Position numbers and translations under genes: made by a program. The notes beneath the pieces were generated by a model that did no database searches, was not told the DNA's origin, and saw only the letters and a program-made list of their open reading frames with translations. DNA of 64,000 nucleotides from Nitrospirota bacterium (GTDB taxonomy: Bacteria > Nitrospirota > Thermodesulfovibrionia > UBA6902), in NCBI GenBank assembly GCA_016215115.1, contig JACRLN010000014.1, positions 62,001 through 126,000 on the forward strand, read 5' to 3'. This document shows positions 1 through 64,000 of this stretch, in pieces. Every line of letters begins with the position of its first letter. Position 1 is the first letter of the stretch.

Positions 1-549
1 TTCTTTGGAGAGCGGACCCTCCAGGATGAGGTCCCAGGCTGGAAACGGCACTTCATCGTCAAGATTTTCTATAGGTTCTCTCCTGCCGGTGAAATTACTG
101 CTCCCATTTTTATACAAGATACCTTTTATGCCTTCAAAAGGAATACTGCCGCCGTCAAACTTTTCTACAACTTCAAGAAATGTCTGCTCTCCTTCATAAG
201 CAACTGCACAATCAATATCAAAATGGTCAAACAGTTCGTTTAATGAACTTGAAACGATCGGCCCTCCTACAACAATCGAGCCCCTTTTGTTTATTTTTCG
301 CACATTATCTATAATTTTTTTCAGATACAAGCCGTCTCTGTTTGTAGACGACAGGCCTACAATATCAGCATCCTTCAGCTTTTCAAAAACGTAATCCTCT
401 CTCTGCACTGAAAGGTCCAATATCTTTATGTTATCCTTGCCGGGCCTGTATTTCCTTAAATAACCGGCAAGATACATAAGACCCAAAGGCGGTGTCACTT
501 CAGGAATATCTACGGAGGGTTCCCTGACTTTTATTAAAGATATATTCAC
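1..549 (-). CDS. B12-binding radical SAM protein, N-terminal part (truncated by window edge)
   Basis: The reverse strand is open from a GTG at 549 to the window edge, giving 183 residues. The translation starts MNISLIKVREPSVDIPEV and continues with PPLGLMYLAGYL, GLSSTNRDG, IVVGGPIVSS and AYEGEQTF. This is the Rossmann-type cobalamin-binding domain that precedes the radical SAM core in families such as HpnR, BchE and P-methylases. The [4Fe-4S] CxxxCxxC motif would lie beyond the edge, so the reaction cannot be inferred. No strong ribosome binding site is visible and an upstream TTG at 588 is an alternative start. The gene is divergent from the cytochrome at 736. Confidence 0.75.
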   Translation of the reverse strand, partial: MNISLIKVREPSVDIPEVTPPLGLMYLAGYLRKYRPGKDNIKILDLSVQREDYVFEKLKDADIVGLSSTNRDGLYLKKIIDNVRKINKRGSIVVGGPIVSSSLNELFDHFDIDCAVAYEGEQTFLEVVEKFDGGSIPFEGIKGILYKNGSSNFTGRREPIENLDDEVPFPAWDLILEGPLSKE

Positions 550-618
550 GTTGAGGGTATTATAAGTTATCCAGGATTTACGGGTCAATGACGGTAATGC
601 GTAATAGAAGATTTTACC

Positions 619-649
619 TTGACATACAAGGCGTCCTTGGGTTTATAAT
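619..649 (+). promoter_or_regulatory. Putative sigma70-type promoter of the five-heme cytochrome
   Basis: TTGACA at 619-624 and TATAAT at 644-649 are both perfect hexamers, but separated by 19 bp, longer than the optimum of 17. They lie about 90 bp upstream of the cytochrome ATG at 736, which has a strong AGGAGGT at 726-732. No transcript evidence. Confidence 0.5.
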
Positions 650-735
650 AATTACCCTGTTGCTAATAATCCCTAAAATCTTTTCTTAGGGGAAAAATAG
701 GTAACCAATAAATCAAATAAAAAGAAGGAGGTAAC

Positions 736-1959
736 ATGAAGTTATTGCTTGTATTTATTCTAATTGTTTCTGCTGCTCTTGTCCCTCAACTGGCATTCTC
801 AGGGCAGGCCAAGACAATTGATGAACTTGTATCACCAGTAGATTCCACGCAGTGTGAAGGATGCCACACTGATATTCACGAAAACTGGTCCAAGTCATGG
901 CACTCTAAATCAATAACCGATCCACGCACTATAAGATCATTCAGAACATTTTTATTAAGCGGGGTTGATAAATTGCCCGGGGTAAAGAGAACCATGTTGA
1001 GAGATATGTGTCTCATGTGCCACGCGCCGATCGCTGCTTCGAACGCTTCTGATGAGCTTGCAGAGCAGATTGCAGGATTAATAGTGACCGCTGTTGATGA
1101 TAAAGATGCATCTAAAAAAGAGGCGGCAATAAAAGAACTTTCAAAGGTTAATATTAACTGTCTTACATGTCATGGCAATAAAACACCCGGAGGCCTGGGG
1201 GCCGGCCCGATGGAAGCGAATACAATTTACGGGCCCGGAGATGCAAAGAATCCTCCTCATAAAGACGCAATCGGTTTTAATACCATACAGTCGGCATACA
1301 TGAAAAAAGCCGAATTCTGCGCACCGTGTCACCACGGATGTCCGCCGGGTATGTCTTCAAAAGAATGCCCGACCCAATGGTCAGTTTATCAGGAACACTA
1401 TCTGGCACACGGCGGCAAGCAAACCTGCCAGGAATGCCATATGAAGGGTGAAGGCGGTGCAAGCCACAGGTTCCCCGGGATCTATGAGAAGGACTTTGCA
1501 CAGACTGCGATAGATATTCAATTAAGCGCAACACCGACCCGTAATTTTGATCATTTGAATAATACGTCATCACCTGCAGTTGTAATAAATGTACAGTTGA
1601 GAAACAACGCTGCGCATGACCTGCCGCATGGCTGAGTATTCATCCCAAAGGCGGCACTGGAAGTGACCGTGAAAGATCAGGACGGCAAGGTAGTATTTTC
1701 AAAAAGCAAAGAATATGAGGTCTATGACCTTCATCTGCCTTCAAACAAAAAAGGCTATGAAGGCTTTGACGATTGGGATCTGACTGCCATGACGCACATT
1801 AATTTAGGGCTTGAGCCTCTTGAAACAGATTCTCATACATTTGTAGTGCCCCTCAAGGCAGGCACCAAGTCTGTGGAGATTGAAGCCGCATACAAATTCA
1901 GCTATGAAGAAAGCGATACAGCAACCTGGAAAAAGGTGAGCAAAAAGATAGAATTTTAA
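736..1959 (+). CDS. Secreted five-heme cytochrome c, frame crossed by UGA at 1633 (possible selenoprotein)
   Basis: A signal peptide (residues 1-22) is followed by five CxxCH heme sites with first Cys at residues 40, 92, 142, 195 and 231, so the protein should be a periplasmic or surface electron carrier. The open frame stops at a TGA (1633-1635, codon 300) and resumes in exactly the same frame for 107 sensible residues (VFIPKAALEVTVKDQDGK...) to a TAA at 1959. The downstream half has beta-sandwich character, no heme motifs and no start or ribosome binding site of its own, so one 407-residue protein is the natural reading. The UGA replaces the residue after HDLPHG, where related cytochromes with an LPTG-like motif can carry Cys (recollection, not checked). 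A hairpin downstream of the UGA resembles a bacterial SECIS. Alternatives are a nonsense mutation or sequencing error. A strong terminator follows. Confidence 0.7.
1651..1670 (+). promoter_or_regulatory. SECIS-like hairpin downstream of in-frame UGA
   Basis: Bases 1655-1658 (CACT) pair with 1662-1665 (AGTG) around a three-base GGA loop; below a single bulged A (1666), 1651-1654 (GCGG) pair with 1667-1670 (CCGT, last pair G-U). The loop lies 23 bases after the UGA and begins with two G. This fits the usual description of bacterial SECIS elements: a small apical loop with G in its first two bases, 16-37 bases from UGA. The E. coli fdhF element has its bulge (U) on the other side, so the match is in shape, not sequence. 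Confidence 0.45.
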
Positions 1960-1983
1960 CCTTCAGACCGGTCTGAAAATCCA

Positions 1984-2020
1984 GGGGCTTTGTTCAGGTC
2001 ATTGAACAGAGCCCTTTTTC
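1984..2020 (+). terminator. Rho-independent terminator after cytochrome
   Basis: A 12-bp stem (1985-1996 with 2003-2014, one G-T wobble) closes a six-base loop and is followed by TTTTTCTTT. It ends the cytochrome transcript. A perfect 16-bp palindrome (1962-1977) lies between the stop codon and this stem. Confidence 0.85.
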
Positions 2021-2154
2021 TTTGCAGGCAAAGGATGGGAAGAATCGTTTATCAAAAAAATGCTTTTAAGTCACGAATCGACGCGAATAATTGAGAAGTT
2101 ATAATCCGCAAACTCATAATCCTTCTGGTGAAGAGTACTATCTGTCTTAGCTAT

Positions 2155-2190
2155 GGTAATTCATTCGTGTTTATTCGTGTTCATTCGTGG
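2155..2190. repeat. Ten-bp tandem micro-array (CACGAATGAA type)
   Basis: On the reverse strand this reads CACGAATGAA, CACGAATAAA, CACGAATGAA: three near-identical decamers. It belongs to the same style of short array as those at 6945, 24420 and 60041. The rest of the 330-base space 1960-2292 holds the terminator and the promoter at 2220; I see no gene in it. Confidence 0.6.
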
Positions 2191-2219
2191 CTACTGCCGT
2201 ATTTTAGGTTTGTATGTGA

Positions 2220-2249
2220 TTGACTTTATAATTTTAGATTCTTTATTAT
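2220..2249 (+). promoter_or_regulatory. Putative promoter of radical SAM gene
   Basis: TTGACT (2220-2225) and TATTAT (2244-2249), 18 bp apart, lie about 45 bp upstream of the ATG at 2293. Sequence match only. Confidence 0.4.
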
Positions 2250-2292
2250 TAACAAATTCAAACTAAGACCGGGTAAAAACATATCTTTTCCG

Positions 2293-3897
2293 ATGAAGTG
2301 CCTACTAATTTCACTACAATCCAATGCCTATGTAACAGGCTTAAAATATATAGCAGCTAATGTTCGAGACAAAGGACACGATGTTAAAATATTGCTTTTA
2401 CCCGGCTACCTGGAACCAACGCTGCATCCTGAAATAGTAAATTTTATCCGTGACTATAACCCTGATCTGATCGGTATAAGCCTTATGGCTATTGAATTTT
2501 ATCCTGCCAAAAACCTGACCCGCCTTTTAAGAGAAAGCTTTCAGATTCCAATAATATGGGGTGGGGTGCAAGTAACGGTTGCTCCTGATAATTGCATGAA
2601 GTATGCAGACTATATATGCATTGGTGAGGGAGAAAGGGTTGTTGTTTCATTACTTGACCATCTGTACGATAAAAGCAGAGATCTCGTTCCTGATATTCCA
2701 GGCATATGGGTTCGTCACAAAGGGGAAATAATAAAGCAGCCTGACAGGCCTCTCGAGATGAACCTCGACAGTTTGCCATTTCAGGAATATCTCCCCGGTT
2801 ATTACTATGTATTTCATAACAATAAGATATATAATTTTTGTCAGCATCCCAAACTCTTCAGAAGATATGCGTTATATGGGGGCACCTGCCACCTGATGAT
2901 GACAACACGGGGCTGTCCGTTTAATTGTGGATATTGTGCCAACAGTTCGCTTACAAAAGTATTCGGGAGAAAGGTAAGGGAAAGGTCTGTTGAAAACTGT
3001 ATTGAAGAATTGAAAATGGTGAAAAAAGACCCCTACGTTCTGTATATAAATTTTGAGGACGATTGTTTCTTTGTTCATGACATGGAGTGGATCCGGAAAT
3101 TTTGCGATGAATACAAGAAATACATAAACCTGCCATTTATGGTGCGTGCAATCCCCACAATGCTTGACAGGGAAAAGCTTTTAATGCTCAAAGATGCGGG
3201 ATTAAGCGTGATTGTCATGGGTATTCAGACAGGAAGTGACCACGTAAATTTCGATATTTATAACAGGAAAGTGCCTTTTTCATCTGTTATTCAGGCCAAT
3301 AAATTAATTTCTGAGAGTAAGGCGGCCCCATATTACGAGATGATAGTGGATAATCCTTATGAAACAGAAGAGGATGAGATGGAAAGTATCAATTCTATGG
3401 CTCAATTGAAAAGACCATATACTATTTCACTGGCCCATCTTACTTTCTTCCCGGGAACCCCTCTAACTGAAAAGGCGGTAGGGGAAAAGTTGGTAGACCC
3501 CGATGCATATCTCACACGATACATGGTAAAGATTGACAAGACATATTTCAATAAACTCCTTTATATGACACCTTACATTCCGCGCTTTTCAATTAAGTAT
3601 TTAAATAAAACAAAGGCGACACGTAATGCAATTCATATTTTTCTTACCGGCATCCTTTTTTTTATTGTCAAGAGAACCGTAGAGCCTGCAGTATTTTTCT
3701 TTGTTATAACGCGTGGATTGAATTACAACGTAAACTGGACCTGCCGGACCGTTATGAGCAACTGGAAGACCGCTCTTGCAAAACTCCTTTTTAATTTCCT
3801 CGGGAAAGGAGATATGGAGTTTGACGAACGGCTTGAATTGGCAAAGAAAAACATGCCTACCCTCTTTGAGAAAGATTCCCATATCTTTTCTAAATAG
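2293..3897 (+). CDS. B12-binding domain radical SAM protein
   Basis: The 534-residue protein has an N-terminal cobalamin-binding Rossmann domain (about residues 1-150, with GISLMA, IIWGGVQ and ICIGEGE segments) and a radical SAM core whose cluster motif CPFNCGYC is at residues 208-215. The ELP3/MiaB-like barrel follows (IQTGSD near 315). Such enzymes use SAM and often methylcobalamin for methyl transfer or ring chemistry; the substrate cannot be read from sequence. The last 130 residues include a hydrophobic stretch (IFLTGILFFIVKRT) that could associate with the membrane, often seen in lipid- or hopanoid-modifying members. No convincing ribosome binding site is visible. Not in an operon with the downstream isc genes. 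Confidence 0.85.
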   Translation: MKCLLISLQSNAYVTGLKYIAANVRDKGHDVKILLLPGYLEPTLHPEIVNFIRDYNPDLIGISLMAIEFYPAKNLTRLLRESFQIPIIWGGVQVTVAPDNCMKYADYICIGEGERVVVSLLDHLYDKSRDLVPDIPGIWVRHKGEIIKQPDRPLEMNLDSLPFQEYLPGYYYVFHNNKIYNFCQHPKLFRRYALYGGTCHLMMTTRGCPFNCGYCANSSLTKVFGRKVRERSVENCIEELKMVKKDPYVLYINFEDDCFFVHDMEWIRKFCDEYKKYINLPFMVRAIPTMLDREKLLMLKDAGLSVIVMGIQTGSDHVNFDIYNRKVPFSSVIQANKLISESKAAPYYEMIVDNPYETEEDEMESINSMAQLKRPYTISLAHLTFFPGTPLTEKAVGEKLVDPDAYLTRYMVKIDKTYFNKLLYMTPYIPRFSIKYLNKTKATRNAIHIFLTGILFFIVKRTVEPAVFFFVITRGLNYNVNWTCRTVMSNWKTALAKLLFNFLGKGDMEFDERLELAKKNMPTLFEKDSHIFSK

Positions 3898-3929
3898 TAT
3901 TTGTTTATAAATTGCTATTTTTTATTTTT

Positions 3930-4036
3930 GTCATGCCCGAAGCCTGCCCTCAAATGTCGTAATCGGGGGTCTTTAATCGGGCATCCAGAACTTATTTAAA
4001 AGACTAGATTCCCGCTCAACAGACTGCGGGAATGAC
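3930..4036. repeat. Palindromic GTCATNCCCG element, copy a
   Basis: One of eleven dispersed elements in this window. Each complete copy has two hairpin arms, GTCATTCCCG...CGGGAATCCAG and CTGGATTCCCG...CGGGAATGAC, that are also inverted repeats of each other. This copy has one arm in the variant GTCATGCCCGA / TCGGGCATCCAG and an enlarged left loop. The arm type resembles neisserial dRS3/NIME and REP repeats. Confidence 0.75.
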
Positions 4037-4124
4037 GCTTCAGTGTTTGACTTTATGGACAGACTCTAAATAAGCACAATTTTATTATATCCGGAAAATG
4101 CGCATTTTAAGTTTATAATAATAC

Positions 4125-4153
4125 TTGACAATTTTAGTAAACCATTATATTCT
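4125..4153 (+). promoter_or_regulatory. Promoter of the isc operon, predicting a leaderless mRNA
   Basis: TTGACA (4125-4130), a 17-bp spacer and TATTCT (4148-4153). A start 7 bp downstream of the -10 box falls at about 4160, the A of the iscR-like ATG, and there is no Shine-Dalgarno sequence. The regulator probably also binds here, as Rrf2/IscR proteins are commonly autoregulated. Confidence 0.5.
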
Positions 4154-4159
4154 ATTTTT

Positions 4160-4585
4160 ATGCTCAGGTTATCAACAAAAGGACAATACGGCGTTCGTGC
4201 CATGTTTGAATTAGCTAAAAATTATCAAAAAGGCCTTTTGACAATCAAGGAAATTTCTGAGCGGCAGGATGTCTCTGTTGCATATCTCGAACAATTACTC
4301 AACAAACTGCGCAGGGCAAAGCTTATAAAAAGTCAGAAAGGTCCGGGCGGCGGCTATGTTATAAACAAAAAACCGGAGGAAATCAGTATCGGCATGATTC
4401 TGAATGCCCTTGAAGGACCTGTAACCATTACACACTGCCTCGGGCCCAGAGCTAAAGGATGCAATCGCGTTGAGGGATGTGTTGCAAGATTATTATGGAA
4501 ATCTCTTGGCGAAAAAATAGAAAACTTTCTCGGAACAATAAGCCTCAATGACTTAATTAATGAAGAGCTTAAGATAAAGAGGTAA
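4160..4585 (+). CDS. iscR: Rrf2/IscR-family Fe-S sensing regulator
   Basis: The 141-residue protein is a typical Rrf2 winged-helix regulator: it opens MLRLSTKGQYGVRAMFELA, has the recognition helix region SVAYLEQLLNKLRRAKLIKS and the GPGGGYVI wing. Cys93, Cys101 and Cys107 match the three-Cys cluster of IscR (92/98/104 in E. coli), so it likely binds an Fe-S cluster and adjusts the operon to cluster demand. It is the first gene of iscR - tusA-like - iscS-like - iscU, with a gap of only 4 bases to the next gene. The promoter position suggests leaderless translation. CymR-like function is less likely because of the three Cys. Confidence 0.88.
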   Translation: MLRLSTKGQYGVRAMFELAKNYQKGLLTIKEISERQDVSVAYLEQLLNKLRRAKLIKSQKGPGGGYVINKKPEEISIGMILNALEGPVTITHCLGPRAKGCNRVEGCVARLLWKSLGEKIENFLGTISLNDLINEELKIKR

Positions 4586-4589
4586 AAAA

Positions 4590-4895
4590 TTGTCAGCAGC
4601 GGAGGTTATAACAAACTTGCAGGACGTTGCCAGGCTTAAATTTCTTGACAAACCTATATACGCAGACGCAACAACTGATATAATTTATATGATGTGCCCG
4701 ATGCATTTGCTTACTATTGAGGATAAGATCAAGGAAATTAACACAGGAGAAATCCTGTCCATTCTTACAGACTACGACGGGGCGCTTGAAGATATCCCCG
4801 GATGGTGTAATAAAACAGGAAACGAATTCATGGGGATTTATGAAGACACGGATCATTATAAATTCTTTATAAGAAAGGTTAAGGAGTCAAAATGA
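4590..4895 (+). CDS. TusA-like sulfur carrier protein
   Basis: The 101-residue product starts at a TTG at 4590 preceded by AGAGGT (4579-4584). From residue 36 it reads CPMHLLTIEDKI, then INTGEILSILTDYDGALEDI, PGWCNKTGNEF and a terminal YKFFIRKV. This is the TusA/SirA fold: active-site CPxP-like motif (here CPMH), the Gly-Glu strand, the DIP segment and the final beta strand. TusA proteins carry persulfide sulfur. Its four-base overlap (ATGA) with the IscS-like gene implies translational coupling and a role in delivering or accepting sulfur in this Fe-S system. The 35-residue N-terminal extension is longer than usual for TusA. Confidence 0.72.
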   Translation: MSAAEVITNLQDVARLKFLDKPIYADATTDIIYMMCPMHLLTIEDKIKEINTGEILSILTDYDGALEDIPGWCNKTGNEFMGIYEDTDHYKFFIRKVKESK

Positions 4896-6088
4896 AAACT
4901 ATATATCTTGACCATGTGGCAACAAATCCATTGAACCCTGAAGTCCTGGAAGCAATGCTTCCATATTTCAGGGAACGTTACGGAAATCCACTAAGCCTTT
5001 ACGAACCCGGGATGAAGGCAAGAGAGGCTATTGAAAATGCACGGGAAAGCACTGCATCGCTGATAAACGCCAAATCAAAGGAGATAATCTTTACTGCCAG
5101 CGGCGCTGAAGCCAATAACTTTGCATTAAAAGGCATTGCATACGCCAATCAGAATAAAGGTAAGCACCTCATCATTTCCAGGATCGAACATCACTCGATT
5201 TTAAACACTGCGCGTTTTCTCGAAAAATCAGGGTTTGCCGTAACTTATCTCCCCGTAGACAAATATGGAACTGTCAATCCTGAAGACGTTGAAAAGGCAA
5301 TCACCAAAGAAACTATTTTGATCTCAATCATCCATGCAAGTCCTGAAATCGGCACCATTGAACCCATTGCGGAAATCAGTAAGATTGCAAAACAGAAAGG
5401 TGTAGTCCTGCACACAGATGCCGTTGCATCTGTCGGTAATATCCCTGTTGATGTCCAGTCGCTCGGTATTGATCTCCTGTCTTTTGCAGCACATCAGTTT
5501 TATGGTCCAAAGGGAGCCGCGGCAATTTACGTTAAGGAAGGAATGCGGATAGTGCCCCTGATTTATGGAGGAATACAGGAAGGAGGGAGAAGGGCCGGAA
5601 CTGAAAATGTCCCTGCAATCGTCGGGATGGGGAAAGCGGCAGAGCTCGCAAGAATTAATATACAGAAACGTATAGACCATATTATGCCGTTGAGGGACCA
5701 ACTAATAAGTAATGCATTGAAGATTGATAAAATTATCCTTACAGGGCATCCGGAACAGAGGCTTCCAGGCCACGCAAGTTTCGTAGTTGAATATATAGAA
5801 GGTGAAGCCATGCTTCTGCTCCTTGCAGCAAAAGGTATTTATTGTGCAAGCGGTTCCGCATGCAGTTCAAAGGCATTAAAAGCCTCGCCTGTTCTTATAT
5901 CAATCGGAATCCCTGCACACCTCGCACAGGGTTCGGTTGTTTTTACTCTTGGAGAAGATACCACAGAAGATAATATAAATTATTTCAACGAAACATTTCC
6001 TCAGATTATCTCACGACTGAGGGAAATATCCCCTTATGCCAAAGGATGGGAAGGAATGGAGGGTTCATCATGTACAGTGAAAAAGTAA
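4892..6088 (+). CDS. iscS: IscS/NifS-like protein lacking the PLP-binding lysine
   Basis: The 398-residue protein aligns by eye along class V aminotransferase cysteine desulfurases: IYLDHVATNP start, EIGTIEPI, LHTDAV, FYGPKGAA, GRRAGTENVPAIVG and the sulfur-accepting loop CASGSACSS with Cys324. But the lysine that forms the Schiff base with PLP (SGHK in E. coli IscS) is Gln202 here (AAHQFYGPKG; codon CAG). Other cofactor contacts also differ: ASPEIG where IscS has NNEIG, DAVAS where IscS has DATQS, and ASGAEAN for SGATESN. Length and loop Cys are intact and the frame is clean, so this is not ordinary decay. Archaeoglobus fulgidus IscS is a precedent: it has Asp here and no PLP. The protein probably acts as a scaffold partner or sulfur relay for IscU rather than a desulfurase. 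Confidence 0.9.
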   Translation: MKTIYLDHVATNPLNPEVLEAMLPYFRERYGNPLSLYEPGMKAREAIENARESTASLINAKSKEIIFTASGAEANNFALKGIAYANQNKGKHLIISRIEHHSILNTARFLEKSGFAVTYLPVDKYGTVNPEDVEKAITKETILISIIHASPEIGTIEPIAEISKIAKQKGVVLHTDAVASVGNIPVDVQSLGIDLLSFAAHQFYGPKGAAAIYVKEGMRIVPLIYGGIQEGGRRAGTENVPAIVGMGKAAELARINIQKRIDHIMPLRDQLISNALKIDKIILTGHPEQRLPGHASFVVEYIEGEAMLLLLAAKGIYCASGSACSSKALKASPVLISIGIPAHLAQGSVVFTLGEDTTEDNINYFNETFPQIISRLREISPYAKGWEGMEGSSCTVKK

Positions 6089-6441
6089 TGGATCATTTTA
6101 CAAATCCCCGGAATGTCGGAGAAATGACTGATGCGCATGGAATAGGGGTTGAAGGCAATCCCGTATGCGGCGACGTGATGAAAATTTATATTAAGGTTAA
6201 TGATGACAAAATAGTCGATGCAAAATTCCAGACCTTCGGATGCGGCGCTGCGATCGCAGTATCAAGCATGGTAACAGAAATGGTTAAAGGCATGACACTT
6301 GAAGAGGCATTGAAGATAACAAAAGCCTCTCTTGCCGAAGCGCTTGACGGCCTCCCTCCTCAGAAAATGCACTGCTCGAATCTTGGCGCTGACGCCCTTC
6401 GCAAGGCTATTGAGGATTACAGGAGTAAACAGGGGAAATAA
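6070..6441 (+). CDS. iscU: Fe-S cluster scaffold IscU
   Basis: The start at 6070 is set by GGAGGG at 6058-6063 and by the conserved MYSEKVMDHFTNPRNVG opening; it overlaps the 3' end of the IscS-like gene by 19 bases. The 123-residue protein keeps all cluster ligands: Cys33 and Asp35 in NPVCGDV, Cys58 in FGCGAA and Cys102 in KMHCSNL, with LPPQKMH before the last Cys. It should assemble [2Fe-2S] clusters with sulfur from the upstream proteins and iron. No hscA, hscB, fdx or iscA follow, so the system is minimal. Confidence 0.95.
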   Translation: MYSEKVMDHFTNPRNVGEMTDAHGIGVEGNPVCGDVMKIYIKVNDDKIVDAKFQTFGCGAAIAVSSMVTEMVKGMTLEEALKITKASLAEALDGLPPQKMHCSNLGADALRKAIEDYRSKQGK

Positions 6442-6448
6442 GATAAAT

Positions 6449-6540
6449 AACCACAGAGAACACAGGGAAATTCATTTTAAATTGCAAAATTATCAATTAT
6501 CATTTTAAATCTTAAATGATAATTTTGCATTGATAAATTT
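6449..6540. repeat. Intergenic repeat with inverted arms
   Basis: It starts with CCACAGAGAACACAGGG, a 9-mer array of the type seen near 60041, then has a perfect 13-bp inverted repeat (6483-6495 with 6517-6529, TGCAAAATTATCA). It fills the space between iscU and mqnD. Confidence 0.5.
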
Positions 6541-6588
6541 GCAATGATATCTTTCTCCATGTCTTCTATTATTAATCGCATTATTAAT

Positions 6589-7425
6589 ATGAAAACCCTC
6601 ACCCTCGGTTACTCCCCCTGTCCTAACGATACATTTATCTTCTATGCACTGATTCACAGGCGAATCGATACCAGTGATTTCAAGTTCAAAGAAATTCTCC
6701 TCGATGTTGAGACCCTGAATCAGAAGGCATTGAATGCAGATTTGGACTTAACAAAAATCTCATACCATGCATTCGGCCATTTACGGGATAAATACTGTTT
6801 GCTAAGAGCAGGAGGGGCGCTTGGAAAAGGATGCGGCCCGCTTGTCGTGGCAAAGCATGACTATTCAATGGAGGAGTTGCGGGGAAAAAAGATTGCCATC
6901 CCCGGAAAACTGACAACAGCATTTCTCCTTTTACAACTTTTCGATTCTGCCTTCTGCCTTCTGCCTTCTGCCTTTGTAGAAATGCCTTTTCACAAAATCA
7001 TGGATGCTGTGGCAAAAGAAGAAGTTGACGCCGGCTTGATAATCCATGAAAGCAGATTCACATATCCTTCATATGGATTAAAGCAGGTTTTAGACCTCGG
7101 CGAATGGTGGGAAAAAGATACAGGACTCCCTATTCCGCTTGGATGCGTTATTGCAAAGCAGGCTCTTGGTGAAAGCATGAATATAAGAATTAATGCACTA
7201 ATCAGACAGAGTGTTGAATATGCCTTTAAAAACAGAAGCGAGCCCGCTGAGTACATTAAGAAACACTCACAGGAACTTTCCGATGAAGTTATTAACCGGC
7301 ACATCGACCTGTATGTAAACGATTATTCTCTCGATATCGGGCAAGATGGCGAAAAAGCGGTAAAAGAACTTTTGTCACGTGCAGAAGACGCAGGGATTAT
7401 TCCGAAAGCAAAATTTCAATACTAA
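6589..7425 (+). CDS. mqnD: 1,4-dihydroxy-6-naphthoate synthase MqnD (futalosine menaquinone pathway)
   Basis: The start at 6589 (MKTLTLGYSPCPNDTFIFYA) gives 278 residues, close to the usual length for MqnD, a periplasmic-binding-protein-like enzyme that cleaves cyclic dehypoxanthine futalosine to the menaquinone precursor. Supporting segments are the SPCPNDTF motif, LTKISYHAFG, GCGPLVV, IPGKLTTAFLLL, EMPFHKIMDAV and IHESRFTY. The pathway points to menaquinone-based anaerobic respiration. Oddity: 6945-6972 consists of four perfect TTCTGCC heptamers, encoding FDSAFCLLPSAF between LLLQL and VEMPF; this seems to be a repeat array that became coding sequence in a surface loop. The gene stands alone, convergent with the minus-strand set that follows. 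Confidence 0.88.
   Translation: MKTLTLGYSPCPNDTFIFYALIHRRIDTSDFKFKEILLDVETLNQKALNADLDLTKISYHAFGHLRDKYCLLRAGGALGKGCGPLVVAKHDYSMEELRGKKIAIPGKLTTAFLLLQLFDSAFCLLPSAFVEMPFHKIMDAVAKEEVDAGLIIHESRFTYPSYGLKQVLDLGEWWEKDTGLPIPLGCVIAKQALGESMNIRINALIRQSVEYAFKNRSEPAEYIKKHSQELSDEVINRHIDLYVNDYSLDIGQDGEKAVKELLSRAEDAGIIPKAKFQY
6945..6972 (+). repeat. Heptamer micro-array (TTCTGCC x4) inside mqnD
   Basis: Four perfect tandem copies of TTCTGCC, in a coding region, without breaking the frame. Same heptameric style as the intergenic arrays. Confidence 0.9.
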
Positions 7426-7446
7426 TTCTACCCCAAATATCCTGTC

Positions 7447-8718
7447 CTACTGCTGGAGATTTGTAGAAACCAGTTCTATAACAAGGGGGTTGCCGCCAAA
7501 GGAAAACTGTCCTTCTCCTCTAATCATGCCGACTCCCTGTGCCACCCAATATCTTATCGTAACATTTTGATTTCCATAAGGATCTGCATAATCCGGTATT
7601 ATCGTCCGGCGGTCCACTACTACAATATTGAAATACTCTTTACCCATAACAACCATGCTGTCCTTCCAGTCAACAATCTCCCAGCTTTCCGGAGAAGACA
7701 CATAATCTGAGAAATTCTGGGTGCTGGGGCCTTCGCCAGGAATCTTAACCTTAACATAACCATTTACCGAGGCACCGACAATACCCTGCTCGTCATAAAT
7801 ATATCCTATTGGACGCATATCCAGATCACTACGATCCAGAAACCACTCTGCGGGAGTATCGAAGTCAATATTTGCGTTTACTTTAATATTTGCACTTTCT
7901 CCCATCGCAGTTAAAATTATGTTCATATTCATTTCTTCATTGTCTACTAATGTCTTTCCGGCAGACAGTTGAATATTTTCAGTAACCCCGGCATTAAAAT
8001 TTCCGGTAAAACTTATTCCCCGAGCAGAACCATTGACACTACCCTTGAGCGCTGCCTTACGTTCTAAAGCGCTGGGATCAATTGTAAGAATAATATCTTT
8101 GAAACGGAAACTCATCCGCAATGAAACGCCGTTGACAACCTGATTTATCTTAATAGGCTGGTTCATAACCCGATATCTCCAGGATAAAGTGACAGGATCT
8201 TCGAATCCGTTCAGGGCTGTAACAGGAGAAAATGACTGACTGAAGGCAAACTTTTTCTTCCTCTTTGTAATCCCCCCGCTTATGCCCTCCTGACAAACAG
8301 AAGGATTGTAGTCTATTGAATATCCCTCTATTGCACCAACTTTATAATTTTCGGAAAGTGTGAACCTGAGGATCTTGGTCCAGTTATCATTCAGGTCTGA
8401 TACTGATTGAGTAAACCGGGACCAATATATCTCCCTCCCTTTTATCGCGATGGTTTCGGTTATCAGATTGTAATCTTCATCGGTGCCTTTGTTAATAAAA
8501 TAATTACCTTTTGCCGGAACATATAAATATCCGTCTTCCCCCATCCTGTTTGCGTCATCCCCGATTGTAAGGGTCCAAAGCTGTGTGGGGCAATCACCTG
8601 TTTTTGTATTGACACTATAGGTATTGTAAAATCTTGAATTGTCCCCATAGCTCAAAGCTGGAAGAAAAAAAATTAAAGAAACAGATAAAAATGTTAAGTA
8701 CTTTAATAATGTTTTCAT
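7447..8718 (-). CDS. Secreted protein of unknown function
   Basis: The 423-residue protein has an N-terminal signal peptide (to about residue 25, ending ALSYG) and AAGGAAGGG before the ATG. I do not recognise the family. Residues 26-150 resemble the neighbouring 151-residue protein at 8793, with shared RFYNTYS / SFYGTYS, GEDGYLYVP / GEDGYLYIP and AIKGREI / AVKGREI. The rest is Gly/Asn/Ser-rich and looks beta-stranded, with no catalytic motif visible. It is last of a minus-strand set of four or fewer genes sharing a promoter near 11990, all exported. Likely periplasmic or surface located. Confidence 0.65.
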   Translation of the reverse strand: MKTLLKYLTFLSVSLIFFLPALSYGDNSRFYNTYSVNTKTGDCPTQLWTLTIGDDANRMGEDGYLYVPAKGNYFINKGTDEDYNLITETIAIKGREIYWSRFTQSVSDLNDNWTKILRFTLSENYKVGAIEGYSIDYNPSVCQEGISGGITKRKKKFAFSQSFSPVTALNGFEDPVTLSWRYRVMNQPIKINQVVNGVSLRMSFRFKDIILTIDPSALERKAALKGSVNGSARGISFTGNFNAGVTENIQLSAGKTLVDNEEMNMNIILTAMGESANIKVNANIDFDTPAEWFLDRSDLDMRPIGYIYDEQGIVGASVNGYVKVKIPGEGPSTQNFSDYVSSPESWEIVDWKDSMVVMGKEYFNIVVVDRRTIIPDYADPYGNQNVTIRYWVAQGVGMIRGEGQFSFGGNPLVIELVSTNLQQ

Positions 8719-8792
8719 TGTTTCCCTTCCTTTTTATTTATTTTTATAATGCTTGCTTTATTGCAAATACCTTCCAATAGACTCAGGGACCC

Positions 8793-9248
8793 TTAATTTC
8801 TTTTCAAAGTCCCTTTTATAACTCCCTGACAACCACTAAGATTATCATCTGTTGAATTGCCGGTTATCGTTCCGTTTTTATAATTTGCAGAAAATATCAT
8901 TTTAAAAACCGTTGTATAGCCCTTTGAGAGGTCTGATGCCGATTTAATGAACCGGGTAACCAATATTTCTCTTCCTTTTACCGCAATGGTATTTGTGAAT
9001 GGATCACCATTCCGGATCCCTTCATAAACGAAAAATTCCACATCAGATGGTATATATAAATAACCGTCTTCTCCGATTCTGTTTGAATCATTCCCAATTG
9101 TAAGGTCTGGTTGTTGTGAGCAACTGCCTTCTGTATAAATGAGACTATAAGTTCCATAAAAACTCGAGTTGTCTGCATGACCTAAAATTGGTAATATTAA
9201 TAAGAAAGTCACAGTCAAAAATATTAAATTCTTAAATAATGTACTCAT
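8793..9248 (-). CDS. Secreted protein, short paralogue of the adjacent gene
   Basis: The 151-residue product has a signal peptide (to ILGHA) and GGAGGAC just upstream. It is similar over its mature length to the first 150 residues of the downstream neighbour, sharing NS.FY.TYS, GEDGYLYIPS, GREILVTRF and the spacing of paired Cys, so the two arose by tandem duplication with later gain or loss of the C-terminal part. No known domain is recognised. Confidence 0.6.
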   Translation of the reverse strand: MSTLFKNLIFLTVTFLLILPILGHADNSSFYGTYSLIYTEGSCSQQPDLTIGNDSNRIGEDGYLYIPSDVEFFVYEGIRNGDPFTNTIAVKGREILVTRFIKSASDLSKGYTTVFKMIFSANYKNGTITGNSTDDNLSGCQGVIKGTLKRN

Positions 9249-9305
9249 TGCTTGTCCTCCATTAAAGTCATTAAAATTATTTTTCTGTTATCTTCAAAGC
9301 TTAAA

Positions 9306-11030
9306 TCAGAAATCCTTAAACATCCATTGAAGCAGCACTGAACGGTCATAGTTGTCTATCGCCTCAAGACTCAAACGTCCTCCGAGAGGAGTCCATAATG
9401 CCGGATTGCCGCTTTCAATGCCTGCATAATTTACAGTCAGCGGAAGTTCTTTTTCATGCCGTTTAGAATTCCCGCTATAATCCCAGAAATTTAATACGGC
9501 CTCCATTGCATTCACTTTGTACGCGGCAGGTTTTGTAAAAGAAAATATGAGTGTATCTCCAATGCCGGCGGCTGAGAGTTCATGAGAAGTTATCCCGTTT
9601 AATTTAGGGAAGTAAGACGGTTTTTTCCTCTTAAGTTCTGACCTCTTAAATGGTCTTTTGAGTATGGTTATTTCTCGTGTTTCGATAGGGGTGTTGTTAT
9701 TAATATCATAAATTTTAACAGTATAAACTGCGTTGTTAGGTATCTTTTTTATGATTTTATCATTCATTACATATAAATACCGGTTATGTGTCGGGATATC
9801 ACTCCTGTACGGTTCGTCAAGCAATAATCTGTCCGGTTCATCCTGTGGTTTGCTGAGCGTTATCCCTCCCACAGGAAGGCCCGGTCCTGTAATCACAGCC
9901 TTTTGCAGGCCCCATTTCCCGTTATCATTTATAAAGCAGTTTATCCCGCTCTCTATCCTGATTGAGCCGTCAGCATTTATCCATTTATCAGACTCTGCAG
10001 TCATTCTCGGTTCCGACTTGAAGCCGTTTCCTGTAAGCTTCCAGGAGATGCCTTCCTTTATGAAGTACCAATCGTTTGAAGGCCCGCTGATGGTCCCGTC
10101 AGTAAAGTGCGCTTTAAAGCCAATTATGTATTTATCTCCGTCTTTTCCTTTTTGATTTATATCAATAGATGTTATCTTGTAGCCCAGATCTATTAATGAC
10201 GGGGACTCAAAACCATCTATTGTTTGAGTCCGGTCCAGCCCGTCCGAGATACCGAAGTCCGCAGCAAAGAACTGCTCTATGTCACCGCTTGTTATATTTT
10301 TACCATTTTGATTAATAACAGCAACCAAACTATATAATTTCAAAATAATATCCTGGACATCGGAACTGTAGACGATGTCTCTTAATAAGATTATGGAATC
10401 TGTATAGGGCTTTGTATTAACTCTGCCCATACTGTCCTTAAACCACACATATACTGTTTTTATTCCATCACCATCTGGCAGCTTCCATTTCTTTGATGCC
10501 GCATACTTTTCCCATGTTGTGCAACTGCCGTTTGTATTGCTTATGCACATATTAAACGGCGGGTTGTCGCCGTTTGCAGATAACGTCAGGTCTACGCTGC
10601 TTAAATTCGTGGATTTAACGTTATTATTAATTACTACTGAGCCGGAGGGCGGGTTGATTAAATTTGAACAGTTACCGCATCTTACTCCAATAAATATCTC
10701 TCTATGACCGGGATCGCTTTCCTGAAAACTTGAATTTACTATAATGGTATTCCTGTTATTCCCTATCGCTGCAGCATAATAAGGCACTTTTTTACCGAAT
10801 GACTTCCCAAAGCTTCCGTCAACAGCAACCGAAAATGTCTTGCTGCCGGATTCATATTCGATGCTGCCGTTCCTCTGGTTTTTAAAAGAAAATGTACAGT
10901 TGCCGTTAACATTGCATGTCATGGTGCCGAATCCGGCATTAAAGCTGTTGCCGTTCTCATCGCCGAAACCGGATATCGCCCATGTGCCGGCAAGGTCGGC
11001 AGAGGAATAAACCTTATCGCCTTTTTTCAT
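9306..11030 (-). CDS. Surface protein with Ig-like repeats, C-terminal part of frameshifted gene
   Basis: The open frame is labelled from an ATG at 11030, but the same frame is open and coding-like upstream to about 11226 (...NGDGKIRNGSWAES, INPDGSC, SDDGKLLVW), without a start codon or ribosome binding site. It is therefore the continuation of the gene at 11141-11767 after a frameshift. It carries a repeat of the form DLAGTWAISGFGDENG and an Ig-like segment (GSVVINNNVKSTNLSSVDLT ... KTVYVWFKDSMGRVN) common in surface proteins of Desulfobacterota and relatives (recollection). The remainder is unknown. The full protein would be roughly 800 residues. Confidence 0.6.
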   Translation of the reverse strand: MKKGDKVYSSADLAGTWAISGFGDENGNSFNAGFGTMTCNVNGNCTFSFKNQRNGSIEYESGSKTFSVAVDGSFGKSFGKKVPYYAAAIGNNRNTIIVNSSFQESDPGHREIFIGVRCGNCSNLINPPSGSVVINNNVKSTNLSSVDLTLSANGDNPPFNMCISNTNGSCTTWEKYAASKKWKLPDGDGIKTVYVWFKDSMGRVNTKPYTDSIILLRDIVYSSDVQDIILKLYSLVAVINQNGKNITSGDIEQFFAADFGISDGLDRTQTIDGFESPSLIDLGYKITSIDINQKGKDGDKYIIGFKAHFTDGTISGPSNDWYFIKEGISWKLTGNGFKSEPRMTAESDKWINADGSIRIESGINCFINDNGKWGLQKAVITGPGLPVGGITLSKPQDEPDRLLLDEPYRSDIPTHNRYLYVMNDKIIKKIPNNAVYTVKIYDINNNTPIETREITILKRPFKRSELKRKKPSYFPKLNGITSHELSAAGIGDTLIFSFTKPAAYKVNAMEAVLNFWDYSGNSKRHEKELPLTVNYAGIESGNPALWTPLGGRLSLEAIDNYDRSVLLQWMFKDF

Positions 11031-11140
11031 GGCAAATAAGGATCCAAAGGCGTAAGTTGATTTGACAGTAGACCATACAAGAAGCTTTCCATCGTCTGAT
11101 AAAAAACCATTGCTATCAACATTACAAGACCCGTCCGGAT

Positions 11141-11767
11141 TTATAACATAAGATTCAGCCCACGAACCATTTCTAATTTTCCCGTCACCATTCCAGGGTG
11201 TGTTTGGGAAACGTTTCCATTGCCGTCAGTAATGGCAATCGCAGAGTCGGCAACATAATGACCGGGCCAGTCACTCCCGATACTGTCATAATCATACTCT
11301 ATTACATAATAATCTCCAATAAAATCAGCATTTGTGTATGTCTTTGATCCGTCCATCTTGATGTTAATCTGCAATGTTTGTTTATTAGTATCTTCTGTGC
11401 CGTCACATATTATCATCTTATTGTTATTAGACACGACACATCTTGATATCTGTGTCCTGTCAGAGAATATGTTTGTCATAGTCATACTGCCGTCAGGATT
11501 CGGTGTTATAGAGTAGGTAAAATTTTCAGTGTTAGAACCTGTAGATCCATTTGAATTATAGTTATATGTAGTAGTCCCTGTACCATCATCATAAAGGGTT
11601 GTCACCCCTCCTGCTACTAACCATCCGTCGTTATTATGCTCTATGGTCTGGAAGGCCCATTTCTCTCCTGAGGGGTCGGCATAACCGATTGTCACAGCAG
11701 TAATTAACAAAAATAAAGAAAGCAGCGCAATCAAATATAATTGCTTATTTCTTGATTTGGTTTTCAT
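11141..11767 (-). CDS. Surface protein, N-terminal part of frameshifted gene
   Basis: The start at 11767 has GGGGG four bases upstream and yields a clear signal peptide (MKTKSRNKQLYLIALLSLFL ... GYA). The product ends after 208 residues in an out-of-frame tail (QTHPGMVTGKLEMVRGL). Its domain pattern (NPDGSMTMTN, DFIGDYYVIEYD, AITDGNGN) repeats in the downstream open frame (INPDGSC, DLAGTWAISG, TCNVNGNC), showing that both pieces belong to one repeat protein. The shift lies between about 11185 and 11229. A sequencing or assembly error, true pseudogene, or programmed switch cannot be told apart here; no long homopolymer marks the site. Confidence 0.6.
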   Translation of the reverse strand: MKTKSRNKQLYLIALLSLFLLITAVTIGYADPSGEKWAFQTIEHNNDGWLVAGGVTTLYDDGTGTTTYNYNSNGSTGSNTENFTYSITPNPDGSMTMTNIFSDRTQISRCVVSNNNKMIICDGTEDTNKQTLQINIKMDGSKTYTNADFIGDYYVIEYDYDSIGSDWPGHYVADSAIAITDGNGNVSQTHPGMVTGKLEMVRGLNLML

Positions 11768-11977
11768 AGAACCCCCTGTTAATATCAAAGATATTTTTTC
11801 AGATAATAAAATAAAAAAGGGCAGTTTGCAGACCGCCACTTTAATTCAACATTAAATATAATATTCTGAAATTCCTTGAGACTGAAGCCAGAGACTATTC
11901 ATCCCTATTTTGCCTCCATTACCCCATTGATAAAAATATTTTGATAAATAAAACCTTAAGGGAAGTACTTAATATTA

Positions 11978-12006
11978 AATATAATTTACAATTCTTGTCT
12001 TGTCAA
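11978..12006 (-). promoter_or_regulatory. Strong promoter for the secreted-protein gene set
   Basis: On the reverse strand TTGACA (12006-12001), exactly 17 bp, then TATATT (11983-11978). It drives leftward, leaving a 5' leader of about 200 bases before the ATG at 11767. The rest of 11840-12171 contains no gene; it has three scattered TTTRTAGACAT-like words (12040, 12059, 12116). Confidence 0.55.
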
Positions 12007-12171
12007 GAAAATAATTGCATAATGTTACGTAAAAATCATTTATAGACATCCGGGAAAGCATTTGTAGACATGTTGTGATTCACTTACAAATGGACTTCCC
12101 AGATTTTCTTATTGTCTTTGTAGACCATGAACTTCACTGAAGGAATAAGACAAATCGTGACAGAAATGTAA

Positions 12172-13596
12172 ATGAATCAGAAAATATTTATAATAATGCT
12201 TTCCATCATGCTTTCTTTCTTCATTTCCTGCGCTATCAACCCGGTTACAGGCCGGCAGGAATTAATGCTGGTAAGCGAAGACCAGGAAATTAATATTGGA
12301 AAAGAAGCTGTTCCGTCATTAAGATGGGAATTCGGAGGGTATTATTATGACAGCGCACTTGAATCATATCTCGAGTCAATCGTAAAACAGTTATGGCAAA
12401 ACTCTGAACGGCCGCAGCTTCCCGTAAAATTTCATATTCAGAATACTTCCATACCTAACGCATTCGCCCTCCCGGGCAATGTCGCCATTACAAGGGGGCT
12501 TCTCAGCGAAATGGAAAATGAAGCCCAGTTTGCAGCTGTCATCGGTCATGAAATCGGCCATGTAATGGCAAGACATACAGCAGAAAAATTAACACGTCTC
12601 ACCCTCCAGCAATTAGGCTTGTCAATTGGTGCAGTTGCGCTTCAGGGAACAAAAGGAAGCGATGCGCTGCTGCAGGTCGGCGCTATGGGAAGCAGCCTTT
12701 TACTTCTGAAATATGACAGAAGCCAGGAAATCCAGGCAGACCGGCTTGGAGTCAAGTATATGGCAAGGCTGGGTTATGACCCGCATGAAGCCATATCAGC
12801 ACACAGCGTACTTGAGAAGACGGTAGATGATTATATGAAAAGGCTCGGTAAATCACGAAACGATGACAGCTTCATTTCAGAGATGCTTTCAACACATCCA
12901 AGGGCAGATGTCAGAATCGGTGAAATACAGGCGATGATAAATGAGCTGCCGCCGTATCATGTTCAGGGGGATGGCAAATTCAGCAGTCGTTTTCAGTCCG
13001 CAATCAAAAAAATCCGGGAAACCAATAAAATCTATTTTATCTATGACGAAGCAGAGAATTACTATCAGAAAAAAAACTTCAGCGCAGCAGAGGAGAGTTT
13101 AAGGAAAGCAATTAATCTTGACGCTTCACAGTCCCATTTCTACAATCTGCTTGGTTTTATTAAACTCCAGGAGAAAAACTACCCTGAAGCAGAAAGGTGG
13201 TATCAAAAGGCGCTTTCAATAGATACTGATTATCAACCTTCTTATTATGGCCTGGGTCTGGTCCATTATTATCAGGATAATTACAGACAGGCAGTAAACG
13301 AATTCAAAAAAAGCCTTAATCTGTATCCTGATCATCTTCAGACACATTTCGGACTGGGTAAAAGTTATTTTCAGTTAAAACAATTTAAGGAAGCAATGAC
13401 ATATCTGAGAAACTTTGAAGAAGCGGTGCCGAAACATCCCGAAATTCACGGTCTTCTCGGGATCTGTTATGAAAATGCGGGTGATATGAGAGCGGCAATA
13501 ATGGAATACAGGTATCAATTACAAATTGCTCCCGACAATGAAATGGGGAGATATGCAAAGAAAAGGCTCGCTGTGCTTGCTCCAATAAGAAGATAA
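12172..13596 (+). CDS. M48-family zinc metalloprotease with C-terminal TPRs (BepA-like)
   Basis: The 474-residue protein begins with a lipoprotein-like signal (SFFISC, Cys20) and the usual NPVTGRQELMLVS sequence of this group. HEIGHVMARH at 126-135 supplies the catalytic Glu and two zinc His; the third ligand lies in SQEIQADRLG. From about residue 270 there are five or so tetratricopeptide repeats (AEESLRKAINLD, AERWYQKALSID, AVNEFKKSLNLY). E. coli BepA, with this architecture, is a periplasmic chaperone-protease that checks outer-membrane assembly such as LptD. The gene is monocistronic; the neighbour at 13607 is convergent. Confidence 0.88.
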   Translation: MNQKIFIIMLSIMLSFFISCAINPVTGRQELMLVSEDQEINIGKEAVPSLRWEFGGYYYDSALESYLESIVKQLWQNSERPQLPVKFHIQNTSIPNAFALPGNVAITRGLLSEMENEAQFAAVIGHEIGHVMARHTAEKLTRLTLQQLGLSIGAVALQGTKGSDALLQVGAMGSSLLLLKYDRSQEIQADRLGVKYMARLGYDPHEAISAHSVLEKTVDDYMKRLGKSRNDDSFISEMLSTHPRADVRIGEIQAMINELPPYHVQGDGKFSSRFQSAIKKIRETNKIYFIYDEAENYYQKKNFSAAEESLRKAINLDASQSHFYNLLGFIKLQEKNYPEAERWYQKALSIDTDYQPSYYGLGLVHYYQDNYRQAVNEFKKSLNLYPDHLQTHFGLGKSYFQLKQFKEAMTYLRNFEEAVPKHPEIHGLLGICYENAGDMRAAIMEYRYQLQIAPDNEMGRYAKKRLAVLAPIRR

Positions 13597-13606
13597 TAAG
13601 GACTTA

Positions 13607-14257
13607 TTATTTCTTTTCCTTAACATAAATCTCTTCTGCAATCAAATTGTCTATGGCTAATGTAGTCTCGTCGATCTCCAGCACAAATGAAGGTCTTTTC
13701 TGCTTAAGCCTTATAACGCTTCCGGGCAAAATACCCATGGATGCAAGCCGTTCAAGTCTTGAATTCTCGGAAGGAACAATAAATACAATCCTTCCTTTCG
13801 AGCCAACATCGAGCTCTTTTAACTTCATGACGAGAGGCCTCATTTCAGACCTGTATCTGGAACAGCATTCGCCTCGAGGAATAGGTTTTCCATGAGGACA
13901 GGTAGGCGGATGCCCTAAAAATGAGCAAACGCTTTCAGTAACCGATGGTGAAAGAAAATGTTCCACTTCACATGCGGTTTCTTCACTCTCCTGCATCCCT
14001 ACTTCAAGGACGTCATGAAAAAGTCTCTCCGCAAGACGATGCCGACGTGTTAAATCCCTTGCACGAGCCTCACCCTTATCAGCCAATTCCACTTCATCAT
14101 TAGAGATTACGACGAGACCGGACTTTTCCATTTTTATTAAAGTATCAGAAGTTCCACTGTCATTAATCCCATTAATTAATTCAGCATAGCTTTTCTTACC
14201 CCTCTCCCGCATGGACCAGAGAAGTTCCAATATTTCATCCCTAAGTTTATTTACCAT
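13607..14257 (-). CDS. DtxR/MntR-family metal-dependent regulator with FeoA-like domain
   Basis: The 216-residue protein has an N-terminal winged helix (DEILELLWSMRERGKKSYAE ... LADKGEARARDLTRRHRLAE), the DtxR dimerisation/metal domain (ERLFHDVLEVG, ACEVEHFLSP) and a C-terminal SH3/FeoA-like domain (MGILPGSVIRLKQKRPSF). An inserted CSFLGHPPTCPHG ... GECC segment with four Cys is seen in anaerobe members and could bind metal. It presumably represses Fe or Mn uptake genes. It is 6 bases downstream of the radical SAM gene at 14264, so the two are cotranscribed. Confidence 0.82.
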   Translation of the reverse strand: MVNKLRDEILELLWSMRERGKKSYAELINGINDSGTSDTLIKMEKSGLVVISNDEVELADKGEARARDLTRRHRLAERLFHDVLEVGMQESEETACEVEHFLSPSVTESVCSFLGHPPTCPHGKPIPRGECCSRYRSEMRPLVMKLKELDVGSKGRIVFIVPSENSRLERLASMGILPGSVIRLKQKRPSFVLEIDETTLAIDNLIAEEIYVKEKK

Positions 14258-14263
14258 GTTCTT

Positions 14264-15274
14264 TTACCCCCAGACGCCGTCAATAATTGTCGCACATTTA
14301 AAACAGCGTCCTTCTTTTATCCTGTTCTGTGTAATCCGGTAACCTGAACGCTCAATAAGAAGTTCTCCGCATTTGAGGCAATATGTATTTTCTCCCCCTT
14401 CACCTGGTACATTGCCAGTGTAAACATATTTTATCCCTCTTTTAAGCCCGGTCTCTCTGGCCCATCTTAAAGTTTCCACCGGTGTTCGGGGCAGATCCAA
14501 AAGCTCATATGTCGGATAAAACTGTGTTACATGCCATGGTATCGCAGGGTCCACAGATAGAATGAAATCTATTATACCATTTATGGTTTTTTCTGAGTCG
14601 TTATATGTTGGGATAATTAAAGTAGTAATTTCTATCCATACGCCGAGCTCCTTCATGAGTTTTATTGTATCTAAAACCGGCTGCAATCTTGCACCGCATA
14701 TTTTCTTGTAAAATTCATCATCACCTTTCAAATCAATATTATTGCCGTCAAGAAAAGGTCCAATGGTTTTTGCTGCTTCCGGACCGGTATAGCCATTGCT
14801 TACAAAAATATTTTTAATTCCTCTTGCTTTTGCAAGACGTGAACACTCATATGCAAATTCAAAAAATATTGTCGGCTCGGTGTAAGTATAAGAAATGCTT
14901 TTGCAACCTGCTTTTTCTGCAGCAGCAACCACTGTTTCCGGCGTAACATTTTCACCCGGTATAATCCCATGATGTCTTCTCGGATATTGCGAGATATCAT
15001 AATTCTGGCAGTGCTTGCATCTGAAATTGCAGCCGACCGTTGAAATTGAAAAGGATGTCGATCCAGGATAGAAATGAAACAAAGGTTTCTTTTCGATAGG
15101 GTCTATGTTCATCGACACAAGCTTCCCGTATACAAGACTGTAAAGCACCCCCTCTTTATTTTCCCTGACACCGCAAATACCCCTCCGGCCTTTTGATATT
15201 AAACAATGGTGAGCGCAAAGAAAACATTCTACATCCTGGTTCTCAAGTTTTTTATAAAACATTGCTTCTTTCAT
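14264..15274 (-). CDS. amrS: AmmeMemoRadiSam-system radical SAM enzyme (AmrS-like)
   Basis: The 336-residue protein has an N-terminal Cys pair region (CFLCAHHCLISKGRRGICGV), the radical SAM cluster motif CNFRCKHC near residue 92, YTYTEPTIFFEF, and a C-terminal Zn-ribbon-like CLKCGELL ... CFKCATI. This matches the AmrS family, distant relatives of pyruvate formate-lyase activases that accompany MEMO and AMMECR1 proteins; those partners are not in the window. The true reaction is unknown. Cotranscribed with the metal regulator downstream. A second paralogue lies at 49359. Confidence 0.85.
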   Translation of the reverse strand: MKEAMFYKKLENQDVECFLCAHHCLISKGRRGICGVRENKEGVLYSLVYGKLVSMNIDPIEKKPLFHFYPGSTSFSISTVGCNFRCKHCQNYDISQYPRRHHGIIPGENVTPETVVAAAEKAGCKSISYTYTEPTIFFEFAYECSRLAKARGIKNIFVSNGYTGPEAAKTIGPFLDGNNIDLKGDDEFYKKICGARLQPVLDTIKLMKELGVWIEITTLIIPTYNDSEKTINGIIDFILSVDPAIPWHVTQFYPTYELLDLPRTPVETLRWARETGLKRGIKYVYTGNVPGEGGENTYCLKCGELLIERSGYRITQNRIKEGRCFKCATIIDGVWG

Positions 15275-15298
15275 AATGAAATTATATCACAAGACGAA

Positions 15299-15371
15299 AG
15301 CTGTCAGCTATCAGCTATCAGCTAAAAAATTATTTCACATTCTATAGCTGACAGCTGACGGCTGACAGCTT
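15299..15371. repeat. Inverted pair of heptamer arrays (TCAGCTA / GCTGACA)
   Basis: The left arm has TCAGCTA three times; the right arm has GCTGACA, GCTGACG, GCTGACA; they are separated by 20 AT-rich bases and are mutually complementary. It sits between two divergent genes. Confidence 0.85.
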
Positions 15372-15468
15372 ACCATCTGTTTATCATTTATCAACAATAG
15401 TATTATTATCAGCAACAAATGGATTGTTTACAAAAAGTATCTTTTTGTTTCTTTTTTGCATTTTATGC

Positions 15469-15497
15469 TTGACAAGATTATTTTTATTTAATATATT
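15469..15497 (+). promoter_or_regulatory. Promoter with near-leaderless geometry
   Basis: TTGACA (15469-15474), exactly 17 bp, TATATT (15492-15497). The expected start is about 15504-15505, only 4-5 bases before the ATG at 15509, so the mRNA would have almost no leader. Confidence 0.6.
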
Positions 15498-15508
15498 ATA
15501 TGCAGGAT

Positions 15509-16054
15509 ATGTTAGAAAAACTTTTTACATCAGGTATCAGAGCAGACATAATGTCACTGTTATTCAACAATCCTGAAGAAAAGTTTTATATGAGAGAGAT
15601 TGCACGGTTAACAAATAAAAATGCTTCAGGAATAAAAAGGGAACTCGACAAACTGGAACAGATGGACCTTGTAATAAGTGAGAAAGAAGGCAATCTCAAA
15701 TATTTTAAAGCCAACAGAAACTCTTCCCTCTTCCCGGAATTAAAAGGGCTGATCGCAAAATCTTTGGGACTTCCAGGCGCACTAAAATCCGTGCTGACGG
15801 CTTCAGACGCAAAAACCGCTTTTATATACGGTCCGTATGTAGACGATACAAGTCTCCCTTCCCTGGATTTATTAGTCGTCTCTGATTCAAACAATATAGA
15901 TAAAACACTCGGGGATATTGAAAATAGATTTGGCAGAGAGATACGCTATATTATAATGAATCAATCAGAATATAAGACAAAGAAAAAAAGCGGAGACCGA
16001 AATCTTAAAAAACTTTTAAACGCAAAAAAGATTTTACTTTTAGGAAGACTTTAA
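15509..16054 (+). CDS. Winged-helix regulator with degenerate nucleotidyltransferase domain
   Basis: The product (181 residues from ATG 15509; an ATG at 15500 lies upstream of the expected transcript start) has an N-terminal ArsR/MarR-like winged helix (FYMREIARLTNKNASGIKRE, LEQMDLVISEKEGNLKYFKA) and a C-terminal region resembling MNT-type nucleotidyltransferases, where the usual GSxARG...SDIDLLV is FIYGPYVDDTSLPSLDLLVV. Loss of the Gly-Ser and the first acidic residue suggests no catalysis. HTH-NTase fusions often regulate toxin-antitoxin-like or mobile genes. A 28-residue basic protein follows, so they may share a transcript. Confidence 0.7.
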   Translation: MLEKLFTSGIRADIMSLLFNNPEEKFYMREIARLTNKNASGIKRELDKLEQMDLVISEKEGNLKYFKANRNSSLFPELKGLIAKSLGLPGALKSVLTASDAKTAFIYGPYVDDTSLPSLDLLVVSDSNNIDKTLGDIENRFGREIRYIIMNQSEYKTKKKSGDRNLKKLLNAKKILLLGRL

Positions 16055-16059
16055 ATTTA

Positions 16060-16076
16060 CTCCCATGTAATGGGAG
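16060..16076 (+). promoter_or_regulatory. Hairpin just before the ribosome binding site of a small gene
   Basis: A perfect 7-bp stem CTCCCAT/ATGGGAG with a GTA loop lies directly before AGGAAAGGGGG, the Shine-Dalgarno region of the gene at 16097. It could protect or tune the leader. Confidence 0.4.
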
Positions 16077-16096
16077 AGGAAAGGGGGTGAAAACGA

Positions 16097-16183
16097 ATGG
16101 CCGCCACAAAGAAAGCCGCTGCAAAGAAGAAAGCAACACCAAAGAAAGCTGCTAAGAAAGCACCTGCAAAGAAAAAGAAATAA
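16097..16183 (+). CDS. 28-residue Lys/Ala-rich basic protein, histone H1-tail-like
   Basis: ATG at 16097, ten bases after the run of G in AGGAAAGGGGG, opens a short frame ending TAA at 16183. The product is only Met, Ala, Thr, Lys and Pro: MAATKKAAAKKKATPKKAAK followed by KAPAKKKK. Half of its residues are Lys. It has its own ribosome binding site and is followed after 25 bases by a strong terminator, which argues for a real expressed gene. The composition matches the C-terminal tails of bacterial H1-like proteins (Hc1, AlgP), so nucleic-acid binding is likely. It was probably missed by length-limited gene callers. Confidence 0.7.
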   Translation: MAATKKAAAKKKATPKKAAKKAPAKKKK

Positions 16184-16208
16184 CTTTTCGAAAAGTGCTT
16201 GGAGCTTA

Positions 16209-16248
16209 AGCTGTCCCATCAGTAAGATGGTGGGACAGCTCTTTTTTT
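16209..16248 (+). terminator. Rho-independent terminator
   Basis: AGCTGTCCCA (16209-16218) pairs perfectly with 16231-16240; the stem is extended by TC/GA and is followed by CTTTTTTT. It ends the small basic-protein transcript. Confidence 0.9.
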
Positions 16249-16328
16249 GGTTTCAAACACTCATAATTTTGAAATAGGAGGTTCACTAAGGAGATCAATA
16301 TAGAAGTAAATCTTGAGAAATTCTTAGA

Positions 16329-17222
16329 TTAAATCTGTGCAGCCATACCCGAAGCAACTTGCATAGTGACCGGTTCGGAAACAAACTCCCACGAGTCCCT
16401 GCACGAGAGTATCTTCTTAAGGAGTTTTATATGCAAAGTATGACCTGATTTATTTGCAATTATATGTCCATAGATAGGGTATCCTACTAATGAAATATCA
16501 CCGACGGCATCAAGTATCTTGTGTCTTACAAATTCATCCTTGAATCTCATCCTGTTTCCATTCAAAACTTCCGTTTCACCAAGGACAATTGCGTTATCCA
16601 ATGATCCCCCTTTTGCCAATCCTTTGGACCTTAACATCTCAACATCCCTTAAAAATCCAAAGGTCCTTGCCGGCGCAAGCTCTCTGGCGAAATTCATTGT
16701 TGTAATATCAATTCCGAGCTTTTGTTCTCCAAAAGCGGGATGTGTATAAAAGAGGCGATATGTTATTCTTGTGCCTTCATAAGGAGTAACTGCTATCTGA
16801 CTTGGTCCTTCCGAAACTACAATCGGTTCCAAAATCCTTAAAAAAGATTTAGCCTTTGCCTGTTTTGCTACCCCGGTTTCAATAAGCCTTTTAACGAACG
16901 GCAATGCGCTGCCATCCATTATCGGCACTTCAGGCCCGTCAAGTTCAACATATACATTATCTATGTTAAGACCTGAAAAAGCAGCCAACAGGTGTTCAAC
17001 AGTTCCAACCCTGACGCCTTCAGATGCCAGAGTGGTCGCAAAAGTCGTATCAACAACAGAAGCTACACCAGCTTTTATTCTGATATTCCCCTTATCAGTC
17101 CTGATAAATATTATGCCGGTATCACGCGGCGCGGGCTTAAGCCTCATATTAATGTCGTTTCCTGTATGAAGCCCCTTACCTGTAATGATGATTTCTTTAC
17201 TGATGGTATTCTGTAGTCTCAT
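16329..17222 (-). CDS. lpxC: UDP-3-O-acyl-N-acetylglucosamine deacetylase LpxC
   Basis: The 297-residue protein is a complete LpxC, the committed step of lipid A synthesis in the cytosol. It shows GKGLHTG near the start, VEHLLAAFSGLNIDNVYVEL with the first zinc His, GPEVPIMDGSALPFV, the zinc pair in RHKILDAVGD, and GHTLHIKLL at the end. Its presence shows that the host makes lipopolysaccharide. It is downstream of tldD on the same strand after a 196-base spacer that has no evident gene. Confidence 0.95.
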   Translation of the reverse strand: MRLQNTISKEIIITGKGLHTGNDINMRLKPAPRDTGIIFIRTDKGNIRIKAGVASVVDTTFATTLASEGVRVGTVEHLLAAFSGLNIDNVYVELDGPEVPIMDGSALPFVKRLIETGVAKQAKAKSFLRILEPIVVSEGPSQIAVTPYEGTRITYRLFYTHPAFGEQKLGIDITTMNFARELAPARTFGFLRDVEMLRSKGLAKGGSLDNAIVLGETEVLNGNRMRFKDEFVRHKILDAVGDISLVGYPIYGHIIANKSGHTLHIKLLKKILSCRDSWEFVSEPVTMQVASGMAAQI

Positions 17223-17418
17223 ATTTTATAAGAAAGCATGAAAATTTTATGTTTATTTATGTTCCAAACTGTCTCAGCCTTCCCTCCTGAACGAAAATAA
17301 TGATAAATCATGTACTTATTAGCAAATTAGATACCAAAGGAAGTTTATTTTAAAAACAAGGAGTTTGTATTTTTAGCTGTATCATAAATACATCTATTGT
17401 GTTTATATTACGCACAAT

Positions 17419-18810
17419 TTATACTTCTCCGCCAACAACAATCTCAGGAATTCTAACGGTCGGCATAGCATCAGAAATTGGAACGCCCTGCGCATCCTTA
17501 CCGCAAGTGCCTATGGAGAAGCCCAGGTCATTGCCTACCATATCAATTGATTTAAGTACTTCGGGGCCGTTTCCGATAAGTGTGGCCCCCCGCACAGGCT
17601 CTCCCACCTGACCTTTTTCAATTATATACCCTTCAGAAACTTCAAAAACAAATTCTCCTGTGACGGTATTTACCTGCCCACCACCCATTTTTTTTACAAA
17701 TAAACCTTTATCAACTGATCGTATTATTCCATCAGGGTCTCCATTACCAGGAGCAATAAAAGTATTGCTCATTCTCGGAATCGGCCTGTCTTTATAAGAC
17801 TGCCTTCTGCCATTCCCGGTGGAGGATATCCCCTCTTTCATTGCTGTTAATCTGTCGTACATATACCCTTTCAAAATCCCTTTTTCTACCAGAACGGTCC
17901 TTTGTGAAACAACGCCTTCATCATCAAATCTGAAGGACCCCCTTTTATTCGGTAATGTTGAATCATCAATAATAGTAATTAAAGGCGAAGCAATTTGTTG
18001 CCCTATTTTGTTTGTATACACGGACAGCCCCTGCTGTGCAAGATCCGCCTCTAACCCATGTCCAATCGCCTCGTGTATCATGGTCCCGCCGGCCTCGGCA
18101 GAGATTACAACCGGCATTCTTCCTCCCGGCGCTTTTCTGGCGCTTAACATATTTACTGCCTTTTGTGCGGCTGTAACAGCTATTTCCTCAAATAAATTTT
18201 CCTCAAAAAGCTCAAACCCTATAAGTCCGCCGACAGGCTCATATCCGGTTTGCAGGTTCCCGCCTTCAGAAGCAACTACCTGGATAAGTGCAAGTGTATA
18301 AATGCGTTCGTCTTCCGCTATAGTCCCATCTGAGGCTGCAATACAGATATTTTGAACAGAATCCCTGTAAATTACGGACACCTGTTTTATCTTCGGACTG
18401 ATGCCTTTTGCAGCCTTATTTGCATTTTCCAAAAGTAATATTTTCTTCTCTATTTCAACATCCTGAGGGTTGTACTTTATAGTAAAATCAACTGACGGCC
18501 TGACGCTCCTTAAATCCAATACTATGTCTCTTTCCCTCTTTTCCTTTACCGCGCTGCTGACAGCCCTGGCAATATTAATCAGAGAGTCTTCTGAAAAATC
18601 GTTGCTGTATGCATATGCTGATTTGTCACCGAAGATAACTCTGACGCCGACACCGGAATCAACGCCTGAGACAATTTTTTCAATCTTGTCATCTTCAAGC
18701 TGTATTGTCATCGGTCTTTCATGCCCGACAAATATATCTGCATAATCACCGCCGGTTGACAACGCTTTTCTGATAATTTTCGCTAAAAGTTCTTCAGGAA
18801 TTTTAATCAC
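17419..18810 (-). CDS. tldD: TldD-like zinc metalloprotease
   Basis: The 463-residue protein has the TldD signature HEAIGHGLEADLAQQGLSVY (HExxxH zinc motif) and a C-terminal GNDLGFSIGTCGKDAQGVP segment with the conserved Cys. TldD with TldE forms a heterodimeric protease that degrades unfolded peptides and matures some RiPPs such as microcin B17. No tldE/pmbA partner is next to it in the window. Length is close to that of E. coli TldD (481). Confidence 0.93.
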   Translation of the reverse strand: MIKIPEELLAKIIRKALSTGGDYADIFVGHERPMTIQLEDDKIEKIVSGVDSGVGVRVIFGDKSAYAYSNDFSEDSLINIARAVSSAVKEKRERDIVLDLRSVRPSVDFTIKYNPQDVEIEKKILLLENANKAAKGISPKIKQVSVIYRDSVQNICIAASDGTIAEDERIYTLALIQVVASEGGNLQTGYEPVGGLIGFELFEENLFEEIAVTAAQKAVNMLSARKAPGGRMPVVISAEAGGTMIHEAIGHGLEADLAQQGLSVYTNKIGQQIASPLITIIDDSTLPNKRGSFRFDDEGVVSQRTVLVEKGILKGYMYDRLTAMKEGISSTGNGRRQSYKDRPIPRMSNTFIAPGNGDPDGIIRSVDKGLFVKKMGGGQVNTVTGEFVFEVSEGYIIEKGQVGEPVRGATLIGNGPEVLKSIDMVGNDLGFSIGTCGKDAQGVPISDAMPTVRIPEIVVGGEV

Positions 18811-18883
18811 TTGAATCCTTGCCCCCTTGAATCCTTTCTGTTAATTTATTAAGCTTCTCATAATAGTCTGTATTTCTATAAGC

Positions 18884-18960
18884 GTCATTCCCGCATGTCT
18901 TTAGCGGGAATCCAGTAGTTCTTAGTCTCTGGATGCCCGATAAAAGTCCTCGGGCATGAC
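18884..18960. repeat. Palindromic GTCATTCCCG element, copy b
   Basis: Complete two-arm copy between tldD and the phosphorylase gene; left arm GTCATTCCCGC / GCGGGAATCCAG, right arm the CTGGATGCCCG / CGGGCATGAC variant. Confidence 0.85.
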
Positions 18961-19039
18961 GGACAACGGCAAACAGTTTGTAAATACTATTTTGAGACCA
19001 TTAATAATTGGTATTTATTTAACCTTAAAGGAGGGCAGC

Positions 19040-19828
19040 ATGTCAAAAACAGGTGTAATAGGCGGCAGTGGATTATACGAAATCAAAGGTCTTGTTTTAA
19101 AAAGCAGAAAAAAAATAACTACGCCTTTCGGCAAACCATCCGGTGAATACTTCATAGGTGAAATGGGTAATAAAGAAATCATCTTCCTGCCCCGTCACGG
19201 CAAGCGTCATAATATCCCTCCGCACATGATCAATTACAGGGCCAATATCTGGGGCTTTAAAAAATTCGGAGTTGAAAGAATCTTATCAATCAGCGCTGTC
19301 GGCGGGATCAAGAAAGGCTTGAAACCGGGTGATATTGTGCTTCTGGACCAGGTATTAGACATGACTAAAAACAGGAAGTCTACTTTTTATGACGGGAAAG
19401 AAGGTGTCGTTCATATAGACTTCACAGAGCCTTACTGCCCTGAGCTGCGTCAGATATTGTTAAAAGCTGGAAAACGCACAAGAGTCCCTGTAAAAAACGG
19501 CGGAACATACGCTGCTGTTGAAGGTCCGCGTCTTGAGAGTGCATCTGAAATAAAATCATTTGCAATCCTTGGCGGGGATGTTGTCGGCATGACAGGCATG
19601 CCTGAAGCCTCGCTTGCGAGAGAACTGGAAATATGCTATTCCGGTATATCTGTTGTCGCTAATTATGCAGCAGGCATCAGCAGGAATAAACTCACTGTAG
19701 CTGAAGTCATGGAAGCAATGAAGGCTTCTACTGAAAAGCTCAAGCTCCTGCTGCGTCAGACTTTTATGCTTATTCCCGAGAAAAGACGATGCCCGTGCAA
19801 AGAAGCGTTGAAAGAAGCGAAGATATGA
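19040..19828 (+). CDS. mtnP: S-methyl-5'-thioadenosine phosphorylase
   Basis: The start at 19040 follows AAGGAGGG (19027-19034); an upstream in-frame ATG at 18956 lies inside a repeat and is rejected. The 262-residue protein has GVIGGSGLY, the phosphate and base-binding FLPRHGKRHNIPPHMINYRA, SAVGGIKKGLKPGDIVL and MTGMPEASLARELEI of class II purine nucleoside phosphorylases. The NRKSTFYDG and GPRLESASEI segments fit MTAP more than PNP. It would convert MTA plus phosphate to adenine and methylthioribose-1-phosphate in methionine salvage. Confidence 0.88.
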   Translation: MSKTGVIGGSGLYEIKGLVLKSRKKITTPFGKPSGEYFIGEMGNKEIIFLPRHGKRHNIPPHMINYRANIWGFKKFGVERILSISAVGGIKKGLKPGDIVLLDQVLDMTKNRKSTFYDGKEGVVHIDFTEPYCPELRQILLKAGKRTRVPVKNGGTYAAVEGPRLESASEIKSFAILGGDVVGMTGMPEASLARELEICYSGISVVANYAAGISRNKLTVAEVMEAMKASTEKLKLLLRQTFMLIPEKRRCPCKEALKEAKI

Positions 19829-19878
19829 TCTTGCAATTCACTTATTGACACGAAACCAGCAAAAGTTTAAGCTATTAA

Positions 19879-20769
19879 ATGCTTGAATTTTCTCTGAAAA
19901 AACTCCGCTTCCTTAACTATTTTCTCGCTGCACTTATATTAATCGCCGTCCTTCTCCTCATCAGAGATACCGTCAGTTTTTCTCTGTTAAAAAAGGAACC
20001 ACCCGCCGCTGTTTCAAAAAATAAACTATCACGCCAAACAGCTATGGAAAAGAAAAACCTCATGCATTATTCGTCCATTCTTGAAAAAAATCCCTTTGGC
20101 TCTCCCATGTCGCTTCGTCCCATCGCTGTTTCACAGGCAGAAGGGAAAGAAACTCCTGATGTTTCTCTTTCAGACCTTATTCTCGTTGGGACCGCTGTTG
20201 GTTCCAATAATCTCAGTTACGCTATTTTCGAAAACAAAATACAGGCTCAAGGTCCACAGGAAATTTTTAAACTTGGAGAGAATGTATTTAATTACGGCAG
20301 GCTGAAAAAGATAGAAAAATCTTCTGTTGAAATAGAGCGAAACGCTTCAACATATACAGTTTCAATTCCGGACGTGATAAACACTACAGGCAATATCGCG
20401 GAGCGAACCGCTGAGACACAACAGTCATCTTTCGCCAAACAAATTGGTGAAAGGGAATATATTATCGACAGCCGGAAAATCCAGAAATCTCTGGAAAATC
20501 CCGAGCAGATACTGACTCACGCAAGGCTATTGCCGAATATAAAAGACGGCCGGCAGGAAGGGTTCACAGTAAGTGAAGTAGTACCGGGAGGGATTTACCA
20601 AAGCCTTGGTTTGAGAAACGGCGATATATTGTTAAAGATAAACGGACTTGAAATCTCAAACCCTGAAGTGGCAATACAGGCAATGTCTGCATTGAAAGGG
20701 ATGAATAACGTCGACCTTGATATAATAAGAAACGGTAAAAATATTTCAATGAGTTACAGGATAAGGTAA
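19879..20769 (+). CDS. gspC: Type II secretion inner-membrane protein GspC
   Basis: The 296-residue protein has one N-terminal transmembrane helix (about 15-36, YFLAALILIAVLLLI), a periplasmic HR domain (DLILVGTAVGSNNLSYAIFE ... FKLGENVF) and a C-terminal PDZ domain (VVPGGIYQSLGLRNGDILLK). GspC links the inner-membrane platform to the secretin GspD and helps choose substrates. It opens the gsp set; gspD follows after a 208-base space filled by a palindromic repeat. Confidence 0.9.
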   Translation: MLEFSLKKLRFLNYFLAALILIAVLLLIRDTVSFSLLKKEPPAAVSKNKLSRQTAMEKKNLMHYSSILEKNPFGSPMSLRPIAVSQAEGKETPDVSLSDLILVGTAVGSNNLSYAIFENKIQAQGPQEIFKLGENVFNYGRLKKIEKSSVEIERNASTYTVSIPDVINTTGNIAERTAETQQSSFAKQIGEREYIIDSRKIQKSLENPEQILTHARLLPNIKDGRQEGFTVSEVVPGGIYQSLGLRNGDILLKINGLEISNPEVAIQAMSALKGMNNVDLDIIRNGKNISMSYRIR

Positions 20770-20803
20770 TAATTAGAAGTTCATGAATAAAGTCACATTG
20801 TTT

Positions 20804-20889
20804 GTCATTCCCGCAGTCAGTAAGCGGGAATCCAGAAGCAGTTGATTTGAAAGAATACTGGATTCCCGATAAAAAACTTCGGGAATGAC
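20804..20889. repeat. Palindromic GTCATTCCCG element, copy c
   Basis: Complete two-arm copy between gspC and gspD: GTCATTCCCGC...GCGGGAATCCAG, about 25 bp, CTGGATTCCCGA...TCGGGAATGAC. Could form a strong hairpin in the gsp transcript. Confidence 0.9.
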
Positions 20890-20977
20890 AACTCAGATAT
20901 ACGAGACCCTATTCGCAATAAAATATGTCGCTATGTATAATTGTTCATTGCTCATTAAATTATGAAAGGCATGTTAC

Positions 20978-22906
20978 ATGAAAACTTTTAAAATATTATG
21001 TCTCATTTCCCTGCTCTCTGTAGTTATTTCGTTCTACCCTTCCCTCTCCTTTTCTGAAGATAAAAAATTAAGCGGGAATATAGCCTTCAATTTCATTGAT
21101 GTTGAAATACCTGCCGTTATAAAATTTATAAGTGAAATAACAGGGATTAATTTCATTTTTGACGAAAGAATCAAAGGAAAAATTACCATCATAGCCCCGG
21201 CAAAATTATCTATAGACGATTCATTCTCTCTCTTTACCTCCGTACTGAACCTTAAAGGCTATACCATTATCCAATCAGGGCCCAGGACCTATAAAATCAT
21301 CCCTTCTTCTCAGGCAAAAGAAGAAGGAAAGATCTCAACAGATGAGAAAATCCAGGTCAATGAAGCATATATAACAAAACTTATACCTACCCAGCATATA
21401 AAGGCTGAAGATGCAATACAATTCCTCCGTCCTGTTGTCTCAAGAGACGGGCATATATCCGCCTTTGGCCCGGGGAATCTTCTGCTTGTAGTTGATTCTG
21501 CCGTGAATATGGAGAAAATCATATCTATTCTTAAATTAATAGACCAGCCCTCTGCGCAGGAAGAACAGACGAAGATAAACGTTTACTTTCTCGAAAACGC
21601 AGACGCAACAGACCTTGCAAAAGTGCTTGAAGGAATCCTCAAAAACCTGCAGACAAGTTATAAAACACAACGGGACAAGCAAAAACCCGTACCTGAAGTG
21701 GTCCCGGTGCTCAGTATTACACCTGACAAGACAACCAACTCTCTAATTATAGTTGCACCACCGTCTGACTATGAAAATATTGTCCAGGTTATAAAGACCC
21801 TTGACAGGAGGAGAAAGCAGGTATTTGTCGAGGCCATGATCATTGAGGCTTCAATAGACAAACTCAAAGAACTTGGAACAAAATGGAGGGCCACGGCAAG
21901 CCGCAACGGTTTACCTGTCGTAATTGGCGGGTTCGGGAATGTAAGCACAAATACATTGCTCTCTATTATTAACGGCCTTACAGGATTTTCAGTAGGCGGA
22001 ATGGGCAATTTTCTTGATATACCTGTAACATCGATTACTCCAAGCGGAACAATTTCTACTCAGAATCTCACATCTCCGGGGTTTGCAGCGCTTTTCAGCC
22101 TGAACGATTTTAAAGACTCAATTAATGTCCTCTCAACTCCGCAGATACTTACATCTGATAATAAAGAGGCTGAAATAATAGTTGGTGAGAATGTACCTTT
22201 CATATCAAAAAGAGAACGGGACATAACCACCACCAATACAGTTTTAAGTTCAATAGAAAGAAAAGATGTCGGGATAACTCTCAGGCTTACACCTCAGATA
22301 ACAGAGGGAGATTATGTAAAGCTCGATATATATCAGGAGATATCAGCTCTAAAAGACGCCACTGAAAGCATTATTATATCAGTAGGACCCACAACAACCA
22401 AACGCTCAACTAAGACTTCTGTTGTTGTTAAAGACGGACGCACAGTCGTCATCGGCGGCTTGATGCAGGAAAGGGATGAGGAAAGCATTACAAAGATGCC
22501 GTTACTGGGGGACATACCGGTTATGGGATGGCTCTTCAAGTCTAAAAATGTTTCAAAGAACAAGACAAACCTCCTCGTCTTCCTTTCACCGCATATTGTC
22601 AAGGAATCAGATGAACTGTCAAAGATAACAGAGGAAAAGCACAGGGAATTTGCTGCAAGGGAAAAGCTATATATCGAGGGCGAGCTCATGGTGAAATTCA
22701 GAGACAATATTTCAAAAGAGAGGTCCCTGGAGATCATAGCGCAAAAGGGGGCTTCGGTAAAAAAATATCTGGAAGGTATAAATGCTTATCATATTGCTCT
22801 TAAACCCGGACAGGAAGTAGAAGCCGCGGTTCAGGAATTTTCATCTCTTCCAGAGGTTCTTTACGCAGAACCGAATTATAAAGTTAAAATACAAAATGCA
22901 AAATGA
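20978..22906 (+). CDS. gspD: Type II secretion secretin GspD with extra C-terminal domain
   Basis: The 642-residue protein has a signal peptide (to SFSE, about 27), N-domains N0-N3 (FNFIDVEIPAVIKFISEITG; ITKLIPTQHIKAEDAIQFLR; NVYFLENADATDLAKVLEG) and the secretin core with VGENVPFISKRE and VVIGGLMQERDEE. It forms the outer-membrane pore. Unusually, after the core (about residue 565) comes a 76-residue domain: GELMVKFRDNISKERSLEII, then EGINAYHIAL and LPEVLYAEPNYKV. This is the pattern of the N-terminal prodomain of subtilases such as fervidolysin. It replaces the pilotin-binding S-domain usually found there. Its stop codon overlaps the gspE start. Confidence 0.93.
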   Translation: MKTFKILCLISLLSVVISFYPSLSFSEDKKLSGNIAFNFIDVEIPAVIKFISEITGINFIFDERIKGKITIIAPAKLSIDDSFSLFTSVLNLKGYTIIQSGPRTYKIIPSSQAKEEGKISTDEKIQVNEAYITKLIPTQHIKAEDAIQFLRPVVSRDGHISAFGPGNLLLVVDSAVNMEKIISILKLIDQPSAQEEQTKINVYFLENADATDLAKVLEGILKNLQTSYKTQRDKQKPVPEVVPVLSITPDKTTNSLIIVAPPSDYENIVQVIKTLDRRRKQVFVEAMIIEASIDKLKELGTKWRATASRNGLPVVIGGFGNVSTNTLLSIINGLTGFSVGGMGNFLDIPVTSITPSGTISTQNLTSPGFAALFSLNDFKDSINVLSTPQILTSDNKEAEIIVGENVPFISKRERDITTTNTVLSSIERKDVGITLRLTPQITEGDYVKLDIYQEISALKDATESIIISVGPTTTKRSTKTSVVVKDGRTVVIGGLMQERDEESITKMPLLGDIPVMGWLFKSKNVSKNKTNLLVFLSPHIVKESDELSKITEEKHREFAAREKLYIEGELMVKFRDNISKERSLEIIAQKGASVKKYLEGINAYHIALKPGQEVEAAVQEFSSLPEVLYAEPNYKVKIQNAK

Positions 22907-24419
22907 TAAAATTGACACTATCAAAGACGATGAAATAGAATTCTCCCTGTTACAGAACCTCCCCCTTTCCTTTGTAAAAGGCAACGTCCTGCTGCCGCTG
23001 CGAAGTCAGGATGGAGAGCTTATAGCCGCTGTTTCCGGCAACCGCGGGCTCCTGGCGCTTAGGGACCTGGCAAGAAGCCTCGACCTGAAACCACATCCGG
23101 TCCTGGCAGAAGAAAAAGTTATCATTGACGCCATCAATCGCATCTATAGTCAGACCAGCAGGGTGAATGAAGTAATGGGCGATATTAAAGGCGAAGACCT
23201 TTCCATGATCGCAACCGAGTTTGAATCACCTAAGGACCTGCTCGAACTGACTGAAGAGGCGCCTATAATTCGATTGCTGAATGCCCTTTTAATGGAAGCA
23301 GTAAGGGAAAAGGCAAGCGATATACATGTTGAACCATACGAAAAAGGGCTTGATGTAAGATACAGGGTAGATGGTATTTTACGAAAGGTGCTGAGTCCCC
23401 CAAGGATAATTCAGGAAGCCTTAATATCAAGAATAAAGATACTTGCCAGTCTTGACATTGCTGAGAAAAGACTTCCACAGGACGGACGCATAAAGCTCCT
23501 TATAGGCGGCAAAGACATTGATATCAGAGTTTCCATAATACCAACTGCTCTCGGTGAAAGGGCGGTACTCAGACTGCTTGACAGGCGGGCAGGTGTTTTG
23601 AATCTTGAAATGCTTGGACTTTCAGATGAAATATTAACTTCATTCAAAGATTCCCTTTCAAGACAAAACGGGATTATACTCGTAACAGGTCCTACCGGCT
23701 CAGGCAAAACCACTACCCTTTATGCCGCTCTCCTCAGACTCAATACAGAAGAAAGGAACATCATTACAGTAGAAGACCCTGTTGAATACCAGCTTAGCGG
23801 CATAGGACAGATGCAGGTAAACCCGAGGATAGGATTAACATTTGCAGCAGGACTGCGTTCTATTTTGAGACAGGACCCTGACATAATGATGGTGGGAGAG
23901 ATAAGAGACCTCGAAACCGCAGAGATCGCCGTTCACGCATCACTTACAGGTCATCTGGTCCTCAGCACCCTGCATACAAACGATGCTCCGAGCGCTTTAA
24001 CGAGATTGATAGATATGGGTATAGAGCCGTTCCTTGCAGCATCATCACTTGTATGTGTTCTGGCCCAAAGATTGGTGAGAGTGATCTGTCCTCATTGCAG
24101 GGAATCATATACGCCGTCAAAGCAGGAAACAGACTATCTCGGAGTCGATCCTCTGCCTGCCATTCTCTATCGCGGGAAAGGCTGTGAAAAATGTCTCGGC
24201 AAGGGTTATCTCGGCAGGACCGGGATCTATGAATTTCTCGAAATTACGCCTGAGGTACGGACCATGATCTCAGAAAGAAAAGACGCACAGGCCATAAGGA
24301 CATCGGCAATCAGATCAGGATTTAAAACTTTGCAGAGAAACGCAATAGATAAAATTCTAAAAGGTATTACAACAATAGAAGAAGTTTTAAGAGTTACGCA
24401 GAAGGACAGTGATGTTTAG
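22896..24419 (+). CDS. gspE: Type II secretion ATPase GspE
   Basis: The 507-residue protein has the N1E/N2E region (DEIEFSLLQNLPLSFVKGNV), Walker A GPTGSGKTTTLYA, the Asp and His boxes, Walker B DPDIMMVGEIRDLETAEIAV and a four-Cys zinc site (CPHC ... CEKC) before GRTGIYEFLEI. It is the cytoplasmic motor of the secretion system. The ATG at 22896 overlaps gspD by 11 bases, so translation is coupled. Confidence 0.95.
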   Translation: MQNDKIDTIKDDEIEFSLLQNLPLSFVKGNVLLPLRSQDGELIAAVSGNRGLLALRDLARSLDLKPHPVLAEEKVIIDAINRIYSQTSRVNEVMGDIKGEDLSMIATEFESPKDLLELTEEAPIIRLLNALLMEAVREKASDIHVEPYEKGLDVRYRVDGILRKVLSPPRIIQEALISRIKILASLDIAEKRLPQDGRIKLLIGGKDIDIRVSIIPTALGERAVLRLLDRRAGVLNLEMLGLSDEILTSFKDSLSRQNGIILVTGPTGSGKTTTLYAALLRLNTEERNIITVEDPVEYQLSGIGQMQVNPRIGLTFAAGLRSILRQDPDIMMVGEIRDLETAEIAVHASLTGHLVLSTLHTNDAPSALTRLIDMGIEPFLAASSLVCVLAQRLVRVICPHCRESYTPSKQETDYLGVDPLPAILYRGKGCEKCLGKGYLGRTGIYEFLEITPEVRTMISERKDAQAIRTSAIRSGFKTLQRNAIDKILKGITTIEEVLRVTQKDSDV

Positions 24420-24468
24420 CAGTCAGCGGTCAGTTTGCTGAGAGCTGAAAGCTGAGAGCTGAAAGCTT
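24420..24468. repeat. Heptamer micro-array (GCTGARA) between gspE and gspF
   Basis: GCTGAGA, GCTGAAA, GCTGAGA, GCTGAAA in tandem after a TCAGCGG TCAGTTT half, filling the space between stop of gspE and start of gspF. Confidence 0.85.
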
Positions 24469-24473
24469 AAATC

Positions 24474-25646
24474 ATGCCAATCTTTAAATATCGCGGATAT
24501 AACAGTGAAGGACTTGAAACCAAGGGCGTTATCGAAGCCGACGGTCAAAAAGACGCCGCTGTAAAGATAAAATCAAAAGGCATCTTTCCAAAGGAGATTT
24601 CCGGCACCATAACAAAGCAGACATTATTATCGAGTAAATTATCCCCTCTCATTCTCGCAAGCATCACAAGACGCCTCTCAACGTTATTGGCTTCCGGAGT
24701 TCCTCTTACAGAAGCTATTGGAGCGTTATCATCAGAGCAGAAAGGGACCTGGAAGAATATACTGATAGACTTAAAAGAGCGGCTGTCCGCAGGCGCATCC
24801 CTTGCGCGTGCCATGCAGTCATATCCTGAGATCTTTCCTGATTTTTATACAGGCATGATCGCAGCAGGGGAAAGCAGCGGGAAATTAACAGAGGTTCTAC
24901 TGAAGCTCGCAGACTTTCTTGAAAGTGAGAGCACTATTAAAAGTAAGGTCAGGACCGCGCTTATATATCCCATTTTTATGGCATCTGTCAGCATACTTAT
25001 ACTGACCTTTCTTTTTACCTTTGTCATACCGAAGATAACAAAGATATTCGAGGATACATCATCCTCCCTGCCCTTCATAACAGTGATCCTCATCTGGATA
25101 AGTAATGTGTTTAAAAATTTCTGGTGGCTGCTGCTTTTACTTGCTGCAGGTGTTGTGATGTTATACAGATGGGTCAGGAAGAACAAAAAAGAGATGATTG
25201 ACAGTATCCTGCTTAAAGACCCGACAGGCATTCTCATGGGACTTTATATGCTCCGTTTCAGCATGACAATGGGTTTTCTCCTTTCAGGCGGGCTTCCCAT
25301 ATTAAAATCAATGCAGTTGACTGCAAAGGCAACAGGTAATGTTGTTCTGGAAAACAGGATAATGTCAGCTCAAAATCTGGTCTCACAGGGAGCAAAACTG
25401 TCATCCAGCCTCGAAGACTTCCCTCCGACACTTTTACAGATCATCTCTACCGGAGAGCAAACAGGAAGGCTTTCAGAAGTTTTAATAAAGACCGCCGAAT
25501 CTTATGAATCAGAGTTTGAAAGAAAACTTCAGGGAGTGATCGGTCTCCTTGAGCCGGTTCTCATATTATCAATGGGACTGATAGTCGGATTTATTGTTGT
25601 GGCAGTCCTCCTGCCTATATTTGAACTGAATCAGGTTATGAGGTAG
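24474..25646 (+). CDS. gspF: Type II secretion inner-membrane platform protein GspF
   Basis: The 390-residue protein has the usual PIFKYRGYNSEGLETKGVIE start, two T2SSF domains (TRRLSTLLASGVPLTEAIGA and FSMTMGFLLSGGLPILKSMQ) and three transmembrane helices (about 170-195, 215-240, 365-385). It is the polytopic platform protein contacting GspE and GspL. The heptamer array upstream leaves only a weak ribosome binding site (AAAGCTTAAATC). Confidence 0.94.
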   Translation: MPIFKYRGYNSEGLETKGVIEADGQKDAAVKIKSKGIFPKEISGTITKQTLLSSKLSPLILASITRRLSTLLASGVPLTEAIGALSSEQKGTWKNILIDLKERLSAGASLARAMQSYPEIFPDFYTGMIAAGESSGKLTEVLLKLADFLESESTIKSKVRTALIYPIFMASVSILILTFLFTFVIPKITKIFEDTSSSLPFITVILIWISNVFKNFWWLLLLLAAGVVMLYRWVRKNKKEMIDSILLKDPTGILMGLYMLRFSMTMGFLLSGGLPILKSMQLTAKATGNVVLENRIMSAQNLVSQGAKLSSSLEDFPPTLLQIISTGEQTGRLSEVLIKTAESYESEFERKLQGVIGLLEPVLILSMGLIVGFIVVAVLLPIFELNQVMR

Positions 25647-25675
25647 TAAAGTCAGCGGGCTTCTTATTCGATAAA

Positions 25676-26359
25676 ATGTCGAACATAAAAAAATATTTAT
25701 ACAGGGTCCCCTTTCTTAAGCAAAGCTTAGTTCTAATATTTTCCATATTATTCTGTATCGGAATCCTTTTTTATCGTATCCACGTCTCCGGCAATTTTGA
25801 TTATGATTACATGTTATGGAATTTATTGCTGGCAATAATACCATACTGTTTTTCCATCCTTATCTACCAGAACTTCAGGGATCACTGCAAGAAAAGTTTT
25901 TATGTGCTGTTGGTATTATTATGGCTGTTGTTCTATCCGAACGCACCCTATATAATTACCGATATAAAGCACTTTAGATTTGTCTATGGCGTTCCATCCT
26001 GGATGGATATCCTTATGTTATTTTCATTTGCATGGACAGGGTTGATACTCGGATTTGCTTCTTTAAGAATGTTCCATATTATGCTGGAAGATAATCTCGG
26101 CAGGATATGGGGCTGGCTGTTTGTGATGATCGTCATAATACTGAGCAGTTTCGGCGTCTACCTCGGAAGATATCTGCGTTACAACAGTTGGCACCTTTTT
26201 ACCGAACCTCAAACTCTGTTAACTGAAATAAATAATATTGTCCTTAACCCGCATCTTTATCCCGGGATTTACAGCATGACAATACTATTCAGTCTGTTCT
26301 TTATCCTCGCGTATCTATCTGTAGTCTTTTTTATGTTCCCGAATAAAAAGATCGATTAA
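25676..26359 (+). CDS. DUF1361 multi-spanning membrane protein
   Basis: The 227-residue protein has about six or seven hydrophobic helices and the DUF1361 hallmarks: YPNAPYIITDIKHFRF and LGRYLRYNSWHLFTEP. The function of the family is unknown. It lies 29 bases after gspF in the same direction, so it is probably cotranscribed with gspC-F, although it is not a known secretion component. Confidence 0.82.
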   Translation: MSNIKKYLYRVPFLKQSLVLIFSILFCIGILFYRIHVSGNFDYDYMLWNLLLAIIPYCFSILIYQNFRDHCKKSFYVLLVLLWLLFYPNAPYIITDIKHFRFVYGVPSWMDILMLFSFAWTGLILGFASLRMFHIMLEDNLGRIWGWLFVMIVIILSSFGVYLGRYLRYNSWHLFTEPQTLLTEINNIVLNPHLYPGIYSMTILFSLFFILAYLSVVFFMFPNKKID

Positions 26360-26409
26360 CAAAAAAACAGCAGTTAATAGAACTGTTTAATTGGTTATAT
26401 TGGTTAAAT

Positions 26410-26555
26410 TAATACAAACGAAATTAATAATGTTACATTTGCTGTCATACCCGCGAAGGCGGGTATCCAGAAGTCCTTAAAAACACTGGATTCCCGTTTT
26501 CACGGGAATGACGACACTAATTGTTAATGTCAATTTATTAATTTCGTTTGTATTA
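26410..26555. repeat. Nested palindrome: 21-bp inverted repeat enclosing a GTCATNCCCG element (copy d)
   Basis: The perfect outer inverted repeat TAATACAAACGAAATTAATA (with one more base, 26410-26430 and 26535-26555) surrounds a complete two-arm palindromic element (26444-26512). It lies between convergent DUF1361 and corA genes and could act as a bidirectional terminator. Confidence 0.85.
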
Positions 26556-26586
26556 GTTAACTAATAAAACAAATATAATTAATAAG

Positions 26587-27654
26587 CTACAACCATTTCT
26601 TCTTTCTGAAATAGAACAGCATCATAACGCTGATAGCAAGCATAACAAGCAAGATCACCGGGTAGCCGAAGCGCCACTCAAGCTCCGGCATGTATTTGAA
26701 ATTCATGCCATATACTCCGGCAATGAATGTCAACGGCATGAAAATGGTCGCTATTATTGTTAAAACTTTCATGACCGCATTCAGCCTGTTACTTATACTC
26801 GAAAGATAGAGGTCCAGCATCCCGGATACCATATCACGGTATATTTCAACAGTGTCAATAACCTGAATTGTATGGTCATAAAGATCCCTCAGGAATATCC
26901 GCGTGGAGTCCTGTATAAGTGTGTGGATACCCCTTTCCATTCCGCTGATAACTTCTCTCAACGGCCATACTGCTTTCCGTAAATATATCATCTCTCTCTT
27001 CAGCATATGTATTTCATGCATCACGTCTGTTGTCGGATTGCCGACAAGCTTTTCTTCAAGGAGTTCAATGTTATCTCCGATTTTTTCGAGGATAGTAAAA
27101 TAATTATCAACTATCGCATCAATTAACGAATAAGCAAGATAATCAGCCCCCATCTTTCTTATGCGGTTTTTGTTATTTCTGATCCGGTCCCTGAGCGGCG
27201 TGAAAACATCACCTTCTATCCCTTCCTGAAAGGAAATAACATAATTCGATCCTACAACAAGGCTTATCTGCTCTGTTGTTATTTCACTTCTTTTTTCGTC
27301 GTAATAAAGCATTCGCAATACTATATAAAGATAGTCATTATAATCCTCTATCTTGGGACGTTGATCCGTATTCAGTATATCTTCAAGCACAAGCGGATGA
27401 AACCCGAAACATTCACCGATCTTTTCAAGAGTCTCCGGCTGATGAACACTGTCTACATTTATCCATGTTGTGGTTGGCTTGTCCCTGAATTGAATGCATT
27501 CATCTATTCCTTCTACATCTTTTTCCTGAAAGTTAGCTTCATCATAATCCAGGACCGTAATTTTCGTCTTTCCGATTTTTTTCTTGCCTATATGAACAAG
27601 TGTTCCGGGTGGAAGCCCGCTTTTTTTAGACCGCTTTGTAATTAGTTCTGACAT
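26587..27654 (-). CDS. corA: CorA-family Mg2+/divalent cation transporter
   Basis: The 355-residue protein has the long soluble N-terminal domain of CorA (HPLVLEDILNTDQRPKIEDY) and two C-terminal helices with the signature YGMNFKYMPEL between them; the GMN triad is the selectivity motif. It forms pentameric inner-membrane channels for Mg2+ (possibly Co2+ or Ni2+). It is on the opposite strand to the gsp genes it interrupts, and palindromic repeats lie on both sides (26444 and 27788), which suggests insertion by repeat-mediated rearrangement. Confidence 0.94.
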   Translation of the reverse strand: MSELITKRSKKSGLPPGTLVHIGKKKIGKTKITVLDYDEANFQEKDVEGIDECIQFRDKPTTTWINVDSVHQPETLEKIGECFGFHPLVLEDILNTDQRPKIEDYNDYLYIVLRMLYYDEKRSEITTEQISLVVGSNYVISFQEGIEGDVFTPLRDRIRNNKNRIRKMGADYLAYSLIDAIVDNYFTILEKIGDNIELLEEKLVGNPTTDVMHEIHMLKREMIYLRKAVWPLREVISGMERGIHTLIQDSTRIFLRDLYDHTIQVIDTVEIYRDMVSGMLDLYLSSISNRLNAVMKVLTIIATIFMPLTFIAGVYGMNFKYMPELEWRFGYPVILLVMLAISVMMLFYFRKKKWL

Positions 27655-27787
27655 TGCTCAATCATCGAAAGTTTTAAGTTGATAATCCGTTTGGGGGTAT
27701 TTTAGACTAAGTGTCATAAAGTATCAAGAAAATCAGCCGGTTTAAAGTAATCACTCAGTTATGAGTGGCAATAATTGTTTAAAGCGT

Positions 27788-27864
27788 GTCATCCCCGCAG
27801 TCTTTTGAGCGGGGATCCAGTTCTCTGTTTTCTGGATTCCCGCTTAACAGATCGCGGGAATGAC
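27788..27864. repeat. Palindromic GTCATTCCCG element, copy e
   Basis: Complete two-arm copy (GTCATCCCCGC...GCGGGGATCCAG; CTGGATTCCCGC...GCGGGAATGAC) between corA and gspG, divergently transcribed. Confidence 0.88.
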
Positions 27865-27939
27865 AATCCAAATAGTTTTTTGTCACCCGTAACTGAAGGG
27901 TTACAGTTATAAATTTAATATTCAGAAAAAGGACATAAA

Positions 27940-28377
27940 ATGAAAAAATATACTAATCCAATTGGGTTCACCCTCATTGAAATAATGGTGGTCCTTATTA
28001 TCATTGGAATCCTTGCAGCGCTTATTGCACCGCGTCTTATCAACAGGCTGGATGATGCAAAGGTGATGGATGCAAAAGTCCAGATAAAAAATTTCGAGAC
28101 CGCGCTCAGGCTGTTTAAGGCAGACAATGGATTTTATCCCCCTACTGAACAGGGCCTCGAGGCCTTAACCTCACCGCCTGTTACAGGTCAGGTCCCTGAA
28201 CACTACAGACCCGGAGGATATCTGGAGAAAAAAAGCATACCTGATGACCCATGGGGTAATGAATATATTTATATATCTCCGGGAACCAAAGGTGATTATG
28301 ATATTATCACTTACGGAGCTGATGGCCAGCCCGGCGGAGAAGGATACAATGCTGATATATCGAACTGGGACATTTAA
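27940..28377 (+). CDS. gspG: Major pseudopilin GspG
   Basis: The 145-residue protein has a 9-residue leader (MKKYTNPIG) before the FTLIEIMVVLIIIGILAALI prepilin helix, followed by the GspG family pattern FKADNGFYPPTEQGLEAL, DPWGNEYIYISPG and the calcium-site Asp region YDIITYGADGQPGGEG. It builds the pseudopilus shaft after cleavage by GspO, which is not encoded in the window. First gene of the second gsp block (G-N). Unlike the next four genes, its leader is of normal length and contains no repeat. Confidence 0.96.
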   Translation: MKKYTNPIGFTLIEIMVVLIIIGILAALIAPRLINRLDDAKVMDAKVQIKNFETALRLFKADNGFYPPTEQGLEALTSPPVTGQVPEHYRPGGYLEKKSIPDDPWGNEYIYISPGTKGDYDIITYGADGQPGGEGYNADISNWDI

Positions 28378-28382
28378 AAAGG

Positions 28383-28946
28383 ATGAAGGATAAAAGCAGA
28401 AAAACAAAGATAGAAGTTAAGAAGATAAGAAGTTTTGAAGATGAGAAAAGAATAAAATACTTATCTTCTCAACTTCCCAACTTCTCAACTTCTCATCTTT
28501 CCGGCTTCACCCTCATCGAACTTGTCATCGTAATCTTCATTATCTCTCTTACTTCAGCATTAATAATGCCGTCATTCTGGGAAACGGGAGAGAGGGCCTT
28601 GAAGTCAGAAGCAAAGCGCATAAGCAGTACTCTGAGATATGTGTATGATGAAGCTGTTGGAAAAAAACAGCCTTATATATTCAAGATCAATCTTGATAAA
28701 AGTTCATGGGGTTTTGAAAGTGAAAAAGAATCCCGCTCTTTTCAGATGGAAAAAGATGTGATGTTTAAAGACATAATCATTCCTTCACATGGTGAGATTT
28801 CTGACGGAGAAGTAACAATTGAGTTCGGCCCCCTTGGACCTGGAGAGCCCATAACGGTGCATCTTATAAAAAATAAAAAGGAATACACAATCACTTTTAA
28901 CCATTTAAATGGACGGGCAAAAATCCTCGAAGGATATGTTCAATAA
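28383..28946 (+). CDS. gspH: Minor pseudopilin GspH with repeat-derived leader
   Basis: The 187-residue protein has the GFTLIELVIVIFIISLTSAL prepilin motif only after a 41-residue leader, far longer than normal. The DNA of that leader (about 28410-28500) is an inverted pair of octamer arrays: AAGAAGAT-type units, then ACTTCTCA, ACTTCCCA, ACTTCTCA, ACTTCTCA. The mature part has the GspH features SEAKRISSTLRYVYDEAV and FGPLGPGEP. A shorter start inside is not obvious. Spacing from gspG is 5 bases. Confidence 0.88.
   Translation: MKDKSRKTKIEVKKIRSFEDEKRIKYLSSQLPNFSTSHLSGFTLIELVIVIFIISLTSALIMPSFWETGERALKSEAKRISSTLRYVYDEAVGKKQPYIFKINLDKSSWGFESEKESRSFQMEKDVMFKDIIIPSHGEISDGEVTIEFGPLGPGEPITVHLIKNKKEYTITFNHLNGRAKILEGYVQ
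28410..28500 (+). repeat. Inverted pair of octamer arrays in the gspH leader
   Basis: Left arm units AGAAGTTA, AGAAGATA, AGAAGTTT; right arm ACTTCTCA, ACTTCCCA, ACTTCTCA, ACTTCTCA; arms are approximately complementary and separated by about 15 AT-rich bases. Fully within coding sequence. Confidence 0.85.
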
Positions 28947-29310
28947 AATTTCAAATTCCAAATTTCAAATTTCAAAGAAGGGCTTCACCCTCCTCGAAAT
29001 CATGATAGCCCTTGCGATCATCGGATTAACTCTTGTGACAGTTCTCCATACGGTTAATTATCATTCTAATGTTTCATACGAAAATATCGTCACTACACAG
29101 ATGGTCCAATTGGCAAAGGAAAAAATATCAGACATGGAAACTAATCCGGTAAATTCTAAAGGCAATATCGAGGGAACTGATCTTGCATTTGAAAATATTG
29201 TATCCCCCACAGATGACCCCTTCATAATCGAATTGAAAACAGTCATAAAGGGTCAGAGGAAAGAGATTGTATTAAATGAACTTGTTATTAAGAAAGATAC
29301 TTACAAATAA
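28936..29310 (+). CDS. gspI: Minor pseudopilin GspI with repeat-derived leader
   Basis: The start at 28936 (MFNKISNSKFQISKKG) overlaps the gspH stop by 11 bases; a farther upstream ATG (28909) is less likely. The 124-residue protein has the KKGFTLLEIMIALAIIGLTL prepilin helix and the conserved MVQLAKEKISDMETNP helix of GspI. Its leader is coded by four TTCAAAT-like heptamers (28950-28977). GspI starts the pseudopilus tip complex with GspJ and GspK. Confidence 0.9.
   Translation: MFNKISNSKFQISKKGFTLLEIMIALAIIGLTLVTVLHTVNYHSNVSYENIVTTQMVQLAKEKISDMETNPVNSKGNIEGTDLAFENIVSPTDDPFIIELKTVIKGQRKEIVLNELVIKKDTYK
28950..28977 (+). repeat. Heptamer array in the gspI leader
   Basis: TTCAAAT, TCCAAAT, TTCAAAT, TTCAAAG: four heptamers encoding most of residues 5-14 of the leader. 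The same sequence type recurs in the pdxJ upstream space (40870). Confidence 0.88.
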
Positions 29311-29344
29311 CTTGCGAAAGATTATTTCTGTGGACAATATTCTG

Positions 29345-29959
29345 ATGGCGGAATCTTCAACTCAAAACTCAAAACTCAAAACTCAAAACTCCGGTTTCAC
29401 CCTCATCGAAATCCTCATCAGCCTCACCCTCTTAACCATAGTGCTCGGCGCTGTCTATAGTTCATTTTTTTCAGTCCATAGTGTGCTGGAAAGATTTGAT
29501 AACGTATCACTGAAATATCATGAAGCAAGAACGGCTCTGGATATTATGCGCCGCGAGATCGAAAGCTCATTGCCAAATAATTCCAGTAAAGGCGGAACGG
29601 CATTTATAATCAAAGACCGCGATGTGTTAGGCAAAAATACTTCATCGCTGGAGCTCACGGCTTTTTCTTTTAAAGGAAGCGGTTTAAATACAATTTCGTA
29701 TTACATAGAAGAAAAAGACGGGAAACTCAATCTATTAAGAAAAGAATCTCCTGCAGGTATTCAATCCAGGGAATACACAATGGAAACTGTTGAAGGAATT
29801 GAGGGCTTTACTGTTGAAACCCTTTTCAATAATCAATGGGTCAAGACATGGACTGGCAAACTACCTGACATTGTGAGAGTAAGCATTGAATTTGATGACA
29901 ATGGCAAGAAAATAAAACTTATAGAATATGCAAAACCGAAGGTAGGAACAAAGTTGTGA
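29345..29959 (+). CDS. gspJ: Minor pseudopilin GspJ with repeat-derived leader
   Basis: The start at 29345 gives the leader MAESSTQNSKLKTQNSG, then FTLIEILISLTLLTIVLGAV; an in-frame ATG at 29276 would add 23 residues and overlap gspI. The leader contains four perfect AACTCAA heptamers (29359-29386). The mature part has KYHEARTALDIMRREIESSL and the Cys-free beta domain of GspJ. It ends with a GTGA overlap into gspK. Confidence 0.88.
   Translation: MAESSTQNSKLKTQNSGFTLIEILISLTLLTIVLGAVYSSFFSVHSVLERFDNVSLKYHEARTALDIMRREIESSLPNNSSKGGTAFIIKDRDVLGKNTSSLELTAFSFKGSGLNTISYYIEEKDGKLNLLRKESPAGIQSREYTMETVEGIEGFTVETLFNNQWVKTWTGKLPDIVRVSIEFDDNGKKIKLIEYAKPKVGTKL
29359..29386 (+). repeat. Heptamer array (AACTCAA x4) in the gspJ leader
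   Basis: Four perfect tandem heptamers, then a partial AACTCC, immediately before the codons for the G^F cleavage site. Confidence 0.92.
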
Positions 29960-30885
29960 AAGGCAGAGGACAGACTGAAGATAAGAAGATAAGAAGATGG
30001 GAAGATGGTTCTGCGCTTATCATTACAGTGCTAATTGTTACGATTCTCGTAGCACTTGTGGTTGAATTTGCTTATGAAGTGTATATAGACACCAGCTCAT
30101 TATCCAACTGGGCTAATGCTCAAAAAGCTTCTCTCATTGCCAAATCAGGACAGACTCTTAGCGCTAAATATCTTGAAGAGGCCAGCAAAAATTATAATAC
30201 AGAAAATGAGGTCGAACTGCCGGTTGAAAGAGATTTTGGTCCAGACACCAAGCTTACAATCAAGATTGAAGACGCGGATGCAAAAATAAATATTAACAGT
30301 ATACTTATAGAGAATCTCAAAGGTGAGACGCTGCATTTAACAGCCTTGCAAAAGCTTTTTGAATCCCTTAACATTAATCCTAAGCTTGCGCTTGCAATTG
30401 CAGACTGGATTGATACTAACAGCGAACCGAGAGAAGGATTTTCTGGTTCGGAAGATAATGCAAAAAATACTTATCTATCGACTTTAGACGAACTTAAATT
30501 AATAAAAGGAATTGATAAAGACGTATTTAAAAAAATAAGTCCTTATATAACGGTGCATGAAGATAGAACAAGGGTCAACCATTTTGACACTTTAATCAAT
30601 ATAAATACAGCAAAATTGCCGGTGCTTATGAGTTTACATAAAGATATGACAGAAGCTCTTGCCCAGCGAATTATTGACTATAGAGAAACATCCCCTATCG
30701 AAACCAAAGGTCAATTAAGTAATATAAACGGCATGAAAGAACTTGTAGCAGTTTTATATTTACCAATTTCTTTTAAAAGTTCCAATTTCAGAATCACTGC
30801 CAGGGCCACTGTTAATGAAATCACAAGAATAATCGAGAGCGATGTGGATACATCAATGAGAATACAATTCTGGAGAGAAGAGTAA
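29956..30885 (+). CDS. gspK: Minor pseudopilin GspK with repeat-derived leader
   Basis: The GTG start at 29956 overlaps the gspJ stop (GTGA). The 309-residue protein has a G^S cleavage site (WEDGSALIITVLIVTILVAL), the typical large GspK domain (EDADAKININSI, LALAIADWIDTNSEPREGFS) and helix-hairpin-helix-like LINTAKLPVLMSL segments. GspK caps the pseudopilus. Four octamers (GAAGATAA twice, GAAGATGG twice; 29977-30008) code the leader residues TEDKKIRRWED. Confidence 0.9.
   Translation: MKGRGQTEDKKIRRWEDGSALIITVLIVTILVALVVEFAYEVYIDTSSLSNWANAQKASLIAKSGQTLSAKYLEEASKNYNTENEVELPVERDFGPDTKLTIKIEDADAKININSILIENLKGETLHLTALQKLFESLNINPKLALAIADWIDTNSEPREGFSGSEDNAKNTYLSTLDELKLIKGIDKDVFKKISPYITVHEDRTRVNHFDTLININTAKLPVLMSLHKDMTEALAQRIIDYRETSPIETKGQLSNINGMKELVAVLYLPISFKSSNFRITARATVNEITRIIESDVDTSMRIQFWREE
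29977..30008 (+). repeat. Octamer array in the gspK leader
   Basis: GAAGATAA x2 then GAAGATGG x2, perfect tandem octamers in the coding sequence just before the pseudopilin cleavage site. Confidence 0.92.
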
Positions 30886-31935
30886 ATGAAAACAGGGTTA
30901 ATAGACTGGACAGAAGATAATATTACTCTTTATGTCTTTGAACAGAATAAACACGTTGATACGGTAACCGTTCCGCTTGAAGGTGTTTTAAAACCGTCTT
31001 TTCTGACACCATTTTTAAAGGCAAATACTAAACAAATATATTTAAGCCTTCCCTTTCACTCCTTAACCTTGCGGGAACTGACCTTCCCTTTCTCCGACAA
31101 GTTAAAGATCAAAGATACAATTTCCTATGAGCTTGAAGGGCTCCTGCTCGGCAGTGTCAGCGATTATTCAATTGATCATATCATCACAGAGACCTTTGAC
31201 AGCGGCTGCAGGGTCCTTGCTGTTTGTATAGAAAAAACAAAACTTGGAGAGATCATTAAAACCTTTTCATCAGCAGGGCTTGAGCCCAAAGCAATCACTT
31301 CAATTGATTTAAGTCTCTCCGGAGGCAAAAGTGAAAAGATTATTGAAGGTTTAACCCTCAACAATGAAATAAGACTCGAAGCAGCGGAAAAAGAGATTGT
31401 AACTCCGTCATTGAATCTCAGGCAGGATGAGCTTTCTTATACAGGAGATATTGAAAGGATGAAAAAAACTCTCCGCTTTACGGCTTCACTATGTTTGATA
31501 TTACTGCTGATACTCGGCGCTCACACTGTTATCAAATTTGCAGCCGGGAAAAAGGAAAATCAAGCGCTTGTACAGGAATTACAAACCACATACCGAAGCG
31601 TTTTCCCTGAAGATAAAAAAATAGTTGATGCTGTAAGACAGTTTAAAAGTAACCTGAATATGCTGAAAGAGAAAAACAATATATTCGGCGGAATACCAAT
31701 CCTCGATACTCTGAATAGCATTGCAAACCTCAAGAGCAGAAACATTATCCTCAATGAATTTAATGCAGACGGAAAAAACCTGATCATGAAAGGCACCGCC
31801 TCATCTTTTGAAGAAGTTGATTCCTTAAGGAACAGTCTTACAGGCTCTTTTGAAGGTATTAAGGTTTTAAATTCCGATGCGACTGCCGACAAAAAGATCA
31901 ACTTCACGATCATTATGCAGGAAAAGACCGTATGA
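30886..31935 (+). CDS. gspL: Type II secretion protein GspL (PilM-like/PilN-like)
   Basis: The 349-residue protein has a cytoplasmic actin-like domain (about 1-190; MKTGLIDWTEDNITLYVFEQ, IYLSLPFHSLTLRELTFPFS), one transmembrane helix (about 200-218, FTASLCLILLLILGAHTVI) and a periplasmic ferredoxin-like domain. It ties the GspE motor to the membrane platform. It starts at the base after the gspK stop codon. Confidence 0.85.
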   Translation: MKTGLIDWTEDNITLYVFEQNKHVDTVTVPLEGVLKPSFLTPFLKANTKQIYLSLPFHSLTLRELTFPFSDKLKIKDTISYELEGLLLGSVSDYSIDHIITETFDSGCRVLAVCIEKTKLGEIIKTFSSAGLEPKAITSIDLSLSGGKSEKIIEGLTLNNEIRLEAAEKEIVTPSLNLRQDELSYTGDIERMKKTLRFTASLCLILLLILGAHTVIKFAAGKKENQALVQELQTTYRSVFPEDKKIVDAVRQFKSNLNMLKEKNNIFGGIPILDTLNSIANLKSRNIILNEFNADGKNLIMKGTASSFEEVDSLRNSLTGSFEGIKVLNSDATADKKINFTIIMQEKTV

Positions 31936-32447
31936 TAAAATCAATACAAAAAATATTATTCTTTGATAAATCTTTATTAGCACTGTCATTTGCAATTATT
32001 CTAACTGCTTCCTTTGCAATCATTACATCTGTTTATACCGCAAGCCTTGAGAAACAGAACAACACTCTCAAATCCCAGCTTGCCGAACTTCAGTCACTGA
32101 CAAAAGAAGTAACCGGCATAAAAAGTACTGTTGAATTAAAAGAAAAGAAAATCGGCTTAACCAAAACAGGGGGCCTTGTCCCGGCACTGGAGCAAATCCT
32201 TAAATCCCTCGGCATGAAAGCTAAAGCAATAAAACCTATGGAAAAAAACAAAGTAAAAGACTATACAGAAGAAGATGCAGAACTTGAGATACTGAACGCA
32301 GATCTCAACAGCATCGTCAATCTTCTCTATAAAATTGACAATTCCCCTGTTCCTTTGAAAATCAAGAACAGTGCAATAAAGACCACCTTTGAAGACCCGA
32401 ATAAATTTATCTTAAAACTGACGGTGTCGCTGTTAAGCAGGACGTGA
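31932..32447 (+). CDS. gspM: Type II secretion protein GspM
   Basis: The 171-residue protein has a short cytoplasmic N-terminus, one transmembrane helix (about 16-36), a coiled-coil (ASLEKQNNTLKSQLAELQSL) and a ferredoxin-like periplasmic domain (AELEILNADLNSIVNLLYKI). Position and architecture identify GspM. ATGA overlap with gspL. Confidence 0.82.
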   Translation: MIKSIQKILFFDKSLLALSFAIILTASFAIITSVYTASLEKQNNTLKSQLAELQSLTKEVTGIKSTVELKEKKIGLTKTGGLVPALEQILKSLGMKAKAIKPMEKNKVKDYTEEDAELEILNADLNSIVNLLYKIDNSPVPLKIKNSAIKTTFEDPNKFILKLTVSLLSRT

Positions 32448-32465
32448 TATTAGTTTGGTGTTAAA

Positions 32466-32577
32466 GAGGGGTAACACACCCCTAACCCCTCTTAATAGAG
32501 GGGAATTATCTCCCCCTTTGAAAAAGGGGCTGGGCTCCCGTTGCCGCAAAGCATTGCAACGGGAAGCAGGGGGATTT
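32466..32577. repeat. C-rich repeat (CCCCTAACCCCTCTT / CCCCCTTTGAAAAAGGGG)
   Basis: Consists of AGAGGGG...CCCCTCTT and CCCCCTTTGAAAAAGGGG palindromic parts with an inserted CCCGTTGC...GCAACGGG hairpin. A related copy lies at 56557-56665. Confidence 0.8.
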
Positions 32578-32605
32578 TATAAATAAATTTTTATTTAAAG
32601 ATAAT

Positions 32606-33385
32606 ATGTTTAAACTCCGCAATATCCTGTATTTCATAATCGGCTTCCCGGTTTTCATCATCCTCGTTTGGCTCTTTGCCGTACCGGATAATCTGATTCA
32701 GTATAAAATTGAAGCTGCAATATCAAATACAGGACAAGGTAATGTCAGAGCGTCACTGAAGGGTTTTACAAAAGGTCTCTTTTTTACAGTGCATGCCGAC
32801 AGTCTTGATCTGGATTTCGACAAAACACCTGCTTTGACAATAACAAACCTTGCAGGCTGCTTTAATCCCCGTTATCTGATAAAAAAGCAGCTTGCCTTTT
32901 CATTCAAAGGAAAGATGGGAACAGGAGATATTAACGGCCTGTTAAAATATCCTGCTGATGGGGAAATAAAGATAGAAAAAACCGAGTTGAATGCGATTCC
33001 TTATCTGACTCATATTGGCATTGAAACCAATGGATATATCTCAGCAAATATTCTTCTAAAAAACAAAAGCGTACAGATCACATTTCGTATCCCGGATCTC
33101 GATATTCAGAAATCCGCAGTCATTATTCCCTTTATAAATTCCTTTCGAAGAGTTCAGGGTGTTTTATCCGTAACGGGAAATGCTATAAGGTTTGACTCTG
33201 TCAGCCTTGAGGGAGAGAAAGGTTATGCACGATTAAAGGGCGATATTAAGAACCGGTTTATGAATCTTAGTCTGGAACTTATGCCGTCTATGGATAAGCT
33301 TAATACGATAGAATCGATGCTTATAGGAAAATATATAGTCTCACCCGGTTATTATGTAATACCTGTTAAAGGGCCGTTGTTGTAA
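32606..33385 (+). CDS. gspN: Type II secretion protein GspN
   Basis: The 259-residue protein begins with a signal-anchor helix (NILYFIIGFPVFIILVWLFA) and continues as a beta-rich periplasmic protein with the AsmA-like pattern found in GspN (VRASLKGFTKGLFFTVHADS, GTGDINGLLKYPADGEIKIE). The exact role of GspN is not settled. It lies 158 bases after gspM, the space being filled by a C-rich repeat. Confidence 0.75.
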   Translation: MFKLRNILYFIIGFPVFIILVWLFAVPDNLIQYKIEAAISNTGQGNVRASLKGFTKGLFFTVHADSLDLDFDKTPALTITNLAGCFNPRYLIKKQLAFSFKGKMGTGDINGLLKYPADGEIKIEKTELNAIPYLTHIGIETNGYISANILLKNKSVQITFRIPDLDIQKSAVIIPFINSFRRVQGVLSVTGNAIRFDSVSLEGEKGYARLKGDIKNRFMNLSLELMPSMDKLNTIESMLIGKYIVSPGYYVIPVKGPLL

Positions 33386-33435
33386 CAAGGGCAGCAATTA
33401 ATATTTATTATAACTATTTTTTTCTTCAATAATCG

Positions 33436-33463
33436 TTGACATTTTTCCTCCTGCATGTAATAT
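33436..33463 (+). promoter_or_regulatory. Putative promoter of the 19-heme cytochrome
   Basis: TTGACA (33436-33441), 16 bp, TAATAT (33458-33463). A perfect 10-bp inverted repeat, ATTTAAAATA-AAAC-TATTTTAAAT (33485-33508), lies between it and the ribosome binding site GGAGG (33510-33514). Confidence 0.5.
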
Positions 33464-33520
33464 ATGACGATGCGTAACAGGGACATTTAAAATAAAACTA
33501 TTTTAAATCGGAGGTAATTA

Positions 33521-36403
33521 ATGATAAAGAAGATGGAAGAAAATGGACGTATCGGGCAGGCTATCTTCCGGTCGGTTTTTTCCTTTGCATTCATAATTCT
33601 CCTGATGCTTGCAGCGCACAATGCCTATTCAGCACAAGCCCGGGTCTACCTGGGTGACGGCGCCGTTATAAATCCCTCGGTACCGCCCGGAGGATGGCTG
33701 TATGGGGATGGGTGGTTTTCCTGTTTAGGATGCCATAATCCCTCAGCCAACGCTATTTTCAGGGGGCCTGACATGACGAGTTATTTAAAGACAGGGCACA
33801 AAAATATATTAAGGAGGGCGCAGGTAGACCCTGTAGCCCTTACCGGGCCTGACGGAAATGCCTATACAGCAGACGGATCCGGCAATGTCTTTAACTGGAC
33901 GAACAATACCATTGACATCCTCGGCAAATGCAGCAACTCATCAACGGACAGTCAGAGCGTCTGCACAGGAGAAGGGGAATGGCTCTCAGGAAGCAAGTAT
34001 CTGTATTATATCCTTGGTGGATGGATGGTTGGACCTGCTGTTCCAATGGCGCTGTATGACGGCAGTTATACACAGGGGACGCAGAAGACGGCTGTTTCAT
34101 ACAGTTGTGCACGCTGTCATACAACGGGGTACACAATGGACGCTTCTGTACAGACAAGTAATCGCAACCCTGAGGCAATGTTTCAGGGGATATCCTGGAC
34201 GCCAAGTCACACTACCGGGATAGTGGATTTTGATCCTGACGGGAACGGGCCTGCGATAGCAGGTTCATGGGTGATGGATGGGATACAATGTGAACGGTGC
34301 CATGACGCTACGGATCATGTGGAGACAGGCAAGGGAACGCTTGTAAGGGGGGTGAATGCGACTGCGCTCTGCATGCAATGCCACAGACAGGAGCATACAT
34401 TGCCTTACACCGGGGGAGGACTTGGCTCCAACATAGTGCCCACGCCGTATACGGATAACGGACCGCTTCCGGCCTCGGAGCCGCTTTATACGCTGCCGGC
34501 AATAGAGGTGGGAGGGTACGGCGGATATGCAAAGCAGTTCTACGGGTACTCGACGGGTATGGAGTTTCTAAATGGGGCGCACGGGAAGTATACAGGGAAT
34601 TTCCAGCAGATAGGGGACACATCATATTATGGCAGTGCTTTTATAAATGAGGACCCGTCCGGAGGCGGCTGTACCACATGTCACAATGTTCATCAGAGCA
34701 CAGTAGCTGCGGTCAACGCATCACAGCCCTTCAAGAAAACGTGTCCGGATTGCCATGTTTCCCTGGCTGCCAATATTCTGAACTCCATTAGACATCCAGC
34801 CACAAGTGGCACTCCCTTTGGTGACAATCAGGATGTACCTGGTGCATGCATAATCTGTCACATGCCGCGCCCCAACGACGGTATCGGTGCGTCAGCTCAT
34901 ATTTTCAGAGTAAATGTGAATGAGAATTACAATACATTCCCATCACAGACTGAGTGGGATGCCGGGCAAAGAACAGCTAATACATCTGCTGATGGAAGTT
35001 ATACAGAAGCAGTCTGGTTAGATGTTGATATGGTGTGCGGACAGTGCCACGGCCCAGCCGGTCCTGCAGTGCATCAATTCAGCAAGACAGCGCTTTCAAC
35101 ATTTGCGGAAGGTATGCATGCCGGAGGCGAAGCGCCGACTACAGATTGCGCGGCGTGCCATGCTACTTCACAGAACGGGCTTGCTCCTGTTAATCCGGGC
35201 ACAGACCACCATACCGGCACATGCACAACCTGCCATACCGAGCCTGGAGTTACTCAATTGACCACTGCAAACGCTTCTTGCGCAACGTGCCATGCTACTT
35301 CACAGAACGGGCTTGCTCCTGTTAATCCGGGCACAGACCACCATGCCGGCACATGCATAACCTGTCATACCGAGCCTGGAGTTGCTCAATTGACCACTGC
35401 AAACGTTTCTTGCGCAACGTGCCATACTATTGGCGCTAATGCGACTCATCATGTAAGCACAGCAAATGGATGCACAACCTGCCATACCGAGCCTGGAGTT
35501 ACTGTTCCGGCTTCAACGAATGCTAATTGCTTAGCTTGTCATAGCAGTTCTCAAGGGTCGTTTGCAGCTATTAATACCACGAATCACCATGGCTCGACTC
35601 AGAACTGCACAATATGCCATACAGGTGAGCCGTTCACGCCTCTTCCGGCAACCACAAACGCTTCTTGCGCAAAGTGCCATAACAAGAATATAGCAATGAT
35701 GAACCATCCTGTGTCCACTGGAACGCCTGCCACATGCATAACTTGCCATACTAAGCCGGGAACTCCGATCAGCATCGACGCATCATGCGGCTCATGCCAC
35801 GGCGGAAGCGCCAGCCCGTCCGCAACAAAGAACGGCGCGCCTTACATTAGTAAGGTATCCCTTGATGTATTTGCTAAGAACATGCACATTAATGCGGCCC
35901 CTAAAGCGTCTTTTACAAGCAGTATGAGCCTTTACACCGTAACTCTCACAGATACCTCTACCGACGATTCGATATTCCCTGATAACGCGATCACGGTGAA
36001 ATGGGGTGATGGAACGTCCTCTACAGGCAATGCGGGCAGTGTCTTCTCACATACCTACGCGACGCCCGACAAGTTCTATATAGTGTATACAGTCACAGAT
36101 TCAGACAGACTCAGAAACAGCAAGGCAATAACAGTGGCCGTGAAGTTCTCGATTACAGCTAACATTAGTCCCGCACTCCAGTCCGATGCAAAATTCATTC
36201 TGAAAAAGAATGGGGTTACCAAGGCAACAGGCACAGGGACCGCTTCCTTTGTCTTCTCCAACCTGAAGCCTGGCGCCTACCAGGTCAAGATGTCCAAAAG
36301 CGGTTACATATTCGATGGTGATGACATCACAGCCGGAAGTCAGAACCCGGTGACCGTGACTGTCGGACCTAAACAAACGGTGACTTTCACTCATACACCT
36401 TAG
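33521..36403 (+). CDS. Secreted 19-heme cytochrome c with PKD-like and C-terminal beta domain
   Basis: The 960-residue protein has a signal peptide (about 20-37, ending NAYSA). I count nineteen CxxCH motifs: eight well spread in the first half, eleven closely spaced in a Thr/Ala/Asn-rich region. Many are paired with HH or TSQNGLAPVNPGTDHH segments that could supply distal ligands. The tail has a PKD-like domain (KWGDGTSSTGNAGSVFSHTY) and a carboxypeptidase-regulatory/SpaA-like beta domain (FVFSNLKPGAYQVKMSKSGY). Such cytochromes carry electrons at or beyond the outer membrane. It directly follows gspN, so type II export is a fair hypothesis. Two 132-bp tandem units show recent expansion. Confidence 0.9.
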   Translation: MIKKMEENGRIGQAIFRSVFSFAFIILLMLAAHNAYSAQARVYLGDGAVINPSVPPGGWLYGDGWFSCLGCHNPSANAIFRGPDMTSYLKTGHKNILRRAQVDPVALTGPDGNAYTADGSGNVFNWTNNTIDILGKCSNSSTDSQSVCTGEGEWLSGSKYLYYILGGWMVGPAVPMALYDGSYTQGTQKTAVSYSCARCHTTGYTMDASVQTSNRNPEAMFQGISWTPSHTTGIVDFDPDGNGPAIAGSWVMDGIQCERCHDATDHVETGKGTLVRGVNATALCMQCHRQEHTLPYTGGGLGSNIVPTPYTDNGPLPASEPLYTLPAIEVGGYGGYAKQFYGYSTGMEFLNGAHGKYTGNFQQIGDTSYYGSAFINEDPSGGGCTTCHNVHQSTVAAVNASQPFKKTCPDCHVSLAANILNSIRHPATSGTPFGDNQDVPGACIICHMPRPNDGIGASAHIFRVNVNENYNTFPSQTEWDAGQRTANTSADGSYTEAVWLDVDMVCGQCHGPAGPAVHQFSKTALSTFAEGMHAGGEAPTTDCAACHATSQNGLAPVNPGTDHHTGTCTTCHTEPGVTQLTTANASCATCHATSQNGLAPVNPGTDHHAGTCITCHTEPGVAQLTTANVSCATCHTIGANATHHVSTANGCTTCHTEPGVTVPASTNANCLACHSSSQGSFAAINTTNHHGSTQNCTICHTGEPFTPLPATTNASCAKCHNKNIAMMNHPVSTGTPATCITCHTKPGTPISIDASCGSCHGGSASPSATKNGAPYISKVSLDVFAKNMHINAAPKASFTSSMSLYTVTLTDTSTDDSIFPDNAITVKWGDGTSSTGNAGSVFSHTYATPDKFYIVYTVTDSDRLRNSKAITVAVKFSITANISPALQSDAKFILKKNGVTKATGTGTASFVFSNLKPGAYQVKMSKSGYIFDGDDITAGSQNPVTVTVGPKQTVTFTHTP
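35147..35410 (+). repeat. 132-bp tandem duplication in the cytochrome gene
   Basis: 35147-35278 and 35279-35410 are nearly identical in-frame 44-codon units, each carrying two CxxCH sites (CAACH or CATCH, then CTTCH or CITCH). A more degenerate third unit begins at 35411. Confidence 0.92.
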
Positions 36404-36445
36404 CCCGTATTATTCAGGGTGAACTCCGCTGCCAATAGTTGCTCT

Positions 36446-36817
36446 TTACACTTCCAGCACTACACTGGCAATGCCAAATTCCTTTTCATGACTCAATGAA
36501 AGGTGGCATTGTTTTATCCCTTTGCTTCCGAAAAATTTCTCAAGTCCGCCATGAATCTTAATCGACGGCTTACCCTTTTCATCATTCATAATTTCAACAT
36601 CTTTCAGATTAACAAATACCTCCGAACCAATAGCCTTAACAAGAGCCTCCTTTGCTGCAAACCTTACACTTGCGGAAAGGTAAGGGTCTTTTTTATCGAA
36701 GCAGTACGTGATCTCGTTCTCTGTCAGGAACTTCTCAAAAAACTTCATGCCCCATTTTTCATGGGCGTCCTTCATGCGCTCAATCTTTACAAGGTCTATG
36801 CCAATACCGTAGATCAC
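36446..36817 (-). CDS. acpS: Holo-[acyl-carrier-protein] synthase AcpS
   Basis: The 123-residue protein has the two conserved AcpS motifs, MIYGIGIDLVKIERMK (Asp for Mg2+) and SVRFAAKEALVKAIGSE. It transfers 4'-phosphopantetheine from CoA to acyl carrier protein. The start overlaps the stop of the upstream methylase gene by 4 bases, an odd operon partner; usually acpS sits beside pdxJ, which is found here one gene further upstream. Confidence 0.93.
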   Translation of the reverse strand: MIYGIGIDLVKIERMKDAHEKWGMKFFEKFLTENEITYCFDKKDPYLSASVRFAAKEALVKAIGSEVFVNLKDVEIMNDEKGKPSIKIHGGLEKFFGSKGIKQCHLSLSHEKEFGIASVVLEV

Positions 36818-39800
36818 GCAATGGTCTCCTTCTCAACTTCAGGGTAAATTTCATCAATCGCTTTCTGTATTTCTATAGTTTTTTGCAAAGCGGTTACAAC
36901 TTTGCAGTAATGTTTTATGTCTTCAAGAGATAATGTTTTCCCTTTTCTGTCTTTCAGCCATTTTTCACAAACCTGATAACCGCCGATATGGTATTCCCAG
37001 ATTGCAGACGTGATGTCTTCAAAATACTGGTCATCGTTAATGTAAAGGCGTTCTGATTCGGAATCATATTTTATCTTCTCTATCTTGCTGTTGCCGTTCT
37101 GGAATTTCAAATGGGCCTTATTCAGTTCTTTAGCCTTCATTAGATGTAACCCGACAAGAGAGTTGCCATGCTCAGCCATCTTCATAAAAAGTTTACGTTC
37201 TCTCGTAAGAGGTATTCTCGGAAAATCCGTCTTTAGAAATTCTGCATACTTGGCGCGGTAGATGTTTGAATGAAGTACGGCATAAATGTAAAAGAATATT
37301 TGTTCGGGTTCCGGTCTTTTCTTAAAAGCTTTTTCAAGCAGTTCAAACACTACCGGGGGAATGTTCGGCCTTTTAAGAACATATTCATCTTCCGGTTCAA
37401 AGAGCATCATGACGCTGCCGAAAGATTTCTTTTTAGGTTTTTCTTTCGGCTGGTAAAGGTAGAGAGGGAAGAGATACGAACGTTCCCTTGTTTCCAAAGA
37501 TACCGTGCAGTCGTTAATAATTATGTTTGAACAGAGCGCATGTCTAAAATTTCCGTTTACTTGGCGATTTGTAATCAATCCTAAGTTGTTATCCATCATA
37601 TGTTGCATGACTTCTCTGCGGAAACGCTCAATAACTGCATCATGATAAAAAATCCACTGTTCATCAAAAGGTCTGTATAAAATCCTCGTTATCTTTTCTT
37701 CCCACCTCATGTCGTTCCGAACAGCTTCACGAGCTTTTTCTAAATTAAATTTTGAGGTATCGGATAAAGCAAAGGTCTGCCTAATAATATCATCCGTTAT
37801 TTTTTTATCCATGAACATACGGATGCGGCGCTTAAGAGCCGCTTTATCATAGTCTATGACAAAGCCGTCTCTGGAAGTAACGATCCCAACACTATTAACA
37901 GGAAAGAGGTCTGTTATCTTCGTATATGACTCATACTGCTTCAACAGCTTTTCATCTCTCGGCACGAAGAGATATATCTCGGATTTGGGCTTTACCTTTT
38001 TCCATTTCGTTGTTGTTATGTCGTTTTTATTGAGCCAGTCGTATTTATATTCCCTGATCCCCCATATCTCCGAATGGTAAACCTTGCATTTGTGCTTCCT
38101 GGGTTTTTCCTCAACCTCTTCTTCATCCTCTGTAAAAATATCCATTTGAGGCGAAGGTTCCGGCATCAGATAAGACGGCTCTTCTTTCTTTTCCCCCTTT
38201 TTAATGAACAGTGAAATGGCGACGCCCTGCTGAATGTCAAACACGTTCTCGTCTTTAGAACCATCCGGACATTTCTCTTTCTTGAGGCTGTTGCCGTGAA
38301 GGTCGAGTAGATAAATCTCGTCAAAGCTCTGCATCAATGAATGGCGCATGCCCCTGAATGTCGGGTTATCGAGATAGCTGTGGTTTGTGATAAAGCCTAA
38401 AACTCCCTCACCTGCCTGATCTATCTTCCACTGCGCAAAGCGTATGAACTTAACGTAATCGTCCTGAAGCCACTTGGGGTTTTTCTCTCCAAGAGGTTTG
38501 CCGTCAACCTGGTAGTATGCCTTTATCTCTTTTGATATCCAGTCTCCGATATTGGTTGAATGTCCTGAGTACGGCGGATTACCAAGTATTACAAGTATGG
38601 GTTTTTCCTTTTTAACAATTCCTGCGAGATGCGATTCCTCTGAAAGCGATGCCATCCCGGGCAGGGCGGTCTGCTCAAGCTCATCCATTTCAAGGGTGTT
38701 TGTGAGATAAAGATTGAACCTCTCGTCCTTCTGAAGTTTGTATCCGATCTCTTCAAGCAGAAAAGACATCTTTAAATGACCGATAGCATAAGGCGCCATC
38801 ATCAACTCAAAGGCATAATAATTTTGAAGTATATATTCCCTTATGACGGGGATTCTGGTTCCTTCGCCGTATTTGGAAGTACATTCTTCAACTGACAGCT
38901 TCGCCGTCTCTGCCAGAAAAGTAAGCGTTCCAGCAGCAGGGTCTAACACTGTAACGGCATCTGATGCAAAGCCGTCTCCTTTTTCAAAATAATTCTTTAG
39001 GATATTGTGCAAAGAACGGACAATATAAGAGACAACAGGTTCAGGCGTGTAATAGACGCCGCGCTTTTCCCTTTCCTTCGGGTCGTATTCCGCGAGGAAT
39101 GTCTCGTAGAAATGAATGATCGGGTCACTTCCTTTGCCCTCATGATAAAATTTATGGAGTATCTGTTTTACATCAGCCACTGAAAGAATTTCGGATATGT
39201 CGTCAACAATCCACTCCATCTGCGGAGGTAAATCTTCAAGGGATATAAACTTAAAAACATCTCTTAATATCCCGATCGTCCTCGGTATATAGTCGAATGC
39301 AAGCTTTCTGTTAAAACCGTTTTCAGCGCGTGTCCTTGCCGCAAAAAGACCATAGGTAATTGTCTGGCTGTAAAGATCTGCAAAATCCTCTTTTGTAAGT
39401 CCGTGAATGAGATACTTTTGAAACGCCTCATAAAATCCAAGGATAAACCCTTTTCCCCTTCTCTCTTCCTCTTTCAGTTCCTCAATGATAACCTGGTCCT
39501 TTAAAAACCGTGTCCTTTTTGCAAGCTCTACTGCGAGAGTCTTTGCAGTATATGTTTTCGGCAGAGAGAAAGAAAAATATTGTTCAAGGAGATTAAAAAA
39601 TTCCTGCTCTTTTTCAACAGGTGGAATAGTATTGAGTTTTTGTATTAAAAACGGTCTGGCAATCTGAACACTATCAATCATCCGACCATCACGGTAAAGT
39701 CTGAATTCAAAGAAGTTGGTTAATATTAAATTCGGGAAGGTATGCAGATAGCGTTTTAACTGGTCGGTGTCTTCTATCTGATCCAGGTATTTAACGGTTG

Positions 39801-40062
39801 GGGCCTTGGCTTCAATATATCCGACGATATGTTGCTTTCCATCCCATATCCTAAAGTCAGGATTACCGGCTTCGGTCTTTTTAGGCAGAGTGGTAATGTT
39901 GATATGCTTCCTGTTTATTGAAGCAACGTAATTATCAAGAAGTTCTTCAAGAACGGAATAATAACTTTCCTCCCTTGCGTCCCCAGGTTTGTTAACCTCA
40001 AATATTTTTTTGAGGTACGTTTTTAGATTGTCAGTAGCGTATTTGGGGGAATCTTTTGACAT
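36814..40062 (-). CDS. Single-chain restriction-modification enzyme (type IIG-like) with N6-adenine methylase
   Basis: The 1082-residue protein joins a PD-(D/E)XK nuclease-like N-terminus (Pro68-Asp69, Glu84-Ala-Lys86 in VGYIEAKAP), a helical linker, and a gamma-class N6-adenine methyltransferase with motif I VLDPAAGTLTFLAE and motif IV ILGNPPYSG. The C-terminal 350 residues should be the target recognition region. This order is that of type IIG enzymes that cut and methylate in one chain. There is no helicase domain, so it is not type ISP, and no BREX or separate specificity gene is nearby. It lies between pdxJ and acpS, genes usually adjacent, so it was probably inserted there by transfer. 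Confidence 0.85.
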   Translation of the reverse strand: MSKDSPKYATDNLKTYLKKIFEVNKPGDAREESYYSVLEELLDNYVASINRKHINITTLPKKTEAGNPDFRIWDGKQHIVGYIEAKAPTVKYLDQIEDTDQLKRYLHTFPNLILTNFFEFRLYRDGRMIDSVQIARPFLIQKLNTIPPVEKEQEFFNLLEQYFSFSLPKTYTAKTLAVELAKRTRFLKDQVIIEELKEEERRGKGFILGFYEAFQKYLIHGLTKEDFADLYSQTITYGLFAARTRAENGFNRKLAFDYIPRTIGILRDVFKFISLEDLPPQMEWIVDDISEILSVADVKQILHKFYHEGKGSDPIIHFYETFLAEYDPKEREKRGVYYTPEPVVSYIVRSLHNILKNYFEKGDGFASDAVTVLDPAAGTLTFLAETAKLSVEECTSKYGEGTRIPVIREYILQNYYAFELMMAPYAIGHLKMSFLLEEIGYKLQKDERFNLYLTNTLEMDELEQTALPGMASLSEESHLAGIVKKEKPILVILGNPPYSGHSTNIGDWISKEIKAYYQVDGKPLGEKNPKWLQDDYVKFIRFAQWKIDQAGEGVLGFITNHSYLDNPTFRGMRHSLMQSFDEIYLLDLHGNSLKKEKCPDGSKDENVFDIQQGVAISLFIKKGEKKEEPSYLMPEPSPQMDIFTEDEEEVEEKPRKHKCKVYHSEIWGIREYKYDWLNKNDITTTKWKKVKPKSEIYLFVPRDEKLLKQYESYTKITDLFPVNSVGIVTSRDGFVIDYDKAALKRRIRMFMDKKITDDIIRQTFALSDTSKFNLEKAREAVRNDMRWEEKITRILYRPFDEQWIFYHDAVIERFRREVMQHMMDNNLGLITNRQVNGNFRHALCSNIIINDCTVSLETRERSYLFPLYLYQPKEKPKKKSFGSVMMLFEPEDEYVLKRPNIPPVVFELLEKAFKKRPEPEQIFFYIYAVLHSNIYRAKYAEFLKTDFPRIPLTRERKLFMKMAEHGNSLVGLHLMKAKELNKAHLKFQNGNSKIEKIKYDSESERLYINDDQYFEDITSAIWEYHIGGYQVCEKWLKDRKGKTLSLEDIKHYCKVVTALQKTIEIQKAIDEIYPEVEKETIA

Positions 40063-40105
40063 GAAGAATTATAGCAGAAAAGGGGTTGATTGGTGTGATA
40101 AAAAA

Positions 40106-40132
40106 CTGGATTCCCGCCTTCGCGAGAATGAC
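40106..40132. repeat. Palindromic element, single arm, copy f
   Basis: CTGGATTCCCG...CGAGAATGAC, one arm only, just after pdxJ. Confidence 0.75.
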
Positions 40133-40133
40133 G

Positions 40134-40856
40134 CTATTTAGCGCCTTCTTCTATCAGCTTTTTCATCTCTCTCACAGCATTTTCCATGCCATCATATACA
40201 GTGCGAGCTACGATACTGTGGCCAATGTATAACCCTCTTATAGCTTTAATTGCGGCGATCTTTTTTACATTAGTATAGTTAAGGCCGTGTCCCGCGTTAA
40301 CGAGCAAGCCTATTTCGTGTGCCCTTTTTACTGCCTTCTTAACTCTTTTCAATTCTTCAATCTGTCTTTTCCCTTTAGCGTTAGAATAAAGACCTGTATG
40401 AATCTCTACCATTTTAGCGCCAAGTTTCTTTGAAATCTCAACATCGGTAATTGACGGATTGATAAAAAGACTTACCGGCATTCCTTTACCCTGTATCGCA
40501 TCAATCGCCTTTTTAATCTTCTTCCCGCTTTTTTTCAAATCAAGTCCGCCTTCAGTCGTCAATTCCGCCCTTTTTTCCGGAACAAGAGTGACCATGTCAG
40601 GTCTGACTTTCAACGCAATGCCCACCATTTCATCGGTTGCAGCCATTTCGAGATTCAGTTCTACTGTTTTTACTCTCTTCCTTATCCCTATCAGGTCTCT
40701 GTCCTGAATATGTCTTCTGTCTTCCCGAAGATGAACGGTGATTCCATCCGCACCGCCGTTAATGGCAAGTTCAGCGGCCTTTAAAGGATCAGGCTCAATA
40801 TCTCTCCTCGCCTCTCTTACAGTCGCCACATGGTCTACATTTACGCCAAGAAGCAT
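40134..40856 (-). CDS. pdxJ: Pyridoxine 5'-phosphate synthase PdxJ
   Basis: The 240-residue protein opens MLLGVNVDHVATVREARRDI and has ITVHLREDRRHI, the LEMAATDEMVGIAL segment, PEKRAELTTEGGLDL, and GLLVNAGHGLNYTNVKKIAA, all characteristic of PdxJ. It condenses 1-deoxyxylulose-5-phosphate with 3-amino-2-oxopropyl phosphate to form PNP, the DXP-dependent B6 route. AAGGAGG is 4 bases upstream of the ATG. Interestingly, the host therefore makes PLP even though its IscS-like protein at 4892 lacks the PLP lysine. Confidence 0.96.
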   Translation of the reverse strand: MLLGVNVDHVATVREARRDIEPDPLKAAELAINGGADGITVHLREDRRHIQDRDLIGIRKRVKTVELNLEMAATDEMVGIALKVRPDMVTLVPEKRAELTTEGGLDLKKSGKKIKKAIDAIQGKGMPVSLFINPSITDVEISKKLGAKMVEIHTGLYSNAKGKRQIEELKRVKKAVKRAHEIGLLVNAGHGLNYTNVKKIAAIKAIRGLYIGHSIVARTVYDGMENAVREMKKLIEEGAK

Positions 40857-40869
40857 AAATCCTCCTTAA

Positions 40870-40892
40870 TTTGAAATTTCAAATTTGAAATT
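40870..40892. repeat. Heptamer array (TTTGAAA/TTTCAAA)
   Basis: TTTGAAA, TTTCAAA, TTTGAAA in tandem between oppF and pdxJ; the same unit as in the gspI leader. Confidence 0.8.
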
Positions 40893-40893
40893 G

Positions 40894-41838
40894 TCACCAA
40901 AGGTGGCACGACACCCACCTGTTCCTCTTCGCTTCCTTGTACACCGGAACTATGGTATCACACGGCTCAAATCTCTTATGGCATCTCGGATGAAAAGGAC
41001 ATCCCGGAGGAATATGGACCGGACTCGGGACATCGCCCTCAAGTATAATCCTCTTGCCCTTTTCTCCAACCTCAGGTTTAGGCACGGCTGATAAAAGCGC
41101 TTCAGTATACGGATGCATCGGCTCTTTGAAGAGTTCACCCGTCCCTGACATCTCTACTATCTTGCCGAGATACATCACTGCAACATTATTGCTGAAATGT
41201 TCTATCGCAAGTAAATTATGGCTTATAAAAACAAACGCAAGCCCGGAATCCTTCTGCAGGTCCTCAAGCAGGTTTATAATCTGCGCCTGAATTGATACGT
41301 CAAGCGCTGAAAGCGGCTCGTCTGCAACAATCATCTTAGGGTTTACCGCCAGGGCCCTCGCAATGCAGATCCTCTGCCTTTGTCCTCCGCTGAATTCATG
41401 CGAATACTTATAAAGTGAATCCGTATCAAGTCCGACCTTCTCAAGAAGATTCACAACCCTGTCCTTAACTTCTCTTCTGCTTACTATATTATTAACAACA
41501 AGCGCCTCGCCGATAGTCTCAAGTATTCTCATTCTCGGATTAAGCGACGCAAGCGGGTCCTGAAATATTATCTGCAGCCCTCTCCTGATTTTTGAAAGTT
41601 CCTGTCCCCTGGCATTTAGAACATCAAGTCCGTCAAAAACAATCTTTCCTCCGGAAGGCTCAATTAATCTGAGAATTAACTTCCCGAGAGTTGATTTCCC
41701 GCAGCCGCTCTCTCCAACAAGCCCGAAGACCTCCGCTTCATGAACAGCAAAGCTGACATCATCAACAGCTTTCAGGAAGTTTTTTCCATTTACCGGGAAA
41801 TATTTTTTTACGTTTTGTAATTTCAGTAGTTCCGGCAT
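40894..41838 (-). CDS. oppF: Oligopeptide/dipeptide ABC transporter ATPase (OppF/DppF)
   Basis: The 314-residue protein (start [20 protein letters not shown]; an ATG 21 bases upstream is also in frame) has Walker [10 protein letters not shown], the signature [19 protein letters not shown], Walker [13 protein letters not shown] and the C-terminal oligo_HPY Cys/His region ([16 protein letters not shown]). It energises peptide or nickel import together with the OppD protein upstream. The permease and binding-protein genes are not in the window. Confidence 0.9.
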
Positions 41839-41849
41839 ATTATTTCTTA

Positions 41850-41938
41850 GTAGGGGCAACCCTTGTGGTTGCCCTTTATGAGGGCAGGTACAAGACCTGC
41901 CCCTACATTCTCTGGATTCCCGTTCTCACGGGAATGAC
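41850..41938. repeat. Composite repeat: two GTAGGGGC hairpins plus palindromic arm (copy g)
   Basis: GTAGGGGCAAC...GTTGCCC (41850-41874), GGGCAGG...CCTGCCCCTAC (41881-41906) and a single arm CTGGATTCCCG...CGGGAATGAC (41912-41938), stacked between oppD and oppF. Confidence 0.82.
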
Positions 41939-41945
41939 AAAAATC

Positions 41946-42908
41946 TCATATCTCCATTGCCCTTATGCATCTGCTGAAGTGATCATCGCTTACAGGGATG
42001 AGTTCCGGTTCTTTTTCCCAACATGCCGGAATAACATAACGGCATCTCGGCGCAAACTTGCATCCTGCAGGAAGTTCATTCAATCTTGGCACCTGTCCCG
42101 GCACAGGTATCAGTTTTTCGCCTTTCCTTTTTGGCAATGATTCAAGAAGTCCCCTTGTGTAAGGATGCCCTGTATTAAGAAAGATATCGTTTACAGATGC
42201 CTTTTCGACTATTCTGCCCGCATACATTACTTCCACCCTCCGTGCCCATTCTGCAACAATCCCGAGATCATGTGTTATCAAAAAAAGCGACATCCTGTTT
42301 TTTTCTTTAAGACCTCCGAGCAATTCAAGAATCTGTGCCTGTATCGTAACATCCAGCGCTGTTGTAGGCTCATCAGCAATTATCAGTGAAGGATTGCATG
42401 CTATTGCCATCGCAATCATTACCCTTTGCCTCATGCCGCCGCTCATCTGGTGCGGATAATCTTTTATTCGCAATTCAGGTGATGGTATTTTTACACTTTT
42501 CAGAAGTTCAACAGTTCTATCCATTGCTTCTTTTTTTGTAATATCAAGATGATTTAACAATACCTCTGCAATCTGAAATCCTACGGTAAAAACCGGATTT
42601 AGAGAAGTCATGGGCTCCTGAAAGACCATTGATATGTCCCGGCCCCTCATCTGACGCAGTTCTTCATTGCTTTTTTTAAAAATATCCTCTCCCTTAAAAA
42701 CTATTCTTCCGGAAGAAGCAGCATTGGGAGGTAAGAGCTTCATTATAGACAGTGCGGTGAGGGTCTTTCCGCTTCCGCTTTCCCCTACAATAGCAAAAAA
42801 ATCTTCACGGTCGACTTTAAAAGTAACACCATCGACAGTCTTTAAAGATTTTTTATCAGAAATAAAAGAGACACTAAGATCTTCGACGGAAAGGAGAGGA
42901 TGATGCAT
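41946..42908 (-). CDS. oppD: Oligopeptide/dipeptide ABC transporter ATPase (OppD/DppD)
   Basis: The 320-residue protein has Walker A GESGSGKT, Q-loop MVFQEPMTSLNP, signature MSGGMRQRVMIAMA, Walker B LIIADEPTTALD, and the C-terminal RLNELPAGCKFAPRC cluster typical of the oligo_HPY extension. Together with OppF it forms the ATPase pair of a peptide-type importer. The 87-base space to oppF holds only repeats. Confidence 0.9.
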   Translation of the reverse strand: MHHPLLSVEDLSVSFISDKKSLKTVDGVTFKVDREDFFAIVGESGSGKTLTALSIMKLLPPNAASSGRIVFKGEDIFKKSNEELRQMRGRDISMVFQEPMTSLNPVFTVGFQIAEVLLNHLDITKKEAMDRTVELLKSVKIPSPELRIKDYPHQMSGGMRQRVMIAMAIACNPSLIIADEPTTALDVTIQAQILELLGGLKEKNRMSLFLITHDLGIVAEWARRVEVMYAGRIVEKASVNDIFLNTGHPYTRGLLESLPKRKGEKLIPVPGQVPRLNELPAGCKFAPRCRYVIPACWEKEPELIPVSDDHFSRCIRAMEI

Positions 42909-43161
42909 TGGTTATAATATTATTTCCGTTTTTTGTTTCATTGATAACAGAATACAATTAAAGAATTTATTTTCAAAAGCCGAATAACACTTAGTGATAT
43001 ACTTATTGAGATAGTGATTTTATTGGATAAATTAAAGTAAAGGATGTTGATTTGTCAAGGCATTGTATTAAAAAAATAAAATAATAATTTGACTTAGTAA
43101 ATATAAATCTGTTAATTTATTGTTTATTTGAAATATAAATGTTTGCTTCGAGGTAAAATAC

Positions 43162-43683
43162 ATGCTAAAAAAGACAAAAACAGCAAAGAAGAAAACAGTA
43201 AAACCGGTAAAAACTTCTAAACCACAAAAAGCAAAAAAGGTTGAAAAACGGAAGAAAACAAATATTATGACAACAAAAAGAAAAAACACAACGCTAAAGA
43301 TAAAAGAAGGATCTATGACGCCAAGAGAAAAAAAACTACAGGAAATCAAACAGAAACTTTTGTCTCAAAGGGATTCATTATTAAAAGAAGCAGAGGAAAC
43401 GCTGAATATTCTTCCGTCAGATCTTAACTTTCCTGATATGGGAGACCAGGCAACAGCAGAGACTGACAGGAACTTTATATTACGGTTGAGAGACAGGGAA
43501 CGCTTGCTCCTGAAAAAAATTGAAGAAACAATCGAGCGTATTGACAACAAAGAATATGGGATGTGTGTTGAATGCGGTAATGAGATCGGTACTAAGAGGC
43601 TTGAGGCAAGGCCTGTTACAACTTTGTGCATAGAATGTAAAACCCGTCAGGAAGAAGAAGAGAGAATATCTGCAGGCGGGTAA
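43162..43683 (+). CDS. DksA/TraR-family zinc-finger protein with Lys-rich N-terminal extension
   Basis: The 173-residue protein has a coiled-coil (PREKKLQEIKQKLLSQRDSL), an acidic DMGDQATAETD segment, and the zinc finger CVECG ... CIECK near the C-terminus. DksA-type proteins enter the secondary channel of RNA polymerase and act with ppGpp. The first 50 residues are strongly basic (MLKKTKTAKKKTVKPVKTSK), not a normal DksA feature, and resemble H1-like tails; internal Met codons (residue 36 or 52) might give a shorter form. GAGGT lies 8 bases before the ATG. A perfect terminator follows. Confidence 0.85.
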   Translation: MLKKTKTAKKKTVKPVKTSKPQKAKKVEKRKKTNIMTTKRKNTTLKIKEGSMTPREKKLQEIKQKLLSQRDSLLKEAEETLNILPSDLNFPDMGDQATAETDRNFILRLRDRERLLLKKIEETIERIDNKEYGMCVECGNEIGTKRLEARPVTTLCIECKTRQEEEERISAGG

Positions 43684-43733
43684 TTTATTTTACAAATCCA
43701 TCATATTGTTTAATGATTCTTTAGTAAGCATCT

Positions 43734-43764
43734 AAAAAGGACAAGCGTCTCGCTTGTCCTTTTT
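43734..43764 (+). terminator. Rho-independent terminator after the DksA-type gene
   Basis: AAAAAGGACAAGCG (43734-43747), TCT loop, CGCTTGTCCTTTTT: a perfect stem with U-tract. Confidence 0.93.
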
Positions 43765-43886
43765 ATTTTGGTTCTTTTGGGATACCCGTTGGAAAGCGAC
43801 TGAATTGTATTGTATTATATACGAATAAAAACCAATGAGTAATTAATAGTCTCAAAATATTATTTACAAACTGTCGGCCTTTGTCC

Positions 43887-43964
43887 GTCATGCCCGAGGT
43901 CCTTAATCGGGCATCCAGAGACTAAATACTACTGGATTCCCGCTCAACAGATTGCGGGAATAAC
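43887..43964. repeat. Palindromic GTCATNCCCG element, copy h
   Basis: Complete two-arm copy upstream of the tRNA gene: GTCATGCCCGA...TCGGGCATCCAG and CTGGATTCCCGC...GCGGGAATAAC. Nothing else is seen in 43765-44010. Confidence 0.85.
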
Positions 43965-44010
43965 GCCTATAAAAGTTTACAGACTATAATGAGACCCTTA
44001 ATTAAATGAC

Positions 44011-44083
44011 GCCACCGTGGCTCAATTGGCAGAGCAATGCATTCGTAATGCATAGGTTAGGGGTTCAACTCCCCTCGGTGGCT
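44011..44083 (+). tRNA. tRNA-Thr(CGU)
   Basis: A complete cloverleaf: acceptor GCCACCG pairs with CGGTGGC (44076-44082), D-arm GGCTC..GAGC, anticodon stem ATGCA/TGCAT with loop TTCGTAA (anticodon CGT at 44044-44046, reads ACG), and T-arm GGGGTTCAACTCCCC. CCA is not encoded. The gene is convergent with the ATPase ending at 44092, only 8 bases away. Confidence 0.95.
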
Positions 44084-44091
44084 CTTTTAAT

Positions 44092-45675
44092 TTACACGTT
44101 CCCGGTTCTTATCAGGTCCTGGTAATATGACGGCATATCGGCAAATTTCAGCCCGTCCTCAAATGTTATCTTGCCTTCAAAGCATAATTTTGCGATGCTC
44201 CGGTCAATGGATAACATATCCTCTGATGCAACCTGCATAAGCGATTTAATATTGACGGTCTTGCCTTCCCTGATCAGATTTCTGACACGTGAAGAACCGG
44301 TTAATTTTTCATAGGCAAGGATTTTGCCGTCACCTTCTTTTTGTGGAATCAGCTTCTGTGAAAGTACAAGGAGCAGAGTATCCGCAAGCTGAATCCTTAT
44401 CTGCGGCTGCTGATTTTGAGGGAAAATATTGATAATCCTGTCAAGCGCAGTAATTGTATTTAAAGAGGTCATGGCGCTTATAACCATATGCCCTGTTTCT
44501 GCGGCATTCAGGGCCATGACAATACTCTCAGTATCTCTCAATTCACTTATCACAATAACATCAGCGCCCTGTCTTGTTACATGTTTAAGCCCTGCTGAAA
44601 ATGATTCTGTATCGATCCCGATTTCCCTTTGATTTACATTGCTCTTTTTATGTCTGTGTAAATATTCAATCGGGTCCTCAAGAGTCACAATATTACATTT
44701 TCTCGTTGAGTTTATTACATCAACAAGTGCAGATATTGTTGCGGTCTTGCCGTTTCCGGGAAGCCCTGCAATTAATATCAGTCCTTGTGGTTTCATAATA
44801 TAGTCGGTTACCCATTCGGGAAGGCAAAGTTCTTTTACTGAGGGAATATTCTCAAATATCAGACGTGCAGAAAGAGAAACGGAATTCCTCTGTTTATAAA
44901 GAGTTATTCTAAAACGGCCTGTGTCTTTAAGAGAAAGGACAAAGTCCAGTTCTTTATCTCTTTCAAATTCCTCCATCTGCCCTTTCTTAAGAATATCATA
45001 CAGGAAATCCCTCATTTGTGCAGTTGTGATTTTAGGCATGGAGAGCCTTTTAAATTCATTATTAATCCTTAAACCCGGTGGAGCGCCTGCGGTAAGATAA
45101 AGGTCTGCTGCCTTGAAATCAGGAATAAGTCTTAATAACGTATATATGCCTGGTATTTTAGATTCAACCCTGAACTTCCCTTCACTGAGCTGCTCTCCGT
45201 CAAAAGGCACATTGCCATAGCCTTCTTTTTTAAACCTGCTTATTGCTTTATCCATTTGATAAAGAGAAACAATATATGGCTTGACAGCGCAGCCGGCAGC
45301 AAGTTCAACATTCTTTACCACATCCATATTATCAGGACTGACCATAGCCAGTGATACCGTGTTGCCGGATTTATTCAATGGCAACACCTTAAAAGATCTT
45401 ACCAGTTCAAAAGGAATAAGCCTCATAACATCAGTTGGGATTTTTACTTCAAATAAGTTTATAAACGGAAGGTTATATTGCTTACTCAAAATGTTCAGGA
45501 GCGTATCATCATCCACATACCCCATATCTTCAAGAATTGAACCGAGACGCCCTCCCCTTTGAATCTGCCTGTCAAGCGCCCTGGAGAGATGCTCCTGGGT
45601 TATCAGATCGTAGTCCAGAAGCATCTCTCCAATACGGGGTTTTAGTTTTCCTGTTAAATCTTGCATATATGCCAC
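44092..45675 (-). CDS. MshEN-PilT fusion ATPase
   Basis: The 527-residue protein starts at GTG 45675 (an ATG at 45666 is possible). Residues 10-150 form a MshEN/GspE-N domain with tandem RIGEMLLDYDLITQEHLSRA and GGRLGSILEDMGYV units, the motif that binds c-di-GMP in MshE. Residues 175-527 are a PilT-type retraction ATPase: Walker A GLPGNGKT (304-311), NVNQREIGIDTESF, and the Walker B region ADVIVISELRDTESI, where VGEMRD is usual. PilT normally lacks an N-terminal MshEN domain, so this is probably a c-di-GMP-responsive ATPase for type IV pili or secretion. It has no C-terminal zinc site, unlike GspE. Confidence 0.88.
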   Translation of the reverse strand: MAYMQDLTGKLKPRIGEMLLDYDLITQEHLSRALDRQIQRGGRLGSILEDMGYVDDDTLLNILSKQYNLPFINLFEVKIPTDVMRLIPFELVRSFKVLPLNKSGNTVSLAMVSPDNMDVVKNVELAAGCAVKPYIVSLYQMDKAISRFKKEGYGNVPFDGEQLSEGKFRVESKIPGIYTLLRLIPDFKAADLYLTAGAPPGLRINNEFKRLSMPKITTAQMRDFLYDILKKGQMEEFERDKELDFVLSLKDTGRFRITLYKQRNSVSLSARLIFENIPSVKELCLPEWVTDYIMKPQGLILIAGLPGNGKTATISALVDVINSTRKCNIVTLEDPIEYLHRHKKSNVNQREIGIDTESFSAGLKHVTRQGADVIVISELRDTESIVMALNAAETGHMVISAMTSLNTITALDRIINIFPQNQQPQIRIQLADTLLLVLSQKLIPQKEGDGKILAYEKLTGSSRVRNLIREGKTVNIKSLMQVASEDMLSIDRSIAKLCFEGKITFEDGLKFADMPSYYQDLIRTGNV

Positions 45676-45683
45676 TGACTATA

Positions 45684-45699
45684 ATATATATATATATAT
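45684..45699. repeat. (AT)8 microsatellite upstream of the ATPase gene
   Basis: Eight AT dinucleotides within the 46-base space between the FKBP stop and the ATPase start. Confidence 0.9.
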
Positions 45700-45721
45700 T
45701 TCAGGAACAAATTGCAACAGA

Positions 45722-46441
45722 TTATTTAGCTGTGCCCTCATTTTTAACTGCACTTCCTTCAATGGAAAGCAGTTCTACATCAAAAACAAGTGTAGAATTC
45801 GGCCCTATTTCCCGGCCTGCTCCGTGGTCCCCGTAAGCAAGGGTGGATGGTATAAACAACTGCCATTTTGAACCGGCTTTCATGAGTTGCAGCGCCTCAG
45901 TCCAGCCGGGGATTACGCCATTAACTTTAAATGTTGCAGGTTGTCCATGACTTTCAGAACTGTCAAATTCAGTTCCATTTATCAAAGCACCGCGATAATT
46001 TACTGTTACTGTATCCGTTGGTTTAGGCATCTCTCCGGAACCCTCTTTGATAACTTTATATTGTAATCCGCTCGGTAGGGTTACCACCCCTTCTTTCTTC
46101 TTGTTTTCGTCAAGAAAGGCCTCTCCTTCTTTTTTATTTTTTTCAGCAATCTCTTTCATGCGCTCCATCTGTTTTGCCATCATTTCATTTTTAAAATTTG
46201 TCATGGTTTCACGGAATTCCTGATCAGTTATCAACGGCTCTTTCCCGGATAACATATCCTTTACCCCCCTGGCAAGGATATCAGGGTCGATATCTATGGA
46301 TTGAGATTTTAGACTATTACCTATTTCCATACCTATACCGTAACTTACCTTATCCCTCTGGGTCTTCAAAACACTATTTTCTTCTGCATAAACTACACTT
46401 GCTAAAAGTGCAATACTTAATAATGCAATAAACAATCTCAT
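45722..46441 (-). CDS. fkpA: FKBP-type peptidyl-prolyl isomerase (FkpA/Mip-like)
   Basis: The 239-residue protein has a signal peptide (to VVYA, 19), an N-terminal helical dimerisation domain (KVSYGIGMEIGNSLKSQSID) and a C-terminal FKBP domain (YRGALINGTEFDSSESHGQP, FKVNGVIPGWTEALQLMKAG, PSTLAYGDHGAG). It is a periplasmic or outer-membrane folding catalyst. Same strand as the lipoprotein upstream and the ATPase downstream. Confidence 0.92.
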   Translation of the reverse strand: MRLFIALLSIALLASVVYAEENSVLKTQRDKVSYGIGMEIGNSLKSQSIDIDPDILARGVKDMLSGKEPLITDQEFRETMTNFKNEMMAKQMERMKEIAEKNKKEGEAFLDENKKKEGVVTLPSGLQYKVIKEGSGEMPKPTDTVTVNYRGALINGTEFDSSESHGQPATFKVNGVIPGWTEALQLMKAGSKWQLFIPSTLAYGDHGAGREIGPNSTLVFDVELLSIEGSAVKNEGTAK

Positions 46442-46513
46442 GTAACCTCCCTTTATTGTTTTATTTAGGATTTTTAATACAGGGAATATTATAGAAATAT
46501 TCTGTAAAATAAT

Positions 46514-47224
46514 CTACTTCTTATCAGGAACGGTTTCTTCAGTAACAGTATCATCTTGAGACTCCGGAGCCTTTTGCTTCTCTTCAATCAGCGCAAAATC
46601 AGGCTTTTTATCCTGAATTTTATTTTCAGCTTTGGGAATAAATAAAAAATCCTTCTCAAACTGTTTTATTATTCTGTCAATGGAAATCCTTGCAGCTTCG
46701 TCAGATGTTTTGACGTACAAACCGGAAGCTTCATAAGCGCCCTTATAATTATATTGTGCATTCCATAAAATTTCGCCTTTAATGTCCTTAATGGTCACCA
46801 TCATGGTGCTGCTTTGCGAAGTCCATATCCCTCCGGGTATAATTTCTGTTCCTGCCATCGGGTTGTAACTTTTCAGACTTAAATTGTCATCGCCGGTGTA
46901 CCATGTATCCCCATATAATACATTCGTTGTATATCCCGCGATAGATCCCGTGAAACCTTTTTTCGATGTGCTCGTAAAAACTATCTCGATAAGACTGTTA
47001 AATGTGTCCTTTTTGTATATCTGCAGATATTTCCCAAACTCAGCCGAAGCGGAGTCATAAATAATTTTATCCATGGTAAGATTACCCGATCTAACCCTGA
47101 CCTGGTAAGTTCTGTCAACAGTTATTGAAGAAAGGTTTGCCGCCTGTTTGTTGACGCTCATGGTTGAGCAGTTGTTGAAGTTAAATATAATGACTAATGC
47201 AATAAGCAGTTTTAAATATTTCAT
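46514..47224 (-). CDS. Putative lipoprotein, DUF4136-like
   Basis: The ATG at 47224 (MKYLKLLIALVIIFNFNNCS), preceded by CAGGG, is preferred to the in-frame TTG at 47239. A signal with Cys19 suggests a lipoprotein, although FNNC is a poor lipobox. The 236-residue body resembles DUF4136/GNA1162-type outer-membrane lipoproteins only loosely (EILWNAQYNYKGAYEASGLY, DEAARISIDRIIKQFEKDFL). The C-terminus is acidic and low complexity. Function unknown. Confidence 0.6.
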   Translation of the reverse strand: MKYLKLLIALVIIFNFNNCSTMSVNKQAANLSSITVDRTYQVRVRSGNLTMDKIIYDSASAEFGKYLQIYKKDTFNSLIEIVFTSTSKKGFTGSIAGYTTNVLYGDTWYTGDDNLSLKSYNPMAGTEIIPGGIWTSQSSTMMVTIKDIKGEILWNAQYNYKGAYEASGLYVKTSDEAARISIDRIIKQFEKDFLFIPKAENKIQDKKPDFALIEEKQKAPESQDDTVTEETVPDKK

Positions 47225-47317
47225 AACCCTGAAAATCAATTTAATCCATTATACAAATATACGGCAAATCAACATGCTAAGTTATTTTGTAATCTAACCT
47301 CTATTACACTAATCCAA

Positions 47318-49186
47318 TTATTGAATCTGTGTACGTATTTTATTAACAGCTATCTTGGATTCTCCATCAACGATAAAACCTGCTTTATTTCCAAAGAAAG
47401 ATAAATTTGAAATCTCATCGATAAAATTATCGTTTATGAAGAACCGTGTATTATTACCCTGCCTTACAATCTTAAGAATATTTGACGCATTCTGATTGTA
47501 AGCTGTATCTTTTATCTTTCCGGAGGACAATTCCTGCAAGACGCCATTCTTATACTTGCTGATTGAATAGAACCCGTTTTCTCTAATCTGGAAGGTATAA
47601 TTATTAAGTGCGTCTTTTGCTCCAAATACAAGTCCGTAAGCATGTTTATCCGGGCTTTTTACAAGCAACCCATAAGAATAACCGCCTGCGCTTCTCACTG
47701 CTCTTATGGAAACTTCCGTTATAAGGTTTAAGGCAACGGGAAAATCGTAAGGATAAAACATGATGTGCGGCCCTTTTTTTCTCTTGTTCTCGATCAGGTA
47801 TTCACCACCTTTTATTTGCGCAGAAGCCATATTTGTATCAAATATATCCCAGTTATTCGTATTCTTGTTAAATAATTCCTCAAAGACAATAAAATGTTCC
47901 TGTGGGACTGAACTGACTGGAGGTTTAGTTTTATTAATTTCAACATTACTGTCCGTCTTAATGTTTTGAAGAACTGGACCGGCATCAGGGGTTGACTGCA
48001 CCTTAGCTTCTGTAACAGGTTCAGTTTTAGAGTCAGAGCCCGGTTTAATTTCTCCTTCAGTCTTCTCAGGAATATTAAGGATGACCCCCTCTGAATTCGT
48101 GTCCTTCCTGTCAGCTATTTTTGCAAATTCATCCATATAGTTTGATGTTAAAAGCCGTTCTGACTTAGGTAATTCCTGCAATGCAGTATTATTGGTTTGA
48201 ATATCAACAGCGGGAGATTCATGCTTATCCTTATAAATATCGTTTTGTGTTGAATTTGCAATAGGCTGATCTGTCCCTTCTTTATTAGATTCTTGTATTT
48301 TTAAAGTTCTTGGTCGTGCTGATTCAGTCAATTTCTGCACTGATAAACTGTCAGGCTTTGCTTCATCGGGAGACGTCAAGGGACGGTCCTTAACGGTTTG
48401 TTGTGGGGAAGCTGAATCTACATGAGGAGGGGTAATGTTTTTAGCCCCTTTTTGGGAATTGTCATGTGTTAAAAACAAAGTAACCGCTGCAATAATTACA
48501 ACAATCGTTACAACCGGAATATATACACGGTTTATCTTTCTTTTACCCGCATATGCAGTATGAATGTCTCTGTAAACTTTACTTCTGTTATCATGTGGCA
48601 CCCATTTGTCCTGATCTTCTTTAACTTTTATATCAGAGGTCATGGCGCTTACTGTTTTCTCTGTCTCAGGTTTATCAAAAGACTCAGATTCAGTTTTTTT
48701 ATCAGATGTATCATGAGGCTTCAAAGCATCTTTATTGTTTCTTTGAATTGCGTTAAAGAATAAATCTCCTTTCTGTCCGGTATCCTTCTGTTCTTGATCT
48801 TTCTGCATTATTGAGACGTCAGCCTCTTTATCAAGAGACGACCCAACATGTTTATGCTTGTCTGTATTTATAAAATCTGTTATATTGTTTTTAGCCTCCT
48901 CGTCTATTTCTATGAATTTTATTCCTGCTATACAGTTGTACCAGGAATCTTTCCTCCAGACTATTTCTCCTATGGCAGAAACAGAAAAATCAATATAAGG
49001 ATGCTTTAATCTGCACTCTAAAGCTTCTCCTATTTTAAAGTCAAATCCCTGAGAATCAAGACTGAATCCTTCGTTAGAAAGATTACTCGTTATGCCCTGA
49101 AGATATATTGCTGACTTATTTAATGGTCTGAATTCTACGATAAGAAAGGCATCGGATCTTTGAGATTGTCTTTTTTCAGGTGACAT
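47318..49186 (-). CDS. PilZ-domain transmembrane protein with extracytoplasmic LamG-like domain
   Basis: Residues 1-110 are a PilZ domain with both c-di-GMP motifs, RQSQR (6-10) and NLSNEGFS (35-42). A charged low-complexity linker leads to a single transmembrane helix (about 221-240, VYIPVVTIVVIIAAVTLFLT), a second long linker rich in Asp, Glu, Lys, Ser and Thr, and a C-terminal beta-sandwich of about 150 residues (FEELFNKNTNNWDIFDTNMA, SYGLLVKSPDKHAYGLVFGA) like LamG/DUF1080 folds. The layout suggests that c-di-GMP in the cytoplasm is signalled across the membrane to a ligand-binding domain. I know of no characterised protein with this order. Confidence 0.8.
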   Translation of the reverse strand: MSPEKRQSQRSDAFLIVEFRPLNKSAIYLQGITSNLSNEGFSLDSQGFDFKIGEALECRLKHPYIDFSVSAIGEIVWRKDSWYNCIAGIKFIEIDEEAKNNITDFINTDKHKHVGSSLDKEADVSIMQKDQEQKDTGQKGDLFFNAIQRNNKDALKPHDTSDKKTESESFDKPETEKTVSAMTSDIKVKEDQDKWVPHDNRSKVYRDIHTAYAGKRKINRVYIPVVTIVVIIAAVTLFLTHDNSQKGAKNITPPHVDSASPQQTVKDRPLTSPDEAKPDSLSVQKLTESARPRTLKIQESNKEGTDQPIANSTQNDIYKDKHESPAVDIQTNNTALQELPKSERLLTSNYMDEFAKIADRKDTNSEGVILNIPEKTEGEIKPGSDSKTEPVTEAKVQSTPDAGPVLQNIKTDSNVEINKTKPPVSSVPQEHFIVFEELFNKNTNNWDIFDTNMASAQIKGGEYLIENKRKKGPHIMFYPYDFPVALNLITEVSIRAVRSAGGYSYGLLVKSPDKHAYGLVFGAKDALNNYTFQIRENGFYSISKYKNGVLQELSSGKIKDTAYNQNASNILKIVRQGNNTRFFINDNFIDEISNLSFFGNKAGFIVDGESKIAVNKIRTQIQ

Positions 49187-49358
49187 TGGGGCTCCCCGTA
49201 TAAATGTAAAATAGCAGATACCAAATGATTAACATTGCATAACAAGTTTAATTATAAAAAAAATATTATATATCATTTTTCTGTTAAAGCTCATTGGCAT
49301 CTATTAACATTTTAACATATATAAGACAGTTAAGACTCTAAAAAAATATAAGTACGAA

Positions 49359-50291
49359 TCAGTTCCGTCCCTCTATCCTCTTCAACCCCGCATCTATCGC
49401 TGCCTTTACTGCCTTCCTGTATTCTTCATTCTTAATCCTTCGGTCGAGCGGAGGATGCTCAACCGCTTTGTAGCAGGGATAATACTGAGACATTATGTTT
49501 GTGTAGGTGTTCGGTGAGATTTCTTCAGCAAGGAATCTGACGACTTCTTCTGTGCCTGCTAATCCTTCAGGAAGCACAAGATGCCTCACAAGCATTCCCC
49601 TCAAGGCTATGCCCCTGTTATCCAGGATTAAATCACTTACCTGCCTGTGCATTTCCTTAATCGCAACTTTTGCAACAGAAGGATAATCTTCTGCTTTTGA
49701 ATATTTTTTTGCCGCTTCGGGATTAGCATACTTAAAATCAGGCATGTAAATGTCAATAATTCCATCAAGAATTTTCAATGTCTCAACAGCTTCATACCCT
49801 CCGCAGTTATATACAAGTGGAACATTCAATCCTTTATCAATTGCAATCTCAAGAGATTTTAAAATCATTGGAACCTGATGAGTAGGAGTCACGAAGTTAA
49901 TATTGTGACAGCCTGAATTTTGCTGCAGGTTCAGCATTATATCAGCCAATGCTTTAAAAGAAATTTCATGGCCCTCTCCAAGATGGCTTATAGTCCAGTT
50001 CTGACAGAATAAACAGCCGAGATTGCAGTATGTAAAAAAAATTGTACCTGAGCCGTGATAACCGACAAGAGGCGCCTCTTCACCGAAATGTGGATTATAG
50101 CTTGAGACAAAAGGTTTGTCACCGGTCCTGCAAAAACCCCTTTCACCAGAGGTCCTGTCCACTCTGCAATTGCGGGGGCAGAGGTTGCAGTTTTTTAGAA
50201 TCTCTTCAGCCTGCCGGATTTTTTCTTTCAGTTGTTTCCCGGAGAGATTCAGGTAAGCAGCTACGAAGCCTTTATCCGTTTCCTGGTCCAT
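49359..50291 (-). CDS. AmrS-like / PflA-like radical SAM protein
   Basis: The 310-residue protein has CNLCPRNCRVDRTSGERGFC at the N-terminus, the radical SAM motif CNLGCLFC, then NINFVTPTHQVP, IIDIYMPDFKY and LRGMLVRHLVLP. It belongs to the same large family as AmrS (14264) but to the shorter branch annotated as PflA-like. It overlaps the 3' end of leuD by 31 bases and so is the last gene of the leu set, where leuB would normally lie. Substrate unknown. Confidence 0.85.
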   Translation of the reverse strand: MDQETDKGFVAAYLNLSGKQLKEKIRQAEEILKNCNLCPRNCRVDRTSGERGFCRTGDKPFVSSYNPHFGEEAPLVGYHGSGTIFFTYCNLGCLFCQNWTISHLGEGHEISFKALADIMLNLQQNSGCHNINFVTPTHQVPMILKSLEIAIDKGLNVPLVYNCGGYEAVETLKILDGIIDIYMPDFKYANPEAAKKYSKAEDYPSVAKVAIKEMHRQVSDLILDNRGIALRGMLVRHLVLPEGLAGTEEVVRFLAEEISPNTYTNIMSQYYPCYKAVEHPPLDRRIKNEEYRKAVKAAIDAGLKRIEGRN

Positions 50292-50758
50292 TCTATCAAA
50301 CCTCCGGTGGAAATCAGCTCCTGCATAAACGAAGGAATGGGTTTTGCGGTATACTCTTCACCTTTTGTAATGTTTCTGATTTTACCCCTATCTGCATCTA
50401 TTTCAATTTCGTCGCCTTCCCTGATCTTTACAGAAGCCTCTTCTGATTCAAAGATAGGAAGTCCTATATTAAATGCATTTCTGTAAAAAATCCGGGCAAA
50501 GCTTTTCGCAGCAACAGCCTGAATACCGGCAGCTTTAATCGCTATCGGCGCATGTTCCCTTGAAGAACCGCAGCCAAAATTGGCCCCTGCAACTATCAAA
50601 TCCCCTGCCTTTACCTTTGATGCAAAATTCCTGTCCGCATCTTCCATCACATGTTTTGCAAGCTCCTTCGGATCCGATGTATTCAAATAACGTGCAGGGA
50701 TAATTGCGTCGGTATCTATATTATCACCGAACTTCCATGTTTTACCTTTTAAAATCAT
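50261..50758 (-). CDS. leuD: 3-isopropylmalate dehydratase small subunit LeuD
   Basis: AGGAGG at 50763-50768 selects the ATG at 50758 (MILKGKTWKFGDNIDTDAII); the farther ATG at 50782 touches the MITE-like element and is rejected. The 165-residue protein has NIDTDAIIPARYLN, the swivelling-domain loop GANFGCGSSREHAPIAIKAA and FARIFYRNAFNIGLPI, all standard for LeuD. With LeuC it isomerises isopropylmalate in leucine synthesis. Confidence 0.95.
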   Translation of the reverse strand: MILKGKTWKFGDNIDTDAIIPARYLNTSDPKELAKHVMEDADRNFASKVKAGDLIVAGANFGCGSSREHAPIAIKAAGIQAVAAKSFARIFYRNAFNIGLPIFESEEASVKIREGDEIEIDADRGKIRNITKGEEYTAKPIPSFMQELISTGGLIEWTRKRIKAS

Positions 50759-50782
50759 ATGACCTCCTATAAGCTTTTGCAT

Positions 50783-50948
50783 TTAAGTAATGAAAGGCTG
50801 TCTCAGAATTTCTATACGACACCTTTGTAAAAAAGCAGAGTGCATGAAGCAAAGAATATAGAGTGAAAAAATGACAAAAATTGCATTTAAGCAAAATTTA
50901 AACAACCTGTCGATTATAGAAATTCTGAGACAGCCTTTCATTACTTAA
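50783..50948. mobile_element. MITE-like element with perfect 34-bp terminal inverted repeats
   Basis: The 34 bases from 50783 (TTAAGTAATGAAAGGCTGTC ...) are repeated as a perfect inverted copy ending at 50948. The 98-base centre is AT-rich and has no open frame. It fills the whole space between leuC and leuD. A TTAA at each end could be a target duplication or part of the repeats. No transposase is present, so it is non-autonomous. Confidence 0.88.
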
Positions 50949-50953
50949 TTTAT

Positions 50954-52210
50954 CTAAACAACCTCATCCGGCACCGCTATCCTTCCCATTACCGCCGACG
51001 CTGCCGCAACAGCAGGGTTAGAGAGATAAACTTCACTCTCCGGATGTCCCATCCTGCCGACAAAATTCCTGTTCGTTGTCGCAATGGCCCTTTCGCCTTT
51101 TGCAAGAATCCCCATATGCCCTCCGAGACATGGACCGCATGTGGGTGTAGAAAATACCGCATCGGCATTCACAAATATCTCTGCCAGGCCTTCCTTAACT
51201 GCCTGTAAATAAATCTGCTGTGTTGCAGGGATAACGATCATCCTCACATTGGGATTTACCTTTTTCCCTTTTATCACCTCAGCAGCCTCTCTCAAGTCCT
51301 CGATCCTTCCGTTTGTGCAGGAGCCTACAACAACCTGATCTATTGTGATACTGGAAAGCTCTGCCGCGGGCTTTGTATTTGACGGAAGGTGAGGACAGGC
51401 TACAGTCAGCGGGATCTTTGAACAATCATATTCCCTCACTTCGACATACTTCGCACTTTTATCGGATGAATAAAATTTATACTTCCTCTTCGCCCTACCC
51501 TTCACATATTGTTCCGTTGTTTCATCAGGCGCAATTATGCCGTTCTTCCCTCCGGCCTCTATAGCCATATTGCACATAGTCAGCCTTCCATACATGGGAA
51601 GAGAACTGATGGCTTCGCCTGTAATTTCCATGGCCCTGTAAAGAGCGCCGTCAACACCGATGTCGCCGATAGTGTGCAGTATTAAATCCTTGCCGCCAAC
51701 CCATTTGTTAAGTTTTCCATAATATTTAAATTTCATTGATTCAGGCACTTTAAACCAGCATTCACCTGTAGCCATTGCAGAAGCTACATCTGTTGATCCC
51801 ACGCCTGTTGCAAAGGCCCCGAGTCCGCCGTATGTGCACGTGTGACTGTCTGCGCCGATAATTAAATCTCCCGGCACGACAAGCCCCTGCTCCGGCAGAA
51901 GAGCATGTTCCACTCCCATCCTTCCAACCTCAAAATAAAGACTGAGATTGTATTCCCTTGAAAAATCCCTGAGCATTTTGCACTGCTCTGCCGCCTTGAT
52001 GTCTTTCTGAGGCGCAAAATGGTCAGGTATAAAGGCAATCCTGTCTTTGTCAAATACATTTTTTGCGCCGATCTTTTTGAATTCAGTAATCGCTATTGGC
52101 GCAGTAATGTCATTAGCAAGGATCAGATCCACCTTTGCATTTATTAATTCCCCGGGTGTTACCTCTTTTTTGCCGCAATGCGCCGCAAGAATTTTTTCCG
52201 TGATTGTCAC
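50954..52210 (-). CDS. leuC: 3-isopropylmalate dehydratase large subunit LeuC
   Basis: The 418-residue protein is the shorter, archaeal-type LeuC/HacA form: [49 protein letters not shown] with the first cluster Cys, and [11 protein letters not shown] with the other two. It binds the catalytic [4Fe-4S] cluster. The stop codon is 5 bases from the MITE-like element that separates it from leuD. Confidence 0.95.
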
Positions 52211-52233
52211 AGTTCCTCCGTGATTTGTTCTTT

Positions 52234-52323
52234 GTCATTCCCGTGACCCGTTCTCCGTAGCAGCCTGCTTCGCCGAAGTGCAACGAGGGCTGAACTACGA
52301 AGGATGAAAAAACGGGAATCCAG
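52234..52323. repeat. Palindromic element copy i, split by an insertion
   Basis: GTCATTCCCGT at 52234 and ACGGGAATCCAG at 52312-52323 form one arm whose loop is replaced by about 65 foreign bases. The remaining part of the 366-base space 52211-52576 shows no gene. Confidence 0.7.
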
Positions 52324-52576
52324 CAAGTTCCAACTATTGCAGATATGCCCTGTTCAGTACAATAAAAATTCTACTTGATGCTATGGAGAATAGTCAATTA
52401 AGAGGAAGAAGGGGGTCAGACCTGCGGGGCCTCCTCCAATAATTATTAGATCATATAAGTCATCTATCATGGCGCCTCAATAATTATCAAGAGATAGTAA
52501 ACAGCTTTTTTTAATATTGTATCAAATTGTTCACTCCACGGAGAGAAATAATAAAGCGTGGATTGAAATGCGGCCC

Positions 52577-53470
52577 CTACAGCCGTCCTTCGCTTTTCAG
52601 CCTGTCAATTATACTCTGTATTTCAGGTAATGCCGCTGTTGCCGCCTTTTCACCTTCAAGAACTGCTTCATGCCTTTTGGTGAAATCACTTGAGCTGATA
52701 TATCCGACCTTGGGCCTTATGACCACATCTGCATGAGAGAGCTGTGTAGATGCGATCTGTGAATGCATAATGGTTATGGATTTCAGTATCATGTCAATGG
52801 TCCCCTCAGGCTTTGTATCATCAACATCAGATGAAATGTCTACGGCAATAATAACATCAGCCCCGAGTCGTTTTGCTGCATCAACAGCTACCGGGCTCAC
52901 AATGCCTCCGTCCGCATACAGCCTGTCTCCTATCAGCACAGGCCTGAATATGCCCGGAATTGAACAACTGGCCCTTACGGCAATTCCTGCATTACCACTG
53001 CTGAAAATTACTTCCTCACCGCTTTGAATATCTGTAGCAACCGCATAAAAAGGGATCTTGAAATTTTCAATATGGGAATTTTTTGTTTTCTTGTTGATAA
53101 ATTCTTCCAGTGCATCCCCTTTAATGAACCCTTTATCAGGAATTCCGAAATCAATGATGTCAGACCGTTCCAGAGAAAAAGAGAGATCCTGAAGCTGAAA
53201 TGCATTATAACCATATGCATAAAGGCTGCCGACAAAAGTTCCGGCGCTCGTGCCGACTATCATATGAACCGGGATATTGTTTGCTTCAAGAACCTTCAGA
53301 ACACCTATATGTGCAAAGCCTCTCGATGCACCGGCGCCGAGCACTACTGCTATCTTTGCAGGTTTGGACGGCTGGAGGACCTTTGGTGCGCAGGAAGTGA
53401 TAAAGAATGAGAGGATAAGAAAAATGATAACGCAACAACGCCTGATTAGAAAATCCTTGATGCCTTGCAT
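52577..53470 (-). CDS. Patatin-like phospholipase, lipoprotein (RssA-like)
   Basis: The 297-residue protein has a lipoprotein signal (LILSFFITSC, Cys27) and a patatin domain: oxyanion loop GAGASRGFAHIGVL, nucleophile motif GTSAG, and the Asp of DGG in YADGGIVSPV. It should hydrolyse acyl esters, probably phospholipids, in the periplasm. It stands between leuA and leuC, where it is a foreign presence in the amino acid cluster. Confidence 0.9.
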   Translation of the reverse strand: MQGIKDFLIRRCCVIIFLILSFFITSCAPKVLQPSKPAKIAVVLGAGASRGFAHIGVLKVLEANNIPVHMIVGTSAGTFVGSLYAYGYNAFQLQDLSFSLERSDIIDFGIPDKGFIKGDALEEFINKKTKNSHIENFKIPFYAVATDIQSGEEVIFSSGNAGIAVRASCSIPGIFRPVLIGDRLYADGGIVSPVAVDAAKRLGADVIIAVDISSDVDDTKPEGTIDMILKSITIMHSQIASTQLSHADVVIRPKVGYISSSDFTKRHEAVLEGEKAATAALPEIQSIIDRLKSEGRL

Positions 53471-53545
53471 TGGAAATTATTTTATTTCTACCGGTTCGTA
53501 ATTCCTGTTCTGCATCAGATACCGGGCAGGAATTTAAATGAAACA

Positions 53546-53570
53546 GGGCGAGGCAGCGCCTCGCCCCTAC
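53546..53570. repeat. GTAGGGGC hairpin repeat overlapping the leuA stop codon
   Basis: GGGCGAGGC-AGC-GCCTCGCCC with flanking CTAC; on the leuA strand the repeat begins GTAGGGGCGAGG and its TAG is the leuA stop codon. Same family as at 41850-41906. Confidence 0.85.
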
Positions 53571-55075
53571 TTTTTCCGTGCTGACAATTTGTTTAAAGCA
53601 TTTATATAAGCCTTTGCAGAGGCAATGATGATATCAGTATCGTTGCCGTGACCGCTGACTGAATTGCTGTCTTCTTCAAGTGAAACTACAACCTCACCAA
53701 GCGCATCAGTTCCGCCTGTGATAGCTTTTACCTCATATTTAAGCAGATTGCTTTTTGTATTCGTTATGAAAGCAATCGCCTTAAAAACAGCATCCACGGG
53801 ACCGTCTCCGTGTTCTGTCTTTTCAATTAATTCTTCATTAACCTTGAGTTTAATAACTGCAGTAGGTTTTTGGTTCATACCTGATGATATATTCAGATCA
53901 ACAAGACTGTATGTCTCAGGCACAGTTGTGAATTCTTCTGTAATAAGGAATTCGAGATCCTCATCATAAATTTCTTTTTTCAGATCTGCAAGTCTTTTAA
54001 AACGCTCAAAGGCGCTGTTCAGTTCATTGTCATTCAATGTATAGCCTAATTCATTCAGCCTGGTCCTGAAGGCATGTCTGCCTGAATGTTTGCCGAGGAC
54101 AAATTTTGTTTTATGAAGTCCGATAGTTTCAGGTCTGATGATTTCGTATGTGGATTTCTCTTTCAACAGGCCGTCCTGATGTATTCCTGACTCATGTGCA
54201 AAGGCATTAGCGCCGACAATCGCCTTATTGGGCTGAACATACATGCCTGTAATTTTTGTAACAAGCCTGCTGCTCCGCATAATTTCTTCCGTTTTAATAT
54301 TCGTGTCAGCATTGAATATGTCGCGACGAGTTCTCAATGCCATCACAACTTCTTCCATAGAACAGTTGCCTGCGCGCTCTCCGATGCCGTTGATAGTACA
54401 TTCAATCTGACCTGCTCCGTTGAGAACCGCTGACAGTGAATTTGAAGTTGCGAGACCGAGGTCGTTATGACAGTGAACAGCAATAACGGCCTTGTCAATA
54501 TTTTTCACCCTTTCACGTATGGTCTTAATCATCGCTCCAAACTCGCTGGGTATGCTGTAGCCGACAGTATCCGGTATATTCACTGTCAAAGCGCCAGCTT
54601 CAATTACAGCCTCGACAACTTCGCAAAGATATACTACATCGGTACGCGTTGCGTCCATCGGCGAAAATTCAACGTCATCGACAAAGCTCTTTGCAAGCCG
54701 GACCATCTCAACGGACCTCTTCAGCGCTTCTTCACGGCTGACACGGAACTGATGTTTAAGATGTATGTCAGAGGTAGAATGAAAAGTATGGATCCGCTTC
54801 CTGGGGGCCTCTTTAATCGCTTCCCAGGCGCGTTTGATATCTTCTTCTTTGGCCCTTGCAAGGCTGCAGATGACGGGGCCTTCGACTTCATTTCCAATGG
54901 TTTTAATTGCCTCAAAATCTCCGGGTGACGCGATTGCAAACCCGGCTTCAATGATATCTACCCCAAGACGTGCAAGCTGTTTTGCCACCTGAAGCTTTTC
55001 AGCGACATTCATGGATGCGCCGGGGGACTGTTCCCCGTCTCTTAATGTTGTGTCGAAAATTTTTATTATCCTCAT
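53567..55075 (-). CDS. leuA: 2-isopropylmalate synthase LeuA
   Basis: The 502-residue protein begins MRIIKIFDTTLRDGEQSPGA with the metal Asp, has IHTFHSTSDIHLKHQF, VHCHNDLGLATSNSL with the two metal His, the INGIGERAGN loop, and a C-terminal regulatory domain (about 390-502) that binds leucine for feedback. It condenses acetyl-CoA with 2-ketoisovalerate. The start overlaps the pssA stop by 4 bases. Confidence 0.96.
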   Translation of the reverse strand: MRIIKIFDTTLRDGEQSPGASMNVAEKLQVAKQLARLGVDIIEAGFAIASPGDFEAIKTIGNEVEGPVICSLARAKEEDIKRAWEAIKEAPRKRIHTFHSTSDIHLKHQFRVSREEALKRSVEMVRLAKSFVDDVEFSPMDATRTDVVYLCEVVEAVIEAGALTVNIPDTVGYSIPSEFGAMIKTIRERVKNIDKAVIAVHCHNDLGLATSNSLSAVLNGAGQIECTINGIGERAGNCSMEEVVMALRTRRDIFNADTNIKTEEIMRSSRLVTKITGMYVQPNKAIVGANAFAHESGIHQDGLLKEKSTYEIIRPETIGLHKTKFVLGKHSGRHAFRTRLNELGYTLNDNELNSAFERFKRLADLKKEIYDEDLEFLITEEFTTVPETYSLVDLNISSGMNQKPTAVIKLKVNEELIEKTEHGDGPVDAVFKAIAFITNTKSNLLKYEVKAITGGTDALGEVVVSLEEDSNSVSGHGNDTDIIIASAKAYINALNKLSARKK

Positions 55076-55797
55076 CGCACCGTCTCTTTCAATTTTCTCT
55101 TTTTCCGAAACAGGTAAGTTCCTTCAATGATTCCCCATGTTACATAAATAATTGAGAAAATAAATATTACAATTTCAGGATAAATAAATATAAGCACAAA
55201 AGCTATTACAATAACTACCAGTAGCCAGAAGGGTTTCCTTTCCTTGAAATTAATCTCTTTCAGTCCGTGAAACCGCAATGTGCTTACCATAAGCGCTGCG
55301 AGCAGGAACGGCAGAAAAAGAATTATATAATTCCTCCCTTCCGGCGTTCCCAGTACATCACTATAAAATAAGACGAGGGATGCCACCACCGTGCCTGCTC
55401 CGGGGATGGGCAGGCCTGTAAATGCCTTGCTCTCTGTCGTCCCCATTTGCACGTTGTACCGCGCAAGTCTCAGAGCGCCGCAAATCACATAGATAAATGC
55501 CGCTCCCCATCCGACCCTGCCGAAAGCATGCAGGTCGCCCCAGCTATAAATTAAAACGGCAGGAGCAACGCCGAATGCTACAAGGTCTGAAAGAGAATCA
55601 AGTTCAACACCGAATTTCGTTGTGCTGTTTGTCAGTCTTGCAACCCATCCGTCAAGCCCGTCAAAGATATTGGCTATTAATATCGCCCACGCCGCGTATA
55701 TAAAATGGTCTTTAAAGCATGCAAGTATGGCATAGAAACCGCAGAACATCCCGCACAGCGTTAATGTGTTTGGCAGTAAATAGATTCCTTTTTTCAT
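55072..55797 (-). CDS. pssA: CDP-diacylglycerol-serine O-phosphatidyltransferase PssA
   Basis: The 241-residue membrane protein has the CDP-alcohol phosphatidyltransferase motif in NIFDGLDGWVARLTNSTTKF followed by GVELDSLSDLVAFGVAPA, in a multi-spanning frame with a long hydrophobic C-terminus. It makes phosphatidylserine, decarboxylated by the psd product encoded just upstream. psd-pssA inside ilv/leu clusters is frequent in this group of bacteria. Confidence 0.93.
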   Translation of the reverse strand: MKKGIYLLPNTLTLCGMFCGFYAILACFKDHFIYAAWAILIANIFDGLDGWVARLTNSTTKFGVELDSLSDLVAFGVAPAVLIYSWGDLHAFGRVGWGAAFIYVICGALRLARYNVQMGTTESKAFTGLPIPGAGTVVASLVLFYSDVLGTPEGRNYIILFLPFLLAALMVSTLRFHGLKEINFKERKPFWLLVVIVIAFVLIFIYPEIVIFIFSIIYVTWGIIEGTYLFRKKRKLKETVR

Positions 55798-55804
55798 AAT
55801 GTTA

Positions 55805-55916
55805 ACTTAGAACTCGGAACTGGGAAATGAGAAGTAGAAAACAAAAATAATAATTGATTATCTCTTATTTTTCTTACTTCTAAGTTCTTAGTTCCCACTT
55901 CTCAGTTTTTAGTTTC
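55805..55916. repeat. Inverted pair of heptamer arrays between psd and pssA
   Basis: TTAGAAC, TCGGAAC, TGGGAAA, TGAGAAG on one side and ACTTCTA, AGTTCTT, AGTTCCC, ACTTCTC, AGTTTTT on the other, with an AT-rich centre. The right array runs into psd and supplies its last codons and stop. Confidence 0.85.
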
Positions 55917-56543
55917 AATCACGCCTAATACCGTTTCTCCCGCCTTTACCTTGTCGCCTAATTTTACCTTAACTGCAGTATTTAAAGGCAAAAAAATATC
56001 AAGCCTTGAGCTGAATTTAATTATACCGTATCTCTCCCCCTGTTTGAGAGCATCTCCGGACTTGACTCTGCAGACAGCCCGCCTCGCAACATAGCCTGCA
56101 ATCTGTTTAACCACAATCCTGCCGTGCTTTTCGTTCTCAAGCAGCATGGTTATATGTTCATTTACAATTGAAGCCTCGTCTTTAAAGGCAGAGAGAAACT
56201 TTCCCGGAAAATATTTTACTTCCATTACAGAGCCGTCGCATGGGGCCCTGTTCACATGGACATTCAGCGGCGACATAAAAATACTTATCTTCAATGCATT
56301 CTTATGTAATATTTCATCTTCTTGTGCTTCAGTGATAATGATAATTTTCCCGTCTGCCGGTGAATAAAATGCGTTTTTGTCCGGTACAGTAACTCTATCA
56401 GGGTCTCTGAAAAAATAGAACATGAACAGCGTAAGTATCACGAAAACCGCTGTCAGCCAGTGGGTTCTGAGGAGTCCGGCGATGGCGGTAAATGCCGCAA
56501 ACGTGATGATGAAGGGGTAACCTTCTTTGGCAAATTGGAACAT
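55902..56543 (-). CDS. psd: Phosphatidylserine decarboxylase, short form, with unusual cleavage-site residue
   Basis: The 213-residue protein has two N-terminal hydrophobic segments, the FFRDPDR motif, Asp64 in SPADGKI, His96 in SPLNVHVNRAPCDG and the C-terminal YGIIKFSSRLDIFLP. In PSD proteins self-cleavage at a Gly-Ser pair (LGST or FGSR) makes the pyruvoyl cofactor; here the pair is Ser178-Ser179 (codon AGC where GGC is expected). Other elements look normal, so it may still mature. The last codons come from a repeat array. Confidence 0.88.
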   Translation of the reverse strand: MFQFAKEGYPFIITFAAFTAIAGLLRTHWLTAVFVILTLFMFYFFRDPDRVTVPDKNAFYSPADGKIIIITEAQEDEILHKNALKISIFMSPLNVHVNRAPCDGSVMEVKYFPGKFLSAFKDEASIVNEHITMLLENEKHGRIVVKQIAGYVARRAVCRVKSGDALKQGERYGIIKFSSRLDIFLPLNTAVKVKLGDKVKAGETVLGVIETKN

Positions 56544-56556
56544 GATTATATGAAAA

Positions 56557-56665
56557 TCTCCCCTAACCCCTCTTTGTCAAAGAGGGGAACACACCCCTTA
56601 ATCCCCTCTTGATAGAGAGGAATAAGTCCCCCTTTGAAAAAGGGGGATTAAAGGGGGATTTTTTC
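56557..56665. repeat. C-rich repeat, second copy
   Basis: TCCCCTAACCCCTCTTTG...CAAAGAGGGG, CACCCCTTAATCCCCTCTT and CCCCCTTTGAAAAAGGGGG, as at 32466, located between ilvC and psd. Confidence 0.82.
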
Positions 56666-56668
56666 TTG

Positions 56669-56701
56669 CTGATAACTGACAACTGATAACTGACGACTGT
56701 C
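56669..56701. repeat. Heptamer array (CTGAYAA) between ilvC and psd
   Basis: CTGATAA, CTGACAA, CTGATAA, CTGACGA, CTGTC: five tandem heptamers ending next to the ilvC stop codon. Confidence 0.88.
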
Positions 56702-56702
56702 T

Positions 56703-58222
<1,520 letters not shown>

Positions 58223-58239
58223 TTTATCTCCTCTGCTTT

Positions 58240-58282
58240 AACCGTTTAAACTAATTGAACTAATTGAACCGTTTGAACAGTT
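58240..58282. repeat. Nonamer array between ilvB and ilvN
   Basis: AACCGTTTA, AACTAATTG, AACTAATTG, AACCGTTTG, AACAGTT in tandem, filling most of the 62-base space. Confidence 0.85.
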
Positions 58283-58284
58283 AT

Positions 58285-60024
58285 TTACTTCACTGCCTTA
58301 AGTTTCTTCTCTTCCTTCTTTTCCTCTTCTTCAAAGATCATCTCATCTATTGATGCTCCTGCGGGGACCATCGGGTAAACCTTTTCCTTCCAGTCCACAA
58401 TGAAGTCCAGGAATACGGGCCTGTTTTTTATCTTCAGGGACTCTTTGATAATTGGCTCTACTTCCTCCGGCTTTGTCGCCCTTAATCCAACTGCGCCATA
58501 GGCCTCAGCAACCTTGACGAAATCAGGGTTCCCGCTCTCAAGATGCGTATGCGAATAACGCTCCTTAAAAAACAATTCCTGCCACTGCCTTACCATCCCC
58601 AGATATCCATTGTTAAGAATTGCAACCTTAACAGGCAGTTTATTTATGACTGCCGTTGCCAGCTCCTGTATGTTCATCTGTATGCTTCCGTCGCCGGCAA
58701 TGTCAAAGACTATCTTATCCGGACATGCAAGCTGGGCGCCGATTGCCGCCGGGAAGCCGTAACCCATTGTTCCGAGTCCTCCTGAGGACAGCCATCTCCT
58801 TGGATAGTCGTATTTATAAAATTGCGCAGCCCACATCTGGTTCTGTCCGACTTCTGTGCAGATTATTGCCTCGCCTTTTGTGACTTCATATATCTTTTCA
58901 ACAACAAATTCGGGCTTAATAATATTTTTATCAAACCTGTAGGTAAGGGGTCTTTCCTCTTTCCATTTCTCTATCTGTTTCAGCCATGCGTTTCTGATGG
59001 CTCCCCACTGCTGCTCTTTTAATTCCTTGGTAGCTTTAATAATATCTCTTAATACATTTTTGACATCTCCGACAACAGGAAGATCTACTCTCACATTTTT
59101 TCTGATTGAGGTTGGATCAATATCAATCTGCATTATTTTTGCATGCGGGGCAAACGCCTCAGTTCGCCCTGTAACGCGGTCATCAAACCTCACGCCAATT
59201 CCAATAAGAAGGTCTGCGTTCTGAACTGCAGTGTTTGCATAATATGTACCATGCATGCCTAACATTCCCATTGAAAGTTTGTTGGTGCCCGGAAATCCTC
59301 CAAGCCCCATCAGGGTCATAGTAACCGGAATTTTTGCAAGTTCCGCCAATTCTTTCAGTTCTTTTGCCGCCCCTGATAAAATCACGCCGCCGCCGGCCAT
59401 GATAACCGGCTTTTTTGCCTGTGCTATCATTTGTACGGCCTGATTGATCATATACTTGTTCCCCTGATATGTAGGGTTATAACTTCTGATCTTTACTTCG
59501 TCAGGCCATACAAATTCAGTTGAGCCTGCCGTAATATCCTTTGGCAAGTCAATTAAAACAGGGCCGGGTCTTCCTGTAGAAGCTATATGAAATGCCTCCC
59601 TTACCGTCTGTGCAAGGTCCTTCACATCTTTCACAAGAAAATTATGTTTTGTGCAGGGTCTGGTTATTCCCACAATGTCGGCTTCCTGAAATGCGTCGTT
59701 GCCGATCAATAAAGTCGGCACCTGACCTGAAAACACAACAATCGGGATAGAATCCATTGAGGCAGTGGCAATGCCCGTTACAGTGTTTGTCGCACCGGGG
59801 CCTGATGTAACGATCGCGACGCCGACCTTTCCGCTGGCCCTGGCGTAACCATCAGCCGCATGTATTGCACCCTGTTCATGCCTTGTAAGGAAGAGCTGTA
59901 CATCTTTTTCATCATAGAGAATGTCAAAAATATTCAGCACCACGCCTCCGGGATAACCGAAGATGTGTTTTACCCCCTCTTTTTTCAGACATTCAATCAA
60001 TATCTCCGCGCCGCTTTTTTTCAT
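58285..60024 (-). CDS. ilvB: Acetolactate synthase large (catalytic) subunit IlvB
   Basis: The 579-residue ThDP enzyme has HIFGYPGGVVLNIFDILYDE, HEQGAIHAADGYARASGKVG with the catalytic Glu, TSGPGATNTVTGIATASMDS, and the ThDP/Mg2+ motif GDGSIQMNIQELATAV...NNGYLGMVRQWQ. It catalyses the first common step of valine, leucine and isoleucine synthesis. The C-terminus is a Lys/Glu-rich tail (EEEEKKEEKKLKAVK). Confidence 0.97.
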   Translation of the reverse strand: MKKSGAEILIECLKKEGVKHIFGYPGGVVLNIFDILYDEKDVQLFLTRHEQGAIHAADGYARASGKVGVAIVTSGPGATNTVTGIATASMDSIPIVVFSGQVPTLLIGNDAFQEADIVGITRPCTKHNFLVKDVKDLAQTVREAFHIASTGRPGPVLIDLPKDITAGSTEFVWPDEVKIRSYNPTYQGNKYMINQAVQMIAQAKKPVIMAGGGVILSGAAKELKELAELAKIPVTMTLMGLGGFPGTNKLSMGMLGMHGTYYANTAVQNADLLIGIGVRFDDRVTGRTEAFAPHAKIMQIDIDPTSIRKNVRVDLPVVGDVKNVLRDIIKATKELKEQQWGAIRNAWLKQIEKWKEERPLTYRFDKNIIKPEFVVEKIYEVTKGEAIICTEVGQNQMWAAQFYKYDYPRRWLSSGGLGTMGYGFPAAIGAQLACPDKIVFDIAGDGSIQMNIQELATAVINKLPVKVAILNNGYLGMVRQWQELFFKERYSHTHLESGNPDFVKVAEAYGAVGLRATKPEEVEPIIKESLKIKNRPVFLDFIVDWKEKVYPMVPAGASIDEMIFEEEEKKEEKKLKAVK

Positions 60025-60040
60025 TTAAACTCCTTTTTTC

Positions 60041-60183
60041 AGCCACAGAGGACACTGAGAAAAAAATAAATTCTTAGCCGCAGATTTACACGGATTTTTA
60101 ATGGTTTTTTTATATATCCGTGAATATCTGTGTTCATCCGTGGTTATATGTATTAATTATTACCTCTGTGATCTCTGTGGTTA
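60041..60183. repeat. Nested inverted micro-arrays (CCACAGAG / CACGGAT type)
   Basis: Outer arms CCACAGAGGACACTGAG and CTCTGTGATCTCTGTGG enclose inner arms GCAGATTTACACGGATT and ATCCGTGAATATCTGTGTTC. The outer right arm includes the ilvD stop codon (TAA of TTTAACCACAGAG on the reverse strand). Confidence 0.85.
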
Positions 60184-61842
60184 AATCCTGTCCTTCATCA
60201 CCGCACCTGTGCTTGCTGACGTCACCAATTGTGCATATCTTGCAAGCCAGCCCTTGTTGATCTTGGGCTTGATCGGTTTATGTGTATTAAATCTCCTTTT
60301 TATTTCTTTCTCTGTAATGAGTAAATCTAATTTTCTTTTTGGTATATCAATACTTATCATGTCACCATCTTTAACAATAGCTATTGGTCCGCCTTCCATT
60401 GCCTCCGGAGATACATGGCCGATACACGGTCCCCTGGTCCCGCCTGAGAAACGCCCGTCTGTAATAAGCGCTACCGACTCGCTCAATCCCATTCCTGAAA
60501 TTGTAGCGGTGGCGTTCAGCATCTCTCTCATGCCGGGCCCGCCTTTGGGCCCTTCATACCGGATTACTACAACGTCGCCTGACTTAACTCTACCGGCAAG
60601 TATCGCCTTCATTGACTCTTCCTCTGAATTAAATACCCTGGCCCTGCCTTTAAATTTGAGCATCTTTTTGCTGACAGCGGTTTGCTTGACAACAGCGCCG
60701 TCCGGTGCAAGTGTGCCTCTCAAAACAGCAATACCGCCTTCTTTGCGGTAAGCTTTGTTAAGAGGCCGGATAACTTCCGGATCTGCAATCTCAGCTTCGT
60801 CAGCGATCTCATATATTTTTTTGCCTGAGAGTGTATTAACATTATTGAGGCTGGATTTTAATCTTTTAAGTACTGCAGGTATTCCGCCTGCAAATTCAAG
60901 ATCCTCGAGATAATGTGAACCTCCCGGCAGCATGTTTGCGATATGAGGCGTTTTCCTGCTTATCTGATCAAATAATTCCAGATTCAGTGAAACTTTTGCC
61001 TCATGTGCAATTGCAGGAATATGCAGAACAGTATTTGTCGAGCCTCCAAGGGCCAGATCAACTGTTATTGCATTTTCAAATGCATTGCGGTTCATTATCT
61101 TTCCCGGTGTAATATTCTTTTTTACAAGTTCAACGACCCTGCTGCCGCTGTGAAAGGCGATCCTGCGTTTTTTCGCAGACACTGCAAGAGACGTTGCACA
61201 GCCGGGCAGACTCATGCCGAGCGACTCGGTTACACAGGCCATTGTGTTTGCCGTATACATGCCCTGACAGGAACCTGCGCCTGGACATGCGCACATTTCA
61301 AGGTCTCTGAGTTCGGATTCCTTTATCAAGCCCTTCTTATATTTACCTATAGCCTCAAAAGTATCGTTCACCAGAGAAAGCCTTTTTCCTCTCAAATGTC
61401 CTGAATACATCGGTCCTGCAGTAACAACTATGGAAGGGACATTAACCCTTGCTGCCGCCATAAGCATTCCAGGTGTAATTTTATCACAGTTCGTAAGAAG
61501 CACCAGACCGTCGAACTGATGTGCTTCCGCGATCGTTTCAACCATATCTGCTATCAACTCCCTTGAAGGCAGGCTGTAGTGCATCCCGCTGTGTCCCATT
61601 GCAATGCCGTCGCAGATCCCCGGTATGCCGAAAAAGAAAGGATAACCGCCGCCTGTGTGAACTCCTTTTTCAATAAACCTTTCAAGGTCTCGCATGCCGA
61701 TATGTCCGGGGATGATATCAGTAAAGCTCGTTGCCACGCCTATAAAAGGTTTATCCATTTCGGTGTCTGGAATTCCTGTGGCGTAGAGCAAAGCCCTGTG
61801 CGGCAGTCTCTCAAGTCCTTTTTTAATTGCATTGCTTTTCAT
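60181..61842 (-). CDS. ilvD: Dihydroxy-acid dehydratase IlvD
   Basis: The start at 61842 ([20 protein letters not shown]) is chosen because the upstream 20 residues are read from a repeat and the resulting 553 residues match the family length. Cluster Cys motifs are [20 protein letters not shown] and [19 protein letters not shown], with [19 protein letters not shown] near the end. It dehydrates dihydroxyisovalerate and needs an Fe-S cluster. First enzyme gene of the minus-strand cluster. Confidence 0.96.
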
Positions 61843-61856
61843 TTTTCTAATCTGAG

Positions 61857-61886
61857 TATCCCGTTTAATCTTGCTGCGGGAATGAC
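61857..61886. repeat. Palindromic element, degenerate single arm, copy j
   Basis: ATCCCGT...GCGGGAATGAC between ilvD and the DUF465 gene. Confidence 0.6.
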
Positions 61887-61898
61887 CTAACGATAAAA

Positions 61899-62123
61899 TC
61901 AATTATTATTCCTGCTGTATCCCCTGATCAGTTCAGCCATACGGTCTTTATATTGAAGTTTTTGTTTCTGCATCCTCTTTTTCTCCACCTCTTCATCAGG
62001 TGTAAGATATTTCTTCTTAATCATCTCATCAAGGTCCTTGTCCAATTTCCTGTGTTCTTCCTCGATTTTCTTGAATTCTTCACTTTCAACTCTTAAAATG
62101 CTGATTATCTCGGCTTCTTTCAT
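61899..62123 (-). CDS. DUF465 (YdcH-like) small coiled-coil protein
   Basis: The 74-residue product is nearly all helical and charged: [40 protein letters not shown] and [11 protein letters not shown]. These are the hallmarks of DUF465/YdcH proteins, of unknown function. GGGGGAG lies upstream of the ATG. It precedes ilvD, 56 bases apart, and probably shares its transcript. Confidence 0.82.
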
Positions 62124-62231
62124 ATGGCTCCCCCTTATCTTTGATAAATTGAAAAATTACCATATTCTACGGAAAATTACAAGGTCACTGCTTTTGACAA
62201 AAGACCGTATTTTTCACTAACATAAAAAAGA

Positions 62232-62327
62232 AACTAAGAACTTAGAACTTAGAACTAAGAAGTGAGAAGCAGACTGATTTCTTGATTCCCGGTCTTCACT
62301 TCTAAGTTCCCAGTTCCCAGTTATAAC
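62232..62327. repeat. Inverted pair of heptamer arrays (AACTTAG)
   Basis: AACTAAG, AACTTAG, AACTTAG, AACTAAG, AAGTGAG on the left and ACTTCTA, AGTTCCC, AGTTCCC, AGTTATA on the right; same family as at 55805. Confidence 0.88.
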
Positions 62328-62343
62328 TTGTGAGGTATATTTA

Positions 62344-63708
62344 ATGTTGATAGACACCCATTGTCACCTTGATATGGAAGCATTTGACAATGACAGGGAT
62401 GAAGTTATAAAGCGCGCGTTTGAGGCACATATAAAATATATAATAAATGCTGGTTCTGACCGGGAAGGGAATATCAGGGGACTTGAGTTATCAGATAAGT
62501 ATTCCAATGTATATTCCGCAGCCGGGATTCATCCTCATGATGCAAAAACGCTTAATGAATCACTATATAATGAGCTGAAGAAATGGGTCAAACATCCAAA
62601 GGTCGTAGCTGTCGGCGAAATTGGACTTGACTACCATTATATGCATTCCCCGAAGGGGGTTCAGGTAGAGGCGTTCATGCGGCAGATCGCCCTTGCAAGA
62701 GAGGCCGCCCTCCCGATTATAGTCCACAGCAGGGAGGCAAAAACTGATACCATCCACATACTCAGGGAAGAGGCAGGTGATGTAGCCGGTGTCCTTCACT
62801 GTTTTTCAGGTGATATGGAAATGGCAAAAGAGGCCATGGGACTTGGTTTCTACATTTCAATTGCGGGCCCCGTTACGTTTAACAACGCAAAGGCATTGAG
62901 AGAAGTTGCCGCATTTATTCCCGACGAATTTCTATTGATAGAAACGGACGCTCCTTATTTAACTCCGGTACCGATGAGGGGTCAGAGAAACGAACCGTCT
63001 TATTTATCATACACTGCACAGGCTATATCAGAAATAAGAGGTGTAGCTGCGTCTGATTTAGCACGCATAACAACACTTAATGCAATGAGGCTTTTTAAAA
63101 TCGGAAATATCTCCAGGCAGGGAGAGATTGTATACAAAATAAGAGACTCCCTTTATCTGAATATCACAAACAAATGCACGAACAAGTGCGGGTTCTGCGT
63201 GAAATCCAGAACGAGTTATATAAAGGGGCACAATCTGCGTCTTGAAAAAGAACCTTCAGCATTGCAGGTAATCAAGGCGATCAAGGATCCGAAGGCATAC
63301 AAAGAGATTGTCTTCTGCGGGATCGGCGAGCCGCTTTTGAGACTTGATGTAGTAAAGAAGGTTTCAAAATGGATAAAAGAAAACGGCGGCAAAGTCAGGA
63401 TAAACACCAACGGACAGGGGAATTTGATTCACGGAAAGAATATTCTCCCTGAATTTCAGGGGATCGTTGACAGCATTTCCGTGAGCCTTGACGCAGAGGA
63501 TGAGAAAAAATATGAGAAGATCTGCAAGCCTGCAATCAAAGGCGCATTTCAGGGAGTTATTTCATTTATCAGGGAGGCTGTAAAGGTCATTCCGGAGGTG
63601 AAGGTTACAGTGGTCAAAATACCGGGTATCAATATTGAGAAATGCAGAAAGATTGCAGAAGAACTCAGCGTGGAACTACGCGTAAGGGATTTTGATATGG
63701 TGGGATGA
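62344..63708 (+). CDS. TatD-family DNase fused to a TatD-linked radical SAM protein
   Basis: Residues 1-258 are a complete TatD metal-dependent hydrolase: DTHCHLD, AAGIHPHDA, VGEIGLDYHY, VHSREA, HCFSGD and the last ligand in ETDAPYLTPVP. Residues 265-454 are a radical SAM domain with CTNKCGFC (about 281-288), FCGIGEPLLRLDVVKK and RINTNGQGN. These two are known as neighbours or fusions (TatD-associated radical SAM family), so the fusion itself is not new. The radical SAM substrate is unknown. It is divergent from the DUF465 gene. Confidence 0.92.
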   Translation: MLIDTHCHLDMEAFDNDRDEVIKRAFEAHIKYIINAGSDREGNIRGLELSDKYSNVYSAAGIHPHDAKTLNESLYNELKKWVKHPKVVAVGEIGLDYHYMHSPKGVQVEAFMRQIALAREAALPIIVHSREAKTDTIHILREEAGDVAGVLHCFSGDMEMAKEAMGLGFYISIAGPVTFNNAKALREVAAFIPDEFLLIETDAPYLTPVPMRGQRNEPSYLSYTAQAISEIRGVAASDLARITTLNAMRLFKIGNISRQGEIVYKIRDSLYLNITNKCTNKCGFCVKSRTSYIKGHNLRLEKEPSALQVIKAIKDPKAYKEIVFCGIGEPLLRLDVVKKVSKWIKENGGKVRINTNGQGNLIHGKNILPEFQGIVDSISVSLDAEDEKKYEKICKPAIKGAFQGVISFIREAVKVIPEVKVTVVKIPGINIEKCRKIAEELSVELRVRDFDMVG

Positions 63709-63741
63709 AAAGACAATTATGAATTATGAGTTAAATGAGAT

Positions 63742-63810
63742 GTCATTCCGGCTTGTCCGGAATCTTTAATTTTATCCTGCCAGTTAGATTCTGGACGTAG
63801 CCAGAATGAC
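63742..63810. repeat. Palindromic element, copy k (variant)
   Basis: GTCATTCCGGC...TCCGGAATCT and AGATTCTGG...CCAGAATGAC: the same two-arm architecture with CCGG and CTGG in place of CCCG. Confidence 0.75.
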
Positions 63811-63849
63811 AGACAGTCAGGCAATCAGTTTTATCGCAGAATCTGGTGG

Positions 63850-64000
63850 TTAATATTCAACCTTCTCCAGAAATAACCCTTGGGCCGGTGCTGTTTTCCC
63901 GGCGATTCTTCTGTCTTTTAATTCCAGTATCTCTTTCATCTTTTCAGAAGGGTATTTGTCCCTGCCTATTTCGACAAGCGTTCCTACAATATTTCTCACC
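63850..64000 (-). CDS. truA: tRNA pseudouridine synthase TruA, C-terminal end (truncated)
   Basis: The reverse strand from the window edge reads VRNIVGTLVEIGRDK, then ILELKDRRIAGKTAPAQGLF and LEKVEY before TAA at 63852-63850. This is the characteristic C-terminus of TruA (RxxVG..., AGxTAPAxGL.L), which modifies U38-40 of tRNA. The rest lies beyond the edge. Confidence 0.9.
   Translation of the reverse strand, partial: VRNIVGTLVEIGRDKYPSEKMKEILELKDRRIAGKTAPAQGLFLEKVEY

Follow-up and report, generated by a model that had tools for sequence, protein, structure and literature searches.

The family to which the gene described here belongs was first predicted in Geobacter by Fujita et al. in 2007 (PMC1914089), from the Geobacter sulfurreducens genes GSU2937 and GSU2936, where an in-frame TGA splits the annotation of a pentaheme cytochrome c and was proposed to stand for selenocysteine (Sec). 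The same study found no SECIS element and no homologue lacking Sec, and the alternative of an operon was left open. The Geobacter protein carries the name ExtKL and forms part of extHIJKLMNOPQS (PMC5877670); a role in selenite reduction has been proposed for it (PMC5877670, PMC6148476), or, more broadly, in selenite/tellurite reduction. A likeness of fold between the ExtKL family and the pentaheme cytochrome c552 has been noted (PMC11976967), and a 2026 review (PMC13188914) includes the family among prokaryotic selenoproteins, with its motif not given. Selenium in a protein of this family is known from a single deposited homologue, MccSep, represented by PDB entries 9wt8, 9wta and 9wtb and by the U325A-named entries 9wt9 and 9wtc.

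The window analyzed here, a stretch of 64,000 nucleotides from a Nitrospirota bacterium (contig JACRLN010000014.1), contains on its plus strand an ExtKL-type gene at positions 736-1959, encoding 407 residues and ending in a TAA stop at 1957-1959. Read-through translation agrees with the preliminary description: the frame is interrupted solely by TGA at 1633-1635, which corresponds to residue 300, and continues for 107 residues thereafter. The five hemes proposed earlier are likewise borne out by five CXXCH motifs (residues 40-44, 92-96, 142-146, 195-199 and 231-235, with cysteines C40, C92, C142, C195 and C231; positions 853-1440). A hydrophobic N-terminal segment encoded at 736-801 (MKLLLVFILIVSAALVPQLAFS) is a likely signal peptide, modeled as a helix over residues 2-19. 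The UGA codon closes an H-D-L-P-H-G-U motif reaching from H294 to U300 (1615-1635), and the 107 codons that follow it (1636-1956) make up a C-terminal half modeled as strands of a beta-sandwich. The earlier statement that this downstream half has neither a start codon nor a ribosome-binding site holds but for one detail: no plausible binding site was seen by eye at the right distance, but a GTG is present at 1663 and could start an ORF of 98 amino acids.

The read-through protein matches the NCBIfam model NF040886.1, 'multiheme c-type cytochrome (seleno)protein ExtKL', with 286.9 bits in hmmscan (cut-off 250) and an alignment spanning positions 17-422 of the 423 in the model; Sec occupies the place after HxxPxG where the family has Sec or Cys. 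The same model is matched by all 35 members of our family alignment, in which the five CXXCH motifs are invariant. The sequence match to MccSep (E 1.7e-37) extends over residues 19-330, leaving the last 77 residues outside the local alignment; Sec325 of MccSep aligns with U300 and its Cys239 with Cys211. Residue 325 is written as X in one PDB sequence and as A in the U325A-named one, and both align precisely with the UGA 1633 residue. The best fold match over both domains is the sequence-related pentaheme cytochrome c552 of Thermochromatium tepidum (PDB 5ze8; E 1.2e-15, TM 0.62/0.65), with about 20% identity to the protein. We therefore regard ORF 736-1959 as a well-supported new member of the already named ExtKL/MccSep family of selenoproteins, at a probability of about 0.96. 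The suggestion of an uncatalogued class of Sec-containing cytochrome, made when the sequence was initially described, does not stand: the protein belongs to a family predicted in 2007 (PMC1914089), reviewed in 2026 (PMC13188914) and represented by MccSep structures in the PDB.

Relatives with E-values of 1e-10 or better are present in 154 of 296 genomes of the phylum, and most of the closer ones contain exactly one in-frame TGA. A scan of genome contigs revealed further relatives in Desulfobulbaceae, Desulfobacterales and others. All ExtKL-type homologues that cover column 300 have U or C there, with 44 distinct UGA sequences and 14 distinct Cys sequences, while His, Tyr, Gly, Asn and other residues occur there in distant relatives only. 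The UGA form is found in about 73 of the 296 genomes, and many independent assemblies keep the UGA at this codon, among relatives sharing 25-81% identity. One of the Cys forms is a paralogue from the genome that contains the window, a single unbroken ORF on the minus strand of contig C35 (L074 4080-5279) that passes the NF040886 cut-off; a third copy also passes it with its C-terminal fragment. Since Cys homologues are found, including this paralogue, the 2007 statement that none exist no longer holds in these data. The Cys paralogue adjoins a glgC-type gene and a MurJ gene, and Sec and Cys forms coexist in the genome. The third copy, on contig C9 (L075 4213-5474), has the UGA and the conserved hairpin described below, but its frame changes near 4737-4752; it represents either a decayed gene or an assembly error. 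A relative in another genome (G090 contig C12:221-1375) combines an in-frame TGA at the Sec column with a TAG elsewhere, and is likely decayed or erroneous. No similar DNA was found in phage records.

An ext-type location is typical of Geobacteraceae and is not part of the NF040886 model. Unlike the Geobacter gene, which lies inside extHIJKLMNOPQS, the gene at 736-1959 is accompanied by a B12-binding domain gene on the minus strand, a B12-binding/radical SAM gene, an Rrf2-type regulator, a NifS-type desulfurase and a NifU-type scaffold. No cluster of the ext type is present at the gene: its immediate neighbors are unrelated, and the same applies around both paralogues. In the close relatives checked, the two halves of the gene are exactly one codon apart and the surrounding genes differ. 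Judged by gene order, ExtKL in Nitrospirota is spread outside any shared gene neighborhood, and this cytochrome selenoprotein is common in the phylum outside of the Geobacter ext cluster. Comparisons with four close relatives give dN/dS values of about 0.10-0.12 downstream of the UGA in the three cases with finite dS (dS is saturated in the fourth), and 0.09-0.14 upstream. By this measure, the codons past the UGA are under the same purifying selection as the codons before it. Gene callers will cut ExtKL at the UGA, with loss of the C-terminal domain.

Immediately downstream of the UGA, at 1651-1670, lies a SECIS-like hairpin with a stem of 1651-1658 paired to 1662-1670, a bulged A1666 and a GGA loop at 1659-1661, 23 nt from the UGA. 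Folding recovers it at precisely the position first reported, with the same loop, bulged stem and spacing. The loop and spacing consensus of bacterial SECIS elements is general knowledge, and the hairpin agrees with the SelB type in having G first in the loop at a suitable distance just downstream. An Rfam search with the hairpin returned no match, only three weak hits far under their thresholds. Against dinucleotide shuffles of the whole 53-nt stretch the hairpin is not outstanding (z +0.46), so taken alone it constitutes weak evidence. It is outstanding when the codons of 1648-1674 are preserved in shuffling: 2 of 200 shuffles fold equally well (z -3.1). We applied the latter comparison to bases 16 to 42, numbering the first base of the Sec/Cys codon as 1, shuffling each sequence 200 times with its codons preserved and taking the Cys group as the control. 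The 44 distinct UGA sequences have a mean energy of -9.0 kcal/mol versus -3.7 kcal/mol when shuffled (mean z -2.5), whereas mean z is 0.05 in the 14 distinct Cys sequences; 39 of the 44 fall within the lowest 5% of their shuffles as opposed to 0 of the 14, in counts of related sequences that are not independent events. Of the 44 UGA sequences, 41 have a GGA loop. Two versions of the stem occur, which differ in the base that is bulged: one is that of 1651-1670, and in the other the bulge is a U. Past the UGA, UGA members almost without exception use GTG for Val and ACC for Thr, whereas Cys members vary in these codons. As codon-preserving shuffles indicate, the hairpin is under synonymous-site selection in the UGA members and is absent in the Cys members.

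The same genome encodes the machinery for Sec insertion. The genes selA (627 bits) and selB (342 bits) adjoin on contig 51, ARAGORN identifies a tRNA-Sec with the anticodon UCA, and two selD genes score above the cut-off, each with one in-frame TGA, which in one of them is read through to place Sec near the N terminus. Across the phylum, a strong selB is present in 70 of the 73 genomes with a UGA homologue compared with 60 of the 223 others, the 73 having been tabulated by hand and related genomes counted as they come; the three UGA genomes in which selB was not detected are all draft assemblies. The preliminary description had read UGA 1633 as a possible selenocysteine codon and had proposed, among other checks, two that concern the residue after HDLPHG in homologues and the presence of selA, selB, selC and selD. 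The first finds only UGA or Cys among ExtKL-type homologues and the second a complete set, in agreement with that reading, as are the SECIS confined to UGA members and the aligned Sec of the solved homologue. Comparison among relatives shows that UGA 1633 is decoded, that a SECIS-like hairpin goes with it and that it is under selection. SelB and Sec-tRNA(UCA) would bind the hairpin at 1651-1670, leading to insertion of selenocysteine at the UGA. Such SelB-dependent insertion is strongly supported by the comparative data, and the product of 736-1959 presumably contains selenium.

Under the alternative considered in 2007, the locus would be a conserved operon of two genes: UGA 1633 would terminate the pentaheme cytochrome, and a small protein of its own would be encoded downstream. 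Fujita et al. kept this arrangement open for the Geobacter gene because no SECIS was found (PMC1914089), and the GTG at 1663 could supply the start of the second protein. Against it, the Cys homologues are single unbroken ORFs, one of them in the same genome, the two halves share a frame and are separated by a single codon in those relatives that were checked, the hairpin is selected only where the UGA is present, and structures exist with Sec at this column; we consider two genes very improbable. Both doubts attached to the 2007 prediction, the missing SECIS and the missing Cys homologues, are settled from comparative data. Along with the conserved SECIS and the Cys homologues, the analysis adds to the family its spread in Nitrospirota and a cysteine, Cys211, that accompanies Sec/Cys300.

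Still less probable, in our estimate, is that the UGA results from a sequencing error or from a recent nonsense mutation in a pseudogene. The assembly is a draft and the third paralogue is frame-shifted, but the UGA is kept at the same codon in many independent assemblies from relatives of 25-81% identity, and dN/dS is as low past it as before. An error is already contradicted by these observations, as it would have to recur in every homologue. We attach an equally slight chance to decoding of the UGA as a standard amino acid such as cysteine, for example by a tRNA-Cys resembling tRNA-Sec. A tRNA of this kind is encoded in the genome, and selC* tRNAs with a UCA anticodon occur in some Desulfobacterales; here, however, the selC*-like tRNA carries GCA. 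Two tRNA genes exceed the tRNA-Sec cut-off, and UCA is the anticodon of just one, tRNA-Sec itself. Decoding as a standard amino acid also sits poorly with the presence of selA, selB and two UGA-containing selD genes, and with Sec in the homologue MccSep. The tRNA in question (L010 1500-1592, contig C8:4547-4638) scores 53.5 bits to the tRNA-Sec model with its Cys anticodon and lies near a split-Soret-cytochrome-like gene, a formate dehydrogenase alpha gene, a UGA-containing selD and yedF. This tRNA is similar to the selC* type of tRNA-Cys reported in Nitrospirae (PMC7609411).

With the UGA read as Sec, the ExtKL protein would be a c-type cytochrome with five hemes that is exported and ends in a beta-sandwich domain, export and heme loading being predicted from its sequence. 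The structural model (pLDDT 86, pTM 0.82) consists of a helical pentaheme part followed by the beta-sandwich; the Sec loop is poorly defined in it, with pLDDT below 50 for residues 300-302. Invariant columns in the 35 aligned members include, in addition to the heme motifs, H294, P297, G299, residue 300 and Cys211, a non-heme cysteine encoded by TGC at 1366-1368. Cys211 accompanies Sec or Cys at position 300 in 59 of the 59 sequences that cover both, and is absent in distant relatives whose residue 300 is neither. Sec300, located at the beta-sandwich edge in an HxxP(D/H)GU turn, may act as a redox-active residue, most likely together with Cys211, and could take electrons from the five hemes for periplasmic reduction. 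We favor a heme-fed redox site of Sec300 and Cys211 on account of this co-occurrence, while holding it tentatively. It is similarly conjectural that a selenenylsulfide forms reversibly between Sec300 and the distant Cys211, the pair being connected to the chain of five hemes. If so, ExtKL would be a heme-driven oxidoreductase of selenols and thiols in the periplasm, in which one-electron hemes feed two-electron chemistry at selenium. The co-occurrence of Cys211 with residue 300 may also reflect one clade-defining event or a few evolutionary events, since these distant relatives may belong to a single separate clade or to a few. Among the distant pentaheme relatives from the same phylum, two (L085 and L088, family f27) have His at the Sec column and lack Cys211, and a strong selB is absent in all 61 genomes tallied for this family. 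The pair of Sec and Cys paralogues within one genome, along with the Cys211 pattern, offers a direct handle on the role of selenium in a multiheme cytochrome. In another genome (G248), UGA-form and Cys-form ExtKL genes are adjacent to each other on contig C114 (L079 644-3967).
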